Source of the DNA: Pantoea rwandensis
GTDB lineage: Bacteria; Pseudomonadota; Gammaproteobacteria; Enterobacterales; Enterobacteriaceae
NCBI RefSeq assembly: GCF_002095475.1
Contig: NZ_MLFR01000019.1
Coordinates: 1-64,000 of the forward strand
Reading direction: 5' to 3'
DNA length: 64,000 nt
The notes beneath the pieces were generated by a model. It saw only the letters and a list, made by a program, of their open reading frames with translations. It was not told where the DNA came from and did no database searches. A program made the position numbers and the translations under genes. This document shows positions 1-64,000 of this stretch, piece after piece (the first letter of the stretch is position 1; each line of letters starts with the position of its first letter).

Positions 1-170
1 CTTCGCACCCAAGCTGAAGTGAAGTGTTAGCAACTATGCTGAAGCGTTGATTTCGCACCCAAGCTGAAGTGAAGCGTTAGCAACTATGCTGAAGTGTTGT
101 CTTCGTACCGAAGATGAAGTGAAGCGTTAGCAACTATGCTGAAGCGTTGACTTCGCACCCAAGCTGAAGT
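1..170. repeat. 50-bp tandem repeat array, about 3.4 copies
   Basis: Units start at 1, 51, 101 and 151; each begins with cttcgcacccaagctgaag or a close variant and ends in gctgaagcgttga. Copies differ at a few positions only; the fourth is cut after about 20 bp where a different element begins. Period 50 is not a multiple of three, so this is not a coding repeat. There are no unique spacers, so it is not CRISPR. It may continue left of the window. Confidence 0.85.
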
Positions 171-278
171 GCGAGCAGGCAACGCTGTGGAGTAAAGCGT
201 CACACGCCATGGATGGCGTGTGCCGAGCGATCAGGGACGAGACAGCGGCTTTACGCAACAGTGTTGCCTGCTCGCACA
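171..278. repeat. Nested palindromic element
   Basis: Outer arms of about 29 bp (171-199 and about 250-278) begin gcgagcaggcaac on one side and end gttgcctgctcgc on the other, with four mismatches. Inside lies a perfect 10-bp inverted repeat, cacacgccat and atggcgtgtg, around a 2-nt centre. The whole would fold as a long RNA or DNA cruciform. No coding potential is seen. It resembles a dispersed intergenic repeat; the family is not recognised. Confidence 0.7.
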
Positions 279-337
279 CTCTCAAGCCCTGTCCTGCTGC
301 TGCCTGCCCGCACACCCTCCCGCCCTGTTTTCCTGTA
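266..337. repeat. Two imperfect 36-bp direct repeats
   Basis: Two adjacent stretches starting at 266 and 302 share GCCTGCtCGCACAC...CCCTGT with several changes. They overlap the right arm of the preceding palindrome and end about 40 bp before the ybaY stop. Apart from these repeats I see nothing in the 1-377 interval. Confidence 0.45.
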
Positions 338-377
338 GTCATCCTGAGCTGAATGCCAGATCAATGCTATAGGGCTA

Positions 378-935
378 TTACATACTCGTCGGTGCAGGCA
401 CCGAAGCCGAAGGCACAACTTGAGTTGGCGAAGTTGACGGCACCGTTGTGGCCGCACCCGGTTGAGTTTGCATCGCCATATTCGTCACTGGTACCAGCAG
501 CAGTTCGGCTTTGGTGCCGCCCTGATTAATTACTGGCTTAACGGTGTCCGTGATAAACGCCAGTTTGCCATCAATCGCAATCGCTGCACTCAGCAAAATC
601 CGTGCGTTTGGCTGAATATCGGCCGGGTTAAACGGCAGCACAAACTGGAACGGCGCCTGTTTCCCTTCGGTACGCACGACATGCTGTGCCAGTACTTTCG
701 ATGGTGCATCAGCCAATGAAGCATCCGACAGCGTCACGGTCAGCACCGCATCCGGCGGCAAGGCAATACGTTGGCGAATATACACCGAACCACTAACGTT
801 AGGCTGAGCGATCGCTGTCTGCTGTCCTGCAACTGCAGAACCCAGCGTTGGGGTCGCGACCGGCTTACTGTGATCGGCGCAACCCGTAATAGCTGCAGCC
901 AGCGTCACGCCGCTAATAACATGCCAGAGTTTCAT
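378..935 (-). CDS. ybaY: YbaY family lipoprotein
   Basis: A 185-residue protein close to E. coli YbaY: N-terminal signal with lipobox-like AAITGC (Cys at about residue 19), then the YbaY domain with the runs ALPPDAVLTVTLSDASLADA and FNPADIQPNARILLSAAI, and a Thr/Ser/Pro-rich C-terminus ending PTSM. The start at 935 (MKLWHV) is chosen over an upstream codon at 977 because it matches the family start and has AAGGAG nine bases upstream. Expected to be an outer- or inner-membrane lipoprotein; function unknown. Transcribed alone, divergent from tesB. Confidence 0.93.
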   Translation of the reverse strand: MKLWHVISGVTLAAAITGCADHSKPVATPTLGSAVAGQQTAIAQPNVSGSVYIRQRIALPPDAVLTVTLSDASLADAPSKVLAQHVVRTEGKQAPFQFVLPFNPADIQPNARILLSAAIAIDGKLAFITDTVKPVINQGGTKAELLLVPVTNMAMQTQPGAATTVPSTSPTQVVPSASVPAPTSM

Positions 936-1140
936 CGATGTCGTCTCCTTGAGAACACTATGATTGTCGGCGGTCAATTTGTTGGGTAGCTTTTCAGCCG
1001 CCGATTGACCTTAATTCTGGCACAAAAATCCGCATTGCGCCTAAATGCCCCCCTAGCCCGCTGAAATCGCGGCAAAATCATTGACGGCAACTGGTCGGAT
1101 CTTTCAAACTGACGCGATCGGAATCATTGAGGAATCAGCT

Positions 1141-2004
1141 ATGAGCCAGGCACTACACAACCTGCTTAACTTATTAAATCTGGAAAAACTCGAAGAAGGC
1201 CTGTTTCGCGGCCAGAGTGAAGACCTTGGTCTGCGTCAGGTGTTTGGTGGGCAAGTCGTGGGACAAGCGCTGTACGCGGCCAAGCAAACCGTGCCGGAAG
1301 AGCGCATCATCCACTCGTTCCACAGTTACTTCCTGCGTCCCGGTGATAGCGAAAAAGCCATAATTTATGATGTAGAAACCCTGCGCGATGGTAAAAGTTT
1401 CAGTGCGCGTCGCGTCAGCGCCGTGCAAAATGGCCATCCCATCTTCTATATGACCGCCTCATTCCAGGCACCCGAAAGCGGTTTTGAGCATCAAAACACC
1501 ATGCCGCAGGTGCCAGGCCCAGACAATCTCCCCTCGGAGCAAGATCTGGCACAAAAGCTGGCGGCGCATTTACCGCTCAAACTCAAAGAGAAGTTTCTGG
1601 CCGAGCGCCCACTCGACATTCGTCCGGTGCAAATTCATAACCCGCTAAAAGGTCGCGTTGATGAACCGCTGCGTCAGGTCTGGGTGCGGGCTAATGGTCA
1701 GATGCCCGATGACCGTCGCATCCACCAATATGTTTTGGGTTACGCCTCAGACCTCAACTTCCTGCCCGTCGCGCTGCAACCTCATGGTAAAGGCTTCCTC
1801 GAACCCGATATGCAAGTGGCGACTATCGATCACTCGATGTGGTTCCATCGCCCGTTTGACCTCTCAGAATGGTTACTTTACAGCGTGATCAGCACATCGG
1901 CTTCTGGGGCACGTGGTTTTGTGCGTGGGGAGTTCTACACGCAGGATGGCACACTGGTCGCGACCACCGTGCAGGAAGGTGTAATGCGTCAACGCGAAGC
2001 ATAA
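1141..2004 (+). CDS. tesB: Acyl-CoA thioesterase II
   Basis: Hydrolyses medium- and long-chain acyl-CoA to free fatty acid and CoA in the cytoplasm. The 287-residue protein is a double hot-dog thioesterase, the usual TesB length. Residues equivalent to the E. coli catalytic triad are in place: Asp204 in ASDLNF, Thr228 in ATIDHS, Gln278 in TVQEG. The start at 1141 (MSQAL) is preferred to an in-frame codon at 1081 since it matches the family and follows a GAGGA ribosome site. Monocistronic; a hairpin terminator follows directly and separates it from convergent amtB. Confidence 0.97.
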
Positions 2005-2040
2005 AAAAAGGGGCGATATCATCGCCCCTTCACGTTTTTA
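2004..2040. terminator. Bidirectional terminator, tesB/amtB
   Basis: Perfect 8-bp stem GGGGCGAT/ATCGCCCC (2010-2028) with a 3-nt loop, flanked by an A-run on the left and T-rich DNA on the right, between convergent genes. Confidence 0.85.
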
Positions 2041-2075
2041 TTGTTTTAGCGCACTGCTCTTCAGCAGCCCGGCAC

Positions 2076-3365
2076 TTACTGGTTGTAAGCGTTTTCGCCG
2101 TGGCTGTTTACATCCAGACCTTCACGTTCCTGATCTTCTGGAACACGCAGGCCAACAATCATATCTGCCAGTTTGAAGCCGATGAAGGCTACAACACCGG
2201 ACCAGACAATGGTCACACCGCAACTGAACAGCTGTACCCAAACCTGATGGCCCATGGTCACGCCTTCTGCGTAGCCTACGCCACCCAGTGAAGAGGACGC
2301 GAACACACCGGTCAGCACACAGCCCAAGATACCGCACACGCCGTGCACACCGAACACATCACATGGGTCATCAACGCGCAGCCATTTCTTCAGGGTGGTC
2401 ACACCCCAGATACCTGCCAAGCCACCAGCCAGACCGATAATCAGCGCGCCGCCGACTCCGACATAACCACAAGCTGGGGTGATAGCCACCAGACCGGCAA
2501 TAAAGCCTGAGCATGCGCCCAGCAGTGAAGGTTTGCCACGCATCGCCCACTCACCAAACACCCATGACAGTACTGCGCCTGCAGTCGCTACAACGGTATT
2601 CAGGAAGGCCAGTGCGGCGATTTCATTTGCCGAAGAGGCAGAACCGGCGTTGAAGCCAAACCAGCCCACATACAGAATTGCGGTACCGATGAAGACCATT
2701 GGCAAGTTGTGTGGTTTGAATGCTTCTTTACCGAAGCCCGCACGTTTGCCCACCAGATAAGCACCCACCAGACCTGCAACCGCAGCATTGATGTGCACAA
2801 CCGTACCACCCGCAAAGTCCAGCGCGCCGTCTTGCGCCAGCAGACCACCTGCCCACACCATATGTGCGATTGGCAGATAGGAGAGCGTGAACCAGACCGC
2901 CACGAAAATCAGTACGGCAGAGAAGCGAATACGTTCCGCCAGCGCACCGACGATCAGACCCACAGTGATACAGGCGAAGGAAGCCTGGAATGCCACATGG
3001 ATATACTGATAGAAGCTACCCATTAAAGCTTTCAGCTCAATGTTTTTCAGCATCGCCCACTGGAAGTTGCCGAAGAAGGCGTTGCCCTCGCTGAAGGCCA
3101 GCGAATAACCGTAAATCACCCACAGTACACAGACTAATGCGAAGGTTACTGCAACTTGGGTCAGCATCGACAAGACGTTTTTACCGCGGATTAAACCGCC
3201 GTAAAACAGGGCGATGCCCGGAATCGTCATAAACAGTACCAAAGCGGTGCAGATCATCATAAATGCGTTATCGGCTTTATCCGCAACGGCAGGTGCTGCC
3301 GCCATGGCCAGAGACGGTAACAGTGCCAGGCTGGTGAGGCCCAACTTAGTCATTAGTTTATTCAT
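2076..3365 (-). CDS. amtB: Ammonium transporter AmtB
   Basis: Inner-membrane trimeric ammonium channel. About 429 residues with a cleavable signal peptide (mature start near APAVADKADN) and eleven membrane segments. The twin pore histidines are visible in VVHINAA and FGVHGVCG, with the Trp of AHMVWAG nearby. The C-terminal tail LRVPEDQEREGLDVNSHGE, which GlnK contacts, is intact. Start at 3365 (MNKLMTK) is chosen; a GTG 18 bases upstream is also in frame. Lies 33 bases downstream of glnK and must be co-transcribed with it from the sigma-54 promoter. Confidence 0.97.
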   Translation of the reverse strand: MNKLMTKLGLTSLALLPSLAMAAAPAVADKADNAFMMICTALVLFMTIPGIALFYGGLIRGKNVLSMLTQVAVTFALVCVLWVIYGYSLAFSEGNAFFGNFQWAMLKNIELKALMGSFYQYIHVAFQASFACITVGLIVGALAERIRFSAVLIFVAVWFTLSYLPIAHMVWAGGLLAQDGALDFAGGTVVHINAAVAGLVGAYLVGKRAGFGKEAFKPHNLPMVFIGTAILYVGWFGFNAGSASSANEIAALAFLNTVVATAGAVLSWVFGEWAMRGKPSLLGACSGFIAGLVAITPACGYVGVGGALIIGLAGGLAGIWGVTTLKKWLRVDDPCDVFGVHGVCGILGCVLTGVFASSSLGGVGYAEGVTMGHQVWVQLFSCGVTIVWSGVVAFIGFKLADMIVGLRVPEDQEREGLDVNSHGENAYNQ

Positions 3366-3398
3366 TTCTTTCCATCCCATCACAATTCAGAGCCCCAG

Positions 3399-3737
3399 TT
3401 ACAGTGCTGCTTCGTCGGTCTCGCCAGTACGAATACGAATAACGCGCTGCAGTTCTGCGACGAAGATTTTGCCGTCGCCAATTTTGCCGGTGTAAGCGGC
3501 TTTGCTGATGACATCCACCACTTCATCGAGTTGATCGTCCGCTATCGCGATATCAATTTTTACTTTTGGCAGGAAGTTCACGCTGTACTCGGCACCGCGA
3601 TAAAGCTCTGCGTGACCTTTCTGGCGACCAAATCCTTTTACTTCGGTAACAGTCAGTCCCTGAATGCCAATGGAGGATAAGGCTTCACGCACGTCCTCCA
3701 GCTTAAATGGTTTGATTACCACGGTAACCAGCTTCAT
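3399..3737 (-). CDS. glnK: PII signalling protein GlnK
   Basis: A 112-residue PII trimer subunit that senses 2-oxoglutarate, ATP/ADP and, through uridylylation by GlnD, nitrogen status; it plugs AmtB when nitrogen is plentiful. Tyr51 of the T-loop (RGAEY) is present, as are the B- and C-loop regions (AYTGKIGDGKIF, RIRTGE). Length is exactly that of E. coli GlnK, and the glnK-amtB linkage separates it from glnB. First gene of the operon; promoter and NtrC sites are listed separately. Confidence 0.97.
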   Translation of the reverse strand: MKLVTVVIKPFKLEDVREALSSIGIQGLTVTEVKGFGRQKGHAELYRGAEYSVNFLPKVKIDIAIADDQLDEVVDVISKAAYTGKIGDGKIFVAELQRVIRIRTGETDEAAL

Positions 3738-3792
3738 ACGTTCCCCTCCGGATAATAAATTGAGTGAGTCTCGCGGACACGTAGGGATATAA

Positions 3793-3807
3793 GCAAACGC
3801 TGTGCCA
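3793..3807 (-). promoter_or_regulatory. Sigma-54 promoter of glnK-amtB
   Basis: Read on the minus strand: TGGCAC, five bases, TTGC followed by T. This is a full match to the -24/-12 consensus, placed about 55 bases upstream of the glnK start. Confidence 0.9.
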
Positions 3808-3907
3808 TAAATTAAAAAAGGGGTGAAGTCAGTTGGATAGACGCGCTGGATCGCGCTTCGTTATGTGATGGGAGGCTCAGTCTAGGGAAGGAGAAAAAGA
3901 AAGGTGT

Positions 3908-3952
3908 TGCAATATTGCACTCCTTTGGTGCCAAGGGCCTCAAAGGAGTGCA
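3908..3952 (-). promoter_or_regulatory. Probable NtrC enhancer sites of glnK-amtB
   Basis: TGCACTcctttGGTGCCA (3916-3933) matches the NtrC dyad pattern GCAC-N-GGTGC. It is embedded in an 11-bp inverted repeat (TGCACTCCTTT at 3916-3926, AAAGGAGTGCA at 3942-3952) and abuts a TGCAATATTGCA palindrome (3908-3919). The position, 110-150 bp upstream of the -24/-12 element, is typical of bacterial enhancers. Regulator identity is inferred from the known biology of glnK. Confidence 0.75.
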
Positions 3953-3996
3953 TCAATACAGAACAATCTGATAAATCTGCGCAAAAAAGGTGCAAA

Positions 3997-5772
3997 TCAC
4001 CCTTCTGCCTGTGCGGGGATGCTCGCCGCGAGTTCATCACCGGCCTGCTGCAACTGATACATTTGCCAGTAACGCCCTTGCGTCGCCAGCAATTCGGCAT
4101 GTGTACCGCGTTCTGCCACTTGGCCACGATGAAGTACCAATATTTGATCGGCTTCGGTTATGGTCGAGAGGCGGTGTGCAATCACCACCAGCGTGCTGTG
4201 CTGACGGAGTGCGCGCAAGGCATGTTGAATCGCCTGCTCGGTGCCCGAATCAATATTGGCGGTGGCTTCATCGAGTATCAGAATCTGGGGTAACGACACT
4301 AATACGCGTGCCAGCGCCAGCAACTGCTTCTGCCCTACAGACAGATTGTTGCCCTGCTCACCCAAGCGCGTATGAATACCCTCTGGCATCGAGCGGGCCA
4401 ATGTGGCGAGTTGTACGGTTTCCAACGCCTGCCACACCTGCTCTTCCGGTATATCGCGTCCCAGCTGCACATTCGCTAATAACGTATCGGCTAGCACCAC
4501 CGGATCTTGCTGCACCATCGCGACGCTTTGCCGTAATGCGTTATGTGTTAACTGCGGCAATGGGCGGCCGTCCAGCTCAATGCTGCCGCGCGTCACCGGG
4601 TAATAGCCCATCAACAAGTTAGCTAATGTGCTCTTTCCACTGCCGGTATGCCCTACCAGCGCCACAAAACCGCGCGCGGGCACCTCCAGATTGACATGGC
4701 TCAGAACATCACGATTATCGCGATAGGCAAAGCTGACGTCGCGCAACGCAATACGTCCGGAGGCCAGCGGCTGATGATCAGTGCCATAGCTTTGCTGAGT
4801 GGCATCCATTAATTCAAAAATTCGCTCACCCGACACCACGGCCTGTTGCAGCATGGACTGCTGGGTGGTCAACTCAATCAGCGGTTCATTCAGCCGGCCA
4901 AGGTAGGTAATAAACGCATAAAGCACACCAACTTCAAACACACCCGGTGTGGCAAAACTGAACAGCATCAGCAAACCACACAGAATCATCGCTGAGAACA
5001 AGCTGAGCAGCGGACGCAGTAGAAAACCATCCAAACGCAGCGTTTCCATGCGCGCCAGATAGTGCGAGCGGCTGGCTTCACCCATACGCTCACCAAAACG
5101 CGCCTGTTGGCGAAACTGTTGGATCACGCTCATGCCGTTAATGACTTCATTGAAGCCGTTATTAATGTCTGCAAGATAGCTGCGCACACGCCGCGCGATA
5201 GGCGTGCTGTAGCGCTGATAAATTAGCATCACCGTTAAGACCAGCGGGAAGATGACAATCGCCACCAGCGCCATGCGCCAGTTGAGTGAAAACATCGCCA
5301 CCAGCATCGCACCAATTAGCGCAGCACTGCGGAGCACCGTGGCCACTACCGTCACGTAAAGATCTTTAATCACCTCGGTATCGTTGGTCACCCGCGAGAT
5401 AATTTGCCCAACCGGTTGCGTGTCAAAGGCACTGAGCGGCTGGCGCAATGCCGCGTTCATGACGTCTACGCGCAGCTGTTGCACGACACCAATCGCCGCA
5501 CGGTTAAATAACAGCGCCTGAAAATAGTGCAATCCTGCAGCGAGCAGTTGCAGCAAGATAAAGCACACTAGGAGGCCGATAGCGATGGCCCATGGCATTT
5601 GATGTTTAGCCACCAGGTTGTCAATAAAGTAGCTCACCAGCACCGGGCCGGTCACTTCCGCCGCGGCGGCAATCCATAGCATCCCCACTGCCAGCCACAA
5701 TGATTTACGCCAGGGTTTGCCATAAGCTAACAGGCGTTTCAGCGTGGGCCACAACCGTTGCGATTTAGCCAT
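3997..5772 (-). CDS. mdlB: ABC exporter subunit MdlB
   Basis: Half-transporter of the multidrug type: N-terminal six-helix membrane domain (about residues 20-310) and C-terminal ATPase with Walker [10 protein letters not shown], signature LSVGQKQ and Walker B ILILDEAT. About 591 residues, as in E. coli MdlB. The start at 5772 (MAKSQRLW) follows GAGGA and overlaps the mdlA stop by 8 bases (ATGGCTAA), implying translational coupling and a MdlA-MdlB heterodimer. Substrate unknown. An in-frame Met at 5802 is less likely. Confidence 0.95.
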
Positions 5773-7534
5773 GGTTTGAGTCCTCGGCCGCTTCATCTTC
5801 ATCTAGTGCCGCTTCCAACTGTTGATAACGGTACATATCGCGATACCAGCCCTCTTGTGCGGCGAGGGTTTCATGATCGCCCCGTTGTGTTACTGCACCT
5901 TGTTGAAGTACCAGAATCTCATTGGCCTCAGTCAGCGCAGACAAACGGTGTGCGCTGATGATTAAGGTGCGTCCTTTACCCCACTGGCGCAGGTTGTGCA
6001 GAATTTCATACTCGGTACGGCCATCAACCGCCGAGAGTGCATCATCCAGGATGAGGATTTCGGCATTCAGTAACAACGCACGCGCAATCGCAATACGCTG
6101 TTTCTGGCCGCCTGAGAGCATCACGCCGCGCTCGCCGACTTCAGTGTCATAGCCCTGTGGCAGACGCAAAATATCATCATGCACACACGCCATCTGCGCC
6201 ACGTGTTCAATCTCCTGCTGTGTGGCGTTTGGGCGCCCCAGTGCCAGGTTATTCGCCACGGTATCGGAGAACAGGAACGGGGTCTGACTTACCACGGCCA
6301 ATTTGCTGCGCCAGCTATCAAGCCTTAACTGACTGAGCGGCAGATTATGATAACGAATGTCACCCTGATCGATATCAAAGTGGCGCTGAATCAAGCTCAG
6401 CAGCGTACTTTTCCCACAGCCTGTTGGCCCGCACAAACCCAACATTTGCCCTGGTTTTAATTGGAAGTTGAGATGGCTAAGCACCGCGCCGGCGCTGGCC
6501 GGATAACGAAACTCACGGATCGCAACCTGCAAAATCCCGGGTTCTTGCGGCAACACGTTCTGGCCATCTTGTACCGCCGGTGCTTCGGCCAGTAGCGCAC
6601 GGATGCGGCTCCACGCTGCGCTACCGCGTTCGACAATATTGATCATCCACGCCAGCGCCAGCATCGGCCAAATCATCAGGCCGAGATACATAACAAAACT
6701 GGTGAGTTGACCGAGGGTCAAGCTACCGTTCCACACCATCCAACCACCACCGGCAATTGCCAGTAGATTCGAGAAGCCAACCGCGATGTAAATGATAGGA
6801 TCGAAGCGCGCATCGACACGCGCAACATGCAGGTTCTTTTTCCCGGTATCGCTGGCGATATCAGCAAACTGCTGCGATTGATGATCTTCCAAACCGAAGG
6901 CTTTGATCATGCGAATACTGGTCAGGCTTTCCTGTGTCTGATCGTTCAGACTCGAAAACGCTGCCTGCGCCACTTTAAAGCGCTGGTGCAAGCGCGATCC
7001 GTCTTTTTGAATAGCGATGGCCATCAGCGGCATAGGAATCAACGCCAGTAGCGTCAACTCCCAGCTAATTTGCGTACTCATCACGGCTAGAACGACCAGC
7101 CCCATCACCAGAGAATCCACCAGCGTCAGGACGCCTTCACCCGCCGCAAAAACCACACGATCCACATCGTTAGTGGCACGCGCAATTAAATCGCCAGTGC
7201 GATGGCGCAAGTAAAAAGCAGGATGCTGACGGCTGAGCTGACGATAGAAATCTTCCCGCAGCTCAACCGCCAATTGATAAGAAGCGCCGAACAGCAGCAC
7301 ACGCCATACATAGCGCAGCAGATACACAATAGCCGCAGTGACCAGCATCACGCCGATCCACATAAAGAGTTTGCCGCTGCTCAGGGTGTGCTGAGTCACA
7401 CCGTCAACAATAATGCCCACAACATGTGGCGGCAGTAATTGCAGCAGTGCAATGACAATGAGCAAGCTAACGGCGCCCAGATATCGCCGCCACTCGCGCA
7501 GGAAATACCAACTTAACTGGCTGAATAATCGCAC
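5765..7534 (-). CDS. mdlA: ABC exporter subunit MdlA
   Basis: Partner half-transporter of MdlB, 589 residues. Membrane domain first, then ATPase with Walker [10 protein letters not shown], signature LSGGQKQR and Walker [10 protein letters not shown]. The Asp in place of Glu after Walker B (DDALS) makes this the likely degenerate nucleotide site of the heterodimer, as in E. coli MdlA. Located 24 bases downstream of the decR-type regulator on the same strand, so the three may share a transcript. Inner membrane; substrate not established. Confidence 0.95.
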
Positions 7535-7558
7535 AAGAAACTCTCTTTCTGTGCCCGC

Positions 7559-8020
7559 TTAGGGCGCTACCGGCAACGCGGTGGTATATTTGATCTCTTC
7601 CATGGCGAAACTTGACGTCACATCAATCAGACCTGGCACGCCATTTACCAGGCGCTTATAAAATGCATCATAACTTTTCATGTCAGCCACCTGAATACGC
7701 AGCAAATAATCGTATTCGCCAGCCATGCGATAAAATGCCATGACTTCAGGCATCTGCTGCACCACGGCAACAAATTGATGGAACCAGTCGCTGCTGTGCT
7801 GTTGAGTCTTCACAAACATAAATGCCGTGAGAGAAAGCCCGATCTTCTCCCCATCCAACAACGCCACGCGCGCACGAATAATGCCATCATCTTCCAGTTT
7901 TTTCAGGCGTTTCCAGCATGGCGTGGTGGTGAGATTCACCGCGTCCGCCAGCGACTGCAGCGATAACGTACAATCCTGTTGCAGCAAGGCCAGCAGTGTA
8001 CGGTCAGTTTTATCTAGCAT
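7559..8020 (-). CDS. decR: Lrp/AsnC-family cysteine-responsive regulator DecR (CcdR)
   Basis: A 153-residue Lrp-family protein: N-terminal winged helix-turn-helix (about 1-60, with [19 protein letters not shown]) and C-terminal RAM ligand domain. It aligns end to end with E. coli DecR (YbaO), which induces cysteine detoxification. The start at 8020 follows GGAG; the open frame reaches 8167 but would overlap the divergent gene. It faces a cysteine desulfhydrase gene, the arrangement called ccdR-ccdA in Pantoea ananatis, so its main target is probably that neighbour. Confidence 0.93.
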
Positions 8021-8032
8021 TCGGCGCTCCGG

Positions 8033-8047
8033 GAGAAAAATTTTCTC
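8033..8047. promoter_or_regulatory. Candidate Lrp-type operator between decR and ccdA
   Basis: GAGAAAAATTTTCTC is a perfect 15-bp palindrome with a central A. It fits 12 of 15 positions of the Lrp consensus YAGHAWATTWTDCTR and sits in the 115-bp divergent intergenic region, 13 bp from the decR start. Confidence 0.6.
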
Positions 8048-8135
8048 TAATCGGGCCATTATAACCGGATTAAAGCAACCTAATTTTCCTGCCTGTGCCT
8101 TACACTGTGCACAATAATTATTCTGGACATGCCAC

Positions 8136-9167
8136 ATGCAAACGCCTTGGGTTCGCCACGCCATCAACGAAATTAATGCTGATTTTCAACGTTCTGCGGA
8201 CACTCACCTGATTCGCTTTACGCTGGATGATTATCCCGGCATTCGCTTTTACCTAAAAGATGAAAGCACCCACCCTAGCGGGAGTTTGAAACACCGCCTG
8301 GCGCGATCGCTGTTTCTTTATGGATTAGCGAATGGCTGGATCCGCGAAAATACGCCGATCATTGAAGCCTCTTCCGGCAGTACCGCGGTATCCGAAGCCT
8401 ATTTTGCGCGCCTGTTAGGCCTGCCGTTTATTGCGGTGATGCCCGCCAGTACCGCAAAACGCAAAATTGAGCTGATTCGCTTTTACGGTGGCGAGTGCCA
8501 TTTTGTCGCCGACCCCTGCCAGCTGTATAGCGAGTCAGAACGACTGGCGCGTGAACTCAACGGCCACTTTATGGATCAGTTTACCTATGCCGAGCGCGCC
8601 ACCGACTGGCGCGGCAACAACAACATCGCGGAAAGCATCTTCCGTCAGATGGCGCATGAACCCTCTCCGGTGCCGCATACGGTGATCATGAGCGCGGGAA
8701 CCGGTGGGACTTCGGCCACGTTAGGCCGATATATCCGTTATCAGGGTTATGACACACGCTTGCTGGTGGTTGATCCACAGCATTCGGTATTTTTCGATTA
8801 CTGGCACAGCCGCGACAGTGCGCTGCGCAGCGATCGTGGCAGCATGATCGAAGGCATCGGACGTCCGCGCGTGGAGCCGTCATTTTTACCCGACGTGATC
8901 GACGAGATGATAAAAGTGCCGGATGGCGCCACGGTGGCAGCGATGTTGCAACTGGAGAAGATTCTGGGTCGTCGCCCTGGCGCCTCAACCGGCACCAACT
9001 TCTGGGGCATGCTGCAGGTGGCAAAACGTATGCGGGAGAATGGCGAGCAAGGTTCGCTGGTGACACTGCTGTGCGACAGTGGCGAACGCTATCCTGATAC
9101 CTACTACAATCCGGAATGGGTGGCACAGAATATTGGTGACATTCAATCGTGGCAACGTGACATATAA
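8136..9167 (+). CDS. ccdA: PLP-dependent cysteine desulfhydrase (CcdA-like)
   Basis: 343 residues of the cysteine synthase / tryptophan synthase beta fold. The pyridoxal lysine is in [12 protein letters not shown] (about residue 52), the substrate loop is [13 protein letters not shown], and the phosphate-binding loop is [14 protein letters not shown]. It is not CysK or CysM; the divergent Lrp-type regulator matches the cysteine-inducible desulfhydrase locus of Pantoea ananatis, so the likely reaction is cysteine to pyruvate, ammonia and sulfide. No strong ribosome site precedes the ATG (CTGGA 12 bases upstream). Its 3' end abuts an ERIC element. Confidence 0.85.
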
Positions 9168-9170
9168 CCC

Positions 9171-9364
9171 ATACCCAAAATAATTCGAATTGCAGGACAA
9201 AAGAGTCAGGTGACACTTTTGAACAGCGCTTGCGCTGGCCCGAAGGGTGAGGCCAAAGGCCGAATCACGCGGCAAACGAGAGAATCCCGATGAGCTTACT
9301 GAAGTAAGTGATTCGGGTGAGCGAGTGTAGCCAACGCACCTGCAATTCGAAGTATGACGGGTAT
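9171..9364. repeat. ERIC element with about 70-bp internal insertion
   Basis: Terminal inverted repeats atacccaaaataattcgaat and its counterpart ending ttcgaagtatgacgggtat bound a 194-bp element. The core gaatcccgatgagcttac ... aagtaagtgattcgggtgag matches the ERIC consensus. About 70 bp (roughly 9197-9268) are inserted relative to the 126-bp form; a similar insert occurs in the copy at 56386. Lies between convergent ccdA and cof. Confidence 0.88.
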
Positions 9365-9368
9365 GAAA

Positions 9369-9392
9369 TAAAAAACCGGACATCCTGTCCGG
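9369..9392 (-). terminator. Terminator of cof
   Basis: CCGGACA-tcc-TGTCCGG stem, followed on the minus strand by a run of T, 14 bases past the cof stop. Confidence 0.8.
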
Positions 9393-9405
9393 CTCACTAT
9401 AATCC

Positions 9406-10227
9406 TCAGCATTCGGGGGAATAATCGAGGTGTGGTGTGGTCATCCAGTGATTTAAGTAGTGAGACACCGCCTGTGTCTCGCAATGTCCTATGATCGGTA
9501 AATGGGGTAATGAAGCTTTGAGCTGGTTCATGGCGTTGCCCATGATGAAACCATTACCTACCCGCTCCAGCATTTCGCGATCGTTCATCGCGTCACCAAA
9601 CGCCATACAATCCGCCATTGATAACGTCAGATGCTGGCACAAGTGCGCCAGCGCCGCGCCTTTGTGGCAGTCCAGCGGCAGCACTTCCAGACAATCCCAT
9701 GCTGAGAAACAAATGTTTGCGCGTTCGCCTAGCGCTTGCTGTAACTCTACTTTGAGTGCTAGCAGAATCTCATGTGGGGCGATAAAGCAGATCTTGGTGA
9801 CTTCATGCGCTGGCATCTTACGCAAGTCGCGCAGCTGATAGTGAAAACCACTCATCACATGCGCTTCCATCACACCCAACAACGGCTTATCGGTAAACCA
9901 GCCTTCATCGTTAAAGATATGAATCGATGCCGGTGTTTGCCAGTGAGTGTGAATCACCTCCTCTGCTACGGAAGGAGACAAATCACAGCCAAACAGCTGT
10001 TGGCCATCTAGATCGTGAATACGCGTACCGTTACCCGAGATAAGCCAGGCAGGTAACGTGATTTGTTCGCGCACGGCCTGAATATCCATGAGATGACGGC
10101 CAGTAGCAAAAGCAATGGTGACATCACGCTGATGCAAAGCATGCAAGGTGTCGATAGTTTCTTTCCCAAGCCGATGCGTTGGCAGCAACAGCGTACCATC
10201 CATATCAAATGCTGCGAGGCGGGCCAT
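9406..10227 (-). CDS. cof: HMP-PP phosphatase Cof (HAD superfamily)
   Basis: 273-residue HAD type IIB phosphatase. The nucleophile motif DMDGT is at residues 8-12, the second motif in FATGRH, and the metal-binding GDAMNDREM near residue 210. Full-length alignment with E. coli Cof, which dephosphorylates the thiamin precursor HMP pyrophosphate and other sugar phosphates. Cytoplasmic, single gene, divergent from ybaE. Confidence 0.94.
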
Positions 10228-10320
10228 GCGAAGTCTCCTGTCTGAATGAGAAATCTACTATCGCCTGGTAATTGCGGAACTAATAGTGAATACTTTTAGA
10301 AAACTGTTCCGGGTTTATCT

Positions 10321-12035
10321 ATGCGTGAACTTCATCGGGTGAATCAGTTCCAGCGCCTGTGGCAATTGAGCCAAGGCGAGCCGCAGCGTCTGAGTGTGGC
10401 GGCAATGGCACAACACTGCTTTTGCAGCGAGCGTCATGTACGCACGCTGTTACGTCAGTGGCAGGATGCGGGCTGGCTGCACTGGCGCGGTGAAGCCGGA
10501 CGTGGCAAACAGGGCGAACTGACGTTTCAGGTTTCACCGGATCAGTTGCGCCAGCAACTCTTAACCCAACAGTTAGCGGCAGGCGAAGCGGTGCAGGCGC
10601 TGCAAGTGTTAGATTTGCATCCCGAGCGCTTGGTGAAAATGCTGCGCCCGCTAATGGGCGGTCAGTGGCAAAACCAGGCTCCGGTGCTGCGTATTCCCTA
10701 TTACCGTGCCATGGAGCCACTGCGCCCGCTGAGCCTTACCGGGCGTGCCGAGCAACATTTACTGAGGCAAATTTTTTCAGGCTTAACGCGCTTCCGTGGC
10801 AATGACGTGGAAGGTGACCTTGCCCACCACTGGCAGCATGATGGCAGCGGAAAAGAGTGGTATTTCTGGTTGCGCCCGCAGCTCAGCTGGCATAACGATG
10901 AACCGATACACGCGGCGCAATTAGCCACTCAGCTGCAGCAGATTATGCAAACCGTCCGTGGCGGCCGCTTACTGGCTTCCATTGAACGCATTGAGGCACC
11001 ACATCCCTTGGCTCTACGTATTCAGTTGCGTCAGAGCGATTACTGGCTCCCGCAGCGACTGGCGCATCAATTCTGTCTCCTCCCCCACCCTGACTCGCCA
11101 GAGACAGGATGCGCCCCTGGAAACTGACGCATTTTACGCCTGAATGGGTTCGCCTTGAGAGCCATGCCCGTTGGCACCTGCAACGCCCCTTGATTCAGGT
11201 AGTGGAATATTGGATCACCCCACAGTTATTTGCGCATGGCTTGGGCACCAGCTGTCGCCATCCGGTTCAGATTGCGATTGGCGATCCCGATGAACTGGAT
11301 GCGCTGCGCCCGGTGGATCACAGCATTAGCCTCGGTTTTTGCTACCTGGCGCCACGCATTTCACACCGTCTCAGTGCTGCTCAAGCCAAAGCCCTGATCG
11401 CTTTAATTCAGCACAGCGGTGTGATTCAGCAATTACCCCTGGATGAGGGGCTGATTACTCCAAGCCAGGAATTGCTGCCCGGCTGGCCCGTACCACCTAT
11501 GAAAATGACCCGAGCAACACTGCCGGAAAAACTGACGCTGCACTATCATCTGCCGATTGAGTTGCATGTTATGGCCCAAGCGTTGGTGTCCTTGCTGGCT
11601 CAACATGGATGTGAACTGACCTGCGTTTTCCATGATGTAAAAAGCTGGCGCGATGATACCGACCTGAGCGAGGCCGATGTAGTGATGGGCGATCGCCTGA
11701 TCGGAGATGCCCCTTTGTTTACCCTGGTGAACTGGCTGGAAAATGATCCGCTATGGAATCCGCTACGCGCCTCAGTGCTGCAAGCACTCCTCAGCACCAT
11801 CGCGCAACAACAGAGCCCAGAACGACGCACCGCATTGACGCATCAACTGTTTCAGCAGTTGATGTATGAAGGGCATCTACTCCCACTGTTTAACTACCGC
11901 TATCAGGTGTTTGCCCCCCCGGGTGTTGAGGGGATCCAACTCAATACACTGGGCTGGTTTGATTTCACCCGCGCGTGGATTCCACCACCTGCCAAAGCCA
12001 GCACTGTTCAGCCCGCGCATGAGCCAGTACCATAG
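10321..12035 (+). pseudogene. ybaE: SgrR-family regulator YbaE, frameshifted
   Basis: Two open frames together give the full-length YbaE protein (about 570 residues). The first (10321-11127) carries the SgrR-type winged helix (CFCSERHVRTLLRQWQ) and the start of a solute-binding-protein-like domain; the second (effective from about 11113, stop 12035) carries the rest. Around 11113 the text reads TGC-GCC-CCT-GGA; inserting one G gives TGC-GGC-CCC-TGG and restores the family sequence GPxxLTxF. This looks like a single missing base. Natural YbaE would be a DNA-binding regulator with a ligand domain; the ligand is unknown. If real, the truncated protein keeps only the DNA-binding half. Confidence 0.85.
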
Positions 12036-12061
12036 GCGCACTGATTTATGGGGAAAATAAG

Positions 12062-12757
12062 ATGAAACGAGCCGTTGTGGTATTCAGTGGCGGACAAGAC
12101 TCCACCACCTGTTTGATTCAGGCACTGCAACAATATGATGAAGTGCACTGCGTCACCTTCGATTATGGTCAGCGCCATCGCGAAGAAATTGAAGTCGCGG
12201 CGGAACTGTCACAGAAGTTAGGTGCCCGCGCGCATAAAGTATTGGATGTTACGCTGCTTAACGAACTCGCGGTCAGCAGCCTGACACGCGATAACATTCC
12301 AGTACCCACTTACGATCCTAACGCCAGCGGTTTACCGAGTACCTTTGTTCCCGGTCGCAATATTTTGTTTCTGACGCTCGCGGCCATTTACGCTTATCAG
12401 GTAGAAGCCGAAGCGGTGATCACTGGGGTCTGTGAGACCGATTTCTCCGGCTATCCTGATTGCCGCGATGAGTTCGTCAAAGCGCTTAACCATGCTGTGA
12501 GCTTGGGTATGGCGCGCGATGTTCGCTTTGAGACGCCACTCATGTGGCTGAACAAGGCCGAAACTTGGGCACTGGCGGATTACTGGCAGCAGCTACCCTT
12601 GGTTCGCGCAGAAACGCTAACCTGTTATAACGGCGTTAAAGGTGACGGCTGTGGCGAATGCGCTGCCTGTCATTTACGCGCACGGGGATTAGCTGATTAT
12701 CAGGCCAACGCCGCAGCCGTGATGTCGGTCATGAAACAAAAAAGCGGCCTGAACTGA
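12062..12757 (+). CDS. queC: 7-cyano-7-deazaguanine synthase QueC
   Basis: Converts 7-carboxy-7-deazaguanine to preQ0 with ATP and ammonia in queuosine synthesis. 231 residues; PP-loop SGGQDSTT at 9-16 and the zinc-binding cysteine cluster near the C-terminus ([14 protein letters not shown]). It lies 26 bases after ybaE on the same strand. tgt and queA, which act later in the pathway, are 42 kb away in this window. Confidence 0.97.
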
Positions 12758-12770
12758 TTCAGACCGCTTC

Positions 12771-12794
12771 AAAAGTTGGCGTTCATACGCCAAC
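12771..12794. terminator. Hairpin between queC and fadM
   Basis: Perfect inverted repeat AAGTTGGCGT-tcat-ACGCCAACTT between two convergent genes. A second stem, AGCGGcCTGAA...TTCAGaCCGCT, overlaps the queC stop. Likely a shared terminator although the T-tracts are short. Confidence 0.65.
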
Positions 12795-12806
12795 TTGCTT
12801 TAACGA

Positions 12807-13214
12807 TTAATGGCTTTCCACCATTAACGCCGACAGACGGTCGCGTAACTCCCCTTCCATCGGCACCGCTCGTTGGGTGCGCAAATCAATGCAGACAAAG
12901 GTTAATGCTGCGTCAGCGACCACTGAGTTATCACTCGCTAACAGAACGCGCTGAGTAATGATGCCGCTTTTACCACTGAGCTGCGACACCTCGCTCTCAA
13001 TATGCAGGACATCGCCCAGCACCGCTGGACGACGATAGTTAATGTTGATATTCACCACCACAAATGCCAATTGCTGCTCCATCAGCCAATGAAAGGCATC
13101 AACATCTTCCAACCACTGCCAGCGCGCCTCTTCAAGAAACTCCAGATAGCGCGCGTTATTCACATGCTGATAAACGTCGAGATGATAACCGCGCACTTTA
13201 ATGGTGGTTTGCAT
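12807..13214 (-). CDS. fadM: Long-chain acyl-CoA thioesterase FadM (YbaW)
   Basis: 135-residue single hot-dog thioesterase. The conserved block DVYQHVNNARYLEFLEEARW carries the 4-hydroxybenzoyl-CoA-thioesterase-type active site Asp. Aligns with E. coli FadM (YbaW), which hydrolyses 3,5-tetradecadienoyl-CoA during oleate oxidation and is under FadR control in E. coli; I did not find a clear FadR site here. Cytoplasmic, single gene. Confidence 0.92.
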   Translation of the reverse strand: MQTTIKVRGYHLDVYQHVNNARYLEFLEEARWQWLEDVDAFHWLMEQQLAFVVVNININYRRPAVLGDVLHIESEVSQLSGKSGIITQRVLLASDNSVVADAALTFVCIDLRTQRAVPMEGELRDRLSALMVESH

Positions 13215-13315
13215 TATTGCTCCTGTTCAGGCTGAGAATGGCAACTGGTATGACCTGTTGAGCATAGCACAGCCCGAATCGTTGACAGATCAATCCTTCA
13301 AAGTCGCGAGCCGTC

Positions 13316-13678
<363 letters not shown>

Positions 13679-13722
13679 TCACAGCGCCTTTCAAGGCTCA
13701 AAAGGGCAATTCCAGAAATGGA

Positions 13723-13744
13723 AAAGGCCGCAGAAGCGGCCTTT
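13723..13744 (-). terminator. Terminator of ppiD
   Basis: AAAGGCCGC-ttct-GCGGCCTTT on the minus strand, about 36 bases past the ppiD stop. Confidence 0.75.
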
Positions 13745-13779
13745 AGGTTATTGCAGTAGTTACACTTTTTTTGTGAGGT

Positions 13780-15648
13780 TTACTGGTTTTGTGCTGACGC
13801 GCCGTACTTGATCTTCGCGTCTTTACGCAGGTTTTCCAGCAGCGCTTCAAACGCAATCTGTGCGTTGTTCTGCGTCACGCCTTTCACCATCTCATCAATC
13901 TGCGCTTGCGGCATATTGCCCGGGCTGACTTTATCCAGCGCCACCAGCACCACATTGCCTTGCATATCTTCACTCACGCCCCAAGACGGTTTGTTGTCCG
14001 CTGGCTGTGGCAGATTGAAGGCAGACTGTGCGATAGGATCCTGCGCGTTGCGGTCAAAGGATTTGCTGGCGCTCAGGGTTAAGCCTGCGGCTTTCAGCAC
14101 ATCTTCTTTACCGGCTTTCAGATCGACCAGTAATTTGTCGGCCTGTGCTTTCGCTTGCTGGGTCGCTTTGTCGTGCTTAATGCTATCGGCGATCTGCGCT
14201 TTAACCTGATCCAACGGCTTAACTGCTTCCGGTTTATGCTCGCTAATACGCAACACGAAGGCACGATCGCCATCCACGCTGATGATGTCAGAGTTATTAC
14301 CCGGTGCACCATTTTGTCCCACCAGACCACCGTTGAAAACCGCCTGCTTAACCTGATCGAAATCGAGGTCAGCCGGTACGTTATCATGGGTGAACCAATC
14401 GCTTTCAACGACTTTCAGACCAGAAGCCTGTGCTGCACCCGCTAATGATTCATTGTCATTGCTGGCCGCTTCGCTGACTTTTTGCTGCATCTTATAGAAT
14501 GCATCAACCGCTTTTTCTTGCTTCACTTTTTCCGCGACAGCGTCATGGATCTCGGCGAGCGGTTTAACTTGCTCAGGTTGGATGTCATCCAGGCGGACCA
14601 CCAAGTAGCCGACGGAGGATTTAATCGCGCCAGAGAGTTGTCCCTTCTGCGTCAGGTTGGCATTTTTAAGCTCATCAGGTGTGGTGCTCGGCTCCAGCCA
14701 ACCCATATCACCGCCCTTGCGTGATGAAATCGGGTCGATGGACTTGGTTTTCGCCAGCGTGGCAAAATCCTCACCCTTTTTCAATGCATCCAATACGGCG
14801 TTGGCGTCAGCTTCAGTCTTAGTCTGGATCACGCTATAGCGGTTATGCTGCGGCTGTGAGTAATCCGCTTTGTGCTGATCGTACCAGCTCTGGATATCGG
14901 CATCGCTGACAGTTTCCTGCATGCTTGCCGCGTCCATCTTGATGTAGCTGACGCGGAACTGTTCTGGCGCCATAAAGCTATTCTGATGCTGCTGGTAATA
15001 CTGCTTGATTTCATCATCGCTTGCGGTTTGCTTCGCCGCCAGGGCATTGACATCAATCACAGCCTGTCGCACTTCACGCTGTTGTGACACCAGGTCTACT
15101 AACTTGCTGGTTTCGCCTTTCAGCATGAAATCGGTGTTTGCCACGGCATTAATCAGCTGCTGAGTGGCTAGCTGCTTACGCAGTGCCTCAGCGTATTGAT
15201 CGGCGGTAAAGCCCATGCTGGTAATCATGCCGCTGTATTTAGCGTTGTCAAACTGGCCGTTAGTCTGGAAAGCTTTCTGATTAAAGATCGCCTGCTTAAC
15301 CTGCTCATCGCTGATGCCAATGTTAAGATCTTTGATGTACTGATCGAGCAGCGCTTGATCAACAAGCTGAGACAGCGCCTGCTGACGCATCTGCTGCATA
15401 TAGCCTTCGTTGCTGGCTAACTGTGAGAATTGATCGCCCAACATCTGCTGTTGACGATTGCGCTCATTGTTATAGGCCTGCTCTAACTCGCCGCGGCTAA
15501 TTTCATGACCGTTGACTTTAGCAGCGTAGTCGCCGCCACCGCCGATCAGGTAGTTGCCCACCCCGGTCAGTACGAATGACAGGATGATCAATCCTAGAAT
15601 GATCTTGAGCACGACATGATTCGACGCCGCGCGTAAATTGTCCATCAT
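13780..15648 (-). CDS. ppiD: Periplasmic folding factor PpiD
   Basis: 622-residue membrane-anchored chaperone of the SurA/parvulin type, linked to SecYEG in E. coli. One N-terminal membrane segment (ILGLIILSFVLTGVGNYLI), a SurA-like N domain, then the parvulin domain around residues 265-355 (FATLAKTKS...GGDMGWLEPS), and a C-terminal region. Start at 15648 (MMDNLRAA) matches the family; the open frame extends upstream to 15741 without homology. Downstream of hupB and lon, each with its own terminator. Confidence 0.95.
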   Translation of the reverse strand: MMDNLRAASNHVVLKIILGLIILSFVLTGVGNYLIGGGGDYAAKVNGHEISRGELEQAYNNERNRQQQMLGDQFSQLASNEGYMQQMRQQALSQLVDQALLDQYIKDLNIGISDEQVKQAIFNQKAFQTNGQFDNAKYSGMITSMGFTADQYAEALRKQLATQQLINAVANTDFMLKGETSKLVDLVSQQREVRQAVIDVNALAAKQTASDDEIKQYYQQHQNSFMAPEQFRVSYIKMDAASMQETVSDADIQSWYDQHKADYSQPQHNRYSVIQTKTEADANAVLDALKKGEDFATLAKTKSIDPISSRKGGDMGWLEPSTTPDELKNANLTQKGQLSGAIKSSVGYLVVRLDDIQPEQVKPLAEIHDAVAEKVKQEKAVDAFYKMQQKVSEAASNDNESLAGAAQASGLKVVESDWFTHDNVPADLDFDQVKQAVFNGGLVGQNGAPGNNSDIISVDGDRAFVLRISEHKPEAVKPLDQVKAQIADSIKHDKATQQAKAQADKLLVDLKAGKEDVLKAAGLTLSASKSFDRNAQDPIAQSAFNLPQPADNKPSWGVSEDMQGNVVLVALDKVSPGNMPQAQIDEMVKGVTQNNAQIAFEALLENLRKDAKIKYGASAQNQ

Positions 15649-15780
15649 GGTATGACAACACTCCGCTGTAGTGTGAATGTAAAGCTCTAACACGATGCCA
15701 TCATCGTGCAACTGCTGTTCAGGCTGGCAGTTGGCAACCATGCGGAGACAACAGCCTCAGGCTATCGTCGCGCATCAAGA

Positions 15781-15810
15781 ATAAAAAAGGCACATCAAAA
15801 ATGATGTGCC
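15781..15810 (-). terminator. Terminator of hupB
   Basis: GGCACATC-atttt-tGATGTGCC followed by TTTTTTAT on the minus strand. Confidence 0.88.
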
Positions 15811-15885
15811 CGTATGTTACATGAGAACGGCTTTTTCGTCCTCAATCCATAGAAGAAAATGCTTCAATGGATGTGTCAGCGGTCA

Positions 15886-16158
15886 TTAATTGACTGAGTC
15901 TTTCAGTGCTTTACCTGCACGGAAGCCCGGTACTTTACCCGCTGGGATAGTAATTTCTTTGCCCGTTTGTGGGTTACGGCCAGTACGAGCAGCACGCTCA
16001 CGTACAGAGAAAGTACCGAAACCAACCAGTGCCACTTCATCACCGCCTTTCAGCGCGTCAGAAACGGAGCCCATGAATGCATCTAATACACGTCCCGCTG
16101 CTGCTTTAGAAATGTCAGCGTCTGCAGCAATTTTGTCGATCAACTGTGACTTATTCAC
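15886..16158 (-). CDS. hupB: DNA-binding protein HU-beta
   Basis: 90-residue nucleoid protein; the DNA-binding arm [15 protein letters not shown] and proline-tip region are intact. The start is the GTG at 16158 (VNKSQL): GAGGGG lies nine bases upstream of it but directly abuts an in-frame ATG at 16167, and E. coli hupB also uses GTG. Follows lon with a strong terminator between. Confidence 0.95.
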
Positions 16159-16302
16159 TCTATTCATCCCCTCTTTTATTATTCACATCGCACCCGCTCT
16201 TCCGGCCCGGTGCGAACGCGCAGCAAGTTATATCAAGCCTGTGGAGCCGAAACAACGGTATTCATCTTAATCGTTGATCCAACAGCCACCTAAATTAGCG
16301 GC

Positions 16303-16342
16303 ACAAAAAAAAGCTGGCAAGCACCATTTGGCCTGCCAGCTT
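16303..16342 (-). terminator. Terminator of lon
   Basis: AAGCTGGCA ... TGCCAGCTT stem, followed on the minus strand by eight T. Confidence 0.9.
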
Positions 16343-16371
16343 CGCTTTTTAACGCTTTTTGCCGTTAATCA

Positions 16372-18726
16372 CTATTTTGCCGTCGCAACCTGCATACCGT
16401 AAGGCGCATTTTCCAGTGCCAGGTTCAGCACTTCTTCGATACGCTTCACAGGATGAATGGTCAGATCGGCAATCACGTTCTGTGGAATTTCTTCCAAATC
16501 ACGCTTGTTCTCATCCGGGATCAGCACCGTTTTGATGCCACCACGATGCGCTGCCAGCAGTTTCTCTTTCAAACCACCGATTGGCAGTACCTGACCACGT
16601 AAGGTGATTTCACCCGTCATGGCCACGTCAGAACGCACTGGGTTACCCGTCAAACAGGACACCAGCGCGGTACACATCGCGATACCCGCACTTGGGCCAT
16701 CTTTCGGTGTTGCCCCTTCCGGTACGTGCACGTGAATATCACGTTTCTCGTGGAAATCACCGTTAATACCAAGTTTCTCCGCACGCGCACGAACCACTGT
16801 TAACGCCGCCTGGATAGACTCCTGCATGACTTCACCCAGAGAGCCGGTGTAGGTCAGTTTGCCTTTACCCGGTACGCAGGCGGTTTCGATGGTCAGCAGA
16901 TCGCCACCCACTTCCGTCCACGCCAGACCGGTAACCTGACCTACGCGGTTTTCAGTGTCCGCGCGACCATAGTCAAAGCGCTGCACGCCCAAGAAGTCGT
17001 GAAGGTTTTCACCGTTAATCTTGATGCTCTTCTTGGTCTTGTCCATTAACAGCGTTTTCACTGCTTTACGGCACAGCTTGGAGAGTTCACGTTCCAGACT
17101 ACGCACGCCCGCTTCACGGGTGTAATAGCGGATAATGCCGATGATGGCGCTATCGTCAACGCTGATCTCTTTCTCTTTCAGCGCATTACGCTCAATCTGT
17201 TTCGGCAGTAAATGCTGTTTAGCGATATTGAGTTTTTCATCTTCGGTATAACCCGAGAGACGAATCACTTCCATACGGTCCAACAGCGGTGCCGGGATAT
17301 TCATGGAGTTTGAGGTCGCCACGAACATGACATCAGAGAGATCGTAATCCACTTCCAGATAGTGATCGTTGAACGCGATGTTCTGTTCTGGATCCAGCAC
17401 TTCCAGCAATGCTGAAGCCGGATCGCCGCGCATATCGGACGACATCTTATCGATCTCATCCAACAGGAACAGTGGGTTCTTCACGCCGACTTTCGCCATT
17501 TTCTGGATCAGTTTACCCGGCATAGAACCGATGTAAGTACGACGGTGTCCGCGGATTTCCGCTTCATCACGCACGCCACCCAGCGCCATTCGAACATACT
17601 TACGGCCAGTGGCCTTCGCGATGGACTGGCCGAGTGACGTTTTACCCACGCCTGGCGGTCCGACGAGACACAGAATCGGCCCTTTGATTTTGCTGACGCG
17701 ACTCTGCACCGCAAGATACTCAAGAATGCGGTCTTTGACACGTTCCAAACCGTAGTGGTCGATATCCAGTGTTTCCTGCGCTTTCAGCAGATCTTTTTTC
17801 ACCTTGCTACGCGCGACCCACGGCACCTGAACCATCCAATCGATATAGCCGCGAACCACTGTCGCTTCTGCAGACATTGGCGACATCATCTTCAGCTTCT
17901 GCAGTTCTGCTTCGGCTTTTTCGCGCGCTTCAGTCGGCATTTTTGCCGCTTCAATTTTACGCTTCAGTGCTTCGTATTCGTCCGGCGCATCATCCATTTC
18001 GCCCAGCTCTTTCTGAATGGCTTTCATTTGCTCATTCAGATAGTACTCACGCTGGCTTTTCTCCATCTGCTTTTTGACGCGATTACGAATGCGCTTCTCA
18101 ACCTGCAGCAGATCGATTTCGGATTCCATCATCGCCATCAGATATTCCAGACGCTCATTCACGTCGGACATCTCCAGCACTGACTGCTTATCAGCCAGTT
18201 TCAGCGGCATATGCGCTGCCACGGTGTCGGCGAGACGCGCCGCATCGTCAATGCTGTTCAGTGAGGTCAAAACCTCAGGTGGAATTTTTTTGTTCAGTTT
18301 GATGTAGCCTTCAAACTGATTAATCGCCGTACGCACCAGCACTTCCTGCTCGCGCTCTTCAATTTCTGGCGAGATCAGGTATTCAGCTTGAGCAACAAAA
18401 TGGTCGCCATTGTCAGCCAGTGTGGTGATATGCGCGCGCTGCAAGCCTTCAACCAGCACTTTTACCGTGCCATCGGGCAGCTTGAGCATCTGCAATACGG
18501 AAGCGACGGTCCCTACCGAGAAGAGATCGTTAATACCAGGTTCATCCGTTGAAGCCTCTTTCTGGGCAACCAGCATGATCTTCTTGTCATGATCCATCGC
18601 CGCTTCAAGGCAACGAATCGATTTTTCCCGACCAACAAACAACGGAATTACCATGTGCGGATAAACCACCACGTCGCGCAGAGGCAACACGGGGATTTCA
18701 ATGCGTTCAGAACGCTCAGGATTCAT
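16372..18726 (-). CDS. lon: ATP-dependent protease Lon
   Basis: 784 residues, the exact E. coli length. LAN domain (about 1-200), coiled region, AAA+ module with Walker [10 protein letters not shown] near 356-364 and Walker B LFLLDEID, and C-terminal serine-lysine protease domain with the nucleophile in PKDGPSAG (Ser679 equivalent) and Lys722 in GLKEK. Start at 18726 after AGAGAGAGCTCT as in E. coli. A heat-shock promoter precedes it. Degrades misfolded proteins and short-lived regulators such as SulA and RcsA. Confidence 0.98.
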
Positions 18727-18809
18727 AGAGCTCTCTCTTAGTTTAATGTCCGCCAGGTGATGGGTACCGCATAAAAGAAGTTTGCAGTTCAACCCACAGG
18801 ATATTGAGT

Positions 18810-18836
18810 ATATGGGGATGCTTGGTCGACATTCAA
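18810..18836 (-). promoter_or_regulatory. Heat-shock (sigma-32) promoter of lon
   Basis: Minus strand: TTGAAT (18836-18831), 13-base spacer, CCCCATAT (18817-18810). Same arrangement as the known E. coli lon heat-shock promoter. Confidence 0.85.
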
Positions 18837-18854
18837 TGTCACGGGTGAGAGAAA

Positions 18855-18884
18855 AACAAAAGGGGAAAACATTTTCCCCTTTTT
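18855..18884 (-). terminator. Terminator of clpX
   Basis: AAAAGGGGAAAA-tg-TTTTCCCCTTTT on the minus strand, about 30 bases past the clpX stop. Confidence 0.88.
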
Positions 18885-18912
18885 AAGATAACCACATGGT
18901 GCGATTGCTTAT

Positions 18913-20183
18913 TTATTCGCCAGAAGCTTGAGCTTCATGCTTACCATAAATCAGCATCGGCTCAGATTGACCATCAATCACTGACTCATCAATCACCACT
19001 TTTTCCACGTCATCCATCGATGGCAGATCGTACATGGTTTCGAGCAGCGCACCTTCAACGATAGAACGCAAACCACGTGCACCGGTTTTACGTGACATCG
19101 CTTTCTTGGCAATCGCCGTCAAGGTTCGTCACGGAACTCCAGCTCAACGCCTTCCAGGTTGAACAGCGCCTGGTACTGTTTGGTCAATGCGTTCTTCGGC
19201 TCACGCAGGATCTGAATCAGCGCTTCTTCACTCAATTCACTCAGCGTCGCCACGACTGGCAGACGACCGATGAACTCCGGAATCAGACCGAATTTAATCA
19301 GATCTTCTGGCTCAACCTGCGACAGCAGCTCACCTTCGCTGGCTTTCTGCGATTTTCCTTTTACCGTTGCACCGAATCCAATGCCCGATCCGGTTTCAAC
19401 ACGCTGGGAAATCACTTTATCGAGGCCAGCAAATGCACCACCACAGATAAACAGAATCTTAGAGGTATCAACCTGTAAGAATTCCTGCTGCGGATGTTTA
19501 CGTCCGCCCTGCGGAGGAACAGCAGCCACAGTCCCTTCGATCAATTTCAGCAGAGCCTGCTGTACACCTTCACCAGACACGTCACGGGTGATTGACGGGT
19601 TATCTGACTTACGAGAAATCTTATCGATTTCATCGATGTAGACGATACCGCGCTGTGCTTTCTGCACATCGTAATCACACTTCTGCAGCAGTTTCTGGAT
19701 GATGTTTTCCACATCCTCACCCACATAACCCGCTTCGGTCAGGGTGGTGGCATCCGCCATGGTAAACGGAACATCCAGCAGACGAGCCAGGGTTTCAGCC
19801 AGCAACGTTTTACCACTACCGGTAGGCCCGATCAGCAGAATGTTACTTTTGCCCAGCTCAATACCATTGCTGGTATCGCCATTGCGCAGACGTTTGTAGT
19901 GGTTGTACACCGCTACCGCCAGCACTTTTTTGGCCTTTTCCTGACCGATGACGTAATCATCTAAATGATGACGAATTTCATGCGGCGTCGGCAGAGCACT
20001 GCGCTCGCGATGCGGGGCAACTTCTTTAATTTCTTCGCGAATGATGTCATTGCATAGATCAACACATTCGTCGCAAATATACACTGACGGCCCGGCAATC
20101 AGCTTACGGACTTCATGCTGGCTTTTGCCGCAGAAAGAGCAGTACAGCAACTTACCTGAACCGTCTTTGCGCTTATCTGTCAT
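18913..20183 (-). pseudogene. clpX: ATP-dependent unfoldase ClpX, frameshifted near residue 353
   Basis: The N-terminal frame (20183 to 19119) holds the zinc finger (Cys15, Cys18, Cys37, Cys40), Walker A GPTGSGKT, Walker B IVYIDEID and the RKH and IGF-type loop regions ([17 protein letters not shown]). It then meets a premature TGA just after EFRDE. The remaining 69-70 residues, with sensor-2 [10 protein letters not shown], continue in the next frame to 18913. Adding one base (GAA-GCC-TTG in place of GAA-CC-TTG) restores a 424-residue protein. As read, the product lacks sensor-2 and the small AAA subdomain and should not hydrolyse ATP properly. clpP upstream is intact. A sequencing or consensus error is at least as likely as a real mutation. 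Confidence 0.9.
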
Positions 20184-20268
20184 CAGCTAACCTCTTTTCG
20201 TTCTCAGACCCAATTTGGTGTACGGCACTGGCCGCACATCAACGGCCGATTTTCATGCAACTCATCGT

Positions 20269-20300
20269 GCTGCCCCGTTAACTATAGCGTAAGGGGCAGC
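20269..20300 (-). other. Hairpin in the clpP-clpX spacer
   Basis: Perfect 8-bp inverted repeat GCTGCCCC/GGGGCAGC around a 16-nt loop, just past the clpP stop. No long T-run, so it is more likely a processing or partial-termination element than a full terminator. Confidence 0.45.
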
Positions 20301-20310
20301 CAGATGTGTC

Positions 20311-20934
20311 TTATTGGCGATGCGTCAGGATGGAATCGACCAAGCCATACTCTACCGCTTCGCTGGCAGAGAGGAAACGATCACGCTCGGTGTCGCGTTC
20401 GATCTCTTCCAGTGATTTGCCGGTGTGTTCAGCCATCAACTCATTCATACGCTGTTTCACTTTCAGGATTTCACGCGCATGGATTTCAATATCCGTCGCC
20501 TGGCCCTGATAACCGCCCAGCGGCTGGTGAATCATTACGCGGGAATTCGGCAGGCAGAAGCGCTTGCCTTTCGTGCCTGCGGTCAGCAGGAACGCACCCA
20601 TTGAACAAGCCTGACCCATACAAATGGTGCTGACATCCGGCTTGATAAATTTCATCGTGTCGTAAATCGACATCCCGGCAGTAATCACGCCACCTGGCGA
20701 GTTAATGTAGAGATAAATGTCTTTTTCAGGATTCTCAGCTTCCAGAAACAGCATCTGCGCCACGATCAGGTTAGCCATATGATCTTCAACCTGGCCGGTC
20801 AGGAAGATCACACGCTCTTTGAGCAGGCGGGAGTAGATGTCGTAAGAACGCTCGCCGCGCGAGGTTTGTTCGACCACCATTGGCACCAGCGCCATGTGCG
20901 GTGCAGTAAATTCACGATCGCCACTGTATGACAT
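20311..20934 (-). CDS. clpP: ClpP protease subunit
   Basis: 207 residues. Serine protease barrel that works with ClpX and ClpA. Propeptide of 14 residues ends at APHM before ALVPMVVEQ; catalytic triad Ser111 (QACSMGA), His136 (MIHQPLGG) and Asp185 (TERDRF) are all present. First gene of the clpP-clpX operon, with a heat-shock promoter about 145 bp upstream. The partner clpX is frameshifted in this sequence. Confidence 0.98.
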
Positions 20935-21078
20935 TACCGTCTCCTGATAAATTTCATTGGCAACATTCTGTACCGATATTACGTGAGGCGCGTCGGGAAA
21001 ACTATGCGCTGCCCCCTCACTCCGACATAACAGGACGGTTAATCAGCCAGTCTCACTGTTTTCATGCATTCTCCCTGT

Positions 21079-21107
21079 ATCTGGGGATGCTGCCCAGTTG
21101 TTTCAAG
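21079..21107 (-). promoter_or_regulatory. Heat-shock (sigma-32) promoter of clpP-clpX
   Basis: Minus strand: CTTGAAA (21107-21101), 14-base spacer, CCCCAGAT (21086-21079). The -35 is a perfect match to the sigma-32 consensus, the -10 differs at one base. Confidence 0.8.
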
Positions 21108-21218
21108 CATAACAACCTTTTGCCCATTCGCTAACACGGAAAAAGAGCTTAGCGAACAATTTGCCGATTAATTAAGCAAATAGAAGACAATTCTGTGCGG
21201 TTAACGCCTGAAAACGAA

Positions 21219-21248
21219 AAAGCCCGCGACTTTTCAGTCACGGGCTTA
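21219..21248 (-). terminator. Terminator of tig
   Basis: AAGCCCGtGACT-gaaa-AGTCgCGGGCTT followed by T-rich DNA on the minus strand, about 24 bases past the tig stop. Confidence 0.85.
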
Positions 21249-21270
21249 GCACTTTCGGTTAACTAACGAA

Positions 21271-22575
21271 TCAAGCCGCTGAGGTCTGGTTCATCAGTTC
21301 CTGGAAGTTAGTTGCTTTGTCGGTGACTTTTGCTTTCGCCAGTACCGCTTCAACAGCCTGCTCTTCCAGTGCGACGTTGCGCATGTTGTTCATCAGCTCG
21401 TTGTTCTTGCTGTAGAACTCGATCACTTCCTGCGGATCTTCGTACGCAGAAGCCATCTCTTCGATCAGCGCTTTAACGCGGTCTTCGTCAGCTTTCAGCT
21501 CGTTGATGCGAATCACTTCGCCCAGCAGCAAGCCAACAACAACGCGACGTTTTGCCTGCTCTTCAAACAGTTCACGCGGCAGCTCGAAAGCTTGCTTCTC
21601 GTTGCCACCAAAGCGCTGAGCAGCCTGACGACGCAGAACGTCGATTTCGCTGTCGATCAACGCAACAGGTACGTCGATTTCGTTGGCTTCAACCAGACCA
21701 TCAATCGCCTGAGTTTTCACGCGATTACGGATAGCGCCTTTCAGCTCACGGTCCATGTTCTTACGCACTTCTGCACGCAGACCGGCCACTGAACCATCTT
21801 CAACGCCGAAGCGCTTGATGAACTCTTCAGTCAGCTCTGGCAGTTCACGAGTTTCCACTTTCTTCAGAACGATTTCGAACTTCGCATCTTTCCCTTTCAG
21901 GGTTTCAGCGTGGTAGTCGTCTGGGAATTTCACGTCGATAGTGAAGGTTTCGCCTGCTTTATGGCCAACAACACCTTCTTCAAAGCCTGGGATCATACGA
22001 CCCTGACCCATCGCCAGTACGAAGTCAGACGCTTTGCCGCCTTCAAACTCTTCACCGTCTACAGATCCGCTGAAGTCGATGGTCGCGCGATCTTCAGCAG
22101 TCGCTGCAGCATCGCTCTCTTTCCAGGTCGCCTGCTGCTTCTGCAGGGTTTCCAGCATGGTGTCGACATCAGCGTCAGTGACTTCAACGACTGGCTTCTC
22201 AACTTCGATAGCATCCAGGCCTTTCAGCTCAACTTCTGGATACACTTCGAACTCAACCGCGTAAGTGAAATCTTCGCCTTCTTTATACTCACCTGGCACG
22301 TAGTTTGGTGCGCCAGCTGGGTTGATTTTCTCTTTGATGATGGCGTCAACGAAGTTGCGCGTCATCAGCTCGCCCAGCACGTCCTGGCGAACAGAAGCAC
22401 CGTAGCGCTGAGAAATGACGTTTGCAGGCACTTTGCCTTTACGGAAACCGTCGATACGGACTTTCTTAGCCACTTCCACCAGTTCTTTCTTCACTGCGCT
22501 TTCGATGCTGTCCGCTGGAACAGTAATTGAAATGCGACGGCCCAGACCCTGGGTGGTTTCTACTGAAACTGTCAT
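21271..22575 (-). CDS. tig: Trigger factor
   Basis: 434-residue ribosome-associated chaperone. The ribosome-docking signature near residues 43-50 (GFRKGKVP) is present, followed by the FKBP-type prolyl isomerase domain (about 150-245) and the C-terminal chaperone arms. Start ([14 protein letters not shown]) has GAGGT upstream. Monocistronic in front of clpP, as in E. coli. Confidence 0.97.
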
Positions 22576-22725
22576 CTTGTTACCTCAAAAAATCACGTGC
22601 TCGGTCAACTTCAGACACCACACATTAAATGCGCCGTATCCAACAATCGGGACGGCCTCTGCAGGCAGAACCTAATCCCTGTCACCAGAAGCGTCCCGAA
22701 GACATTCCGGAAAAATAGACGCCGC

Positions 22726-22754
22726 ATTATAGCGGCATCGCTGGAATGAGTCGA
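22726..22754 (-). promoter_or_regulatory. Probable sigma-70 promoter of tig
   Basis: Minus strand: TCGACT (22754-22749), 17 bases, TATAAT (22731-22726). The -10 is perfect and lies in a GCCGC/GCGGC inverted repeat. It gives a leader of about 140 bases. The rest of the 300-bp tig-bolA spacer shows only the bolA terminator. Confidence 0.65.
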
Positions 22755-22833
22755 GGCTGCAAACTCACCACTTTTTAGCGGTTTTGCTGCTTTTTTGCGC
22801 CATGGATCGCGTTTAAGGGTAATAGATGAAAAG

Positions 22834-22855
22834 AAAACGGCCCGCAGGCCGTTTT
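22834..22855 (-). terminator. Terminator of bolA
   Basis: AAAACGGCC-tgcg-GGCCGTTTT on the minus strand, about 22 bases past the bolA stop. Confidence 0.8.
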
Positions 22856-22876
22856 GAGAGAGGATGAAGTGAGAAC

Positions 22877-23191
22877 TCAGGCGAGGGTTCCGGCGCCCCG
22901 ACAGTTAGGGGAAGCCAGTACAGTATCTTGTAAACCATCCCACTCTTTTTGTGTGTAGGTATGCAATGCCAGCGCGTGCACACTACCTGCCAACTCTTCC
23001 GTCAATTCACCATAAATGGCGCGATGACGCTGCAGGAATCGCTGGCCGGTAAACAGGTCGCTGACAATCACGACTTTAAAGTGACTTTCAGAACCAGCGG
23101 GCACGTTATGACGGTAGCTCTCATCATGCACTTCGAGATGTGCAGGTTCGAACGCCTTACGCAGCTTTTCTTCTATTTGTTCGCGAATCAT
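22877..23191 (-). CDS. bolA: BolA stress-morphology regulator
   Basis: 104 residues of the BolA/IbaG fold, with the conserved blocks [19 protein letters not shown] and [11 protein letters not shown] carrying the invariant histidines. It works with monothiol glutaredoxin and as a transcription factor of cell-wall genes in E. coli. Start has GGAG upstream. Divergent from yajG. Confidence 0.95.
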
Positions 23192-23458
23192 TGTTAACTC
23201 TCCTCAACGGCGAGCGCTGTGCCCATCTGTTTAAATATTAGTAGGTTTTTTGCCCAACCCGCAGGCGCGCCGGAAATAATTCCAGATCTGCTGCGCATCT
23301 TAACGAGCTCATTCGTCAGGTCAACGCTGTTACGTGACCGTCTGTCCGAAAAAAGCCTTTACAATCAATTTCCACTGGCACGGGGCTTTTTTCGCCGTCG
23401 CGCAATGCTATGATGGCCGCAGTTTTGCAAACCAACCCATATGCTAACGAGAATGAGT

Positions 23459-24037
23459 ATGTTGAAAAAACTGTTATTCCCTCTGCTGGCTGCTTTTATT
23501 TTGGCCGGCTGCGCCAGCAATAACACCACCCTGAACATTCAGCCCAAGATTCAGCTGCCTCAGCAAGATCCTGGCTTAATGGGCGCGACCATCAGCGTTA
23601 ACGGTGCCGATCAGCGTGCCGATCAGGCACTGGCAAAAGTGAATCGTGACGGTCAGTTAGTCACTTTAACGCCATCTCGCGATCTGCGTTTCCTGTTACA
23701 GGAAGTGCTGGAGAAGCAGATGACCGCACGCGGTTATATGATCGGACCTAACGGTGCGGTTGACCTGCAGATTGTCGTTAATGGTCTTTACGCTGATGTG
23801 ACACAAGGCAACGTGCGTTACAGCATTACGACCAAAGCTGACATTTCCATCATTGCGACCGCGAAAAACGGTAACAAGCAGGTTAAAAACTATCGTCAGA
23901 CTTACAGCGTAGAAGGCGCGTTTACCGCCACTAACGCGAAGATCACCAACGCGGTTAACTCAACCCTGAGTGACGTGATTGCTGATATGGCGCAGGACAC
24001 CAGCGTTCACGAGTTTATTAAACAGAACGCCCGCTAA
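23459..24037 (+). CDS. yajG: YajG family lipoprotein
   Basis: About 192 residues with lipoprotein signal MLKKLLFPLLAAF and lipobox LAGC (Cys18). Conserved YajG body including NGADQRADQALAKV and TASRD-like TPSRDLRFLLQEVLEKQMT. The start at 23459 is preferred for a standard signal peptide; ATGs at 23441 and 23453 are in frame. Cotranscribed with ampG (54-base spacer), as in E. coli. Function unknown; probably a cell-envelope protein. Confidence 0.93.
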   Translation: MLKKLLFPLLAAFILAGCASNNTTLNIQPKIQLPQQDPGLMGATISVNGADQRADQALAKVNRDGQLVTLTPSRDLRFLLQEVLEKQMTARGYMIGPNGAVDLQIVVNGLYADVTQGNVRYSITTKADISIIATAKNGNKQVKNYRQTYSVEGAFTATNAKITNAVNSTLSDVIADMAQDTSVHEFIKQNAR

Positions 24038-24091
24038 TTCCTCAGCTATTCTGCCCGGCTATCTTTGGCCGGGCATCATTTCAGGTTGGTT

Positions 24092-25579
24092 ATGACTTCT
24101 CACTATCTGCGTATTTTTACCCAACGTAATGCGGCCGTTTTGCTGCTATTGGGTTTTGCTTCAGGACTGCCGCTAGCCTTAACAGCAGGCACCTTACAGG
24201 CGTGGATGACCGTCGAGAATGTCGATCTGAAAACCATTGGTTTTTTCTCCCTTGTCGGCCAGGCTTATGTGTTCAAGTTCCTGTGGTCGCCGATGATGGA
24301 TCGTTATACCCCGCCGTTTCTGGGACGCCGCCGGGGCTGGTTGCTGGTGACGCAATTGGCGCTCATTGCAGGCATCATCAGCATGGGCTTTATGCAACCT
24401 TCGCGTGACCTTACGCTGCTCGCCGCTCTGGCTGTCATCGTTGCCTTCTGCTCTGCTTCGCAGGATATCGTCTTTGATGCTTGGAAAACGGATGTGTTGC
24501 CGCCTGAAGAGCGCGGCAGCGGCGCGGCGATAACCGTACTCGGATACCGTCTGGCGATGCTGATTTCAGGGGGGCTTGCGCTATGGCTGGCGGATCGCTA
24601 TCTCGGATGGCAAGCCACTTATTGGCTCATGGCTCTATTAATGCTGCCAGGGTTGATCGCCACCTTGCTGGCTAAAGAACCGGCAACTCCTGTACGCGAG
24701 CCCCACTCACTACGCCAGGCTGTATCACTCCCCTTAAAAGATTTCTTCCTTCGCAATAATGCCTGGCTTCTGATCACCTTAATCATCCTTTATAAGCTGG
24801 GCGATGCATTTGCCGCCTCACTGACCACCACCTTCCTGATTCGTGGCGTTGGCTTCAGCGCCGGCGATGTTGGTTTGGTCAATAAAACACTCGGCCTGCT
24901 GGCGACAATTGTGGGTGCGCTCTACGGCGGCGTGCTGATGCAGCGCTTGAGTCTGTTTCGCGCCTTAATGATCTTCGGCATCTTACAAGCGGTCTCTAAC
25001 TTTGCATATTGGCTCTTAGCCGTCACCCCTCCGCATTTATGGAGTATGGCGAGCGCGGTGTTCATCGAAAATCTGTGTGGTGGCATGGGCACCGCGGCCT
25101 TCGTTGCCTTATTAATGACGTTGTGCAACAAGTCTTTCTCCGCCACACAGTTCGCTCTACTTTCTGCGCTCTCTGCTGTGGGTCGCGTTTATGTCGGGCC
25201 TGCTGCGGGTTGGCTGGTGGAGTTGTGGGGATGGCCGACATTTTATGCCTTCACTGTATTCGCCGGTGTGCCGGGATTGTTACTGCTCTGGGTTTGTCGT
25301 GGGACACTGCTGGCCCTTCAGCAAAGCGGTGAATTTGTGATGCGCAGCCTCTGGCCAGAAGGCTATCGCTGGACAGTGCGCTTGTTTAGCGTCGGCTGTG
25401 GCATGCTGGTGCTAGGGTTAGTGGCGCTGGCGCTCAATGCCGCTGGTATCGCAAAGATGGCGCATTTACTCGCTCCGCTTTTTGAGGCTGGCATGGCCTT
25501 GGCACTGGTCGCTGTTGCATTGGGGGTCATGCTGGACTGTTTGGCTTTACGAAAAATGGCGAGTAAAAATCTGAGTTAA
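24092..25579 (+). CDS. ampG: Muropeptide permease AmpG
   Basis: 495-residue inner-membrane major-facilitator protein importing GlcNAc-anhydroMurNAc peptides for cell-wall recycling and, where present, beta-lactamase induction. Multiple hydrophobic helices throughout; conserved ASGLPLAL, SASQDIVFDAWKTDVLP and ATQFALLSALSAVGRV. Start at 24092 matches E. coli (MSSQYLRIF). Second gene after yajG; no clear hairpin follows. Confidence 0.96.
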   Translation: MTSHYLRIFTQRNAAVLLLLGFASGLPLALTAGTLQAWMTVENVDLKTIGFFSLVGQAYVFKFLWSPMMDRYTPPFLGRRRGWLLVTQLALIAGIISMGFMQPSRDLTLLAALAVIVAFCSASQDIVFDAWKTDVLPPEERGSGAAITVLGYRLAMLISGGLALWLADRYLGWQATYWLMALLMLPGLIATLLAKEPATPVREPHSLRQAVSLPLKDFFLRNNAWLLITLIILYKLGDAFAASLTTTFLIRGVGFSAGDVGLVNKTLGLLATIVGALYGGVLMQRLSLFRALMIFGILQAVSNFAYWLLAVTPPHLWSMASAVFIENLCGGMGTAAFVALLMTLCNKSFSATQFALLSALSAVGRVYVGPAAGWLVELWGWPTFYAFTVFAGVPGLLLLWVCRGTLLALQQSGEFVMRSLWPEGYRWTVRLFSVGCGMLVLGLVALALNAAGIAKMAHLLAPLFEAGMALALVAVALGVMLDCLALRKMASKNLS

Positions 25580-25670
25580 GTATTCGGAAATTGCCAATCA
25601 CTGGATATTTGGCTAAAAAAATAACAGTGCACTCATTTTAACGAATAGCATTTTTTTCATCGCGAAAAAT

Positions 25671-25685
25671 AAACATTTAATTAAC
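25671..25685 (-). promoter_or_regulatory. Candidate ArcA box upstream of cyoA
   Basis: Minus strand GTTAATTAAATGTTT matches the 15-bp ArcA consensus GTTAATTAAATGTTA at 14 positions. ArcA represses cyo at low oxygen in E. coli; the site lies about 290 bp upstream of the -10. Confidence 0.6.
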
Positions 25686-25889
25686 ACCGCTAGATAATAT
25701 TAAAACCCGGTGCGCAATTACTTTGTAGGAAATTCATCATTCAAATGCTACATAATTGTTAAATAAGTGAGCATTAAAAGTACGGTTTATGCTTTCCCTG
25801 ATTTTTCTGCGGTTTCTATCATCTATTTTTGTTATATTGCCGCCAACTGCTTGTCGCAATTAATAATTTGTCACCCTGCGCAACATCTG

Positions 25890-25913
25890 TGACACCCTTA
25901 GCAAAAGGTGTCA
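25890..25913. promoter_or_regulatory. TGACACC inverted repeat upstream of the cyo promoter
   Basis: TGACACC (25890) and GGTGTCA (25907) form a perfect 7-bp inverted repeat with a 10-bp centre. Related copies, TGTCACC near 25869 and TGACACA at 25924, flank it, ending about 12 bp before the -35. Operator function is an inference; the regulator is not recognised. Confidence 0.4.
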
Positions 25914-25941
25914 ACAGCCATCTGACACATCCTTAAGCTGG

Positions 25942-25970
25942 TTTACACTGCATAAACCTTCCCGTAAAAT
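25942..25970 (+). promoter_or_regulatory. Sigma-70 promoter of cyoABCDE
   Basis: TTTACA (25942-25947), 17 bases, TAAAAT (25965-25970), about 50 bases upstream of cyoA. Besides this, the ArcA box and the TGACACC cluster, the 440-bp ampG-cyoA spacer is AT-rich and shows no reading frame. Confidence 0.75.
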
Positions 25971-26019
25971 GCGCGCACACTTAAACGACAATAGAGCCCT
26001 ATGTCATTGAGGTCGTTAA

Positions 26020-26946
26020 ATGAGACTCAGGAAATACAATAAAAGTTTGGGGATTTTGTCATTAATTGCAGGCGCTGTATTACTCAGTGGCTGTGATAGT
26101 GCGTTGTTAAATCCCAAAGGACAGATTGCACTGGAGCAACGTTCGTTGATTCTGACAGCTTTCGGCTTGATGATGATCGTAGTTATCCCAGCAGTCTTCA
26201 TGGCGGTATTCTTTGCCTGGAAATATCGGGCATCCAATACCAATGCAACATATAGCCCTAACTGGTCACACTCTAATAAAGTAGAAGCGGTGGTCTGGAC
26301 CATTCCGATCCTGATCATTATCTTCCTCGGCGTGCTGACCTGGAAATCGACTCACGCTCTTGAGCCAAGCAAACCGCTCGTCTCTGACGTGAAACCGATT
26401 GAGATTGATGTTGTAGCGCTGGACTGGAAATGGCTGTTTATCTACCCTGAACAGGGTATTGCAACCGTTAACCAGCTTGCCTTCCCGGCAAATACTCCGG
26501 TGAACTTCAAGATCACCTCAAACTCCGTAATGAACTCCTTCTTTATTCCTACGCTCGGTAGCCAGATCTACGCCATGGCGGGCATGCAGACTAAACTGCA
26601 CCTGATCGCCAATGAGCCAGGAATATTCGACGGTATCTCTGCGAACTTCAGTGGTCGCGGCTTCTCTGGCATGAAGTTCAAAGCCATTGCAACCAAAGAC
26701 GATGCTGAATTCCAGCAGTGGGTTGATAAAGTTAAAGCGGCACCTAACGCGCTGACCAACATGGATGATTTCGAGAAACTGGCTGCGCCAAGCGAAAATC
26801 ACCCAGTGGAATATTTCTCAACTGCGAATCCAGAACTGTTCAAGCAGGTTATTGATAAGTTCATGATGAGCCACGGGAAGATGGACATGCCAGAGCACAA
26901 AGGCATGGACATGAATCACGCCGCTGCTGCGGGAGCCGAGGAATAA
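26020..26946 (+). CDS. cyoA: Cytochrome bo3 oxidase subunit II
   Basis: 308-residue lipoprotein subunit: lipobox LLSGC (Cys25), two membrane helices, then a periplasmic cupredoxin fold that has lost the CuA ligands, as expected for quinol oxidases. The C-terminus is rich in Met and His ([13 protein letters not shown]). First gene of cyoABCDE, whose product oxidises ubiquinol, reduces oxygen and pumps protons at high aeration. Confidence 0.97.
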
Positions 26947-26950
26947 TACG

Positions 26951-28933
26951 ATGTTCGGAAAATTAACACTGGATGCAGTGCCATACCACGAACCCATTAT
27001 CGTGGTAACTGTTGCTGCTATCATCTTGGGTGGTCTGGCACTGGTTGCCGCGATTACCTATTTTGGTAAGTGGCAATATCTGTGGTCAGAATGGTTCACC
27101 TCCATCGACCATAAAAAATTGGGTATTATGTATTGCATCATGGCATTCGTGATGCTGCTGCGCGGCTTTGCCGATGCGGTTATGATGCGTACCCAACAAG
27201 TGATGGCTTCCGCAGGCGAAGCCGGCATACTACCACCGCACCACTACGACCAGATCTTCACCGCTCACGGCGTGATCATGATCTTCTTCGTGGCGATGCC
27301 TTTCGTGGTAGGTCTGATGAACATCGCGGTACCGCTGCAAATCGGTGCACGTGACGTTGCCTTCCCGTTCCTGAACAACCTGAGCTTCTGGTTTACTGCG
27401 ATCGGTGTGATCCTGGTGAACCTTTCTCTGGGTGTGGGCGAGTTTGCACAGACTGGCTGGCTGGCTTATCCACCGCTTTCGGGCGCGGAATACAGTCCTG
27501 GCGTCGGGGTCGATTACTGGATCTGGAGTCTCCAGCTGTCCGGTATCGGTACGACACTGACCGGTATCAACTTCTTCGTGACCATTCTGAAGATGCGTGC
27601 GCCGGGCATGGATTTGTTCAAGATGCCTGTGTTTACTTGGGCAGCGCTTTGCACCAACGTCCTGATCATCGCTGCGTTCCCGGTACTGACCGTTACGCTG
27701 GCACTGTTGACGCTTGACCGTTACCTCGGCTTCCATTTCTTCACCAATGAAATGGGCGGTAACATGATGATGTACGTCAACCTGATTTGGGTTTGGGGTC
27801 ACCCGGAAGTTTATATCCTTGTCTTGCCGGTGTTTGGTGTCTTCGCTGAAGTCACTGCGACCTTCTCTAAAAAGCGTCTGTTTGGTTACACCTCATTGGT
27901 GTGGGCAACCATCGCGATTACCGTACTGTCGTTCATCGTTTGGCTGCACCACTTCTTCACCATGGGTGCCGGTGCGAACGTTAACGCCTTCTTCGGTATT
28001 ATGACGATGATCATCGCCATTCCAACCGGCGTGAAAATCTTCAACTGGCTGTTCACCATGTATCAGGGTCGCGTTGAGTTCCACTCAGCGATGCTGTGGA
28101 CTATCGGCTTCCTGGTTACCTTCTCTATTGGTGGTATGACCGGTGTTCTGCTGGCAGTTCCAGGTGCGGACTTCATTCTGCACAACAGCCTGTTCCTGAT
28201 TGCACACTTCCATAACGTTATTATCGGTGGTGTGGTGTTCGGTTGTATGGCTGGCGTGACCTACTGGTTCCCGAAAGCATTCGGCTTCACCCTGAACGAA
28301 AAATGGGGTATCCGTGCATTCTGGTTCTGGATCATTGGTTTCTTCGTTGCCTTTATGCCGCTGTACGCGCTGGGCTTCATGGGTATGACCCGTCGTATCA
28401 GCCAGGACATCGATCCTCAGTTCCACCCACTGCTGGTTGTTGCAGCAGGCGGCGCGGCGCTGATTGCATGCGGTATTCTGTGCCAGGTTATCCAGTTCTG
28501 GGTCTCTGTACGTGACCGTGATCAGAACCGTGACCTGACCGGTGACCCGTGGGGCGGTCGTACGCTGGAGTGGGCAACCTCTTCACCGCCACCGTTCTAC
28601 AACTTTGCTGTGATCCCTCATATCCACGAGCGTGATGCGTTCTGGGAAATGAAAGAGAAAGGCGAAGCGTACAAACAGCCAGAAAAATATGAAGAAATTC
28701 ATATGCCGAAAAACAGCGGCGCAGCTCTGATTATCGCAGCATTCATGACCGTATTTGGTTTCGCGATGATCTGGCACATCTGGTGGCTGGCTGGCCTCAC
28801 CTTCTTGGCTACTATCGTGACTTGGATTGTGAAAAGCTTCGACGAAGACGTGGATTACTACGTACCGGTTGCCGAAGTTGAACAGATCGAGAACAAGCAC
28901 TTTGATGAAGTCCGCAAAGCAGGTCTCAAATAA
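26951..28933 (+). CDS. cyoB: Cytochrome bo3 oxidase subunit I
   Basis: 660 residues, about 15 membrane helices. Catalytic subunit carrying haem b, haem o3 and CuB; the CuB histidines are visible in WGHPEVY and WLHHFF, and the haem ligands in AHFHNV and near TAHGVIM. Starts 4 bases after cyoA and overlaps cyoC by one base. Confidence 0.98.
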
Positions 28934-29547
28934 TGTCTACTGAAACTGCAAAACACCACCACGACGCCCATGCGGAGCATGGGCATCACGATGCAGGAGC
29001 CAATAAAGTCTTTGGCTTCTGGATCTACCTGATGAGTGACTGCATTATCTTCGCAACCCTATTTGCGACCTATGCAGTTATGGTCAATAACACTGCCGGT
29101 GGCCCGGCAGGTAAAGACATCTTTGAACTGCCGTTTGTGCTGGTTGAAACCGCGCTCCTGCTGCTCAGCTCCATTACTTATGGAATGGCAGTGATTGCGA
29201 TGAACAACCAGAACAAGGGTTCGGTCATCAGCTGGTTGGCATTGACCTTCCTGTTTGGTGCCGGCTTCATCGGTATGGAAATCTATGAATTCCATCACCT
29301 GATCATGGAAGGCTTCGGTCCTGACCGCAGCGGCTTCCTGTCAGCGTTCTTTACGCTGGTTGGTACCCACGGTCTGCACGTGACCTCGGGCCTGATCTGG
29401 ATGGCTGTGATGATGTTCCAGGTTTCTAAACGTGGTCTGACTGCCACTAACCGCACCCGTATTATGTGCCTCAGCTTGTTCTGGCACTTCCTGGATGTGG
29501 TGTGGATCTGCGTATTCACCGTTGTCTATCTGATGGGAGCCATGTAA
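28933..29547 (+). CDS. cyoC: Cytochrome bo3 oxidase subunit III
   Basis: 204 residues, five membrane helices, His-rich N-terminus ([13 protein letters not shown]). No cofactors; stabilises subunit I. The TAATG overlap at both ends (with cyoB and cyoD) indicates coupled translation. Confidence 0.97.
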
Positions 29548-29876
29548 TGAGTCATTCTGCTAACGAACATGGCGCTTCTCACGGTAGTGTGAAGTCTTAC
29601 ATGATCGGCTTCATCCTCTCTATCATCCTGACCGGTATTCCGTTCTGGATGGTAATGGATGGCGGCGCATCTCACGGTACCATTCTGGGTGTAGTTCTGG
29701 TGTGTGCAGTGGTTCAGGTGTTAGTACACCTGGTCTACTTCCTGCACTTAGACAGCAAATCAGAAGGTGGCTGGAACATGGTGGCCATTGTCTTCTCAGC
29801 ACTCATCATTCTGATTGTTGTAGTAGGCTCACTGTGGATTATGTGGAACCTGAACTACAACATGATGGTTCACTAA
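29547..29876 (+). CDS. cyoD: Cytochrome bo3 oxidase subunit IV
   Basis: 109 residues, three membrane helices, helps CuB insertion and assembly. Start at 29547 (MSHSANEHG) shares one base with the cyoC stop; the open frame runs further upstream without homology. Confidence 0.96.
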
Positions 29877-29887
29877 AGAGTCGCGTA

Positions 29888-30775
29888 ATGATTAAGCAAT
29901 ACCTGCAAGTAACAAAACCAGGAATTATTTTCGGCAATTTAATTTCTGTGATCGGTGGATTCCTGTTGGCTTCAAAAGGCAGCATTGATTACACCCTGTT
30001 CCTCTACGCACTGGTGGGTGTATCGCTGGTTGTCGCATCAGGTTGTGTTTTCAACAACGTGATTGATCGCGATATCGATATCAAGATGGAGAGGACGCGG
30101 AACCGTGTTCTGGTCAAGGGCCTGATCTCGGCGAAAGTAAGCCTGGTTTATGCAACCGCATTGGGTATTGCTGGCTTTGCGCTGCTGTATTTCGGTGCTA
30201 ACCCGCTGGCCATGTGGCTGGCGGTGATGGGCTTCGTCGTATATGTAGGCGTTTATAGCCTGTATATGAAGCGTAATTCAGTCTACGGCACACTGATTGG
30301 TAGCCTTTCTGGTGCAGCGCCACCGGTCATTGGCTACTGCGCAGTCACCAACCAGTTTGATGCTGGTGCCCTGATCTTACTGGCTATCTTTAGCCTGTGG
30401 CAGATGCCGCACTCGTACGCGATTGCTATCTTCCGCTTTAAGGATTATCAGGCGGCCAACATCCCGGTTCTGCCCGTAGTGAAAGGTATCTCGGTGGCAA
30501 AAAATCATATTACGCTCTATATCCTGGCGTTTATGATTGCCACTCTGATGCTGACACTCGGCGGATATGCGGGTTACAAGTATCTGGTGGTTGCTGCGGC
30601 AGTGAGTGTGTGGTGGCTTGGGATGGCACTTTCAGGTTACAAAACTTCAAACGATAAAGTTTGGGCGCGTAAACTGTTTGTGTTCTCAATTGTCGCTATC
30701 ACCGCATTGAGCGTGATGATGTCGGTTGATTTCATGACACCGGCATCAAAAGACCTGCTGACTTACGTCTGGTAA
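29888..30775 (+). CDS. cyoE: Protohaem IX farnesyltransferase (haem O synthase)
   Basis: 295-residue UbiA-family membrane prenyltransferase that makes haem O for CyoB. The Asp-rich motif [15 protein letters not shown] binds the farnesyl diphosphate-magnesium complex. The start at 29888 ([12 protein letters not shown]) matches E. coli; the open frame upstream overlaps cyoD and has no homology. Last gene of the operon, followed by a strong terminator. Confidence 0.97.
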
Positions 30776-30793
30776 TACAGCTCCGCAACTCCA

Positions 30794-30826
30794 GAAAGGG
30801 CGCGAATTTCGCGCCCTTTCTTTTTG
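30794..30826 (+). terminator. Terminator of cyoABCDE
   Basis: GAAAGGGCGCG-aattt-CGCGCCCTTTC followed by TTTTT. Confidence 0.93.
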
Positions 30827-30889
30827 TTACCACTGCTTAATAACAAATGTTTTACCCGCCCTGCCCTGCTCCCTAAAATGAGAGCTAAA

Positions 30890-31004
30890 TGCCCAAAATA
30901 ATTCGAGATGCTGGCAGGCGGCATGTGCGTGAATCCCTGGATATTAGTGACCTGGGTGAACGTGCGCAGCCAACGCATCTGCGGCTTGAAGTATGAAAGG
31001 CATA
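30890..31004. repeat. Degenerate ERIC element upstream of yajR
   Basis: Starts tgcccaaaataattcgag and ends cggcttgaagtatgaaaggcat, with the core gtgaatccctggatattagtg and cctgggtgaacgtgcgcagc. About 115 bp, without the insertion found in the other two copies and with several changes. Ends about 17 bases before the yajR start codon, so it is probably transcribed as part of the leader. Confidence 0.8.
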
Positions 31005-31021
31005 AACTTACAGAGGTTGGA

Positions 31022-32386
31022 ATGAACGACAATAAAATGACTCCAGTAGAGCTTAGGGCTACATGGGGTTTAGGCACTGTTTTTTCCCTGCGCATGTTGG
31101 GAATGTTTATGGTCCTGCCGGTGCTTACCACGTACGGTATGGCGTTACAGGGTGCCAGTGAAACCTTAATTGGTCTGGCAATTGGTATCTATGGTCTGGC
31201 ACAGGCAGTATTCCAGATCCCCTTCGGTTTGCTTTCCGATCGCGTCGGTCGCAAGCCTCTCATTGTCGGTGGATTATTCATTTTTGTTCTCGGTAGCGTA
31301 ATAGCCGCAATGACCACCTCCATTTGGGGCGTGATCTTGGGTCGTGCGCTGCAAGGTTCAGGGGCAATTGCTGCTGCGGTTATGGCGCTATTGTCTGATC
31401 TCACTCGCGAGCAGAACCGTACCAAAGCGATGGCGTTTATCGGTATCAGCTTTGGCGTGACCTTTGCGATTGCCATGGTCGTTGGACCGATTGTGACCCA
31501 TGCATTAGGGCTGCACGCACTATTCTGGATGATCGCTATCCTTGCCAGCCTCGGCATTGTCATTACGCTGCTGGTGGTGCCCAACGCACCTCATCACTTA
31601 CTCAATCGTGAGTCCGGCATAGTCAAAGGCAGCATTCGTGCGGTGCTTACCAACCCGAAGCTGTTAAAACTCAACATTGGTATTCTCTGCCTGCACATTT
31701 TGCTGATGTCGAGCTTCGTCGCCCTGCCAGGTCAGTTTGAGCAAGCCGGTCTTCCGGCATCAGAGCACTGGAAAATTTATCTGGTGACTATGCTGGTGGC
31801 ATTTGTAGCGGTCGTACCCTTCATTATTTATGCCGAAGTTAAGCGCCGCATGAAGCGCGTGTTCGTCGGTTGCGTGGCGTTAATTCTGATTGCGGAAATT
31901 GTGCTGTGGGGCGCGGCGGGCCATTTCTGGACGTTGGTCATCGGCGTACAGCTGTTCTTCCTGGCCTTCAACGTCATGGAAGCGATTCTGCCTTCTCTGA
32001 TCAGTAAAGAATCACCGCCGGGCTATAAAGGCACGGCGATGGGCATTTACTCCACCAGTCAGTTTATTGGCGTGGCGATTGGCGGCAGTTTAGGGGGTTG
32101 GATCTTCGGTCACTTTGATGCACAAACCGTGTTCCTGGTCGGCGCGATTGTTGCAGTAGCATGGCTGTTTGTGGCGATGTCGATGCAGGAACCACCGTAC
32201 GTTAGCAGCCTGCGCATGGTGCTCAGTGATGCCGTATTGGCGGTGCCTAACCTTGAAAAACGTTTAAAAGCGCAGCCAGGTGTCTCTTCAGTCTTTATCG
32301 TGCCAGAAGAGAAAAGTGCCTATATCAAAATAGACAGTAAAGTGACGAGCCGCGTTGAAATCGAAGCGCTGCTCGCCAGCTGTTAA
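31022..32386 (+). CDS. yajR: Major-facilitator transporter YajR
   Basis: 454 residues: twelve membrane helices with the MFS motif A (GLLSDRVGRKPLI) and motif C region, followed by a soluble C-terminal ferredoxin-like domain (about 390-454, SVFIVPEEKSAYIKID) characteristic of YajR. Start at 31022 (MNDNKMTP) matches the family; the upstream frame lies in the ERIC element. Transported substrate unknown. Confidence 0.95.
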   Translation: MNDNKMTPVELRATWGLGTVFSLRMLGMFMVLPVLTTYGMALQGASETLIGLAIGIYGLAQAVFQIPFGLLSDRVGRKPLIVGGLFIFVLGSVIAAMTTSIWGVILGRALQGSGAIAAAVMALLSDLTREQNRTKAMAFIGISFGVTFAIAMVVGPIVTHALGLHALFWMIAILASLGIVITLLVVPNAPHHLLNRESGIVKGSIRAVLTNPKLLKLNIGILCLHILLMSSFVALPGQFEQAGLPASEHWKIYLVTMLVAFVAVVPFIIYAEVKRRMKRVFVGCVALILIAEIVLWGAAGHFWTLVIGVQLFFLAFNVMEAILPSLISKESPPGYKGTAMGIYSTSQFIGVAIGGSLGGWIFGHFDAQTVFLVGAIVAVAWLFVAMSMQEPPYVSSLRMVLSDAVLAVPNLEKRLKAQPGVSSVFIVPEEKSAYIKIDSKVTSRVEIEALLASC

Positions 32387-32401
32387 GCAACGATTGCACA
32401 C

Positions 32402-32435
32402 CTTGTAGTGGCGCGATAGTTCGCGCCACTACAAG
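32402..32435. repeat. GTAG-type REP palindrome, yajR/adhP
   Basis: Perfect 15-bp inverted repeat CTTGTAGTGGCGCGA / TCGCGCCACTACAAG with a 4-nt loop, between convergent genes. It carries the GTAG tetranucleotide typical of REP elements and may also act as a terminator. Confidence 0.7.
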
Positions 32436-32447
32436 ACGTTCCAATGA

Positions 32448-33488
32448 CTACAGTGACATATCCACCACGATACGCCCTTCAATCTTACCTGCGTGCATAC
32501 GTGCAAAGATGTCATTGATGTTAGTTAACGGCTCAACTGCCACGCTCGCTTTCACTTTATGACGTCCCGCGAAATCTAACGCTTCCTGCAGATCCTTACG
32601 CGTGCCCACAATCGAGCCGCGCACCGTAATCCCATCCAGTACCATATCGAAGATAGACAGATCGAATTTACCCGGTGGCAAACCGTTTAACACCATAGTG
32701 CCACCACGACGCATCGTGCCAATCGCCTGTTCAAACGCTTTAGGAGAAACAGCTGTCACCAGAACACCATGCGCCCCGCCGAAGCTTTCCTGGAAAACTT
32801 TAGCCGGATCGACATTCTTCGCATTCGCCACCACGCTAGCACCAAGGCGCTTAGCAAATGCCAGCTTCTCATCATCAATATCCACTGCCGCCACGTTCAG
32901 CCCCATGGCCACCGCGTACTGCACCGCCATATGCCCTAAACCACCAATGCCGGACACCACCACCCAGTCACCCGGCTTGGTATCGGTCATCTTCAGGCCT
33001 TTGTACACCGTCACACCCGCACACAAGATTGGAGCGATTTCGTTGTAGTCGATATTGTCCGGGATAATCCCGACATAATTCGCGTCTGCGAGACAATATT
33101 CCGCGAAACTGCCGTTGACCGAATAGCCCGCATTTTGTTGTGAAAGACACAGCGTTTCCCAGCTATCGAGGCAGTGCTCACAATGACCACAGGCAGAATA
33201 GAGCCATGGCACCCCCACGCGATCGCCCAGTTTGAGATGCTTCACACCCTCACCCAGCGCCACGACCTGTCCGACACCTTCATGACCGGGAATAAACGGT
33301 GGATTCGGTTTAATTGGCCAGTCACCTTCAGCAGCGTGGAGATCCGTATGGCACACGCCGGTCGCGGCGATTTTTACCAGAATCTGCCCCGGCCCCACTT
33401 GCGGCACCGGCACTTGCTCAATCACTAAGGGTTCGCCAAACGCTTTCACAACGGCGGCTTTCATGGTGGTTTTGATTTGCATATTCAT
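32448..33488 (-). CDS. adhP: Zinc-dependent alcohol dehydrogenase (AdhP-like)
   Basis: 346-residue medium-chain dehydrogenase. Catalytic zinc ligands in GVCHTDLH and GHEGVG, structural zinc cysteines in [18 protein letters not shown]-binding motif GIGGLGHMA, and the closing block [11 protein letters not shown]. Likely oxidises ethanol or other primary alcohols to aldehydes. The start at 33488 has GGAG eight bases upstream; a Met nine residues in matches the E. coli AdhP start. It lies 30 bases after the aldehyde dehydrogenase, on the same strand, forming a two-gene oxidation module. Confidence 0.88.
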
Positions 33489-33518
33489 CTTTCACTCTCC
33501 ATTTGATCGGATGCGGAC

Positions 33519-35038
33519 TCAGAACAGGCCCAAAGGCGCAGTGCCATAGCTGACCAGCAAATTTTTGGTTTGTTGATAGGCGCTCAGCGCCATTTTGTGC
33601 GTCTCGCGTCCCACACCCGATTGCTTATAGCCACCGAAGGCCGCGTGTGCGGGATAGATGTGATAGCAGTTAGTCCAAACGCGACCGGCCTTGATACTCC
33701 TGCCCATCCGGTATGCCAGGTTAGTGTCTCGCGTCCACACACCCGCGCCGAGGCCAAACTGAGTCTCATTGGCGATAGCCAAAGCTTCGGCTTCATCTTT
33801 AAAGGTGGTGATGCCAATCACTGGCCCAAAAATCTCTTCCTGGAAACAACGCATCTGGTTAGTGCCTTTGATCAGGGTTGGCTGGATGTAGAATCCGTTA
33901 TCCAATTCAGCAGCGACGCTGGCGCGATCGCCCCCTGTAAGAATTTGCCCGCCTTCATCACGTGCAATATTGATATAAGACAGGATTTTGTCGAATTGCT
34001 GGCGTGATGCCTGAGCACCGATCATGGTGTCGGTATCCAGCGGATCACCACGGCGGATATTGGCTACCTTATCCATAACGCGCGCCATGAAAGCGTCATA
34101 GATGGATTCATGGATCACGCCCGCGATGGGCAGGTACACACTTCACCTTGGTTAAAGAAGCCCAGCACCAAGCCTTCTACCGCTTTTTCGATAAAATCAG
34201 CTTCACCGTCCATTACATCGGCAAAGTAGATATTCGGCGATTTACCGCCCAGCTCAACCGTGCAAGGGATGATGTTTTCAGCGGCACATGCCATGATGTG
34301 ACGTCCGACCGGCGTTGAACCGGTAAAGGCGATTTTGGCAATACGTTTACTGGTCGCCAGTGCTTCACCGGCTTCCCGACCAAAACCCTGCACCACATTT
34401 AACACACCGGCCGGGAACAGATCGCCAATCAGCTCCATCAGCAGCGTAATCGCGAGCGGCGTTTGTTCCGCTGGTTTCAGCACGACGCAGTTACCGGCTG
34501 CCAGCGCTGGAGCCAGTTTCCACGCCGCCATCAATAACGGGAAGTTCCACGGGATGATTTGCCCAACCACGCCCAGCGGCTCATGGAAATGATAAGCCAC
34601 GGTGGTTTCGTCAATTTCTGCAGTACTGCCTTCCTGAGCGCGCAAACAACCGGCGAAGTAGCGGAAGTGGTCTACCGCTAGCGGTAAATCGGCATTCAAC
34701 GTTTCACGGATTGGCTTGCCGTTGTCCCAACTCTCTGCCACGGACAACATTTCCAGATTAGCTTCAATGCAATCGGCCACCTGCAACAGCAAGTTGGCGC
34801 GGTGCTGTACGCTGGTTTTTCCCCAGGCGTCAGCGACCTGATGAGCAGCATCCAGTGCCAAATCGATATCGCGCGCATCCGAACGAGGAAACTGAGCAAT
34901 ATCGCTGCCATCCACTGGCGAGGTGTTAGTGAAGTATTGGCCGCTGAGCGGCTCTACGAATTTGCCCGCAATAAAATTGCCGTAGGTCGCTTTAAAACTG
35001 ACTAAAGCGCCGGGCGTACCGGGATGTGCATAACGCAT
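33519..35038 (-). pseudogene. aldB: Aldehyde dehydrogenase (AldB-like), frameshifted
   Basis: Two frames together make a full-length NAD(P)-aldehyde dehydrogenase of about 506 residues, closely similar to E. coli AldB. The first (35038 to about 34118) ends in [11 protein letters not shown], including the catalytic Cys; the second (to 33519) continues IHESIYDAFMARV and ends in SYGTAPLGLF. At about 34117 the text reads GCG-TGA-TCC; one added base (GCG-CTG-ATC-C) restores the family sequence RALIHES. The start has AAGGAG six bases upstream. If real, the truncated product loses part of the catalytic and the oligomerisation regions. Preceded by a sigma-54 promoter and divergent from an AcoR-like activator. 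Confidence 0.88.
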
Positions 35039-35131
35039 CGCAAACTCCTTAATGTAGGGTCAGGTGTTTCTTGGCTGGCAGCGGCAATCCGTGGGTCAAC
35101 AGATTGAACAGCCCGCTGCCGTATACACCAT

Positions 35132-35147
35132 TGCAGCGTCCGTGCCA
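35132..35147 (-). promoter_or_regulatory. Sigma-54 promoter of the aldB-adhP operon
   Basis: Minus strand TGGCACGGACGCTGCA fits TGGCACGNNNNTTGCW with one change. It lies about 95 bases upstream of the aldehyde dehydrogenase start and pairs logically with the divergent sigma-54 activator gene. Confidence 0.8.
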
Positions 35148-35254
35148 TTTTTTTTCAGCTTGCTAACTTTAAAAAAATAGTTTTATCTATCATCAATTTA
35201 TAAAGCCAATAACCCTTTTGACTGCGTGGCTTCTGTCAGCAAAAATTCTTATCT

Positions 35255-35273
35255 GTGTTGCGTATCGCAACAC
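35255..35273. promoter_or_regulatory. Candidate activator binding site (enhancer)
   Basis: GTGTTGCG-tat-CGCAACAC is a perfect 8-bp inverted repeat, centred about 125 bp upstream of the -24/-12 element. A half site (GCAACAC) recurs near 35299, close to the activator gene. AT-rich DNA lies between the site and the promoter, which would suit bending. Assignment to the AcoR-like protein is inferred. Confidence 0.65.
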
Positions 35274-35329
35274 CACAGAAACCGTAACGCTACACTGCTG
35301 CAACACTTTCGCTAGGCATGAGGTTACTA

Positions 35330-37099
35330 ATGCAGGGAAATTCAGCCGCGCTTGCCGTTAATTCCAACCCGCTGTTAAGCGACTCCTGGTTCCGTAGCCA
35401 GCTGTATGGTCTTGACCGCACCGCCGATGATTTTCCTCGCGTTCGACAGGGTGAGCTGGCGGATGTGCTCGCCAGCAATGCCGGCTTACAACAGTTTGCG
35501 CAGCCCGTGATCAAACTCCTGGCGCAGAAACTGGCTGAAAAGCAGTCGGTGGTGATCCTCTCTGACGCCACCGGTCTGGTGCTGAATACCTTCGGTGATA
35601 TGCAATCGATGGAAAAAGCACAGCGCTTTGCGCTCGCGCCCGGTAATTTGTGGAGTGAATGCGGGCGCGGCACCAATGCCATCGGCACGGCATTAGCCAT
35701 TGATGACGGCTGTGAGATTGAAGGACAACAACATTTCCTGACGCTCAATCAAGGCCTTTATTGCGCCGCGATGCCATTGCAAATGCCGAACGGTCAGATT
35801 GCCGGTGTGTTGGACATTTCTGGCCCAGCGCACTTTCCGCATCCGAGAACGTTTCATTGGGTAAAAGCGGCAGCAAAGCAGATTGAATATTTGTGGGTTA
35901 AGCAAAGCTTGCACCCACAACAATGGCTGATGAGCCTGCACACTGAGCCACAGGGTATTGATACCAGCGACGAGCTGCTGCTGGTGTTCTCCGATAACGT
36001 GCTGACGGCCGCCAATCGCTTGGCCATGAAAGAACTGCAACTGAGCACCGAACAACTGGGCACCCTGACATTCCAGCAGCTGTTTTCCCCGCTTGAACAG
36101 CAAGCCAACACCCTTCCTTTACCGATGGATTATGCGCAGCAACGCTATTATTTCCGCCTGCGTGCCCCCAATCGTAAGCACTTTGCCACCCCGAGTGAGC
36201 CGGCGGTTGATCTACCTTTCTCCCTGCGCCGTGATGGCGAAAAAATGGTTCGTCTGATGAATGCCGGCGTTTCACTGTGTATTCACGGTGAAACCGGTAG
36301 TGGGAAAGAGTACGTCAGTCGCGCACTGCATCAACAAAGCCGCTGGCGCGACGGGAAATTCGTTGCCATCAACTGCGCTGCCATTCCGGAAGCACTGATT
36401 GAATCCGAGCTATTTGGGTATCAGCCTGGCGCCTTCACCGGTGCCAGCAAAAATGGCTACATCGGTAAAATTCGCGAGGCCGATGGTGGCGTGCTGTTTC
36501 TGGATGAGATCGGCGATATGCCGCTGGCGCTGCAAACCCGTCTGCTGCGGGTGTTGCAAGAGAAAGAGGTGGCACCGCTGGGCTCCAGCCGCAGCTGGCC
36601 CGTGAATTTCGCCGTCGTTTGCGCGACGCATCGTGATTTAGCGCAGCGGGTGGCGGAAGGCGAATTCCGCGAGGATCTGCTGTATCGACTGCAAGAGTTT
36701 TCCATGACCATTCCACCGCTGCGGGACTGGCCTGATGTGCAAGGCTTTATCAGCCGTTTGTGGCTGGAGTTGGGCGGTGCTGAACGCGACATTCAGCTTT
36801 CACCGGCCTTGCTGGCGTCATTAGCACAGCTGCCGTGGCCCGGAAACGTGCGACAGTTGCGCAGTTTACTGCGTGTACTGTTAGCGCTCGCCGATGAGGG
36901 CGAAGAAGTCACTGATGTGCATTTGCCAGCAGAATATCGTCGAGTAGCCTTGCCAGCGGAAGATAAGCAGAGCCATGATGAACGGCTGATCAGCGACACG
37001 CTGCAGCGCTTTAACGGTAATATCAGTAAAGCGGCAGAGGCATTAGGGGTGGCGCGCAGCACGCTCTATCGTCGTGCTGCACGCGACAAACGCGATTAA
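35330..37099 (+). CDS. Sigma-54-dependent activator, AcoR family
   Basis: 589 residues: N-terminal GAF-type sensory region (about 65-190, with [15 protein letters not shown]), AAA+ domain with Walker A GETGSGKE (about 318-325), the sigma-54 contact loop GAFTGA (about 367-372) and Walker [12 protein letters not shown], then a Fis-type helix-turn-helix at the C-terminus ([20 protein letters not shown]). The start at 35330 has GAGG at proper distance; the Met at 35318 does not. By position it should activate the divergent aldehyde and alcohol dehydrogenase genes. The inducer is unknown; acetoin or an aldehyde is possible by family. Its stop shares TTAA with the convergent yajQ stop. Confidence 0.88.
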
Positions 37100-37587
37100 T
37101 CGCGGAAGTTTTTGAACTGGAAGGGCTGGCCCAAGTTGCCGCCGCGCACCAGCGCCATGGCACCTTGCAGATCATCACGTGATTTACCCGTGACGCGCAG
37201 CTCTTCACCCTGAATTTGCGTTTGCACTTTCAGTTTGCTGTCTTTGATCAGTTTAACGAGCTTTTTCGCGACATCGCTTTCAATGCCCTTCTTCAGCTTG
37301 GCTTCGACGCTCCAGCTTTTACCGCTGTGCACGATCTCTTCAGGCACTTCAATCGCTGCGCCTTCGATGCCGCGCTTGAGCAGCTTTTCACGCACAATAT
37401 CCACCAGCTGTTTAACCTGGAAATCAGATTCGCTGGTGATTTTGATGGTCTCATTCTTTTCGTTGAGCTCAATGCTTGCGCTCACGTTGCGGAAATCGAA
37501 ACGGGTTGAGATTTCACGGTTGGCATTATCCACTGCATTACGCACTTCCGGCAGTTCGACTTCGGAAACGATATCGAAAGATGGCAT
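37096..37587 (-). CDS. yajQ: YajQ family nucleotide-binding protein
   Basis: 163 residues of two ferredoxin-like halves; start MPSFDIVSE at 37587 follows AGGAG, and the conserved C-terminus is FQFKNFRD. Family members bind RNA or cyclic di-GMP. Overlaps the stop codon of the convergent activator gene by 4 bases. Monocistronic. Confidence 0.95.
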
Positions 37588-37711
37588 CTTTTCTTCTCCT
37601 GATACTAAAGTGACATGCATAATACGCATCTTATGGCGCTAATAAAACACGATACGCGGAAAGCTATACTTACCGGTGTGGTGAATTTGAGAACCCCTCA
37701 GCGGAGGCGAT

Positions 37712-38632
37712 ATGAAAATTACCGTGTTGGGTTGCGGCGCCCTGGGCCAAATTTGGCTCGCCGCCCTTGCACGTCAGGGACATGAGGTTCAAGGCTGGTT
37801 GCGCGTGCCACAGCCTTACTGCTCGGTAAACGTGATTGATCCGCAGGGTCATGCCAGCAATCACACGTTTATTGCCAACGACCCACTGTTTCTTGCCGAA
37901 AGCCAACTGTTACTGGTCACACTGAAAGCGCCTCAGGTCTCTCCGGCGGTGAAAAATTTGCAAAGCGTGCTTCCCGCCCATGTGCCGATCCTGTTACTGC
38001 ACAACGGTATGGGAACGCTGGAAGAGCTCAAAGAGCTTTCACACCCTCTGCTGCGCGGTATTACCACGCACGCCGCGATGCGCGATGGCACCGTGATCAA
38101 ACACGTGGCGCACGGCATCACCCATATCGGTCCAACCAGCCGGGAAAGTGCCGCGCTGAGCGACATCGCCGATATTCTGCACCAGGCGCTGCCGGACGTC
38201 GCCTGGCATGACAATATTGCCTCCGCCAGTTGGCGCAAGCTCGCGGTGAACTGTGTCATCAACCCACTCAGCGTCGAACATGATTGTCAGAACGATGCGC
38301 TACGCGCTTATCCGCAACAAATCGCGACGTTGTGCGAAGAGATAGCCTGGGTGATGGAGCGTGAAGGCCAGCATATCGCGGTCGATAACCTGCGTGACAT
38401 CATTTATGACGTGATCGATAACACGGCCGCCAATACCTCCTCCATGCTGCAGGACATACGCGCGCAAAGACAGACAGAAATTGATTACATCACCGGCTAC
38501 TTGCTGCGCCGAGCCCGCGCACAGGGTATTTCATTGCCGGAGAACACCCGTATGTACGATTTGATTAAACGCAAGGAGTCCCAATATGAGCGCGAACGCA
38601 TCGGTTCTGGTTTGCCTGGCACATGGCAGTGA
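37712..38632 (+). CDS. panE: 2-dehydropantoate 2-reductase
   Basis: 306 residues; reduces ketopantoate to pantoate with NADPH in pantothenate and CoA synthesis. Rossmann glycine motif at residues 7-12 (GCGALG), catalytic lysine in [14 protein letters not shown]. The last 47 bases overlap the start of yajL in another frame, as in E. coli, implying coupled translation. Confidence 0.96.
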
Positions 38633-39197
38633 AGAGATCGAAGCGGTCACCACGATCGATCTCTTGGTGCGCGCGGGTTTGAGCGTCACCACCGCCAGTG
38701 TTGAAAGTGACGGTACACGTGAGATTATCTGCTCGCGTGGCGTACGCCTGCTGGCAGATGCCCCCTTAGTGGAAGTAGCGGATAATGACTATGACGCTAT
38801 CGTGCTGCCAGGGGGGCTGAAAGGTGCAGAAACGTTCCGGGACAGCCCACTGTTGGTAGAAACTGTGCGTCAATTTCATCTTTCCAGCAAAATTGTTGCC
38901 GCAATTTGCGCCGCGCCGGGAACGGTTCTGATACCGCACGACCTGTTCCCGGTCGGCAATATGACCGGTTTCCCTGGCTTGCGTGACACCATTCCAGATA
39001 AACATTGGATGGAACGACGCGTCGTCTGGGATCCGCGCGTCAATCTACTGACCAGCCAAGGGCCGGGTACTTCAATGGATTTTGCGCTGAAGCTGATAGA
39101 CCTGCTGGTGGATAAAGACAAAGCGCGTGACGTGGCTTCACAGCTGGTGCTTGCAGCAGGGATTTATAATTATCAGGAATTTGAAGAGCGTGAATAA
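38586..39197 (+). CDS. yajL: Protein deglycase/chaperone YajL (DJ-1 family)
   Basis: 203 residues of the DJ-1/PfpI superfamily. The nucleophile Cys108 sits in AAICAAPG, with Glu in GSEEIEA. Two residues longer at the N-terminus than E. coli YajL. Protects against oxidative and electrophile damage; earlier called ThiJ. Overlaps panE at its start and ends before inverted repeats that separate it from thiI. Confidence 0.95.
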
Positions 39198-39200
39198 GAA

Positions 39201-39220
39201 AGGTCGCCAGCAGGCGACCT
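39201..39220. terminator. Hairpin after yajL
   Basis: Perfect 8-bp stem AGGTCGCC-agca-GGCGACCT just past the yajL stop. No T-run, so termination strength is uncertain. Confidence 0.45.
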
Positions 39221-39240
39221 GAGGATTTGCTACGTGTTTT

Positions 39241-39308
39241 GGTCGCCATGAATGGCGACCCTACGGTTACTGAGTGCCGTTTTCGTAGGGTGCTCATTCA
39301 TGCGCACC
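39241..39308. repeat. Inverted pair of GTAG-type REP elements
   Basis: Left element (39241-39264) reads on the minus strand GTAG followed by the perfect palindrome GGTCGCCAT-tc-ATGGCGACC. Right element (39285-39308) reads on the plus strand GTAG followed by GGTGCtCAT-tc-ATGcGCACC. The pair lies between convergent yajL and thiI. Confidence 0.75.
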
Positions 39309-39314
39309 GGGTGT

Positions 39315-40763
39315 TTACGGGCGATAAACCTTCACGTTTTTAAAGCCCTGCTCATGCAGATACAGCGCCTGTAAGCGGCTCATCACGCCACGGTCGCAAT
39401 ACAGCAGCCAGGTTTTGCCCTGATCCAGATCGCCAAACTGCGTGCTCAGCTTGTAGAACGGCAGAGATTTCACCTCCACACCTTCCAGTGCCAGCGGTTT
39501 ATCTTCCTGCTCATCGACAGAGCGAATATCCAACACCACGTCGTTACCAGTGAACGAAGCAACGGTCTCAACTTCAACCACTTCCTCTTGCGTCTGGGTA
39601 GCGATTTCGCGGATATCCACGTTAGTCGCTTCCTGCACCATGCGATTGAGAATTTCAAAATCGAAATTCTGTTCTTCGGCTTCGATCTTCGCCTTCACCG
39701 CTTTCACCGTTGGGCTTTTAGAAATCACACCACAATATTCAGGCATGGTTTTCGCGAAGTCTTCGGTGCCGATATGGCGCGCCAAATCGATGATGTGCTC
39801 TTTATCATGCGAGATTAACGGACGCAGAATCAGGGTGTCCGATGCGTTATCGATCAAGCGCAGGTTGGTCAGCGTTTGGCTTGATACCTGACCCAAGGCT
39901 TCACCGGTCACCAGCGCCTGCACGCCGTAGCGTTCTGCGACCATGGAAGCCGCACGCACCATCATGCGTTTCAGCACCACGCCCATTTGGCCATCATCCA
40001 CTTTTTCGAGGATCTCGCCGACCACAGGCTCAAAGTTGATTGCCACAAAGCGTACACGGTGCGAACGACCAAAACGCTGCCACAGGTAGTGCGCAACCTG
40101 ACGCACGCCAATTTCGTGTGCCGCACCGCCCAGGTTAAAGAAGCAGTAATGCACACGACAGCCACGACGCATCAACATGTAGCTTGAAACACCGGAGTCG
40201 AAACCACCGGAGATCAGCGACAGCACGTCTTCTTGCGTGCCAATTGGGAAACCGCCCAGCCCTTCGTAACGTCCAGTGATCAGCAGCAGACGATCGTCTT
40301 CAATCTCCAGATTCACCGTGACATCGGGGTTTTTCAGCTGCACGCGTGCAGTCTCAATGTGCTGATTGAGGCCGCCGCCGACGTAGCGCTCAACATCAAT
40401 TGAGCTGAAGCTGTGCTTACCACGACGCTTCACGCGTACGCAGAAACTCTTCCCTTCCAGACGCTCGCGGTTCAACGCCAATGTCTGCTCGAAGATATCG
40501 TGCATGTCGGTATAAGAATGATCTTCTACCGCCAAGACATGATGGATACCGGGAATGCGCGTCAGCTCATCGATAACCGCGGCGCGCAACGCTTCTTTCT
40601 TGGCGCGCACTTCGATGTGATCCCAGTGGCGCACCACGGCGATCTCGTCATCGAGGGTTCGCAGGGTATTGCGGATGTTGCCGGTCAGGATTTTGATAAA
40701 GCGCAAACGCACCGACTGACTTTTGATGGTGATTTCAGGGAAGAGCTTAATGATAAACTTCAT
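39315..40763 (-). CDS. thiI: tRNA 4-thiouridine synthase ThiI
   Basis: 482 residues: THUMP RNA-binding domain (about 60-165), PP-loop ([11 protein letters not shown]) that adenylates U8 of tRNA, and a C-terminal rhodanese domain whose persulfide Cys456 lies in [11 protein letters not shown]. Supplies sulfur both for s4U and thiamin thiazole. Divergent from xseB; the 230-bp spacer shows no obvious element. Confidence 0.97.
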
Positions 40764-40996
40764 GGCGACACAGCTTCGTTGGGCAAATAAGTGCTAAAAG
40801 CATCGGCACTTAACTGGTAAAATCATATAATTACGGGTATCGCAGAGGCGCCCGCATCCGAGGCGCAAAAGTATACCACCTTTGTCAGATGACTGCTTCT
40901 GCTACCGCAATCACATTCATTATTTTGCTAATTAATCCTCGTCGGCTACCATGACCGATTGCAAGATGATTCCCAACCTGTGAGTTGACACTGATT

Positions 40997-41239
40997 ATGC
41001 CGAAAAAAGCCGAAGCGCCAGCCAGTTTTGAAAGCGCGTTACAGCAGCTGGAACAGATTGTCAGCCGTCTGGAGAGTGGTGAACTGCCACTGGAAGAGGC
41101 GCTGAACGAATTTGAACGCGGCGTACAGCTGGCACGCACCGGCCAACAAACTCTGCAACAGGCAGAGCAGCGTGTTCAAATCCTGCTCAATGATGATAAA
41201 AACGCCGACCTTGCGCCTTTCACGCCGGAAAATGAGTAA
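40997..41239 (+). CDS. xseB: Exonuclease VII small subunit
   Basis: 80 residues, same length as E. coli XseB; helical, with the conserved FEKAL-type block [20 protein letters not shown] and [15 protein letters not shown]. Start at 40997 (MPKKAEAP). Its stop overlaps the ispA start (TAATG). Confidence 0.96.
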
Positions 41240-42138
41240 TGGATTTCGTTAACTTACTGAACGCGTACCATGAACGCGTCAATCTGGCGTTGACGCGTTT
41301 AATAGATCCACTTCCTTTTCAGAGTTCTCCTCTGGTGCAAGCCATGCAATATGGGGCACTATTAGGCGGTAAGCGTCTGCGCCCCTTTTTGGTGTATGCC
41401 ACCGGTGAGATGCTGAAGGCCGATGCGGCCAGCCTGGATGCACCGGCCGCGGCCGTGGAGTGCATTCATGCTTACTCTCTGATTCATGACGATCTGCCGG
41501 CGATGGATGACGATGCGTTACGTCGCGGGCAGCCAACCTGCCATATTAAGTATGGCGAAGACACAGCGATTCTCGCCGGTGATGCGTTACAAACCTTGGC
41601 GTTCTCGATTCTTGCCGATCAGCCAATGACGGGCGTTAGCCCGCAAGCCCGTATTGCTATGATCTCTGAGCTGGCGCAAGCCAGTGGCGTAGCCGGTATG
41701 TGCGGCGGTCAGGCACTGGATTTGGCGGCAGAAGGCAAAAGTATCGACCTCGCGCAGCTGGAGCAGATCCATCGTCATAAAACCGGTGCGTTGATTCGTG
41801 CCGCCGTGCGTCTTGGCGCCCTGGCGGCGGGCGAACAGGGGCGTGCCGCTTTACCGATACTGGATACCTATGCCAACGCCATCGGATTGGCGTTTCAGGT
41901 ACAAGATGACATTCTTGATGTCATTGGTGATACCGCCGTGCTGGGCAAAACTCAGGGTGCCGATCAGGCGCTGGGTAAGAGTACCTATCCCGCATTGATG
42001 GGACTGGACAATGCTCGCACTAAAGCCGCGGATCTGTATCAGGAAGCGTTGGGCGCACTGGAAATTCTGGCGGCACAGTCTTATAACACCACCGCCTTAC
42101 AAGCACTGGCAAGCTTCATAATTGAACGCGATAAATAA
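41239..42138 (+). CDS. ispA: Farnesyl diphosphate synthase
   Basis: 299 residues. Condenses isopentenyl and dimethylallyl/geranyl diphosphates to farnesyl diphosphate. First Asp-rich motif DDLPAMDDD starts at residue 84; second motif DDILD is near residue 224. Middle gene of xseB-ispA-dxs, one-base overlap with xseB, 19 bases before dxs. Confidence 0.97.
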
Positions 42139-42157
42139 CTTTCATAATGAGTCTCTG

Positions 42158-44023
42158 ATGAGTTTTGATATTGCAAAATACCCGACACTGGCGTTAGCAA
42201 GCACGGTTCAGGAATTACGTTTACTGCCGAAAGAGAAACTTCCGGCCCTGTGTGACGAGCTACGCCAGTATCTGCTGGATAGTGTGAGCCGTTCTTCCGG
42301 CCACTTTGCTTCGGGTCTGGGCGTCGTCGAACTAACAGTCGCGCTGCATTATGTTTATAACACCCCGTTTGACCATCTGGTGTGGGACGTGGGCCATCAG
42401 GCTTACCCACACAAGATTCTGACCGGACGCCGCGATCGCATTGGCACCATCCGTCAGAAAAATGGCCTGCATCCGTTCCCGTGGCGCGGCGAGAGTGAGT
42501 ATGACGTGCTGAGCGTCGGTCACTCCTCGACCTCAATCAGCGCAGGTCTGGGTATGGCGGTTGCCGCCGAGCGTGAAGGTAAAGGCCGTCGTACTGCCTG
42601 TATCATTGGCGACGGCGCGATCACCGCAGGCATGGCATTCGAAGCGATGAACCACGCGGGCGACATCAAGCCCGATATGTTGGTGATCCTCAACGACAAC
42701 GAGATGTCGATCTCTGAGAACGTTGGCGCGCTCAATAATCGTCTGGCACAGATTCTTTCGGGCAAAACGTATTCACGCCTGCGCGAAGGCGGCAAGCGCG
42801 TGTTGGGTGGGCTACCCCCGATCAAAGAGCTGGTAAAGCGCACCGAAGAACACCTGAAAGGCATGGTAGTGCCAGGCACGCTGTTTGAAGAGCTGGGCTT
42901 TAACTATATCGGTCCGGTAGATGGACACGATGTACTCACGCTGGTGAGCACGCTGAAGAATATGCGCGACTTGAAAGGCCCGCAGTTCCTGCACATCATG
43001 ACCAAAAAGGGCAAAGGTTACGCGCCCGCTGAGCAAGACCCGATCGCCTGGCACGCGGTACCGAAGTTCGATCCTGCCAGCGGTTCACTGCCGAAAAGCG
43101 CACCGGGCCTGCCAAGCTACTCGAAGATTTTCGGTAGCTGGTTGAGCGAAATGGCTGCTGACGATCCGCGTTTGATGGCGGTCACTCCGGCGATGCGTGA
43201 AGGCTCAGGTATGGTGAGTTATTCCCGTGACTATCCGCAGCAATATTTTGATGTGGCGATTGCCGAGCAGCACGCGGTGACGTTTGCCGCGGGCATGGCG
43301 ATCGGTGGTTACAAGCCAGTAGTGGCGATCTACTCGACCTTCTTGCAACGTGCCTACGATCAGCTGATTCACGATGTCGCCATTCAAAAACTGCCGGTGT
43401 TGTTTGCTATCGATCGCGGCGGCATTGTCGGCGCGGACGGTCAGACGCACCAAGGTGCCTTTGATATCGCCTTCCTGCGCTGTGTACCTGAGATGGTGAT
43501 CATGACGCCGAGTGATGAAAATGAGTGTCGTCAGATGCTCTACACCGGCTATCACTATCAGGACGGTCCAAGTGCGGTGCGCTACCCGCGCGGCACCGGC
43601 ACGGGCGCCACGCTGGAGCCATTGGCCAGCCTGCCGTTGGGCAAAGGCATTGTGAAACGTCGCGGCGAAAAACTGGCGATCCTTAACTTCGGCACCCTGT
43701 TGCCGGAAGCCCAGGCCGCTGCTGAAGCGCTCAATGCCACCCTGGTGGATATGCGTTTTGTGAAGCCACTGGATGAAGCGCTGATTGCCGAACTGGCTGC
43801 CAACCATGATTCCTTGGTGACACTGGAAGAAGGTGCGATTAAAGGCGGAGCCGGTAGCGGCGTCAACGAATACGTGATGGCAAAACGCCTGCGTGTTCAC
43901 GTGCTGAACCTGGGTCTGCCAGACGAGTTTATTCCGCAGGGCACACAGGAAGAGGTTCGTCAGGATTATCAGCTGGATGCCGCCGGTATTCAGCAACAAA
44001 TCACTGACTGGCTGGCGCAGTAA
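42158..44023 (+). CDS. dxs: 1-deoxy-D-xylulose-5-phosphate synthase
   Basis: 621 residues; thiamin-diphosphate enzyme that starts the MEP isoprenoid pathway and also feeds thiamin and pyridoxal synthesis. TPP motif GDGAITAG...LNDN, conserved [10 protein letters not shown], the transketolase pyrimidine domain with catalytic Glu in IAEQHAV, and a C-terminal transketolase domain. Start at 42158 (MSFDIAKYP) matches the family. Coupled by operon to ispA, which uses its pathway product. Confidence 0.98.
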
Positions 44024-44033
44024 TCCCCTCCCC

Positions 44034-44081
44034 GCTCCTGCTGCTATGCTTAGGGCATTCCTAACGCATAAGAGCAGGAGC
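44034..44081 (+). promoter_or_regulatory. Hairpin that masks the yajO ribosome site
   Basis: GCTCCTGCT (44034-44042) pairs perfectly with AGCAGGAGC (44073-44081); further pairing TATGC/GCATA and TAG/CTA lies inside. The right arm contains AGGAG (44076-44080), the only Shine-Dalgarno of yajO, five bases before its ATG. The structure would hide it. There is no T-tract, so it does not look like a dxs terminator. Confidence 0.65.
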
Positions 44082-44085
44082 TCCC

Positions 44086-45060
44086 ATGAAAACCATTCGT
44101 TTAGGCCAAACCGACTTACAGGTTTCGCGTCTCTGTCTAGGCTGCATGACTTACGGCGATCCGATGCGGGGCAACCACGCATGGACACTGCCCGAAGAGA
44201 GTAGTCGCCCGCTGATTAAACAGGCGTTAGACGCAGGGATTAACTTTTTCGACACCGCCAACAGTTATTCTGATGGCAGCAGCGAAGAGATTGTCGGGCG
44301 TGCTCTGAAAGATTTTGCCCAACGCGATCGCGTAGTGGTGGCGACCAAGGTCTATTTCCCGCTCAGCAACCTCTCTCAGGGCCTGTCCCGTCAAAACATC
44401 CTGCAATCCATCGATGACAGCCTGACACGCCTCGGCATGGACTACGTTGATCTGTTGCAGATTCACCGCTGGGATTACAACACGCCGATTGAAGAGACGC
44501 TGGAAGCACTGAATGAGGTGGTGAAAGCCGGTAAAGCGCGCTACATCGGTGCTTCTTCAATGCATGCTGCGCAGTTCGCACAGGCTCTGGATCTGCAAAA
44601 ACACAATGGGTGGGCGCGCTTTGTCAGCATGCAGGATCAGTACAACCTGATTCAGCGAGAAGAAGAGAACGAGATGCACCCGCTGTGTGAACGCGAAGGT
44701 ATCGCGGTGTTGCCGTGGAGTCCGCTGGCGCGCGGCAAGTTGACGCGTGCCTGGGGGGAAACCACCGCACGTTCGGTATCGGATAACGTGATGGATAAAC
44801 TCTATACCGGCACCGAAGAGAATGATGCAGCAATAGCTGAACGTCTTGCCACCGTCGCGGCGGATAAAGGCGTGACGCGCGCCCAAGTTGCGCTGGCGTG
44901 GCTGTTGCATAAGCCGGTGGTGACCGCGCCGATTATTGGCGCATCACGCGAGCAGCAGTTTGCAGAGTTAGTGAAAGCCGTGGATGTGGAACTGAGTTCA
45001 ACGGACATTGCCGAGCTGGAAACGGTGTATCAACCGCATCCGGTGGTGGGATTTGAGTAA
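44086..45060 (+). CDS. yajO: Aldo-keto reductase YajO
   Basis: 324 residues, same length as E. coli YajO. TIM-barrel reductase with the tetrad in DTANSYSDG (Asp, Tyr), VVATKVY (Lys) and QIHRWD (His). In E. coli it has been linked to thiamin precursor formation and to methylglyoxal-type aldehyde reduction. Follows dxs by 62 bases; the leader forms a hairpin over the ribosome site. Confidence 0.94.
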   Translation: MKTIRLGQTDLQVSRLCLGCMTYGDPMRGNHAWTLPEESSRPLIKQALDAGINFFDTANSYSDGSSEEIVGRALKDFAQRDRVVVATKVYFPLSNLSQGLSRQNILQSIDDSLTRLGMDYVDLLQIHRWDYNTPIEETLEALNEVVKAGKARYIGASSMHAAQFAQALDLQKHNGWARFVSMQDQYNLIQREEENEMHPLCEREGIAVLPWSPLARGKLTRAWGETTARSVSDNVMDKLYTGTEENDAAIAERLATVAADKGVTRAQVALAWLLHKPVVTAPIIGASREQQFAELVKAVDVELSSTDIAELETVYQPHPVVGFE

Positions 45061-45068
45061 GCGTTAAC

Positions 45069-45250
45069 ACGCGCAATAAATTGCGCCGCTACCGATCAGG
45101 CACACATCCGTAGCAATGCGATTAAACGCGCAATAAATTGCGCCGCTACCGGTCTGGAACACATTTGCAGCACTGCGATTCAACGCGCAATAAATTGCGC
45201 CGCTTCCGGTCTGGCACACATCCGTAGCGGCGCGATTCATCGCGCAATAT
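45069..45250. repeat. 57-bp tandem array of paired GTAG REP palindromes (BIME-like)
   Basis: Units begin at 45069, 45126 and 45183 with acgcgcaataaattgcgcc, and a partial one at 45240. Within each unit the left half is a REP on the minus strand (GTAGCGGCGCAATTTATTGC), the right half a REP-like element on the plus strand (best preserved at 45224, GTAGCGGCGCGATTCATCGC). The array fills the gap between convergent yajO and pgpA. Confidence 0.85.
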
Positions 45251-45253
45251 GAA

Positions 45254-45742
45254 TTAAAGCACCAGCCCCAATCCATACAAAATCGCGGCAGAAATCACGC
45301 CCGCGATAATATCGTCGACCATGATCCCCATCCCGCCATGCACGTTCTTATCGAACCAGCGAATCGGCCAGGGTTTCCACATATCGAAAATACGGAAGAT
45401 GACAAACCCCGCCAGTACCCACTGCCAGCTCATCGCCGGAATCGCCATCAGCGTAATCCACATGCCGATAAACTCGTCCCACACGATACTGCCGTGATCG
45501 TGTACGCCCATATCTTTTGCCGTGCGATGACAGAGATACACGCCAACACTAATACCAATCAGCACCAGCAACGAATAGATCTGTAACGGCAAAAACGTCA
45601 TCAGATACCAGAAGGGAATGGCCGCGAGAGAACCTGCCGTGCCAGGCATAATGGGGCTTAACCCACTGCCAAAACCGATTGCCAACAAATGCCATGGATT
45701 ACTCAGGCGCAGGCGGCTTTTGGCCACATCTTTACTTCGCAT
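45254..45742 (-). CDS. pgpA: Phosphatidylglycerophosphatase A
   Basis: About 162 residues; inner-membrane enzyme converting phosphatidylglycerophosphate to phosphatidylglycerol. Conserved [15 protein letters not shown] and [16 protein letters not shown] with the PgpA family Asp/Glu residues; three to four hydrophobic segments. Start at 45742 overlaps the thiL stop by 11 bases; a GTG at 45772 would give 172 residues, the E. coli length, and cannot be excluded. Confidence 0.94.
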
Positions 45743-46709
45743 CAAAGTGATCAAATCCCTTGAAATTAACACTGCGTGGCTTGCCGTTTTCCAACAGCGT
45801 CAGGCCATCTGCTTCTGGAGCGATTTGCCCAATACACGTGTAAGGCACACCCAGATGACCAAGCGCCACATCCAGCGCACCACGGTTCACTTCTGGAACG
45901 GTAAAGCACAGCTCGTAGTCTTCGCCACCGCTCAGTGCCCACGTCAACACCTGCTCCGACTCAAAATGGTCGCGCAGTGCAGCTGAGAGCGGCAAAGCTT
46001 CCAGATTGAGGCGCGCGCCCACGCGGCTGGCTGTCAGAATATGGCCGAGATCGGAGATTAAACCGTCAGATATATCAATGGCGGAGGTCGCCAGATTACG
46101 CAACGCCTGGCCCTGTAACACGCGTGGCATTGGACGCAGATGACGCTTAATCAGTGCTTCATGCACTGCCGGATCATTCAAGCGATGATGATGCTGCAGC
46201 AGCGAGAGCCCCGCCGCACTGTCACCCAGCGTGCCAGTGACAAAGATCCAGTCACCCGGTTTTGCGCCAGAGCGCTTCAGCGCCCGCCCCACGGGCACCA
46301 GACCGTGAATACCCAGCGTCAAGCTGAGCGGCCCGCGCGTGGTATCGCCGCCAATGAGTTGCATGTCGTAGTAATCCAACAGCTCAAACAGGCTGTTGCT
46401 AAACGCTGAAAGCCAGCTTTCGTCAACTTCAGGCAGCGTAATCGCCAGCGTCAACCACGCAGGATCGGCGCCCATCGCCGCTAAATCACTTAAATTGACG
46501 GCCAGTGCTTTGTAGCCGAGATCGGCGGGATGGATATCACGTAAGAAGTGCACACCCGCCACCAGCGTATCCGTGCTAATGGCCAGCGTCTGTTTTTCGG
46601 AAACGTTGAGTAACGCGCAGTCGTCACCAATTCCTTTCTCCACATCGCGGCGGGAGCTGGTGACGCGGTTAAAGTAACGTGCGATCAGTTCGAATTCACC
46701 ACAGGACAT
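45732..46709 (-). CDS. thiL: Thiamin-monophosphate kinase
   Basis: 325 residues. Phosphorylates thiamin monophosphate to the active diphosphate. PurM-like fold with [40 protein letters not shown] and [10 protein letters not shown] motifs. Follows nusB after a hairpin terminator and overlaps pgpA. Confidence 0.97.
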
Positions 46710-46725
46710 AAGTCAGGTCTCAATG

Positions 46726-46753
46726 AAAAAAGGCCGGTGAACCGGCCTTTTGC
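46726..46753 (-). terminator. Hairpin terminator between nusB and thiL
   Basis: AAAAGGCCGG-ttca-CCGGCCTTTTTT on the minus strand, directly after the nusB stop. thiL must be read through it or have its own promoter. Confidence 0.85.
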
Positions 46754-46754
46754 A

Positions 46755-47174
46755 TTATTTTTTGTTGGGTCGAATTTGCGGGGCGGCTTTATCTAGCACA
46801 CCGTTGACAAACTTGTGGCTGTCTTCAGCGCCAAACACTTTCGCCAGTTCGATGCCTTCGTTGATGGCCACTTTATAGGGCACATCTGAACGCTTGCTCA
46901 GCTCATACAGCGAAATACGCAAAATGGCTTTTTCTACCTGACCCAGCTCTTCCAGCTGGCGTGACAGGTAAGGCTTCATCAGACCGTCCAGGTACGCGCT
47001 GTTAGTCGCCACACCGGCCAGCAATTCGCGGAAATAGCTAATATCGACGTCTTTTACGTCTTGTTCCGCCAGAAACTGGTATTCCACATCGGCAATGTCA
47101 TTCTTAGACAGCTGCCAAGAGTAAAGCGCCTGAACAGCGCACTCACGGGCGCGACGACGAGCAGCAGGTTTCAC
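46755..47174 (-). CDS. nusB: Transcription antitermination factor NusB
   Basis: 139 residues, all-helical; binds boxA RNA with S10 for rRNA antitermination. Conserved [17 protein letters not shown] and [15 protein letters not shown]. The start is a GTG at 47174, with AGGGGA five bases upstream; E. coli nusB also starts with GTG. Lies 19 bases after ribE. Confidence 0.97.
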
Positions 47175-47193
47175 AAAATTCCCCTTCCAAAAA

Positions 47194-47664
47194 TCAGGCT
47201 TTGATGGCTTTCAATACGTTAATCATTTCGAGTGCAGTCAGGGCCGCTTCGGCACCTTTATTACCCGCTTTCGTGCCGGCGCGTTCAATCGCCTGCTCGA
47301 TATTTTCGGTAGTCAGTACGCCGAAGGTCACTGGGATATCGCTGGTCATTGCGACATTCGCAATGCCCGAACTGGCTTCACCTGCTACATATTCGAAGTG
47401 TGCGGTGCCGCCACGGATCACGGTGCCCAACGCGACAATTGCGTCGTGCTTACCGGCTTTCGCCAGCGCGCGTGCTGCCAATGGCAATTCGTATGCACCT
47501 GGAACCCAGACAACGGTGATGTTATCTGCTTTCACCTGGCCGATACGCTTTAAAGCGTCAATCGCGCCGTCCAGCAGGCTGTTATTAATGAAGTTGTTAA
47601 AACGCGCAATAACGATGGCAATGTTTGCATCTGGCGTGGCAACAGGAGCTTCGATAACTTTCAT
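47194..47664 (-). CDS. ribE: 6,7-dimethyl-8-ribityllumazine synthase
   Basis: 156 residues, capsid-forming lumazine synthase (also called RibH). Motifs [15 protein letters not shown] and [14 protein letters not shown] with the catalytic His. Penultimate step of riboflavin synthesis; follows ribD (90-base spacer). Confidence 0.97.
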
Positions 47665-47754
47665 ACATATCCTTTGGGTTATTTAATGGCCCCGCAGAAG
47701 GGGGCGGATTCTATCATACTCTTCGGCGACGCGCTCAGGCTTTTCAGTTGATGC

Positions 47755-48858
47755 TTAAGCAGGCGTCAGGGTCAGTCGCAGGTCCGCGCCAACCTTGCGC
47801 ACATCGCTAAAATTCAGGGCGGGAGCATCGTTCAATTGCTCCAGTCCAGGCAGTTCACACAGGCCACGCGCGGCGTTGCCCAGCAACTTCGGTGCCATGT
47901 AGACAATCAGTTCATCGACCAATCCAACCTGCAACAGCGCACCGGCTAAGCTGGCACCGGCCTCCACCCAAACCGTGTTGATCTGACGTTGCCCGAGCAG
48001 CATCATCATCGCCACTAAATCGAGATGCTCACCGCGCAAAGGCACGGCGATCTGGCTGACGCTTTGCGGCCAAGACTGCTGATCAATATCACTGCGCATC
48101 AGCCAGGTTTCGCCAGGCTGCGTTATCAAGCGATGTTGAGGCGTCACGCGCTGCTGGCTATCGATGATCACGCGTACAGGCTGGCGCAGTGCGCTTTCGT
48201 CCAGCTGCTGGTGTACATCCTCGTTTAATTCATTCCAGCGCACAGTCAATGAAGGATCATCAGCCAGTACCGTGGCACTGGAGCTAAGGATAGCCGAACT
48301 CTGGGCACGAAAACGTTGCACATCGCGCCTTGCGGCCGCCGAGGTGATCCACTGACTTTCGCCACTGGCCATCGCGGTCCGCCCATCAAGGGATGCGCCG
48401 AGTTTAAGCTGAATCCACGGAAAACCGGTGCGCATGCGTTTCAGAAAACCGCGATTCAATGCTTCAGCTTCGCTCATCATTAAGCCGTGGCTGACTTCAA
48501 TGCCGGCCTGCTGCAAGCGATATAACCCACGCCCCGCCACTTGCGGGTTTGGATCTTGCATCGCCGCCACCACGCGGCTGACGCCCGCGGCAATCAACGC
48601 ATCGCAACATGGCGGTGTCCGGCCATGATGACTACAGGGCTCAAGCGTCACGTACGCCGTGGCGCCTTTGGCTTTTTCACCGGCCATGCGCAGCGCATGC
48701 ACTTCCGCATGCGGCTCACCGGCACGGTGATGCCAGCCTTCGCCAACAATCTCATCGCCACGCACAATCACGCAGCCAACGTTAGGGTTAGGGGTAGTGG
48801 TAAAACGTCCGCGACGCGCCAGTTCCAGCGCGCGCGCCATGTAGCGTTCGTCAGTCAT
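47755..48858 (-). CDS. ribD: Riboflavin deaminase/reductase RibD
   Basis: 367 residues, bifunctional: zinc deaminase domain (about 1-145) with HAEVHAL and PCSHHGRTPPCC ligands, and the NADPH reductase domain (about 147-367, LKLGASLDGRTAMASGESQWI). Converts diaminohydroxyphosphoribosylaminopyrimidine to the ribitylamino intermediate. Starts 3 bases after the nrdR stop. Confidence 0.97.
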   Translation of the reverse strand: MTDERYMARALELARRGRFTTTPNPNVGCVIVRGDEIVGEGWHHRAGEPHAEVHALRMAGEKAKGATAYVTLEPCSHHGRTPPCCDALIAAGVSRVVAAMQDPNPQVAGRGLYRLQQAGIEVSHGLMMSEAEALNRGFLKRMRTGFPWIQLKLGASLDGRTAMASGESQWITSAAARRDVQRFRAQSSAILSSSATVLADDPSLTVRWNELNEDVHQQLDESALRQPVRVIIDSQQRVTPQHRLITQPGETWLMRSDIDQQSWPQSVSQIAVPLRGEHLDLVAMMMLLGQRQINTVWVEAGASLAGALLQVGLVDELIVYMAPKLLGNAARGLCELPGLEQLNDAPALNFSDVRKVGADLRLTLTPA

Positions 48859-48861
48859 GGC

Positions 48862-49311
48862 TTAGTCCTGTAAGCGGGCGATCTCTTCGCCAAAATCACG
48901 GATATCTTCGAAGCTGCGATACACCGAAGCAAAACGGATGTAGGCAACTTTATCGAGTTTTTTCAGCTCTTCCATTACCAGGTTGCCCACCAGCTTGCTG
49001 GGAATTTCGCGCTCACCCGTAGCACGGAGCTGGGTTTTAATGTGGTTCACCGCGTTATCCACGGCGTCAGCGCTGACTGGGCGTTTCTCCAACGCTTTCA
49101 TCATGCCGCTGGCGAGCTTATCTTCGTTAAAGGGTTCACGCACATCGTTGCTTTTCACCACGCGCGGCATGACTAACTCAGCCACTTCAAAGGTGGTAAA
49201 ACGCTCATGACACACCAGACACTGGCGGCGGCGACGCACCGAAGAACCTTCACTGACCAGACGTGAGTCGATCACTTTGGTGTCTACAGCGGAGCAGAAG
49301 GGGCAATGCAT
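48862..49311 (-). CDS. nrdR: Ribonucleotide reductase regulator NrdR
   Basis: 149 residues. Zinc ribbon MHCPFC ... [13 protein letters not shown] followed by an ATP-cone (about 46-136). Represses nrd operons by binding NrdR boxes when dATP is high. Start at 49311 (MHCPFC) follows AGGA; an upstream in-frame start is ruled out by the zinc ribbon. First gene of the nrdR-ribD-ribE-nusB operon, divergent from kbp. Confidence 0.97.
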
Positions 49312-49442
49312 GACGTATCCTGTCGCGAGATAAATAGGCCATATAGTGTAGCGCGATCTGATAGGCAACTAAATACGCGCGATTGAATCACAGCCCGGCT
49401 CACAGAGGCAGCAGCCCTTTGCCTGTAAAACGGCAAAAGCCA

Positions 49443-49452
49443 CTACGCTTAA
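49443..49452 (+). promoter_or_regulatory. Candidate sigma-S type -10 of kbp
   Basis: CTACGCTTAA agrees with the sigma-S extended -10 pattern CTAYACTTAA at all but one base, and would start transcription about 25 bases upstream of kbp. No clear -35. Confidence 0.5.
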
Positions 49453-49484
49453 ACAGCCAATCCGGCACATTTGCAGGAGGTTAT

Positions 49485-49922
49485 ATGGGACTGTTTAATT
49501 TCGTCAAAGAAGCAGGTGAAAAGTTATGGGATGCAGTTTCAGGCGCCGATGATCCGAGTAAAAAATTACAGGATCACATCAAGCAACTTGGCTTGCCTGA
49601 TAGCGACAAAGTCAAAGTCGATGTCCAGGGCGATACCGTCACAGTCAGCGGCGACGGTATCTCACAGGAATTGAAAGAGAAGATTTTGGTGGCGGCAGGT
49701 AACGTGGCGGGCATCACTAAGGTTGATGATAAGGTCAGCGTGTCGGATGCTGCACCAGAAGCGGAATTCTATACGGTAAAAAAAGGCGATACGCTAAGCG
49801 CGATTTCCAAACAGCTTTATGGTAACCCCAATGAATACAACAAGATTTTTGAAGCAAACAAGCCAATGCTGACGCATCCTGATAAGATCTACCCAGGCCA
49901 GGTATTACGAATTCCGAAATAA
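49485..49922 (+). CDS. kbp: Potassium-binding BON/LysM protein Kbp (YgaU)
   Basis: 145 residues: BON domain (about 22-85) and LysM domain (about 95-143, [19 protein letters not shown]). Very similar along its length to E. coli Kbp, a cytoplasmic potassium-binding protein induced by osmotic and stationary-phase stress. Strong AGGAGG before the ATG at 49485. In E. coli this gene lies elsewhere on the chromosome. Followed by yajI after 15 bases. Confidence 0.93.
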
Positions 49923-49937
49923 CAGAAAGGACAATGC

Positions 49938-50501
49938 ATGACGATCAGGACGTTTTGGGCACCCGCAGCACTCTCGCTGCTGGTTCTCAGTGGTTGCAGC
50001 TCAACGCCGACTTCACCGCAGGTCAAAGAGTTACATCAGGAAGTGAGTCAGCTTAATCAGCAGATGCGTAAGCTGACCAATCAGGCAACGGCACTGGAAA
50101 TTCAGGGACAGCTTAATGGGCAGTCAACACAAGGCGCATGGCTGTTACCGCAGGCCAACACGCCGGTGGAGCTTCAGACTCAGTTAGGTAAATTGCGCTT
50201 GTCGCTATCCCGAGTGGTCGGTGAAGCCGGTGGTAGTCATGCGGACCTGAATATCCGTTCAACAGATGACCAGCCGATCCCAGCACTTAGCGCCACGGTG
50301 GTGTGGGGAGAATTGGACCCAGCCAGTGGTAAACCGCTGAATGCGGAGAGTCTGAGCCAGACGATCCAGGTTGAAGCGAGTTTGATGCCACGCAGTTCCG
50401 TGACGGTGCCGCTGAGGTTAAGCGGACTGACGCCGGAGCAACTCGGCTATGTGCGCGTACATGATGTGTTGCCTGCAGCAGAAAAAGCGAAGACGCCCTG
50501 A
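49938..50501 (+). CDS. yajI: YajI-like lipoprotein (DUF3251)
   Basis: 187 residues; signal peptide with lipobox LVLSGC (Cys20), a coiled-coil segment (VKELHQEVSQLNQQMRKLTN), then a beta-rich domain. Position next to nrdR and the domain layout point to YajI of E. coli, although there yajI reads towards nrdR and not away from it as I recall. Function unknown. Probably cotranscribed with kbp. Confidence 0.75.
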   Translation: MTIRTFWAPAALSLLVLSGCSSTPTSPQVKELHQEVSQLNQQMRKLTNQATALEIQGQLNGQSTQGAWLLPQANTPVELQTQLGKLRLSLSRVVGEAGGSHADLNIRSTDDQPIPALSATVVWGELDPASGKPLNAESLSQTIQVEASLMPRSSVTVPLRLSGLTPEQLGYVRVHDVLPAAEKAKTP

Positions 50502-50518
50502 TCGCTTGAGCATGGCAC

Positions 50519-50542
50519 GGTCACCATAAAGGGTGCCCCTAC
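50519..50542 (-). repeat. GTAG-type REP element left of the 53-bp array
   Basis: Minus strand: GTAG then GGGCACCctttaTGGTGACC, an imperfect palindrome. With the element at 50774 it forms an outward-facing REP pair around the tandem array. Confidence 0.6.
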
Positions 50543-50551
50543 GGAGATACA

Positions 50552-50776
50552 CCGTTGTGCTGTAATGGAAAGCTCACCACGTAAGGTGACCGTGCAGAAA
50601 TAAGCCGTTGTGCTGTAATGGAAAGCTCACCACGTAAGGTGACCGTGCAGAGATAAGCCGTTGTGCTGTAATGGAAAGCTCACCACGTAAGGTGACCGAG
50701 CAGAGATAAGCCGTTGTGCTGTAATGGAAAGCTCACCACGTGAGGTGACCGTGCAAAGATACACCGTTGCGCTGTA
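50552..50776. repeat. 53-bp tandem repeat, four copies plus a fragment
   Basis: Units start at 50552, 50605, 50658, 50711 with ccgttgtgctgtaatgg, and a partial one at 50764. Copies are almost identical (one to three changes). Each contains a stem-loop GCTCACC-acgta-aGGTGACC. There are no spacers and no frame (53 is not a multiple of three). Located between convergent yajI and secF, where E. coli has tsx; I see no gene in 50502-50852. Confidence 0.9.
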
Positions 50777-50797
50777 GGGTACGCATTCATGCGTACC
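50774..50797 (+). repeat. GTAG-type REP element right of the 53-bp array
   Basis: GTAG followed by the perfect palindrome GGTACGCAT-tc-ATGCGTACC; same design as the elements near 39241 and 39285. Confidence 0.75.
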
Positions 50798-50802
50798 AGG
50801 CA

Positions 50803-50834
50803 TAAAAAAACGGGCTGCCCAAGGGCAGCCCGTT
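50803..50834 (-). terminator. Terminator of secF (yajC-secDF operon)
   Basis: ACGGGCTGCCC-tt-GGGCAGCCCGT followed by TTTTTT on the minus strand. Confidence 0.93.
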
Positions 50835-50852
50835 TTCATATCACTCACCGCA

Positions 50853-51821
50853 TTAAGGCAGGATAGAAGGCTGATCTGCGCCCTCTTTCTCGACTTTCTG
50901 CACCAGCATATGTTCACGTTTCATACCCAGTTTCAGCGCCAGAGCAGAAGAAACATAGATAGACGAAATGGTACCGATGGTGACACCGATCAGCATGGTC
51001 AGCGAGAAGCCTTTCAGCAGCGCGCCACCAAACAGGAACAGAATCATGATCATCGCCAGCGTGGTCAGCGAGGTGATCAAGGTACGGCTCAACGTTTGGG
51101 TCAACGACACGTTAGTAATATCGTAAGAAGAACCGCGACGAATCTTGCGGAAGTTCTCACGAATACGGTCGGAAACCACGATCTTATCGTTAAGAGAGTA
51201 ACCAATCACCGACATCAAAGAAGCCACAATCGTCAGATCGATCTCGATATGCACCAGCGCCAAAATGCCGCAGGTGATGATCACATCGTGCGCCAGTGCC
51301 AGCACGGTTCCCAGCGCCAGACGCCACTCAAAGCGGATGCCGATATAGATCAGAATCGCAATCAGTGCCGACAACAGCGCCATCGCCCCTGCTTGCGCCA
51401 AATCGCTACCCACACTTGGGCCAACGAATTCGATACGCTTCACGGTCGCGTTCTGCTGCGTTGTCTGGTTAATCGATGCCAGAACTTTGCTGCCCAGTTC
51501 CTGACCCGCTGGGCCGGTTACTGGAGGCATACGCACCATCACATCACGGCTGCTGCCAAAGTTCTGTACCAGCGGCTCTTCAAAGCCCGCTTTCACCAGA
51601 CCCTGACGCAGTTCATCCAGATCGGTTGGTTTTTCCAGGTTAATCTCAATCACCGTTCCGCCGGTAAAGTCGAGGCCCCAGTTGAAGCCTCGCACACCGA
51701 TAATGGCGATAGACGCCACAATCAGCAGACCGGAGATGATGAAAGCCAGCGTATCCCAGCGCATAAAGTCAACGACCTTACGCCCATGGTTTAGCTGTTC
51801 AATACTATAGTCCTGTGCCAC
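50853..51821 (-). CDS. secF: Protein translocase subunit SecF
   Basis: 322 residues, six membrane helices, RND-type partner of SecD that uses the proton gradient to finish export through SecYEG. Conserved [21 protein letters not shown] and DRIRENFRK. The start is GTG at 51821 (VAQDYS), with GGAG upstream, as in E. coli; ten bases after the secD stop. Confidence 0.97.
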
Positions 51822-51831
51822 AACGCACTCC

Positions 51832-53679
51832 TCAGATAGACAGCTTGTTGATGCGTTTGCCGCCGTACACCAGGTTAACGATGGCACGGGTGCCGACGAT
51901 AGCGGTAAACATAGACGTCGCGATACCGATAGCGGTGGTGATCGCAAAGCCTTTGATAGAACCGGTACCGACCGCATAAAGAATGATAACTTTAATCAGC
52001 GTAGTGACGTTGGCATCGACGATACTGGAGAAGGCGCCTTTATAGCCTTCATGAATCGCCTGCTGTACCGAGCGTCCGTTACGCAGTTCTTCTTTAATAC
52101 GTTCGTTAATCAACACGTTGGCATCGACTGCAACCGCCAGCGTTAGCACGATACCGGCAATACCCGGCATGGTGAGCGTTGCGCCCGGCAGCAGTGACAT
52201 GATACCGACAATCAATACCAGGTTGCACAACAGTGCACTGGATGCAATCAGACCGAACTTCTTGTAGAACACCACCATAAACAGAATGGACGCGATCAGA
52301 CCCCACAAGCAGGCTTCGAGACCCTGTGTGATGTTCTGCTGACCCATGGTTGGACCAATGGTACGCTCTTCCACAATCTGAATTGGCGCAATCAACGCAC
52401 CGGCACGCAGCAACAGCGAAAGCTGACGCGCTTCGTTCGGGTTGTTAATACCGGTGATACGGAAGCTGTTACCGAGGCGCGACTGAATGTTCGCCACGTT
52501 AATCACTTGTTCCTGCTTCACCAGAATTGAACGGCCATTGGCGTCTTTCTTACCGCTGTCCTTGTACTCCACAAACAGGGTCGCCATCGCTTTACCGATG
52601 TTGTCCTTGGTGAAGTTAGACATGATGTTACCGCCCGCGCCATCCAGTGAAATGTTCACCTGTGGCTGGTTGTACTCATCCATGCTCGAGGTAGAGTCGG
52701 TAATATGGTCACCGGTCAGAATCACGCGCTTGTACAGCACCACTGGCTGGCCATCTTGCGATTGCTTGACTTCCGAATCACCCGGCACACGGCCGCTAGC
52801 GGCTGCGCTTGGATCAACGGTGGTATTAACCAAACGGAATTCCAGGGTTGCGGTTGCACCCAGAATCTCTTTGGCGCGCGCGGTATCCTGAATACCTGGC
52901 AACTCAACCACAATGCGGTCAGAACCCTGACGCTGCACTAATGGCTCGGCCACGCCAAGCTGGTTAACACGATTACGCAGGATATTGATGTTCTGCTGAA
53001 CCGCGTACTCACGTGCTTCGCTCAGACGCGCATCGGTCATCACCGCACGCAGCGTATCGCTGCCCACACTGGAGATCACCAAATCTTGATGACGCGGTGA
53101 CAAGTAGCTGATCGCCGCATCACGGCTGGCAGCGTCACGGAAACGCAGTTCCACACCGTAGTTAGCGATTTTGTTCACAGTGGTGTAAGGAATGCTTTTG
53201 TCGCGCAGGTCACTGCGCAGGCCGTCAGCATTCTGCTCTTGCAGTTTGCCCAGCGCGGTATCCATATCCACTTCCATCAGGAAGTGAACGCCGCCACGCA
53301 GATCAAGACCGAGTTTCATCGGCTGTGCGGCAAGCAGTGTCAGCCAACGTGGAGTGGCCGGTGCGAGGTTAAGTGCCACCACGTAGCCATCGCCTAACGC
53401 GCTAGTCAGGGTATCGCGCGCGCGCAGTTGCACATCCTGATTGTCAAAACGGGCCAGGATGGCACCATTTTCCAGAACGAGGGATTTGCTCTGAATATTG
53501 TCTTGTTTCAGTACATTCTGGATCTGATCCAACGTTTGCTCACTGGCGGCGCCACCGCGCGCACCAGTGATCTGAACGGCCGGATCCTCACCATAAAGGT
53601 TAGGAAGCGCATAGAGCAGGCCGACGATAATCACGACGACCAGCATGATGTACTTCCACAAAGGATAACGGTTTAACAC
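51832..53679 (-). CDS. secD: Protein translocase subunit SecD
   Basis: 615 residues, exactly the E. coli length. One N-terminal helix, a large periplasmic domain (P1 head and base, with [16 protein letters not shown]), and five further helices including the proton-relay Asp region ([14 protein letters not shown]). Middle gene of yajC-secD-secF. Confidence 0.98.
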
Positions 53680-53704
53680 GGCAGTTCCCTTCGGGAAGAA
53701 AAAA

Positions 53705-54037
53705 TTACAGCGCCTTCATAGTACCTTTCGGCAGAACGGCGGCCACGAAATCACGTTTAACAACTACTTCAGTGGTGTCGTTCAGGGCGATAGAAACATA
53801 GCCATTGTCAGCGACTTTGGTCACACGACCCACTAAGCCACCGCTGGTCAACACTTCATCACCTTTAGAGATGGAATCCATCAGCTTCTTGTGATCTTTT
53901 GAACGCTTCTGCTGCGGGCGCAGAATCATGAAATAGAAGATCAGACCAAACACCACCAGCATGATCACCAGAGAATAAGGACTTCCCTGAGACGGAGCGC
54001 CTGCTGCGGCAACGGCGTCAGAAATGAAAAAGCTCAT
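53705..54037 (-). CDS. yajC: Sec translocon accessory protein YajC
   Basis: 110 residues with one membrane helix ([20 protein letters not shown]) and a cytoplasmic tail ([20 protein letters not shown]). Associates with SecDF. 25 bases upstream of secD and 25 downstream of tgt. Confidence 0.97.
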
Positions 54038-54062
54038 TAAATTTCCCTCATTGATAGAATTA

Positions 54063-56289
<2,227 letters not shown>

Positions 56290-56385
56290 GCATCACTTCT
56301 TTCAGGACTCAAAAAACAGGCGGCATAGTTTAGCGGAAAAGCGGGAAATTCTGAACAACTGGCTGCATTTCTGCGATTCGGCTTT

Positions 56386-56567
56386 TACACAAAATCATTC
56401 GAGGTACAGAACAAACTCGTTTGGCGTTGGAGATTAGCGCTGGCGCTGGACCGGAAGAGGTGAGAATCATGCGGCAAACGAGAGAAGCCCGATGAACCTG
56501 CTTTGTCAGTGATTCGAGTGAGCGAGAGCAGCCAATGCACATGTAACTTGAAGTATGACGTGTATAT
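56386..56567. repeat. ERIC element with internal insertion, next to acpH
   Basis: Begins acacaaaatcattcgaggta and ends cttgaagtatgacgtgtat. The core gagaagcccgatgaacctg ... cagtgattcgagtgagcgag matches ERIC. An insert of about 60 bp before cggcaaacgag resembles the one in the copy at 9171. Ends 9 bases before the acpH start codon and supplies its leader. Confidence 0.82.
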
Positions 56568-56575
56568 AATGCGCC

Positions 56576-57157
56576 ATGAACTTTCTTGCTCACCTTCACC
56601 TCGCACAGCTGGCTGACAGCTCCCTGCTGGGCAATTTGATGGCCGACTTCGTGCGCGGCAATGTGCAGTCACAATGGCCGGAAACGGTTGTGGCGGGCAT
56701 CGCCATGCATCGCCGCGTCGATGTTTTGACCGACAGCCTGCCGGAAGTGCGTGAAGCACGGCAATTTTTCCGTGCTGAAACGCGCCGTGTCGCACCGATT
56801 ACTCTTGACGTCATCTGGGATCACTTCCTTGCGCTGCATTGGGACCAACTGCATCCAGCACAATCCTTAGTGGACTTCACTTCGGCGGCCGAGCGGGAAA
56901 TCCTGCCGCAACTGCCTGGCACACCGGAAGGGTTCGTTGAGCTCAATGCCGTGATGTGGCGCGAGCGCTGGTTTGAGCACTATGCCGAGCCAACGCGATT
57001 GGCACGCGTGCTCAGTGGCATGGCGCACCGTCGTCCACGCTTAGTGGCACTGCGCGACTCTTATCAGGATTTCGTTGATCATTATCAGCAACTTGAGCCA
57101 CTGTTCTTCCAATTCTATCCACGCTTGATGAGTGCCGCCCGCGCGCAGCAGCTCTAA
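56576..57157 (+). CDS. acpH: Acyl carrier protein phosphodiesterase
   Basis: 193 residues, the family length. Removes 4'-phosphopantetheine from holo-ACP. HD-type metal site in [19 protein letters not shown] and [30 protein letters not shown] is strongly conserved. The start MNFLAHL is certain by homology, yet no Shine-Dalgarno precedes it and TATAAT lies only five bases upstream, within the end of an ERIC element. Confidence 0.95.
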
Positions 57158-57196
57158 TCCTTTTTTTTCACAATCCCTGCATTTGCCCCTCTTGCC

Positions 57197-57216
57197 AGCC
57201 GCAGCCATCTGCGGCT
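57197..57216 (+). terminator. Weak hairpin after acpH
   Basis: AGCCGCA-gccatc-TGCGGCT, about 40 bases past the acpH stop, without a T-run immediately after. Possible terminator. Confidence 0.35.
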
Positions 57217-57319
57217 TAATGAAACCTTTCTTAACTTTTGTTAAGTGGGTCACACCGCCAGGTCGCCTTTTTCGGTGTTTTTTGTCACTTCGTTTGCCAG
57301 AAAATGATAAGAGGGAAAG

Positions 57320-58129
57320 ATGTCATCAGCCACGCTAACCGAACTTGACGCGCGTTATCACTTTGCATGTGATGTCGCAAAGACTGCCGCCAGCCGGGCT
57401 TTATCTTGGTATCAGCAGCGTCACCAACTGGTTATTGAGCATAAAAAGGATTTGCAGGATGTGGTCAGCGAAGCGGATCGCAACGTTGAAGAACTGGTTA
57501 AACATCTGATTAGTGAACGCTTTCCCGAAGATGCGGTGCTCGGTGAAGAGAGTGGCGGAGAAACCGCCGGTGCACGATTTATCTGGGTGATTGATCCCAT
57601 TGATGGCACCAGCAGTTTCCTAAATGGACTGCATAACTGGTGTGTCTCCCTCGCGATTGTCTGTGAAGATGAGCCGGTGATCGGCGTGGTGTGCGATCCT
57701 AATCACCATGAAACCTTCCACGCCTGCCGTGGCAAAGGTGCCTGGGTCAATGAAAAACGGATTCAGGCACATAGTGCTCAGCACCTCAATCAAGGTGTGC
57801 TCGGCTTGAGCAGCTCAAACAGTCAGCCAGTTGAACCTTTGACGGCCTTTATTGGTGGCTTGCTCTCGCAGGGCGGCATGTTTATCCGCAATGGTTCCGG
57901 CGCGTTGATGAGCGCATGGGCGGCGGCAGGCCGGCTAATAGGCTATTACGAAGCGCACATGAATCCCTGGGATGGTTTACCGGGGATCGTGCTAATGCGT
58001 GAGGCGGGTGGCCGCACCAATGACTACCTCAGCAATAACGGACTACAAAGGGGTAATCCGGTGCTGCTGGCGAATAACGTGATCTATCCACAACTCCAAG
58101 CCCTGTTACCCGACCATCTTCCACTGTGA
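57320..58129 (+). CDS. Inositol-monophosphatase family enzyme
   Basis: 269 residues of the SuhB/HisN/IMPase superfamily. Metal ligands Glu76-Glu77 (GEES), Asp92 and Asp95 (DPIDGTSS) and Asp218 (NPWDG) are all present. Not suhB itself by sequence. Cytoplasmic by lack of signal. Its stop overlaps the next start as GTGA, so it is coupled to the phytase-type phosphatase. Substrate could be inositol monophosphate, histidinol phosphate or another phosphoester; the neighbour favours inositol phosphate. SD AGAGGGAAAG precedes the ATG. Confidence 0.85.
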   Translation: MSSATLTELDARYHFACDVAKTAASRALSWYQQRHQLVIEHKKDLQDVVSEADRNVEELVKHLISERFPEDAVLGEESGGETAGARFIWVIDPIDGTSSFLNGLHNWCVSLAIVCEDEPVIGVVCDPNHHETFHACRGKGAWVNEKRIQAHSAQHLNQGVLGLSSSNSQPVEPLTAFIGGLLSQGGMFIRNGSGALMSAWAAAGRLIGYYEAHMNPWDGLPGIVLMREAGGRTNDYLSNNGLQRGNPVLLANNVIYPQLQALLPDHLPL

Positions 58130-59367
58130 AAGCAGCGCTCTCACTCCTGATACTGCTGGCATGCTCTGCCATGCCAGCGCATGCAGAAGATCATTATCAG
58201 CTGGAAAAAGTGGTAGAAATCAGCCGTCATGGCATACGTCCACCGACGCCGGGCAACCGTAAAGAGATAGAAGCGGCCACTGAACGCCCTTGGCCGCGCT
58301 GGCATACCGCCGATGGAGAACTCACCGCCCATGGCTACGCGGCCGTGGTCAATAAAGGTCGCAGGGAGGGGGATCACTATCGTCAACTCGGCCTACTCTC
58401 GCCAGGTTGCCCAGATAAGCAACAGATTTATGTGCGCGCCAGCCCAATGCAACGGACGCGGGCGACGGCGGATGCACTGGTGACCGGTGCTTTTGCTGGC
58501 TGTAACCTGACCATTCATCACGTTGCAGACGAAAATGATCCCCTGTTCCAGAGTGAGAAATTCGCTTTTGCTCAAGTCGATCCGGCTAAAGAGTATGCTG
58601 CAATTGCCAATAAAGCGGGCGATCTCGCCGCGCTGCAGCAACGTTTGCAACCCGCCATCCAGCAGTTGAAGCAAGCCGTTTGCGCCACTCACTGCCCCTT
58701 TTTTGATCGCCCATGGCAGCTTAAGCAAACGAAAAGCGGCAGCACCTATGTGCAGGGATTAAGCGTACTGGCGAGTATGGTGGAAACACTGCGTCTTGGC
58801 TGGAACGAACACCTGCCCTCCCCTCAACTTGCCTGGGGCAATATCACATCATCCGCGCAAATTAGCGCATTGCTGCCGCTGCTGACGGCCAATTACGATC
58901 TCAGCAACGATGTTTTTTATATTGCCCAGAAGCGCGGCTCCATTTTGCTGGATGCCGTGGTGAAAAGCCTGCAAGACAGCCCTGACACGCCAAATACCCG
59001 CTGGTTACTGTTGGTGGCGCATGACACCAACATCGCGATGGTGCGCACACTGATGCCGTTCAACTGGCAATTGCCAGGCTATTCACGAGGGAACATTCCG
59101 CCGGGCAGCAGTCTGGTGTTTGAGCGCTGGCGCGATACGCAAACCGGAACGCGTTACCTGCACATCTACTTTCAGGCGCAAAGTCTCGACGAATTACGTT
59201 TGTTGACGCCCATCACTGACACGCATCCGCTGTTACGCGAGGAGTGGCATCAGAAAGATTGTCGAACTACCTCGGTGGGCATGCTTTGTCCTTATCATTC
59301 GACCTTGCAGCAATTCAGTGCCGCCATTGATCGCAGCGCGCTCAGCCAGGTTAGCTACCCTCAATAG
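58126..59367 (+). CDS. Periplasmic histidine acid phosphatase, AppA/phytase type
   Basis: 413 residues. Signal peptide MKAALSLLILLACSAMPAHA with cleavage before EDHY. The active-site motif RHGIRPP (residues 34-40, phosphohistidine 35) and the HDTN proton-donor motif (299-302) are those of phytase-type enzymes; E. coli Agp has HDSN. Several cysteines suit periplasmic disulfides. Overall resemblance to AppA is clear (PGSSLVFERW, WPRWHTADGELT). Starts with GTG, overlapping the previous stop. Likely hydrolyses phytate or other organic phosphates. Glucose-1-phosphatase is the alternative. Confidence 0.85.
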   Translation: MKAALSLLILLACSAMPAHAEDHYQLEKVVEISRHGIRPPTPGNRKEIEAATERPWPRWHTADGELTAHGYAAVVNKGRREGDHYRQLGLLSPGCPDKQQIYVRASPMQRTRATADALVTGAFAGCNLTIHHVADENDPLFQSEKFAFAQVDPAKEYAAIANKAGDLAALQQRLQPAIQQLKQAVCATHCPFFDRPWQLKQTKSGSTYVQGLSVLASMVETLRLGWNEHLPSPQLAWGNITSSAQISALLPLLTANYDLSNDVFYIAQKRGSILLDAVVKSLQDSPDTPNTRWLLLVAHDTNIAMVRTLMPFNWQLPGYSRGNIPPGSSLVFERWRDTQTGTRYLHIYFQAQSLDELRLLTPITDTHPLLREEWHQKDCRTTSVGMLCPYHSTLQQFSAAIDRSALSQVSYPQ

Positions 59368-59390
59368 CCATAGCCGGATTCATTATTGAT

Positions 59391-59405
59391 GCTAAATCAT
59401 TTAGC
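59391..59405. other. GCTAAAT-c-ATTTAGC palindrome
   Basis: Perfect 7-bp inverted repeat 24 bases past the phosphatase stop. Possible operator or weak terminator. The remaining 59406-59636 region is AT-rich, with no recognisable site. Confidence 0.3.
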
Positions 59406-59636
59406 TTGAACGATTCAGCGACACAACACTTATTTCCAGCCGAACCTGCGATTATTCTAATTTTTCCTGGTCATGATGTTTCCGCGCCGAAAACGCGTAT
59501 CCTGACAGCGTCAATCATCCCTTAGAAATACCCCTTTTTCTCCTTTGTCACTTTTTTCGGCGACAGGACGCGCCGATTTATTTTTAGCACCAGCTATAAC
59601 TGGAAAAAAATAAACATTCACTTTTGGGTTTTAAAT

Positions 59637-61589
59637 ATGACTGCGAATATTCCCCACCGCTATCGTGCGGATATCGACGGCCTGCGCGCCGTTGCCATTC
59701 TTTTGGTTGTGCTTTTCCATTCAGGCGTCACTGCGCTACAAGGCGGTTTCATTGGCGTCGACTTATTCTTTGTTATATCCGGCTTCCTGATTGGTGGCAT
59801 TATTAGCAAGGAAATTGCCGAGAAACGTTTCTCGTTTTACCAATTCTATTTACGCCGTATTCGCCGCATTGCTCCCGCACTCTTTTTCATGATGACGATA
59901 TTATTGGCGCTCGGTTTTATTTTGCTATCGCCTTTGGAATTCAGCCAGTTGGCAAAATATAGCGTGGCAGTATTTATCTCTGTACCCAATATGTTATTGC
60001 TGAAAAGTGGCGACTATTTCAGTACCGATTCCGATCTCAATCCACTGTTAATGACCTGGTCATTAGGCATTGAGGAGCAATTCTATATTGTGCTGCCTTT
60101 TATTTTGCTGCTGGCAGTGCGACTGCGGCGATCCATGGTCAGCGTGGTATTAACCATCAGTGTGGTTTCCTTCGTCGCCTGTATCTGGCTGACCTCAATT
60201 GACAGCACTCAAGCCTTTTATCTGCTGCCCACGCGTGCGTGGGAGCTTGGCGCGGGTGTGCTGCTGGCATTATGGAAACCACAGCCTGTTACTGGCCGGG
60301 CTGCCAGCCTGATGAATCTCTTGGGTTGGCTGTTGATTATCGCCTCTAGCGTGCTGATCAGCAGTGATGACCGTTTTCCTGGCTGGGTGGCTATCATCCC
60401 GGTTGTGGCTGGTTGCTTAATGATCGGCGCGCGTAGTGAACTCAATCAGTTACTGCTGGAAAACTCGCTGATGCGCTTTATCGGCAAAATCTCTTACTCG
60501 TGGTATCTGTGGCACTGGCCGCTGTTGAGTCTTGCCCGCATTTGTAGTGACAATCCACTGACCGTTTGGCAAGGGCTGTTGATTAGCACCTTCGCGCTTG
60601 GTATCGCGTGGATCTCCTGGCGCTTCGTTGAACAGCCCTTCCGCCAGGCACGCGCGGGCACGCGTTGGGTCATTCCCGGTTACTGCGCCTCGTCATTGTT
60701 AGCAGCGGGCGCGATGGTGTTGCTGTGGCAAACAGGGGGGATGAAGTCACGGGTCAGTGAGCTGGTGGTCAATGCCGATAGCTGGAAAATCTCGGCACAG
60801 CGTAACCCTTGCCTTCTCAGCTACGGTGCCAACCTGCCTTCACGAGATACCGAGTGTCAACCCAACACCAGCCGTCCGGGTATTGCCCTGATTGGTGACA
60901 GCCACGCTGCCGCACTCCGCGCGTCGGTATCCGGCTACGCCTTGCGACAAGATAAACCGCTGTACCAACTCACCAAAGCGTCTTGCCCCTTCCTGATTGG
61001 CGCGACCCGCGTGGTGAACCAGGTACCCAATCACGCGCAGCAGTGCATCACCTTTAACCAGAAGGTGTTGCAAATGGTGATGAGCGACAAGATTGATGAA
61101 GTGGTCATCAGCGCCTATTGGGCCTCTGGCATGAGCCTGTTACCCGGCGCGGGCTACCGTGAAATCGGCCATCCCGAGAAGAGCAACCTGGAAGCACTGC
61201 AAGCGGGGATGGACCGGGTGATCGCGCAGTTAAAACAAGCAGGTAAAAAAGTGACGGTGATTGAGGATGCGCCATCGGTGGATGTCGATCCGTTGCGTTA
61301 CAGTAATAACCGCAATATGCCGATTCGTCGTGAACTGAGTGCCTGGCTGGGCAAGTGGGAAGCGCCGCCGCTGTTAAGCGAACGCACCATACTGTTCCAG
61401 TTCCCAGAAGAAGCGGTGGAGAAGTTGTTGCAAGCCTACAAGCAGCAAGGCGTGCGTGTACTGTCTCTGAGGGAAAATCTGTGTAATCAACAGGGATGCA
61501 TGATCACCAGCGAAGGATTACCACTCTACTACGACAATAACCACTTGAGCCCAGCGGGCGGTGATATCGCGTTAGGGAAGAACTGGTAG
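59637..61589 (+). CDS. OafA/YrhL-type acyltransferase with SGNH domain
   Basis: 650 residues. N-terminal acyltransferase-3 membrane domain, about ten helices (1-370), with the conserved RADIDGLRAVAI and the His in LFHSGV; then a periplasmic SGNH esterase-like domain with GDSHAAALR near residue 420 and the Asp/His pair in DNNHLS near 633-636. Such proteins O-acetylate lipopolysaccharide, O-antigen or other surface sugars. Single gene, convergent with proY; not part of the E. coli locus. Confidence 0.88.
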   Translation: MTANIPHRYRADIDGLRAVAILLVVLFHSGVTALQGGFIGVDLFFVISGFLIGGIISKEIAEKRFSFYQFYLRRIRRIAPALFFMMTILLALGFILLSPLEFSQLAKYSVAVFISVPNMLLLKSGDYFSTDSDLNPLLMTWSLGIEEQFYIVLPFILLLAVRLRRSMVSVVLTISVVSFVACIWLTSIDSTQAFYLLPTRAWELGAGVLLALWKPQPVTGRAASLMNLLGWLLIIASSVLISSDDRFPGWVAIIPVVAGCLMIGARSELNQLLLENSLMRFIGKISYSWYLWHWPLLSLARICSDNPLTVWQGLLISTFALGIAWISWRFVEQPFRQARAGTRWVIPGYCASSLLAAGAMVLLWQTGGMKSRVSELVVNADSWKISAQRNPCLLSYGANLPSRDTECQPNTSRPGIALIGDSHAAALRASVSGYALRQDKPLYQLTKASCPFLIGATRVVNQVPNHAQQCITFNQKVLQMVMSDKIDEVVISAYWASGMSLLPGAGYREIGHPEKSNLEALQAGMDRVIAQLKQAGKKVTVIEDAPSVDVDPLRYSNNRNMPIRRELSAWLGKWEAPPLLSERTILFQFPEEAVEKLLQAYKQQGVRVLSLRENLCNQQGCMITSEGLPLYYDNNHLSPAGGDIALGKNW

Positions 61590-61599
61590 AGGTATCACA

Positions 61600-61661
61600 C
61601 GCGCAATAAATAGCGCCGCTACAACGTCATACTGGATTGTAGCGGCACGATTTATCGTACG
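61600..61661. repeat. Inverted pair of GTAG-type REP elements
   Basis: Left arm cgcgcaataaatagcgccgc (minus-strand REP, GTAGCGGCGC...) and right arm starting TGTAGCGGCACGATTTATCG (plus-strand REP) can pair over about 19 of 24 positions. Same subfamily as the 45069 array. Lies between convergent genes and may serve as terminator. Confidence 0.78.
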
Positions 61662-61669
61662 ATGTTGAA

Positions 61670-63025
61670 TTAGCCTTTACGCTTTTTCGCCAGCGGCCAG
61701 GCCAGCAACAACAGCAGGATCCACGCGAAGCCCGCGTACAGTGACACGCGCGTATCCGGGAAATAACCAATCAGCGCAATGATAAACACCAGAAACGCCA
61801 CGCCGACCCAAGCCGTTGCGCTGCCGCCGGGTAATGCAAACTGCAATTTACCGGCTTCCTGCGCACCAATTTTGCGGCGGAAGGCAATCTGCGATAGCAG
61901 GATCATAATCCATACCCAAACGGTGGCGAAGGTGGCCAGTGAGGCAATCACCAGGAACACTTTTTCCGGCATCAGGTAGTTGAGATACACCGCCATCAAC
62001 AGCGCGACCATCATGACAACCACCGTCACCCACGGGGCGCCGCGATCGCTGGTATTAGTGAACACTTTTGGCGCATGGCCCTGCTGCGCCATGCCGTGCA
62101 GCATACGGCCCACGCCAAACACATCGCTGTTAATCGCTGACAGAGACGCGGTGATCACCACAAAGTTGAGAAGCGAAGCCGCCGCCGCAATACCAAGGTG
62201 CTGGAAGGTCAAGACAAACGGACTGCCCTGCGTACCCACCTGGTTCCATGGATAGATCGACATGATGACAAACAGCGTACCCACATAGAACACCAAAATG
62301 CGTAGCGGTACGGAATTGATAGCGCGAGGAATCGACTTTGCAGGATCTTCCGCTTCACCGGCGGTGATACCGATAATTTCAATGCCGCCATACGCAAACA
62401 TCACCATCTGCAGGGAGAGCAGCATGCCCACAATGCCATGGGCAAAGAAGCCGCCATTAGACCAAAGATTATGAATGCCGGTTGGCTGGCCGCCGTTGCC
62501 GATACCCCAAAAGATGATACCGAAACCGGCAAGAATCATGATGATGATGGTGGCGACTTTGAAGAAGGAGAACCAAAACTCCACTTCACCAAACACCTTC
62601 ACGCTCATCAGGTTAATGCCGCCGATGATCAACACCACGCTCAATACCCAAATCCAGTGCGGTACTTCGGGGAACCATACGCCCATGTAGATACCAAACG
62701 CGGTCACGTCGGCAATCGCCACAATCAGGATTTCAAAACAGTAGGTCCAGCCGGTGATGTATCCCGCCAATGGGCCAAGATAATCCTGCGCATAGCGCGA
62801 GAATGAACTGGCCTGGGGATTATTTACCGACATCTCACCCAGCGCGCGCATGATGATATACGCAATCGCACCGCCGATGATGTAAGCCAGCAATACGCTG
62901 GGCCCCGCCATTTTGATAGCATCAGCCGAGCCGTAAAACAGCCCGGTACCGATTGCCGATCCCAGCGCCATAAAACGGATGTGGCGCGTGCTCAGTCCGC
63001 GTTTGAGCTTGTTGGTTTCTTGCAT
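61670..63025 (-). CDS. proY: Proline-type amino acid permease ProY
   Basis: 451 residues of the amino acid-polyamine-organocation family, twelve membrane helices. The N-terminus has the GABA-permease-type motif [20 protein letters not shown], and KRGL precedes it as in ProY. Linked to brnQ as in E. coli, 67 bases downstream. Substrate specificity (proline or histidine) is not proven by sequence. Confidence 0.92.
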
Positions 63026-63046
63026 AACCGCCTGTACCTTGAAAAT

Positions 63047-63072
63047 GAAAAACCACGGGCAAGCCCGTGGTT
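63047..63072 (-). terminator. Hairpin between brnQ and proY
   Basis: AACCACGGGC-tt-GCCCGTGGTT followed by TTT on the minus strand. Suggests brnQ transcription at least partly ends here. Confidence 0.85.
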
Positions 63073-63092
63073 GAAATTAACAGCAATGTTGC

Positions 63093-64000
63093 TTACTGAT
63101 GGACAGCGACCTGTTCGCGTCCTTTTGCTCGATCCACCACCGCTGCAATCACCAGCATCACCAGCGATGGCGGCAACCAGGAAAGTCCCTGATCGGCCAG
63201 CGGCAAGTGCTGACTAAACAGCGGCAAGGCATCTTTAAAGTTGGTGGTTTTGATCGCATCAACAATACCAAACAGCAGGCTCACCAGCATGGTTGGCGCA
63301 ATGATGCGCGTGCTTTTATTCCACCACTTCAGGGTGAAGCTCAACACCACCAGCACGATGCACGGCGGATAAATTGCCGTCAGCACCGGAATTGAAATTT
63401 GAATCAAATGGCTCAGGCCGAGATTCGACACCACCATTGAGAACAGACCCAGAATAAACACCAGCGTTTTATACGACAACGGCAGGTGCTGCGCAAAGAA
63501 TTCAGCACACGCACAGGTCAGGCCAACCGCCGTCACCATGCAAGCGACGAAGATCAGCGCGGCAAGGAAGAAGCTGCCCATGCCGCCAAAGGTCTGCTGC
63601 ACGTAAGCATGCAAAATCGCCGCACCGTTGGCATTCTGATCGACCAGGCCCGCACTACCGGAACCCAGTTTGAACAGGCTGAGGTAAACCAGCGTCAAGC
63701 CTACGCCCGCGATGACACCGGCCAGCATGGTATAGCGCGTCAGCAATTTGGCATCTTCAACACCGCGTGAACGCGCGGCGTTAACAATAACAATTCCGAA
63801 CACCAGCGCACCTAACGTATCCATGGTCAGATAGCCGTTGACGAAACCGCTGGAGAAAGCCGCACGTTGATAATCCGCCGTGGCAGGCGCGATACCGCCC
63901 GCAGGCCATAACAGTGCTGCCAGACCCAAAATAGTCAGCGCAACGATTTTCAGCGGTGCCAGAAAGTGGCCAACGGTATCCAGCAGTTTGCCCGGATACA
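63093..64000 (-). CDS. brnQ: Branched-chain amino acid transporter BrnQ (C-terminal part)
   Basis: The reading frame is open to the window edge; about 302 of roughly 440 residues are present. Beginning ...[18 protein letters not shown] and continuing through [43 protein letters not shown] and [17 protein letters not shown], it follows E. coli BrnQ closely. Sodium- or proton-coupled importer of leucine, isoleucine and valine in the inner membrane. The start codon lies beyond 64000. Confidence 0.95.

Follow-up and report, generated by a model that had tools for sequence, protein, structure and literature searches.

A one-base deficit in clpX of a Pantoea rwandensis genome assembly and its probable origin as a consensus error

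The clpX locus as assembled

The window, that is, the whole stretch of 64,000 nucleotides analysed here (contig NZ_MLFR01000019.1 of the Pantoea rwandensis assembly GCF_002095475.1), contains a clpP-clpX-lon neighbourhood that follows the same order as tig-clpP-clpX-lon of E. coli (Table 1). The clpX gene occupies positions 18913-20183 of the minus strand. In the list of open reading frames (ORFs) it is represented by a frame of 354 codons that finishes in ...LEFRDEP and is closed by a premature TGA at 19121-19119. A preliminary description of this DNA had placed the TGA right after EFRDE, but one Pro codon intervenes. The same description held that the remaining 70 residues are conserved in another frame down to the normal stop, and tblastn searches with the ClpX proteins of two relatives, G037 and G019, agree with it. 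Residues 1-361 of the G037 protein match in one frame and residues 355-423 in another, the latter being 100% identical; for the G019 protein the out-of-frame C-terminal part is 99% identical. The whole gene has 1271 bases, compared with 1272 in both G037 and G019, where it codes for 423 residues.

Table 1. Positions, strand and basis of the features discussed for the window.
Feature	Positions	Strand	Basis
clpX, first part, with zinc finger and AAA domain	19119..20183	-	ORF, Pfam, structure alignment
clpX, remaining 70 codons, in another frame	18916..19125	-	99-100% identity to ClpX of G019 and G037; ClpB_D2-small
One-base deficit and premature TGA	19119..19126	-	Alignments with relatives
clpP (unbroken frame of 207 aa), upstream of clpX	20311..20934	-	ORF; named by E. 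coli gene order
lon, intact frame, downstream of clpX	16372..18792	-	ORF, starting at an upstream TTG as listed; E. coli order
SgrR/YbaE-like gene, lacking one base compared with G019 and G037	10246..12035	+	Alignments; family searches
ExaC-type aldehyde dehydrogenase gene, lacking one base compared with both G019 and G037	33519..35099	-	Alignments; family search

The identity of the gene is clear from the ClpX profile TIGR00382, which matches the first frame with 621.8 bits (curated cut-off, 370.75) over positions 5-361 of 414, and positions 356-414 are matched in another frame with 68.5 bits. The truncated product keeps the N-terminal C4 zinc finger (PF06689, zf-C4_ClpX, residues 14-50) as well as the AAA domain (Pfam AAA_2). 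The small AAA+ domain with sensor 2 is incomplete in the first frame as assembled, owing to the stop after codon 354. The out-of-frame segment corresponds to positions 36-75 of the 81 of the ClpB_D2-small profile, i.e., the second half of the small AAA+ domain, plus the tail, and includes the GARGLR motif, which we take to be sensor 2. Residues 1-353 of the assembled ClpX can be aligned without gaps with solved ClpX chains (8e91_A, presumably E. coli ClpX, and others), whereas the final 70 codons continue in a different frame. An AAA+ unfoldase that lacks this part of its small domain, sensor 2 included, is not expected to be a working ATPase, and no working ClpX ATPase would be expected from the gene as assembled. 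A profile search of the 5,775,402 bases (69 contigs) of this genome found no second ClpX match above the family cut-off.

clpX in other genomes of the genus

A genus-wide search found 60 clpX loci, 29 of which were fetched and aligned with the sequence studied here. One missing base beside position 19122 constitutes the sole gap column over the whole gene, and only this sequence lacks the base: all the aligned genus mates (29/29) have it. The one-base deletion proposed in the preliminary description, which also suggested comparing clpX of related assemblies, is thus borne out. The deletion does not lie in a homopolymer. Of the 60 other genomes, 57 have a clpX frame of normal length, and slightly different lengths are listed for G011 and G043 (419 and 426, respectively). 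The intact ClpX of the genus has 423 residues; the figure of 424 previously given for the restored protein is that of E. coli. The clpX of G054 is fragmented too, since residues 1-54 and 129-353 match separately and the stretch between them is missing (contig C48, 29173-30058).

One-base breaks elsewhere in the assembly

A first pass over 208 kb of this genome (G000) revealed, besides clpX, isolated one-base breaks in the SgrR/YbaE-like gene, the ExaC-type aldehyde dehydrogenase gene and recG. An early nucleotide scan for breaks was set aside due to its many false flags at ORF starts. In a wide pass, 599 ORFs of G019 (586 kb) were aligned to 808 kb of G000 on eight contigs, the assembly being 5.8 Mb long. 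This comparison listed 35 shifts, of which 31 were separated from the ORF ends by more than 60 bases. From four of the ORFs, five shifts were excluded: two in a sigma-54-type regulator, both upstream of its first domain, and one in each of three ORFs judged non-genic by eye. Another three, in NupC-like, ornithine carbamoyltransferase and PstS genes, were also dropped because they lie upstream of the start of the family model. The remaining set is composed of 23 interior frame breaks in 21 genes, namely 22 one-base deletions and a single one-base insertion, although 22 would be an equally fair total, since a CynX-type gene has two breaks, the first of which (codon 26) likewise precedes the start of its model. 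These 23 do not include the aldehyde dehydrogenase break, because an overlapping ORF replaced it in the G019 list.

Family searches covered the broken genes except C41_19627 and C41_59457, and the genes named in this way include recG, tssL, cheA, flgJ, fliI, flhB and entE, together with a LysR regulator, sfnG, a bisC-type reductase and a LacI-type regulator. The sites vary: 7 of the 23 breaks affect a base that does not belong to a run, 5 affect a two-base run, and 7 fall in runs with a length of at least five, a class that accounts for about 1.6% of the bases.

Comparisons in different directions were made under a common rule, by which shifts beyond codon 60 were counted. The G019 ORFs showed 22 shifts on G000 (599 ORFs; 19 shifts after dropping the same four ORFs), and the G037 ORFs showed three (209 ORFs; clpX, aldehyde dehydrogenase and recG). 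Between the two relatives, no shift was counted for G037 ORFs on G019 (0/215) and three for G019 ORFs on G037 (3/214); two of these are in the dropped regulator, leaving one two-base insertion at codon 60. When ORFs of G000 were placed on G019, 10 shifts were counted (616 ORFs): seven correspond to G000 breaks viewed from the other side, and the remaining three (C17_80562, C2_6277 and C5_72407) do not; of these, C17_80562 and C2_6277 may be real breaks of G019. The comparison of one relative with the other covers about 208 kb, mostly core, and for the accessory stretches the sole control is that of G000 ORFs on G019. The excess of one-base indels in conserved genes sits in G000, of which 0.8 Mb out of 5.8 Mb was sampled.

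The broken genes were also inspected for signs of natural decay. Their pN/pS is 0.057 (21 genes), as against 0.052 in 578 others, with medians of 0.062 and 0.046, respectively (Mann-Whitney p 0.33), so that pN/pS gives no clear sign of relaxed selection in these 21 genes. In-frame stops were present in 22 of 622 ORFs when G019 was compared with G000; the controls gave 15/633 (G000 on G019), 5/295 (G037 on G019) and 12/297 (G019 on G037), and no clear excess in G000 was found relative to these three comparisons. Ten of the 22 stop-bearing ORFs, those with later stops, were subjected to family searches. Three contained Pfam domains, all of them downstream of the stop, and seven had none; a nonsense break inside a domain was therefore found in none of the ten. 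The other twelve have stops at or before codon 46. Relaxed selection and mixed lesion types, which characterise natural pseudogenes, were not clearly found in the 21 broken genes; a very recent pseudogene would look the same.

The breaks are not evenly distributed. With the aldehyde dehydrogenase gene added, contigs C3, C7, C17 and C19 contain 5 broken genes in 344 ORFs, and C1, C2, C4 and C5 contain 17 in 256. Fisher's test gives p 0.0014, but the two groups were defined after the data had been inspected; a chi-square test across all eight contigs gives p 0.029. E. coli K-12 protein references (ten stretches, 467 ORFs) were used as well, with essential genes in view; good matches within the sampled 1.6 Mb were obtained for 127 of these ORFs, too few for a clean test. 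Six of these 127 were flagged on this genome, only clpX being a frame split and the other five in-frame stops at codons 18-40; on G019 and G037, the E. coli control flagged 3 of 101. At one break per 25 kb, about five frame splits would be expected in those 130 kb, compared with the one observed, and this result leans mildly against a uniform error. No essential gene was recognised among the broken ones in this small sample. The unevenness could fit either selection on real breaks or uneven read depth.

In positions 1-100000 of contig C4, 8 of 100 aligned ORFs are frame-broken, including flagellar and chemotaxis genes and tssL, which is denser than in the core contigs. Part of the large contig C1 resembles Pantoea megaplasmids: among 42 plasmid records that match it, 20 are from Pantoea, and the best match aligns over 53% of the query with 79.7% identity.

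Origin of the clpX frameshift

The comparison with related sequences suggests that the frameshift of clpX is most probably a consensus error of the assembly. One base would have been dropped from the consensus at clpX, as at other sites of the assembly, in which case a normal ClpX of full length would be made by the organism; we infer that the base was lost during sequencing rather than by mutation. A consensus error is favoured over gene decay because conservation is similar in broken and unbroken genes, the lesions are of one base (22 of 23 being deletions), in-frame stops show no clear excess, and sites of several kinds are affected. The preliminary description had considered that a base-calling error would explain the deletion as well as a true mutation would. 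The deletion itself stands, but the two readings are not of equal weight, because the sampled part of this assembly has many more one-base deletions in conserved genes that are absent from relatives, and there is no clear relaxed selection in those genes.

Indel errors that split genes are described for draft bacterial assemblies, for instance in the Kastor report (PMC12007338). The situation there is similar in that indels splitting conserved genes were found against related sequences; however, it concerns long-read assemblies, and the method behind the present assembly may differ. Since one-base deficits recur across the assembly, claims of gene loss drawn from this genome require read support. 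Caution is needed with clpX, recG, mutS, cheA, fliI and others, all of which appear broken, and no gene break here is trustworthy singly.

A real and very recent loss of function, by which the protein would end after 354 residues while ClpP and Lon remain, appears unlikely. It agrees with the deletion shown by the assembled sequence and with the undecayed downstream frame, as expected of a recent event; in addition, core contigs carry fewer breaks, as selection would produce, and clpX is dispensable in E. coli. However, the sampled genome has many one-base defects of the same kind, 22 of 23 of them deletions, in genes with no clear relaxation of selection. If this loss were true, the strain would be a natural ClpX-minus strain with intact ClpP, useful with regard to ClpXP control in the genus. 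Programmed ribosomal frameshifting, which would yield a full-length ClpX from the sequence as it stands, is scarcely credible. It is true that the second part lies in the -1 frame with respect to the first and that the stop comes immediately, but no X_XXY_YYZ slippery heptamer was seen by eye before the premature TGA, for which reason this candidate was set aside. Moreover, the sequence ahead of the TGA would be compatible at most with a +1 shift, leading into the wrong frame, and the 29 aligned relatives (29/29) have a single plain frame at this place.

The breaks could also have been produced by a mutator strain in which mutS is truly broken, those of clpX, recG and others being later frameshifts. 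The mutS gene (contig C26, approximately 53413-55928, minus strand) lacks one base near codon 128 of the G019 ORF, whereas its family match is unbroken in the six relatives searched (6/6), and the share of break sites in runs of five or more bases (7/23, in about 1.6% of the bases) points in the same direction. Nevertheless, this explanation is very improbable. A loss of mismatch repair fits poorly with many non-homopolymer sites, a deletion bias and the lack of a clear stop excess, all of which are seen in this genome: of the 23 sites, 7 involve a lone base and 5 a run of two, 22 of the 23 lesions are deletions, and the frequency of in-frame stops is not clearly raised. Given one break per 25 kb, error alone would strike a gene of the size of mutS about one time in ten. 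The mutS deficit thus does not decide between error and mutator, mismatch repair being viewed here through mutS only. It is equally far from likely that a natural strain has lost ClpX, MutS and RecG together, as a recent mutator in its first wave of one-base frameshifts with core genes spared by selection. If the loss of mutS were real, the strain would be a mutator.
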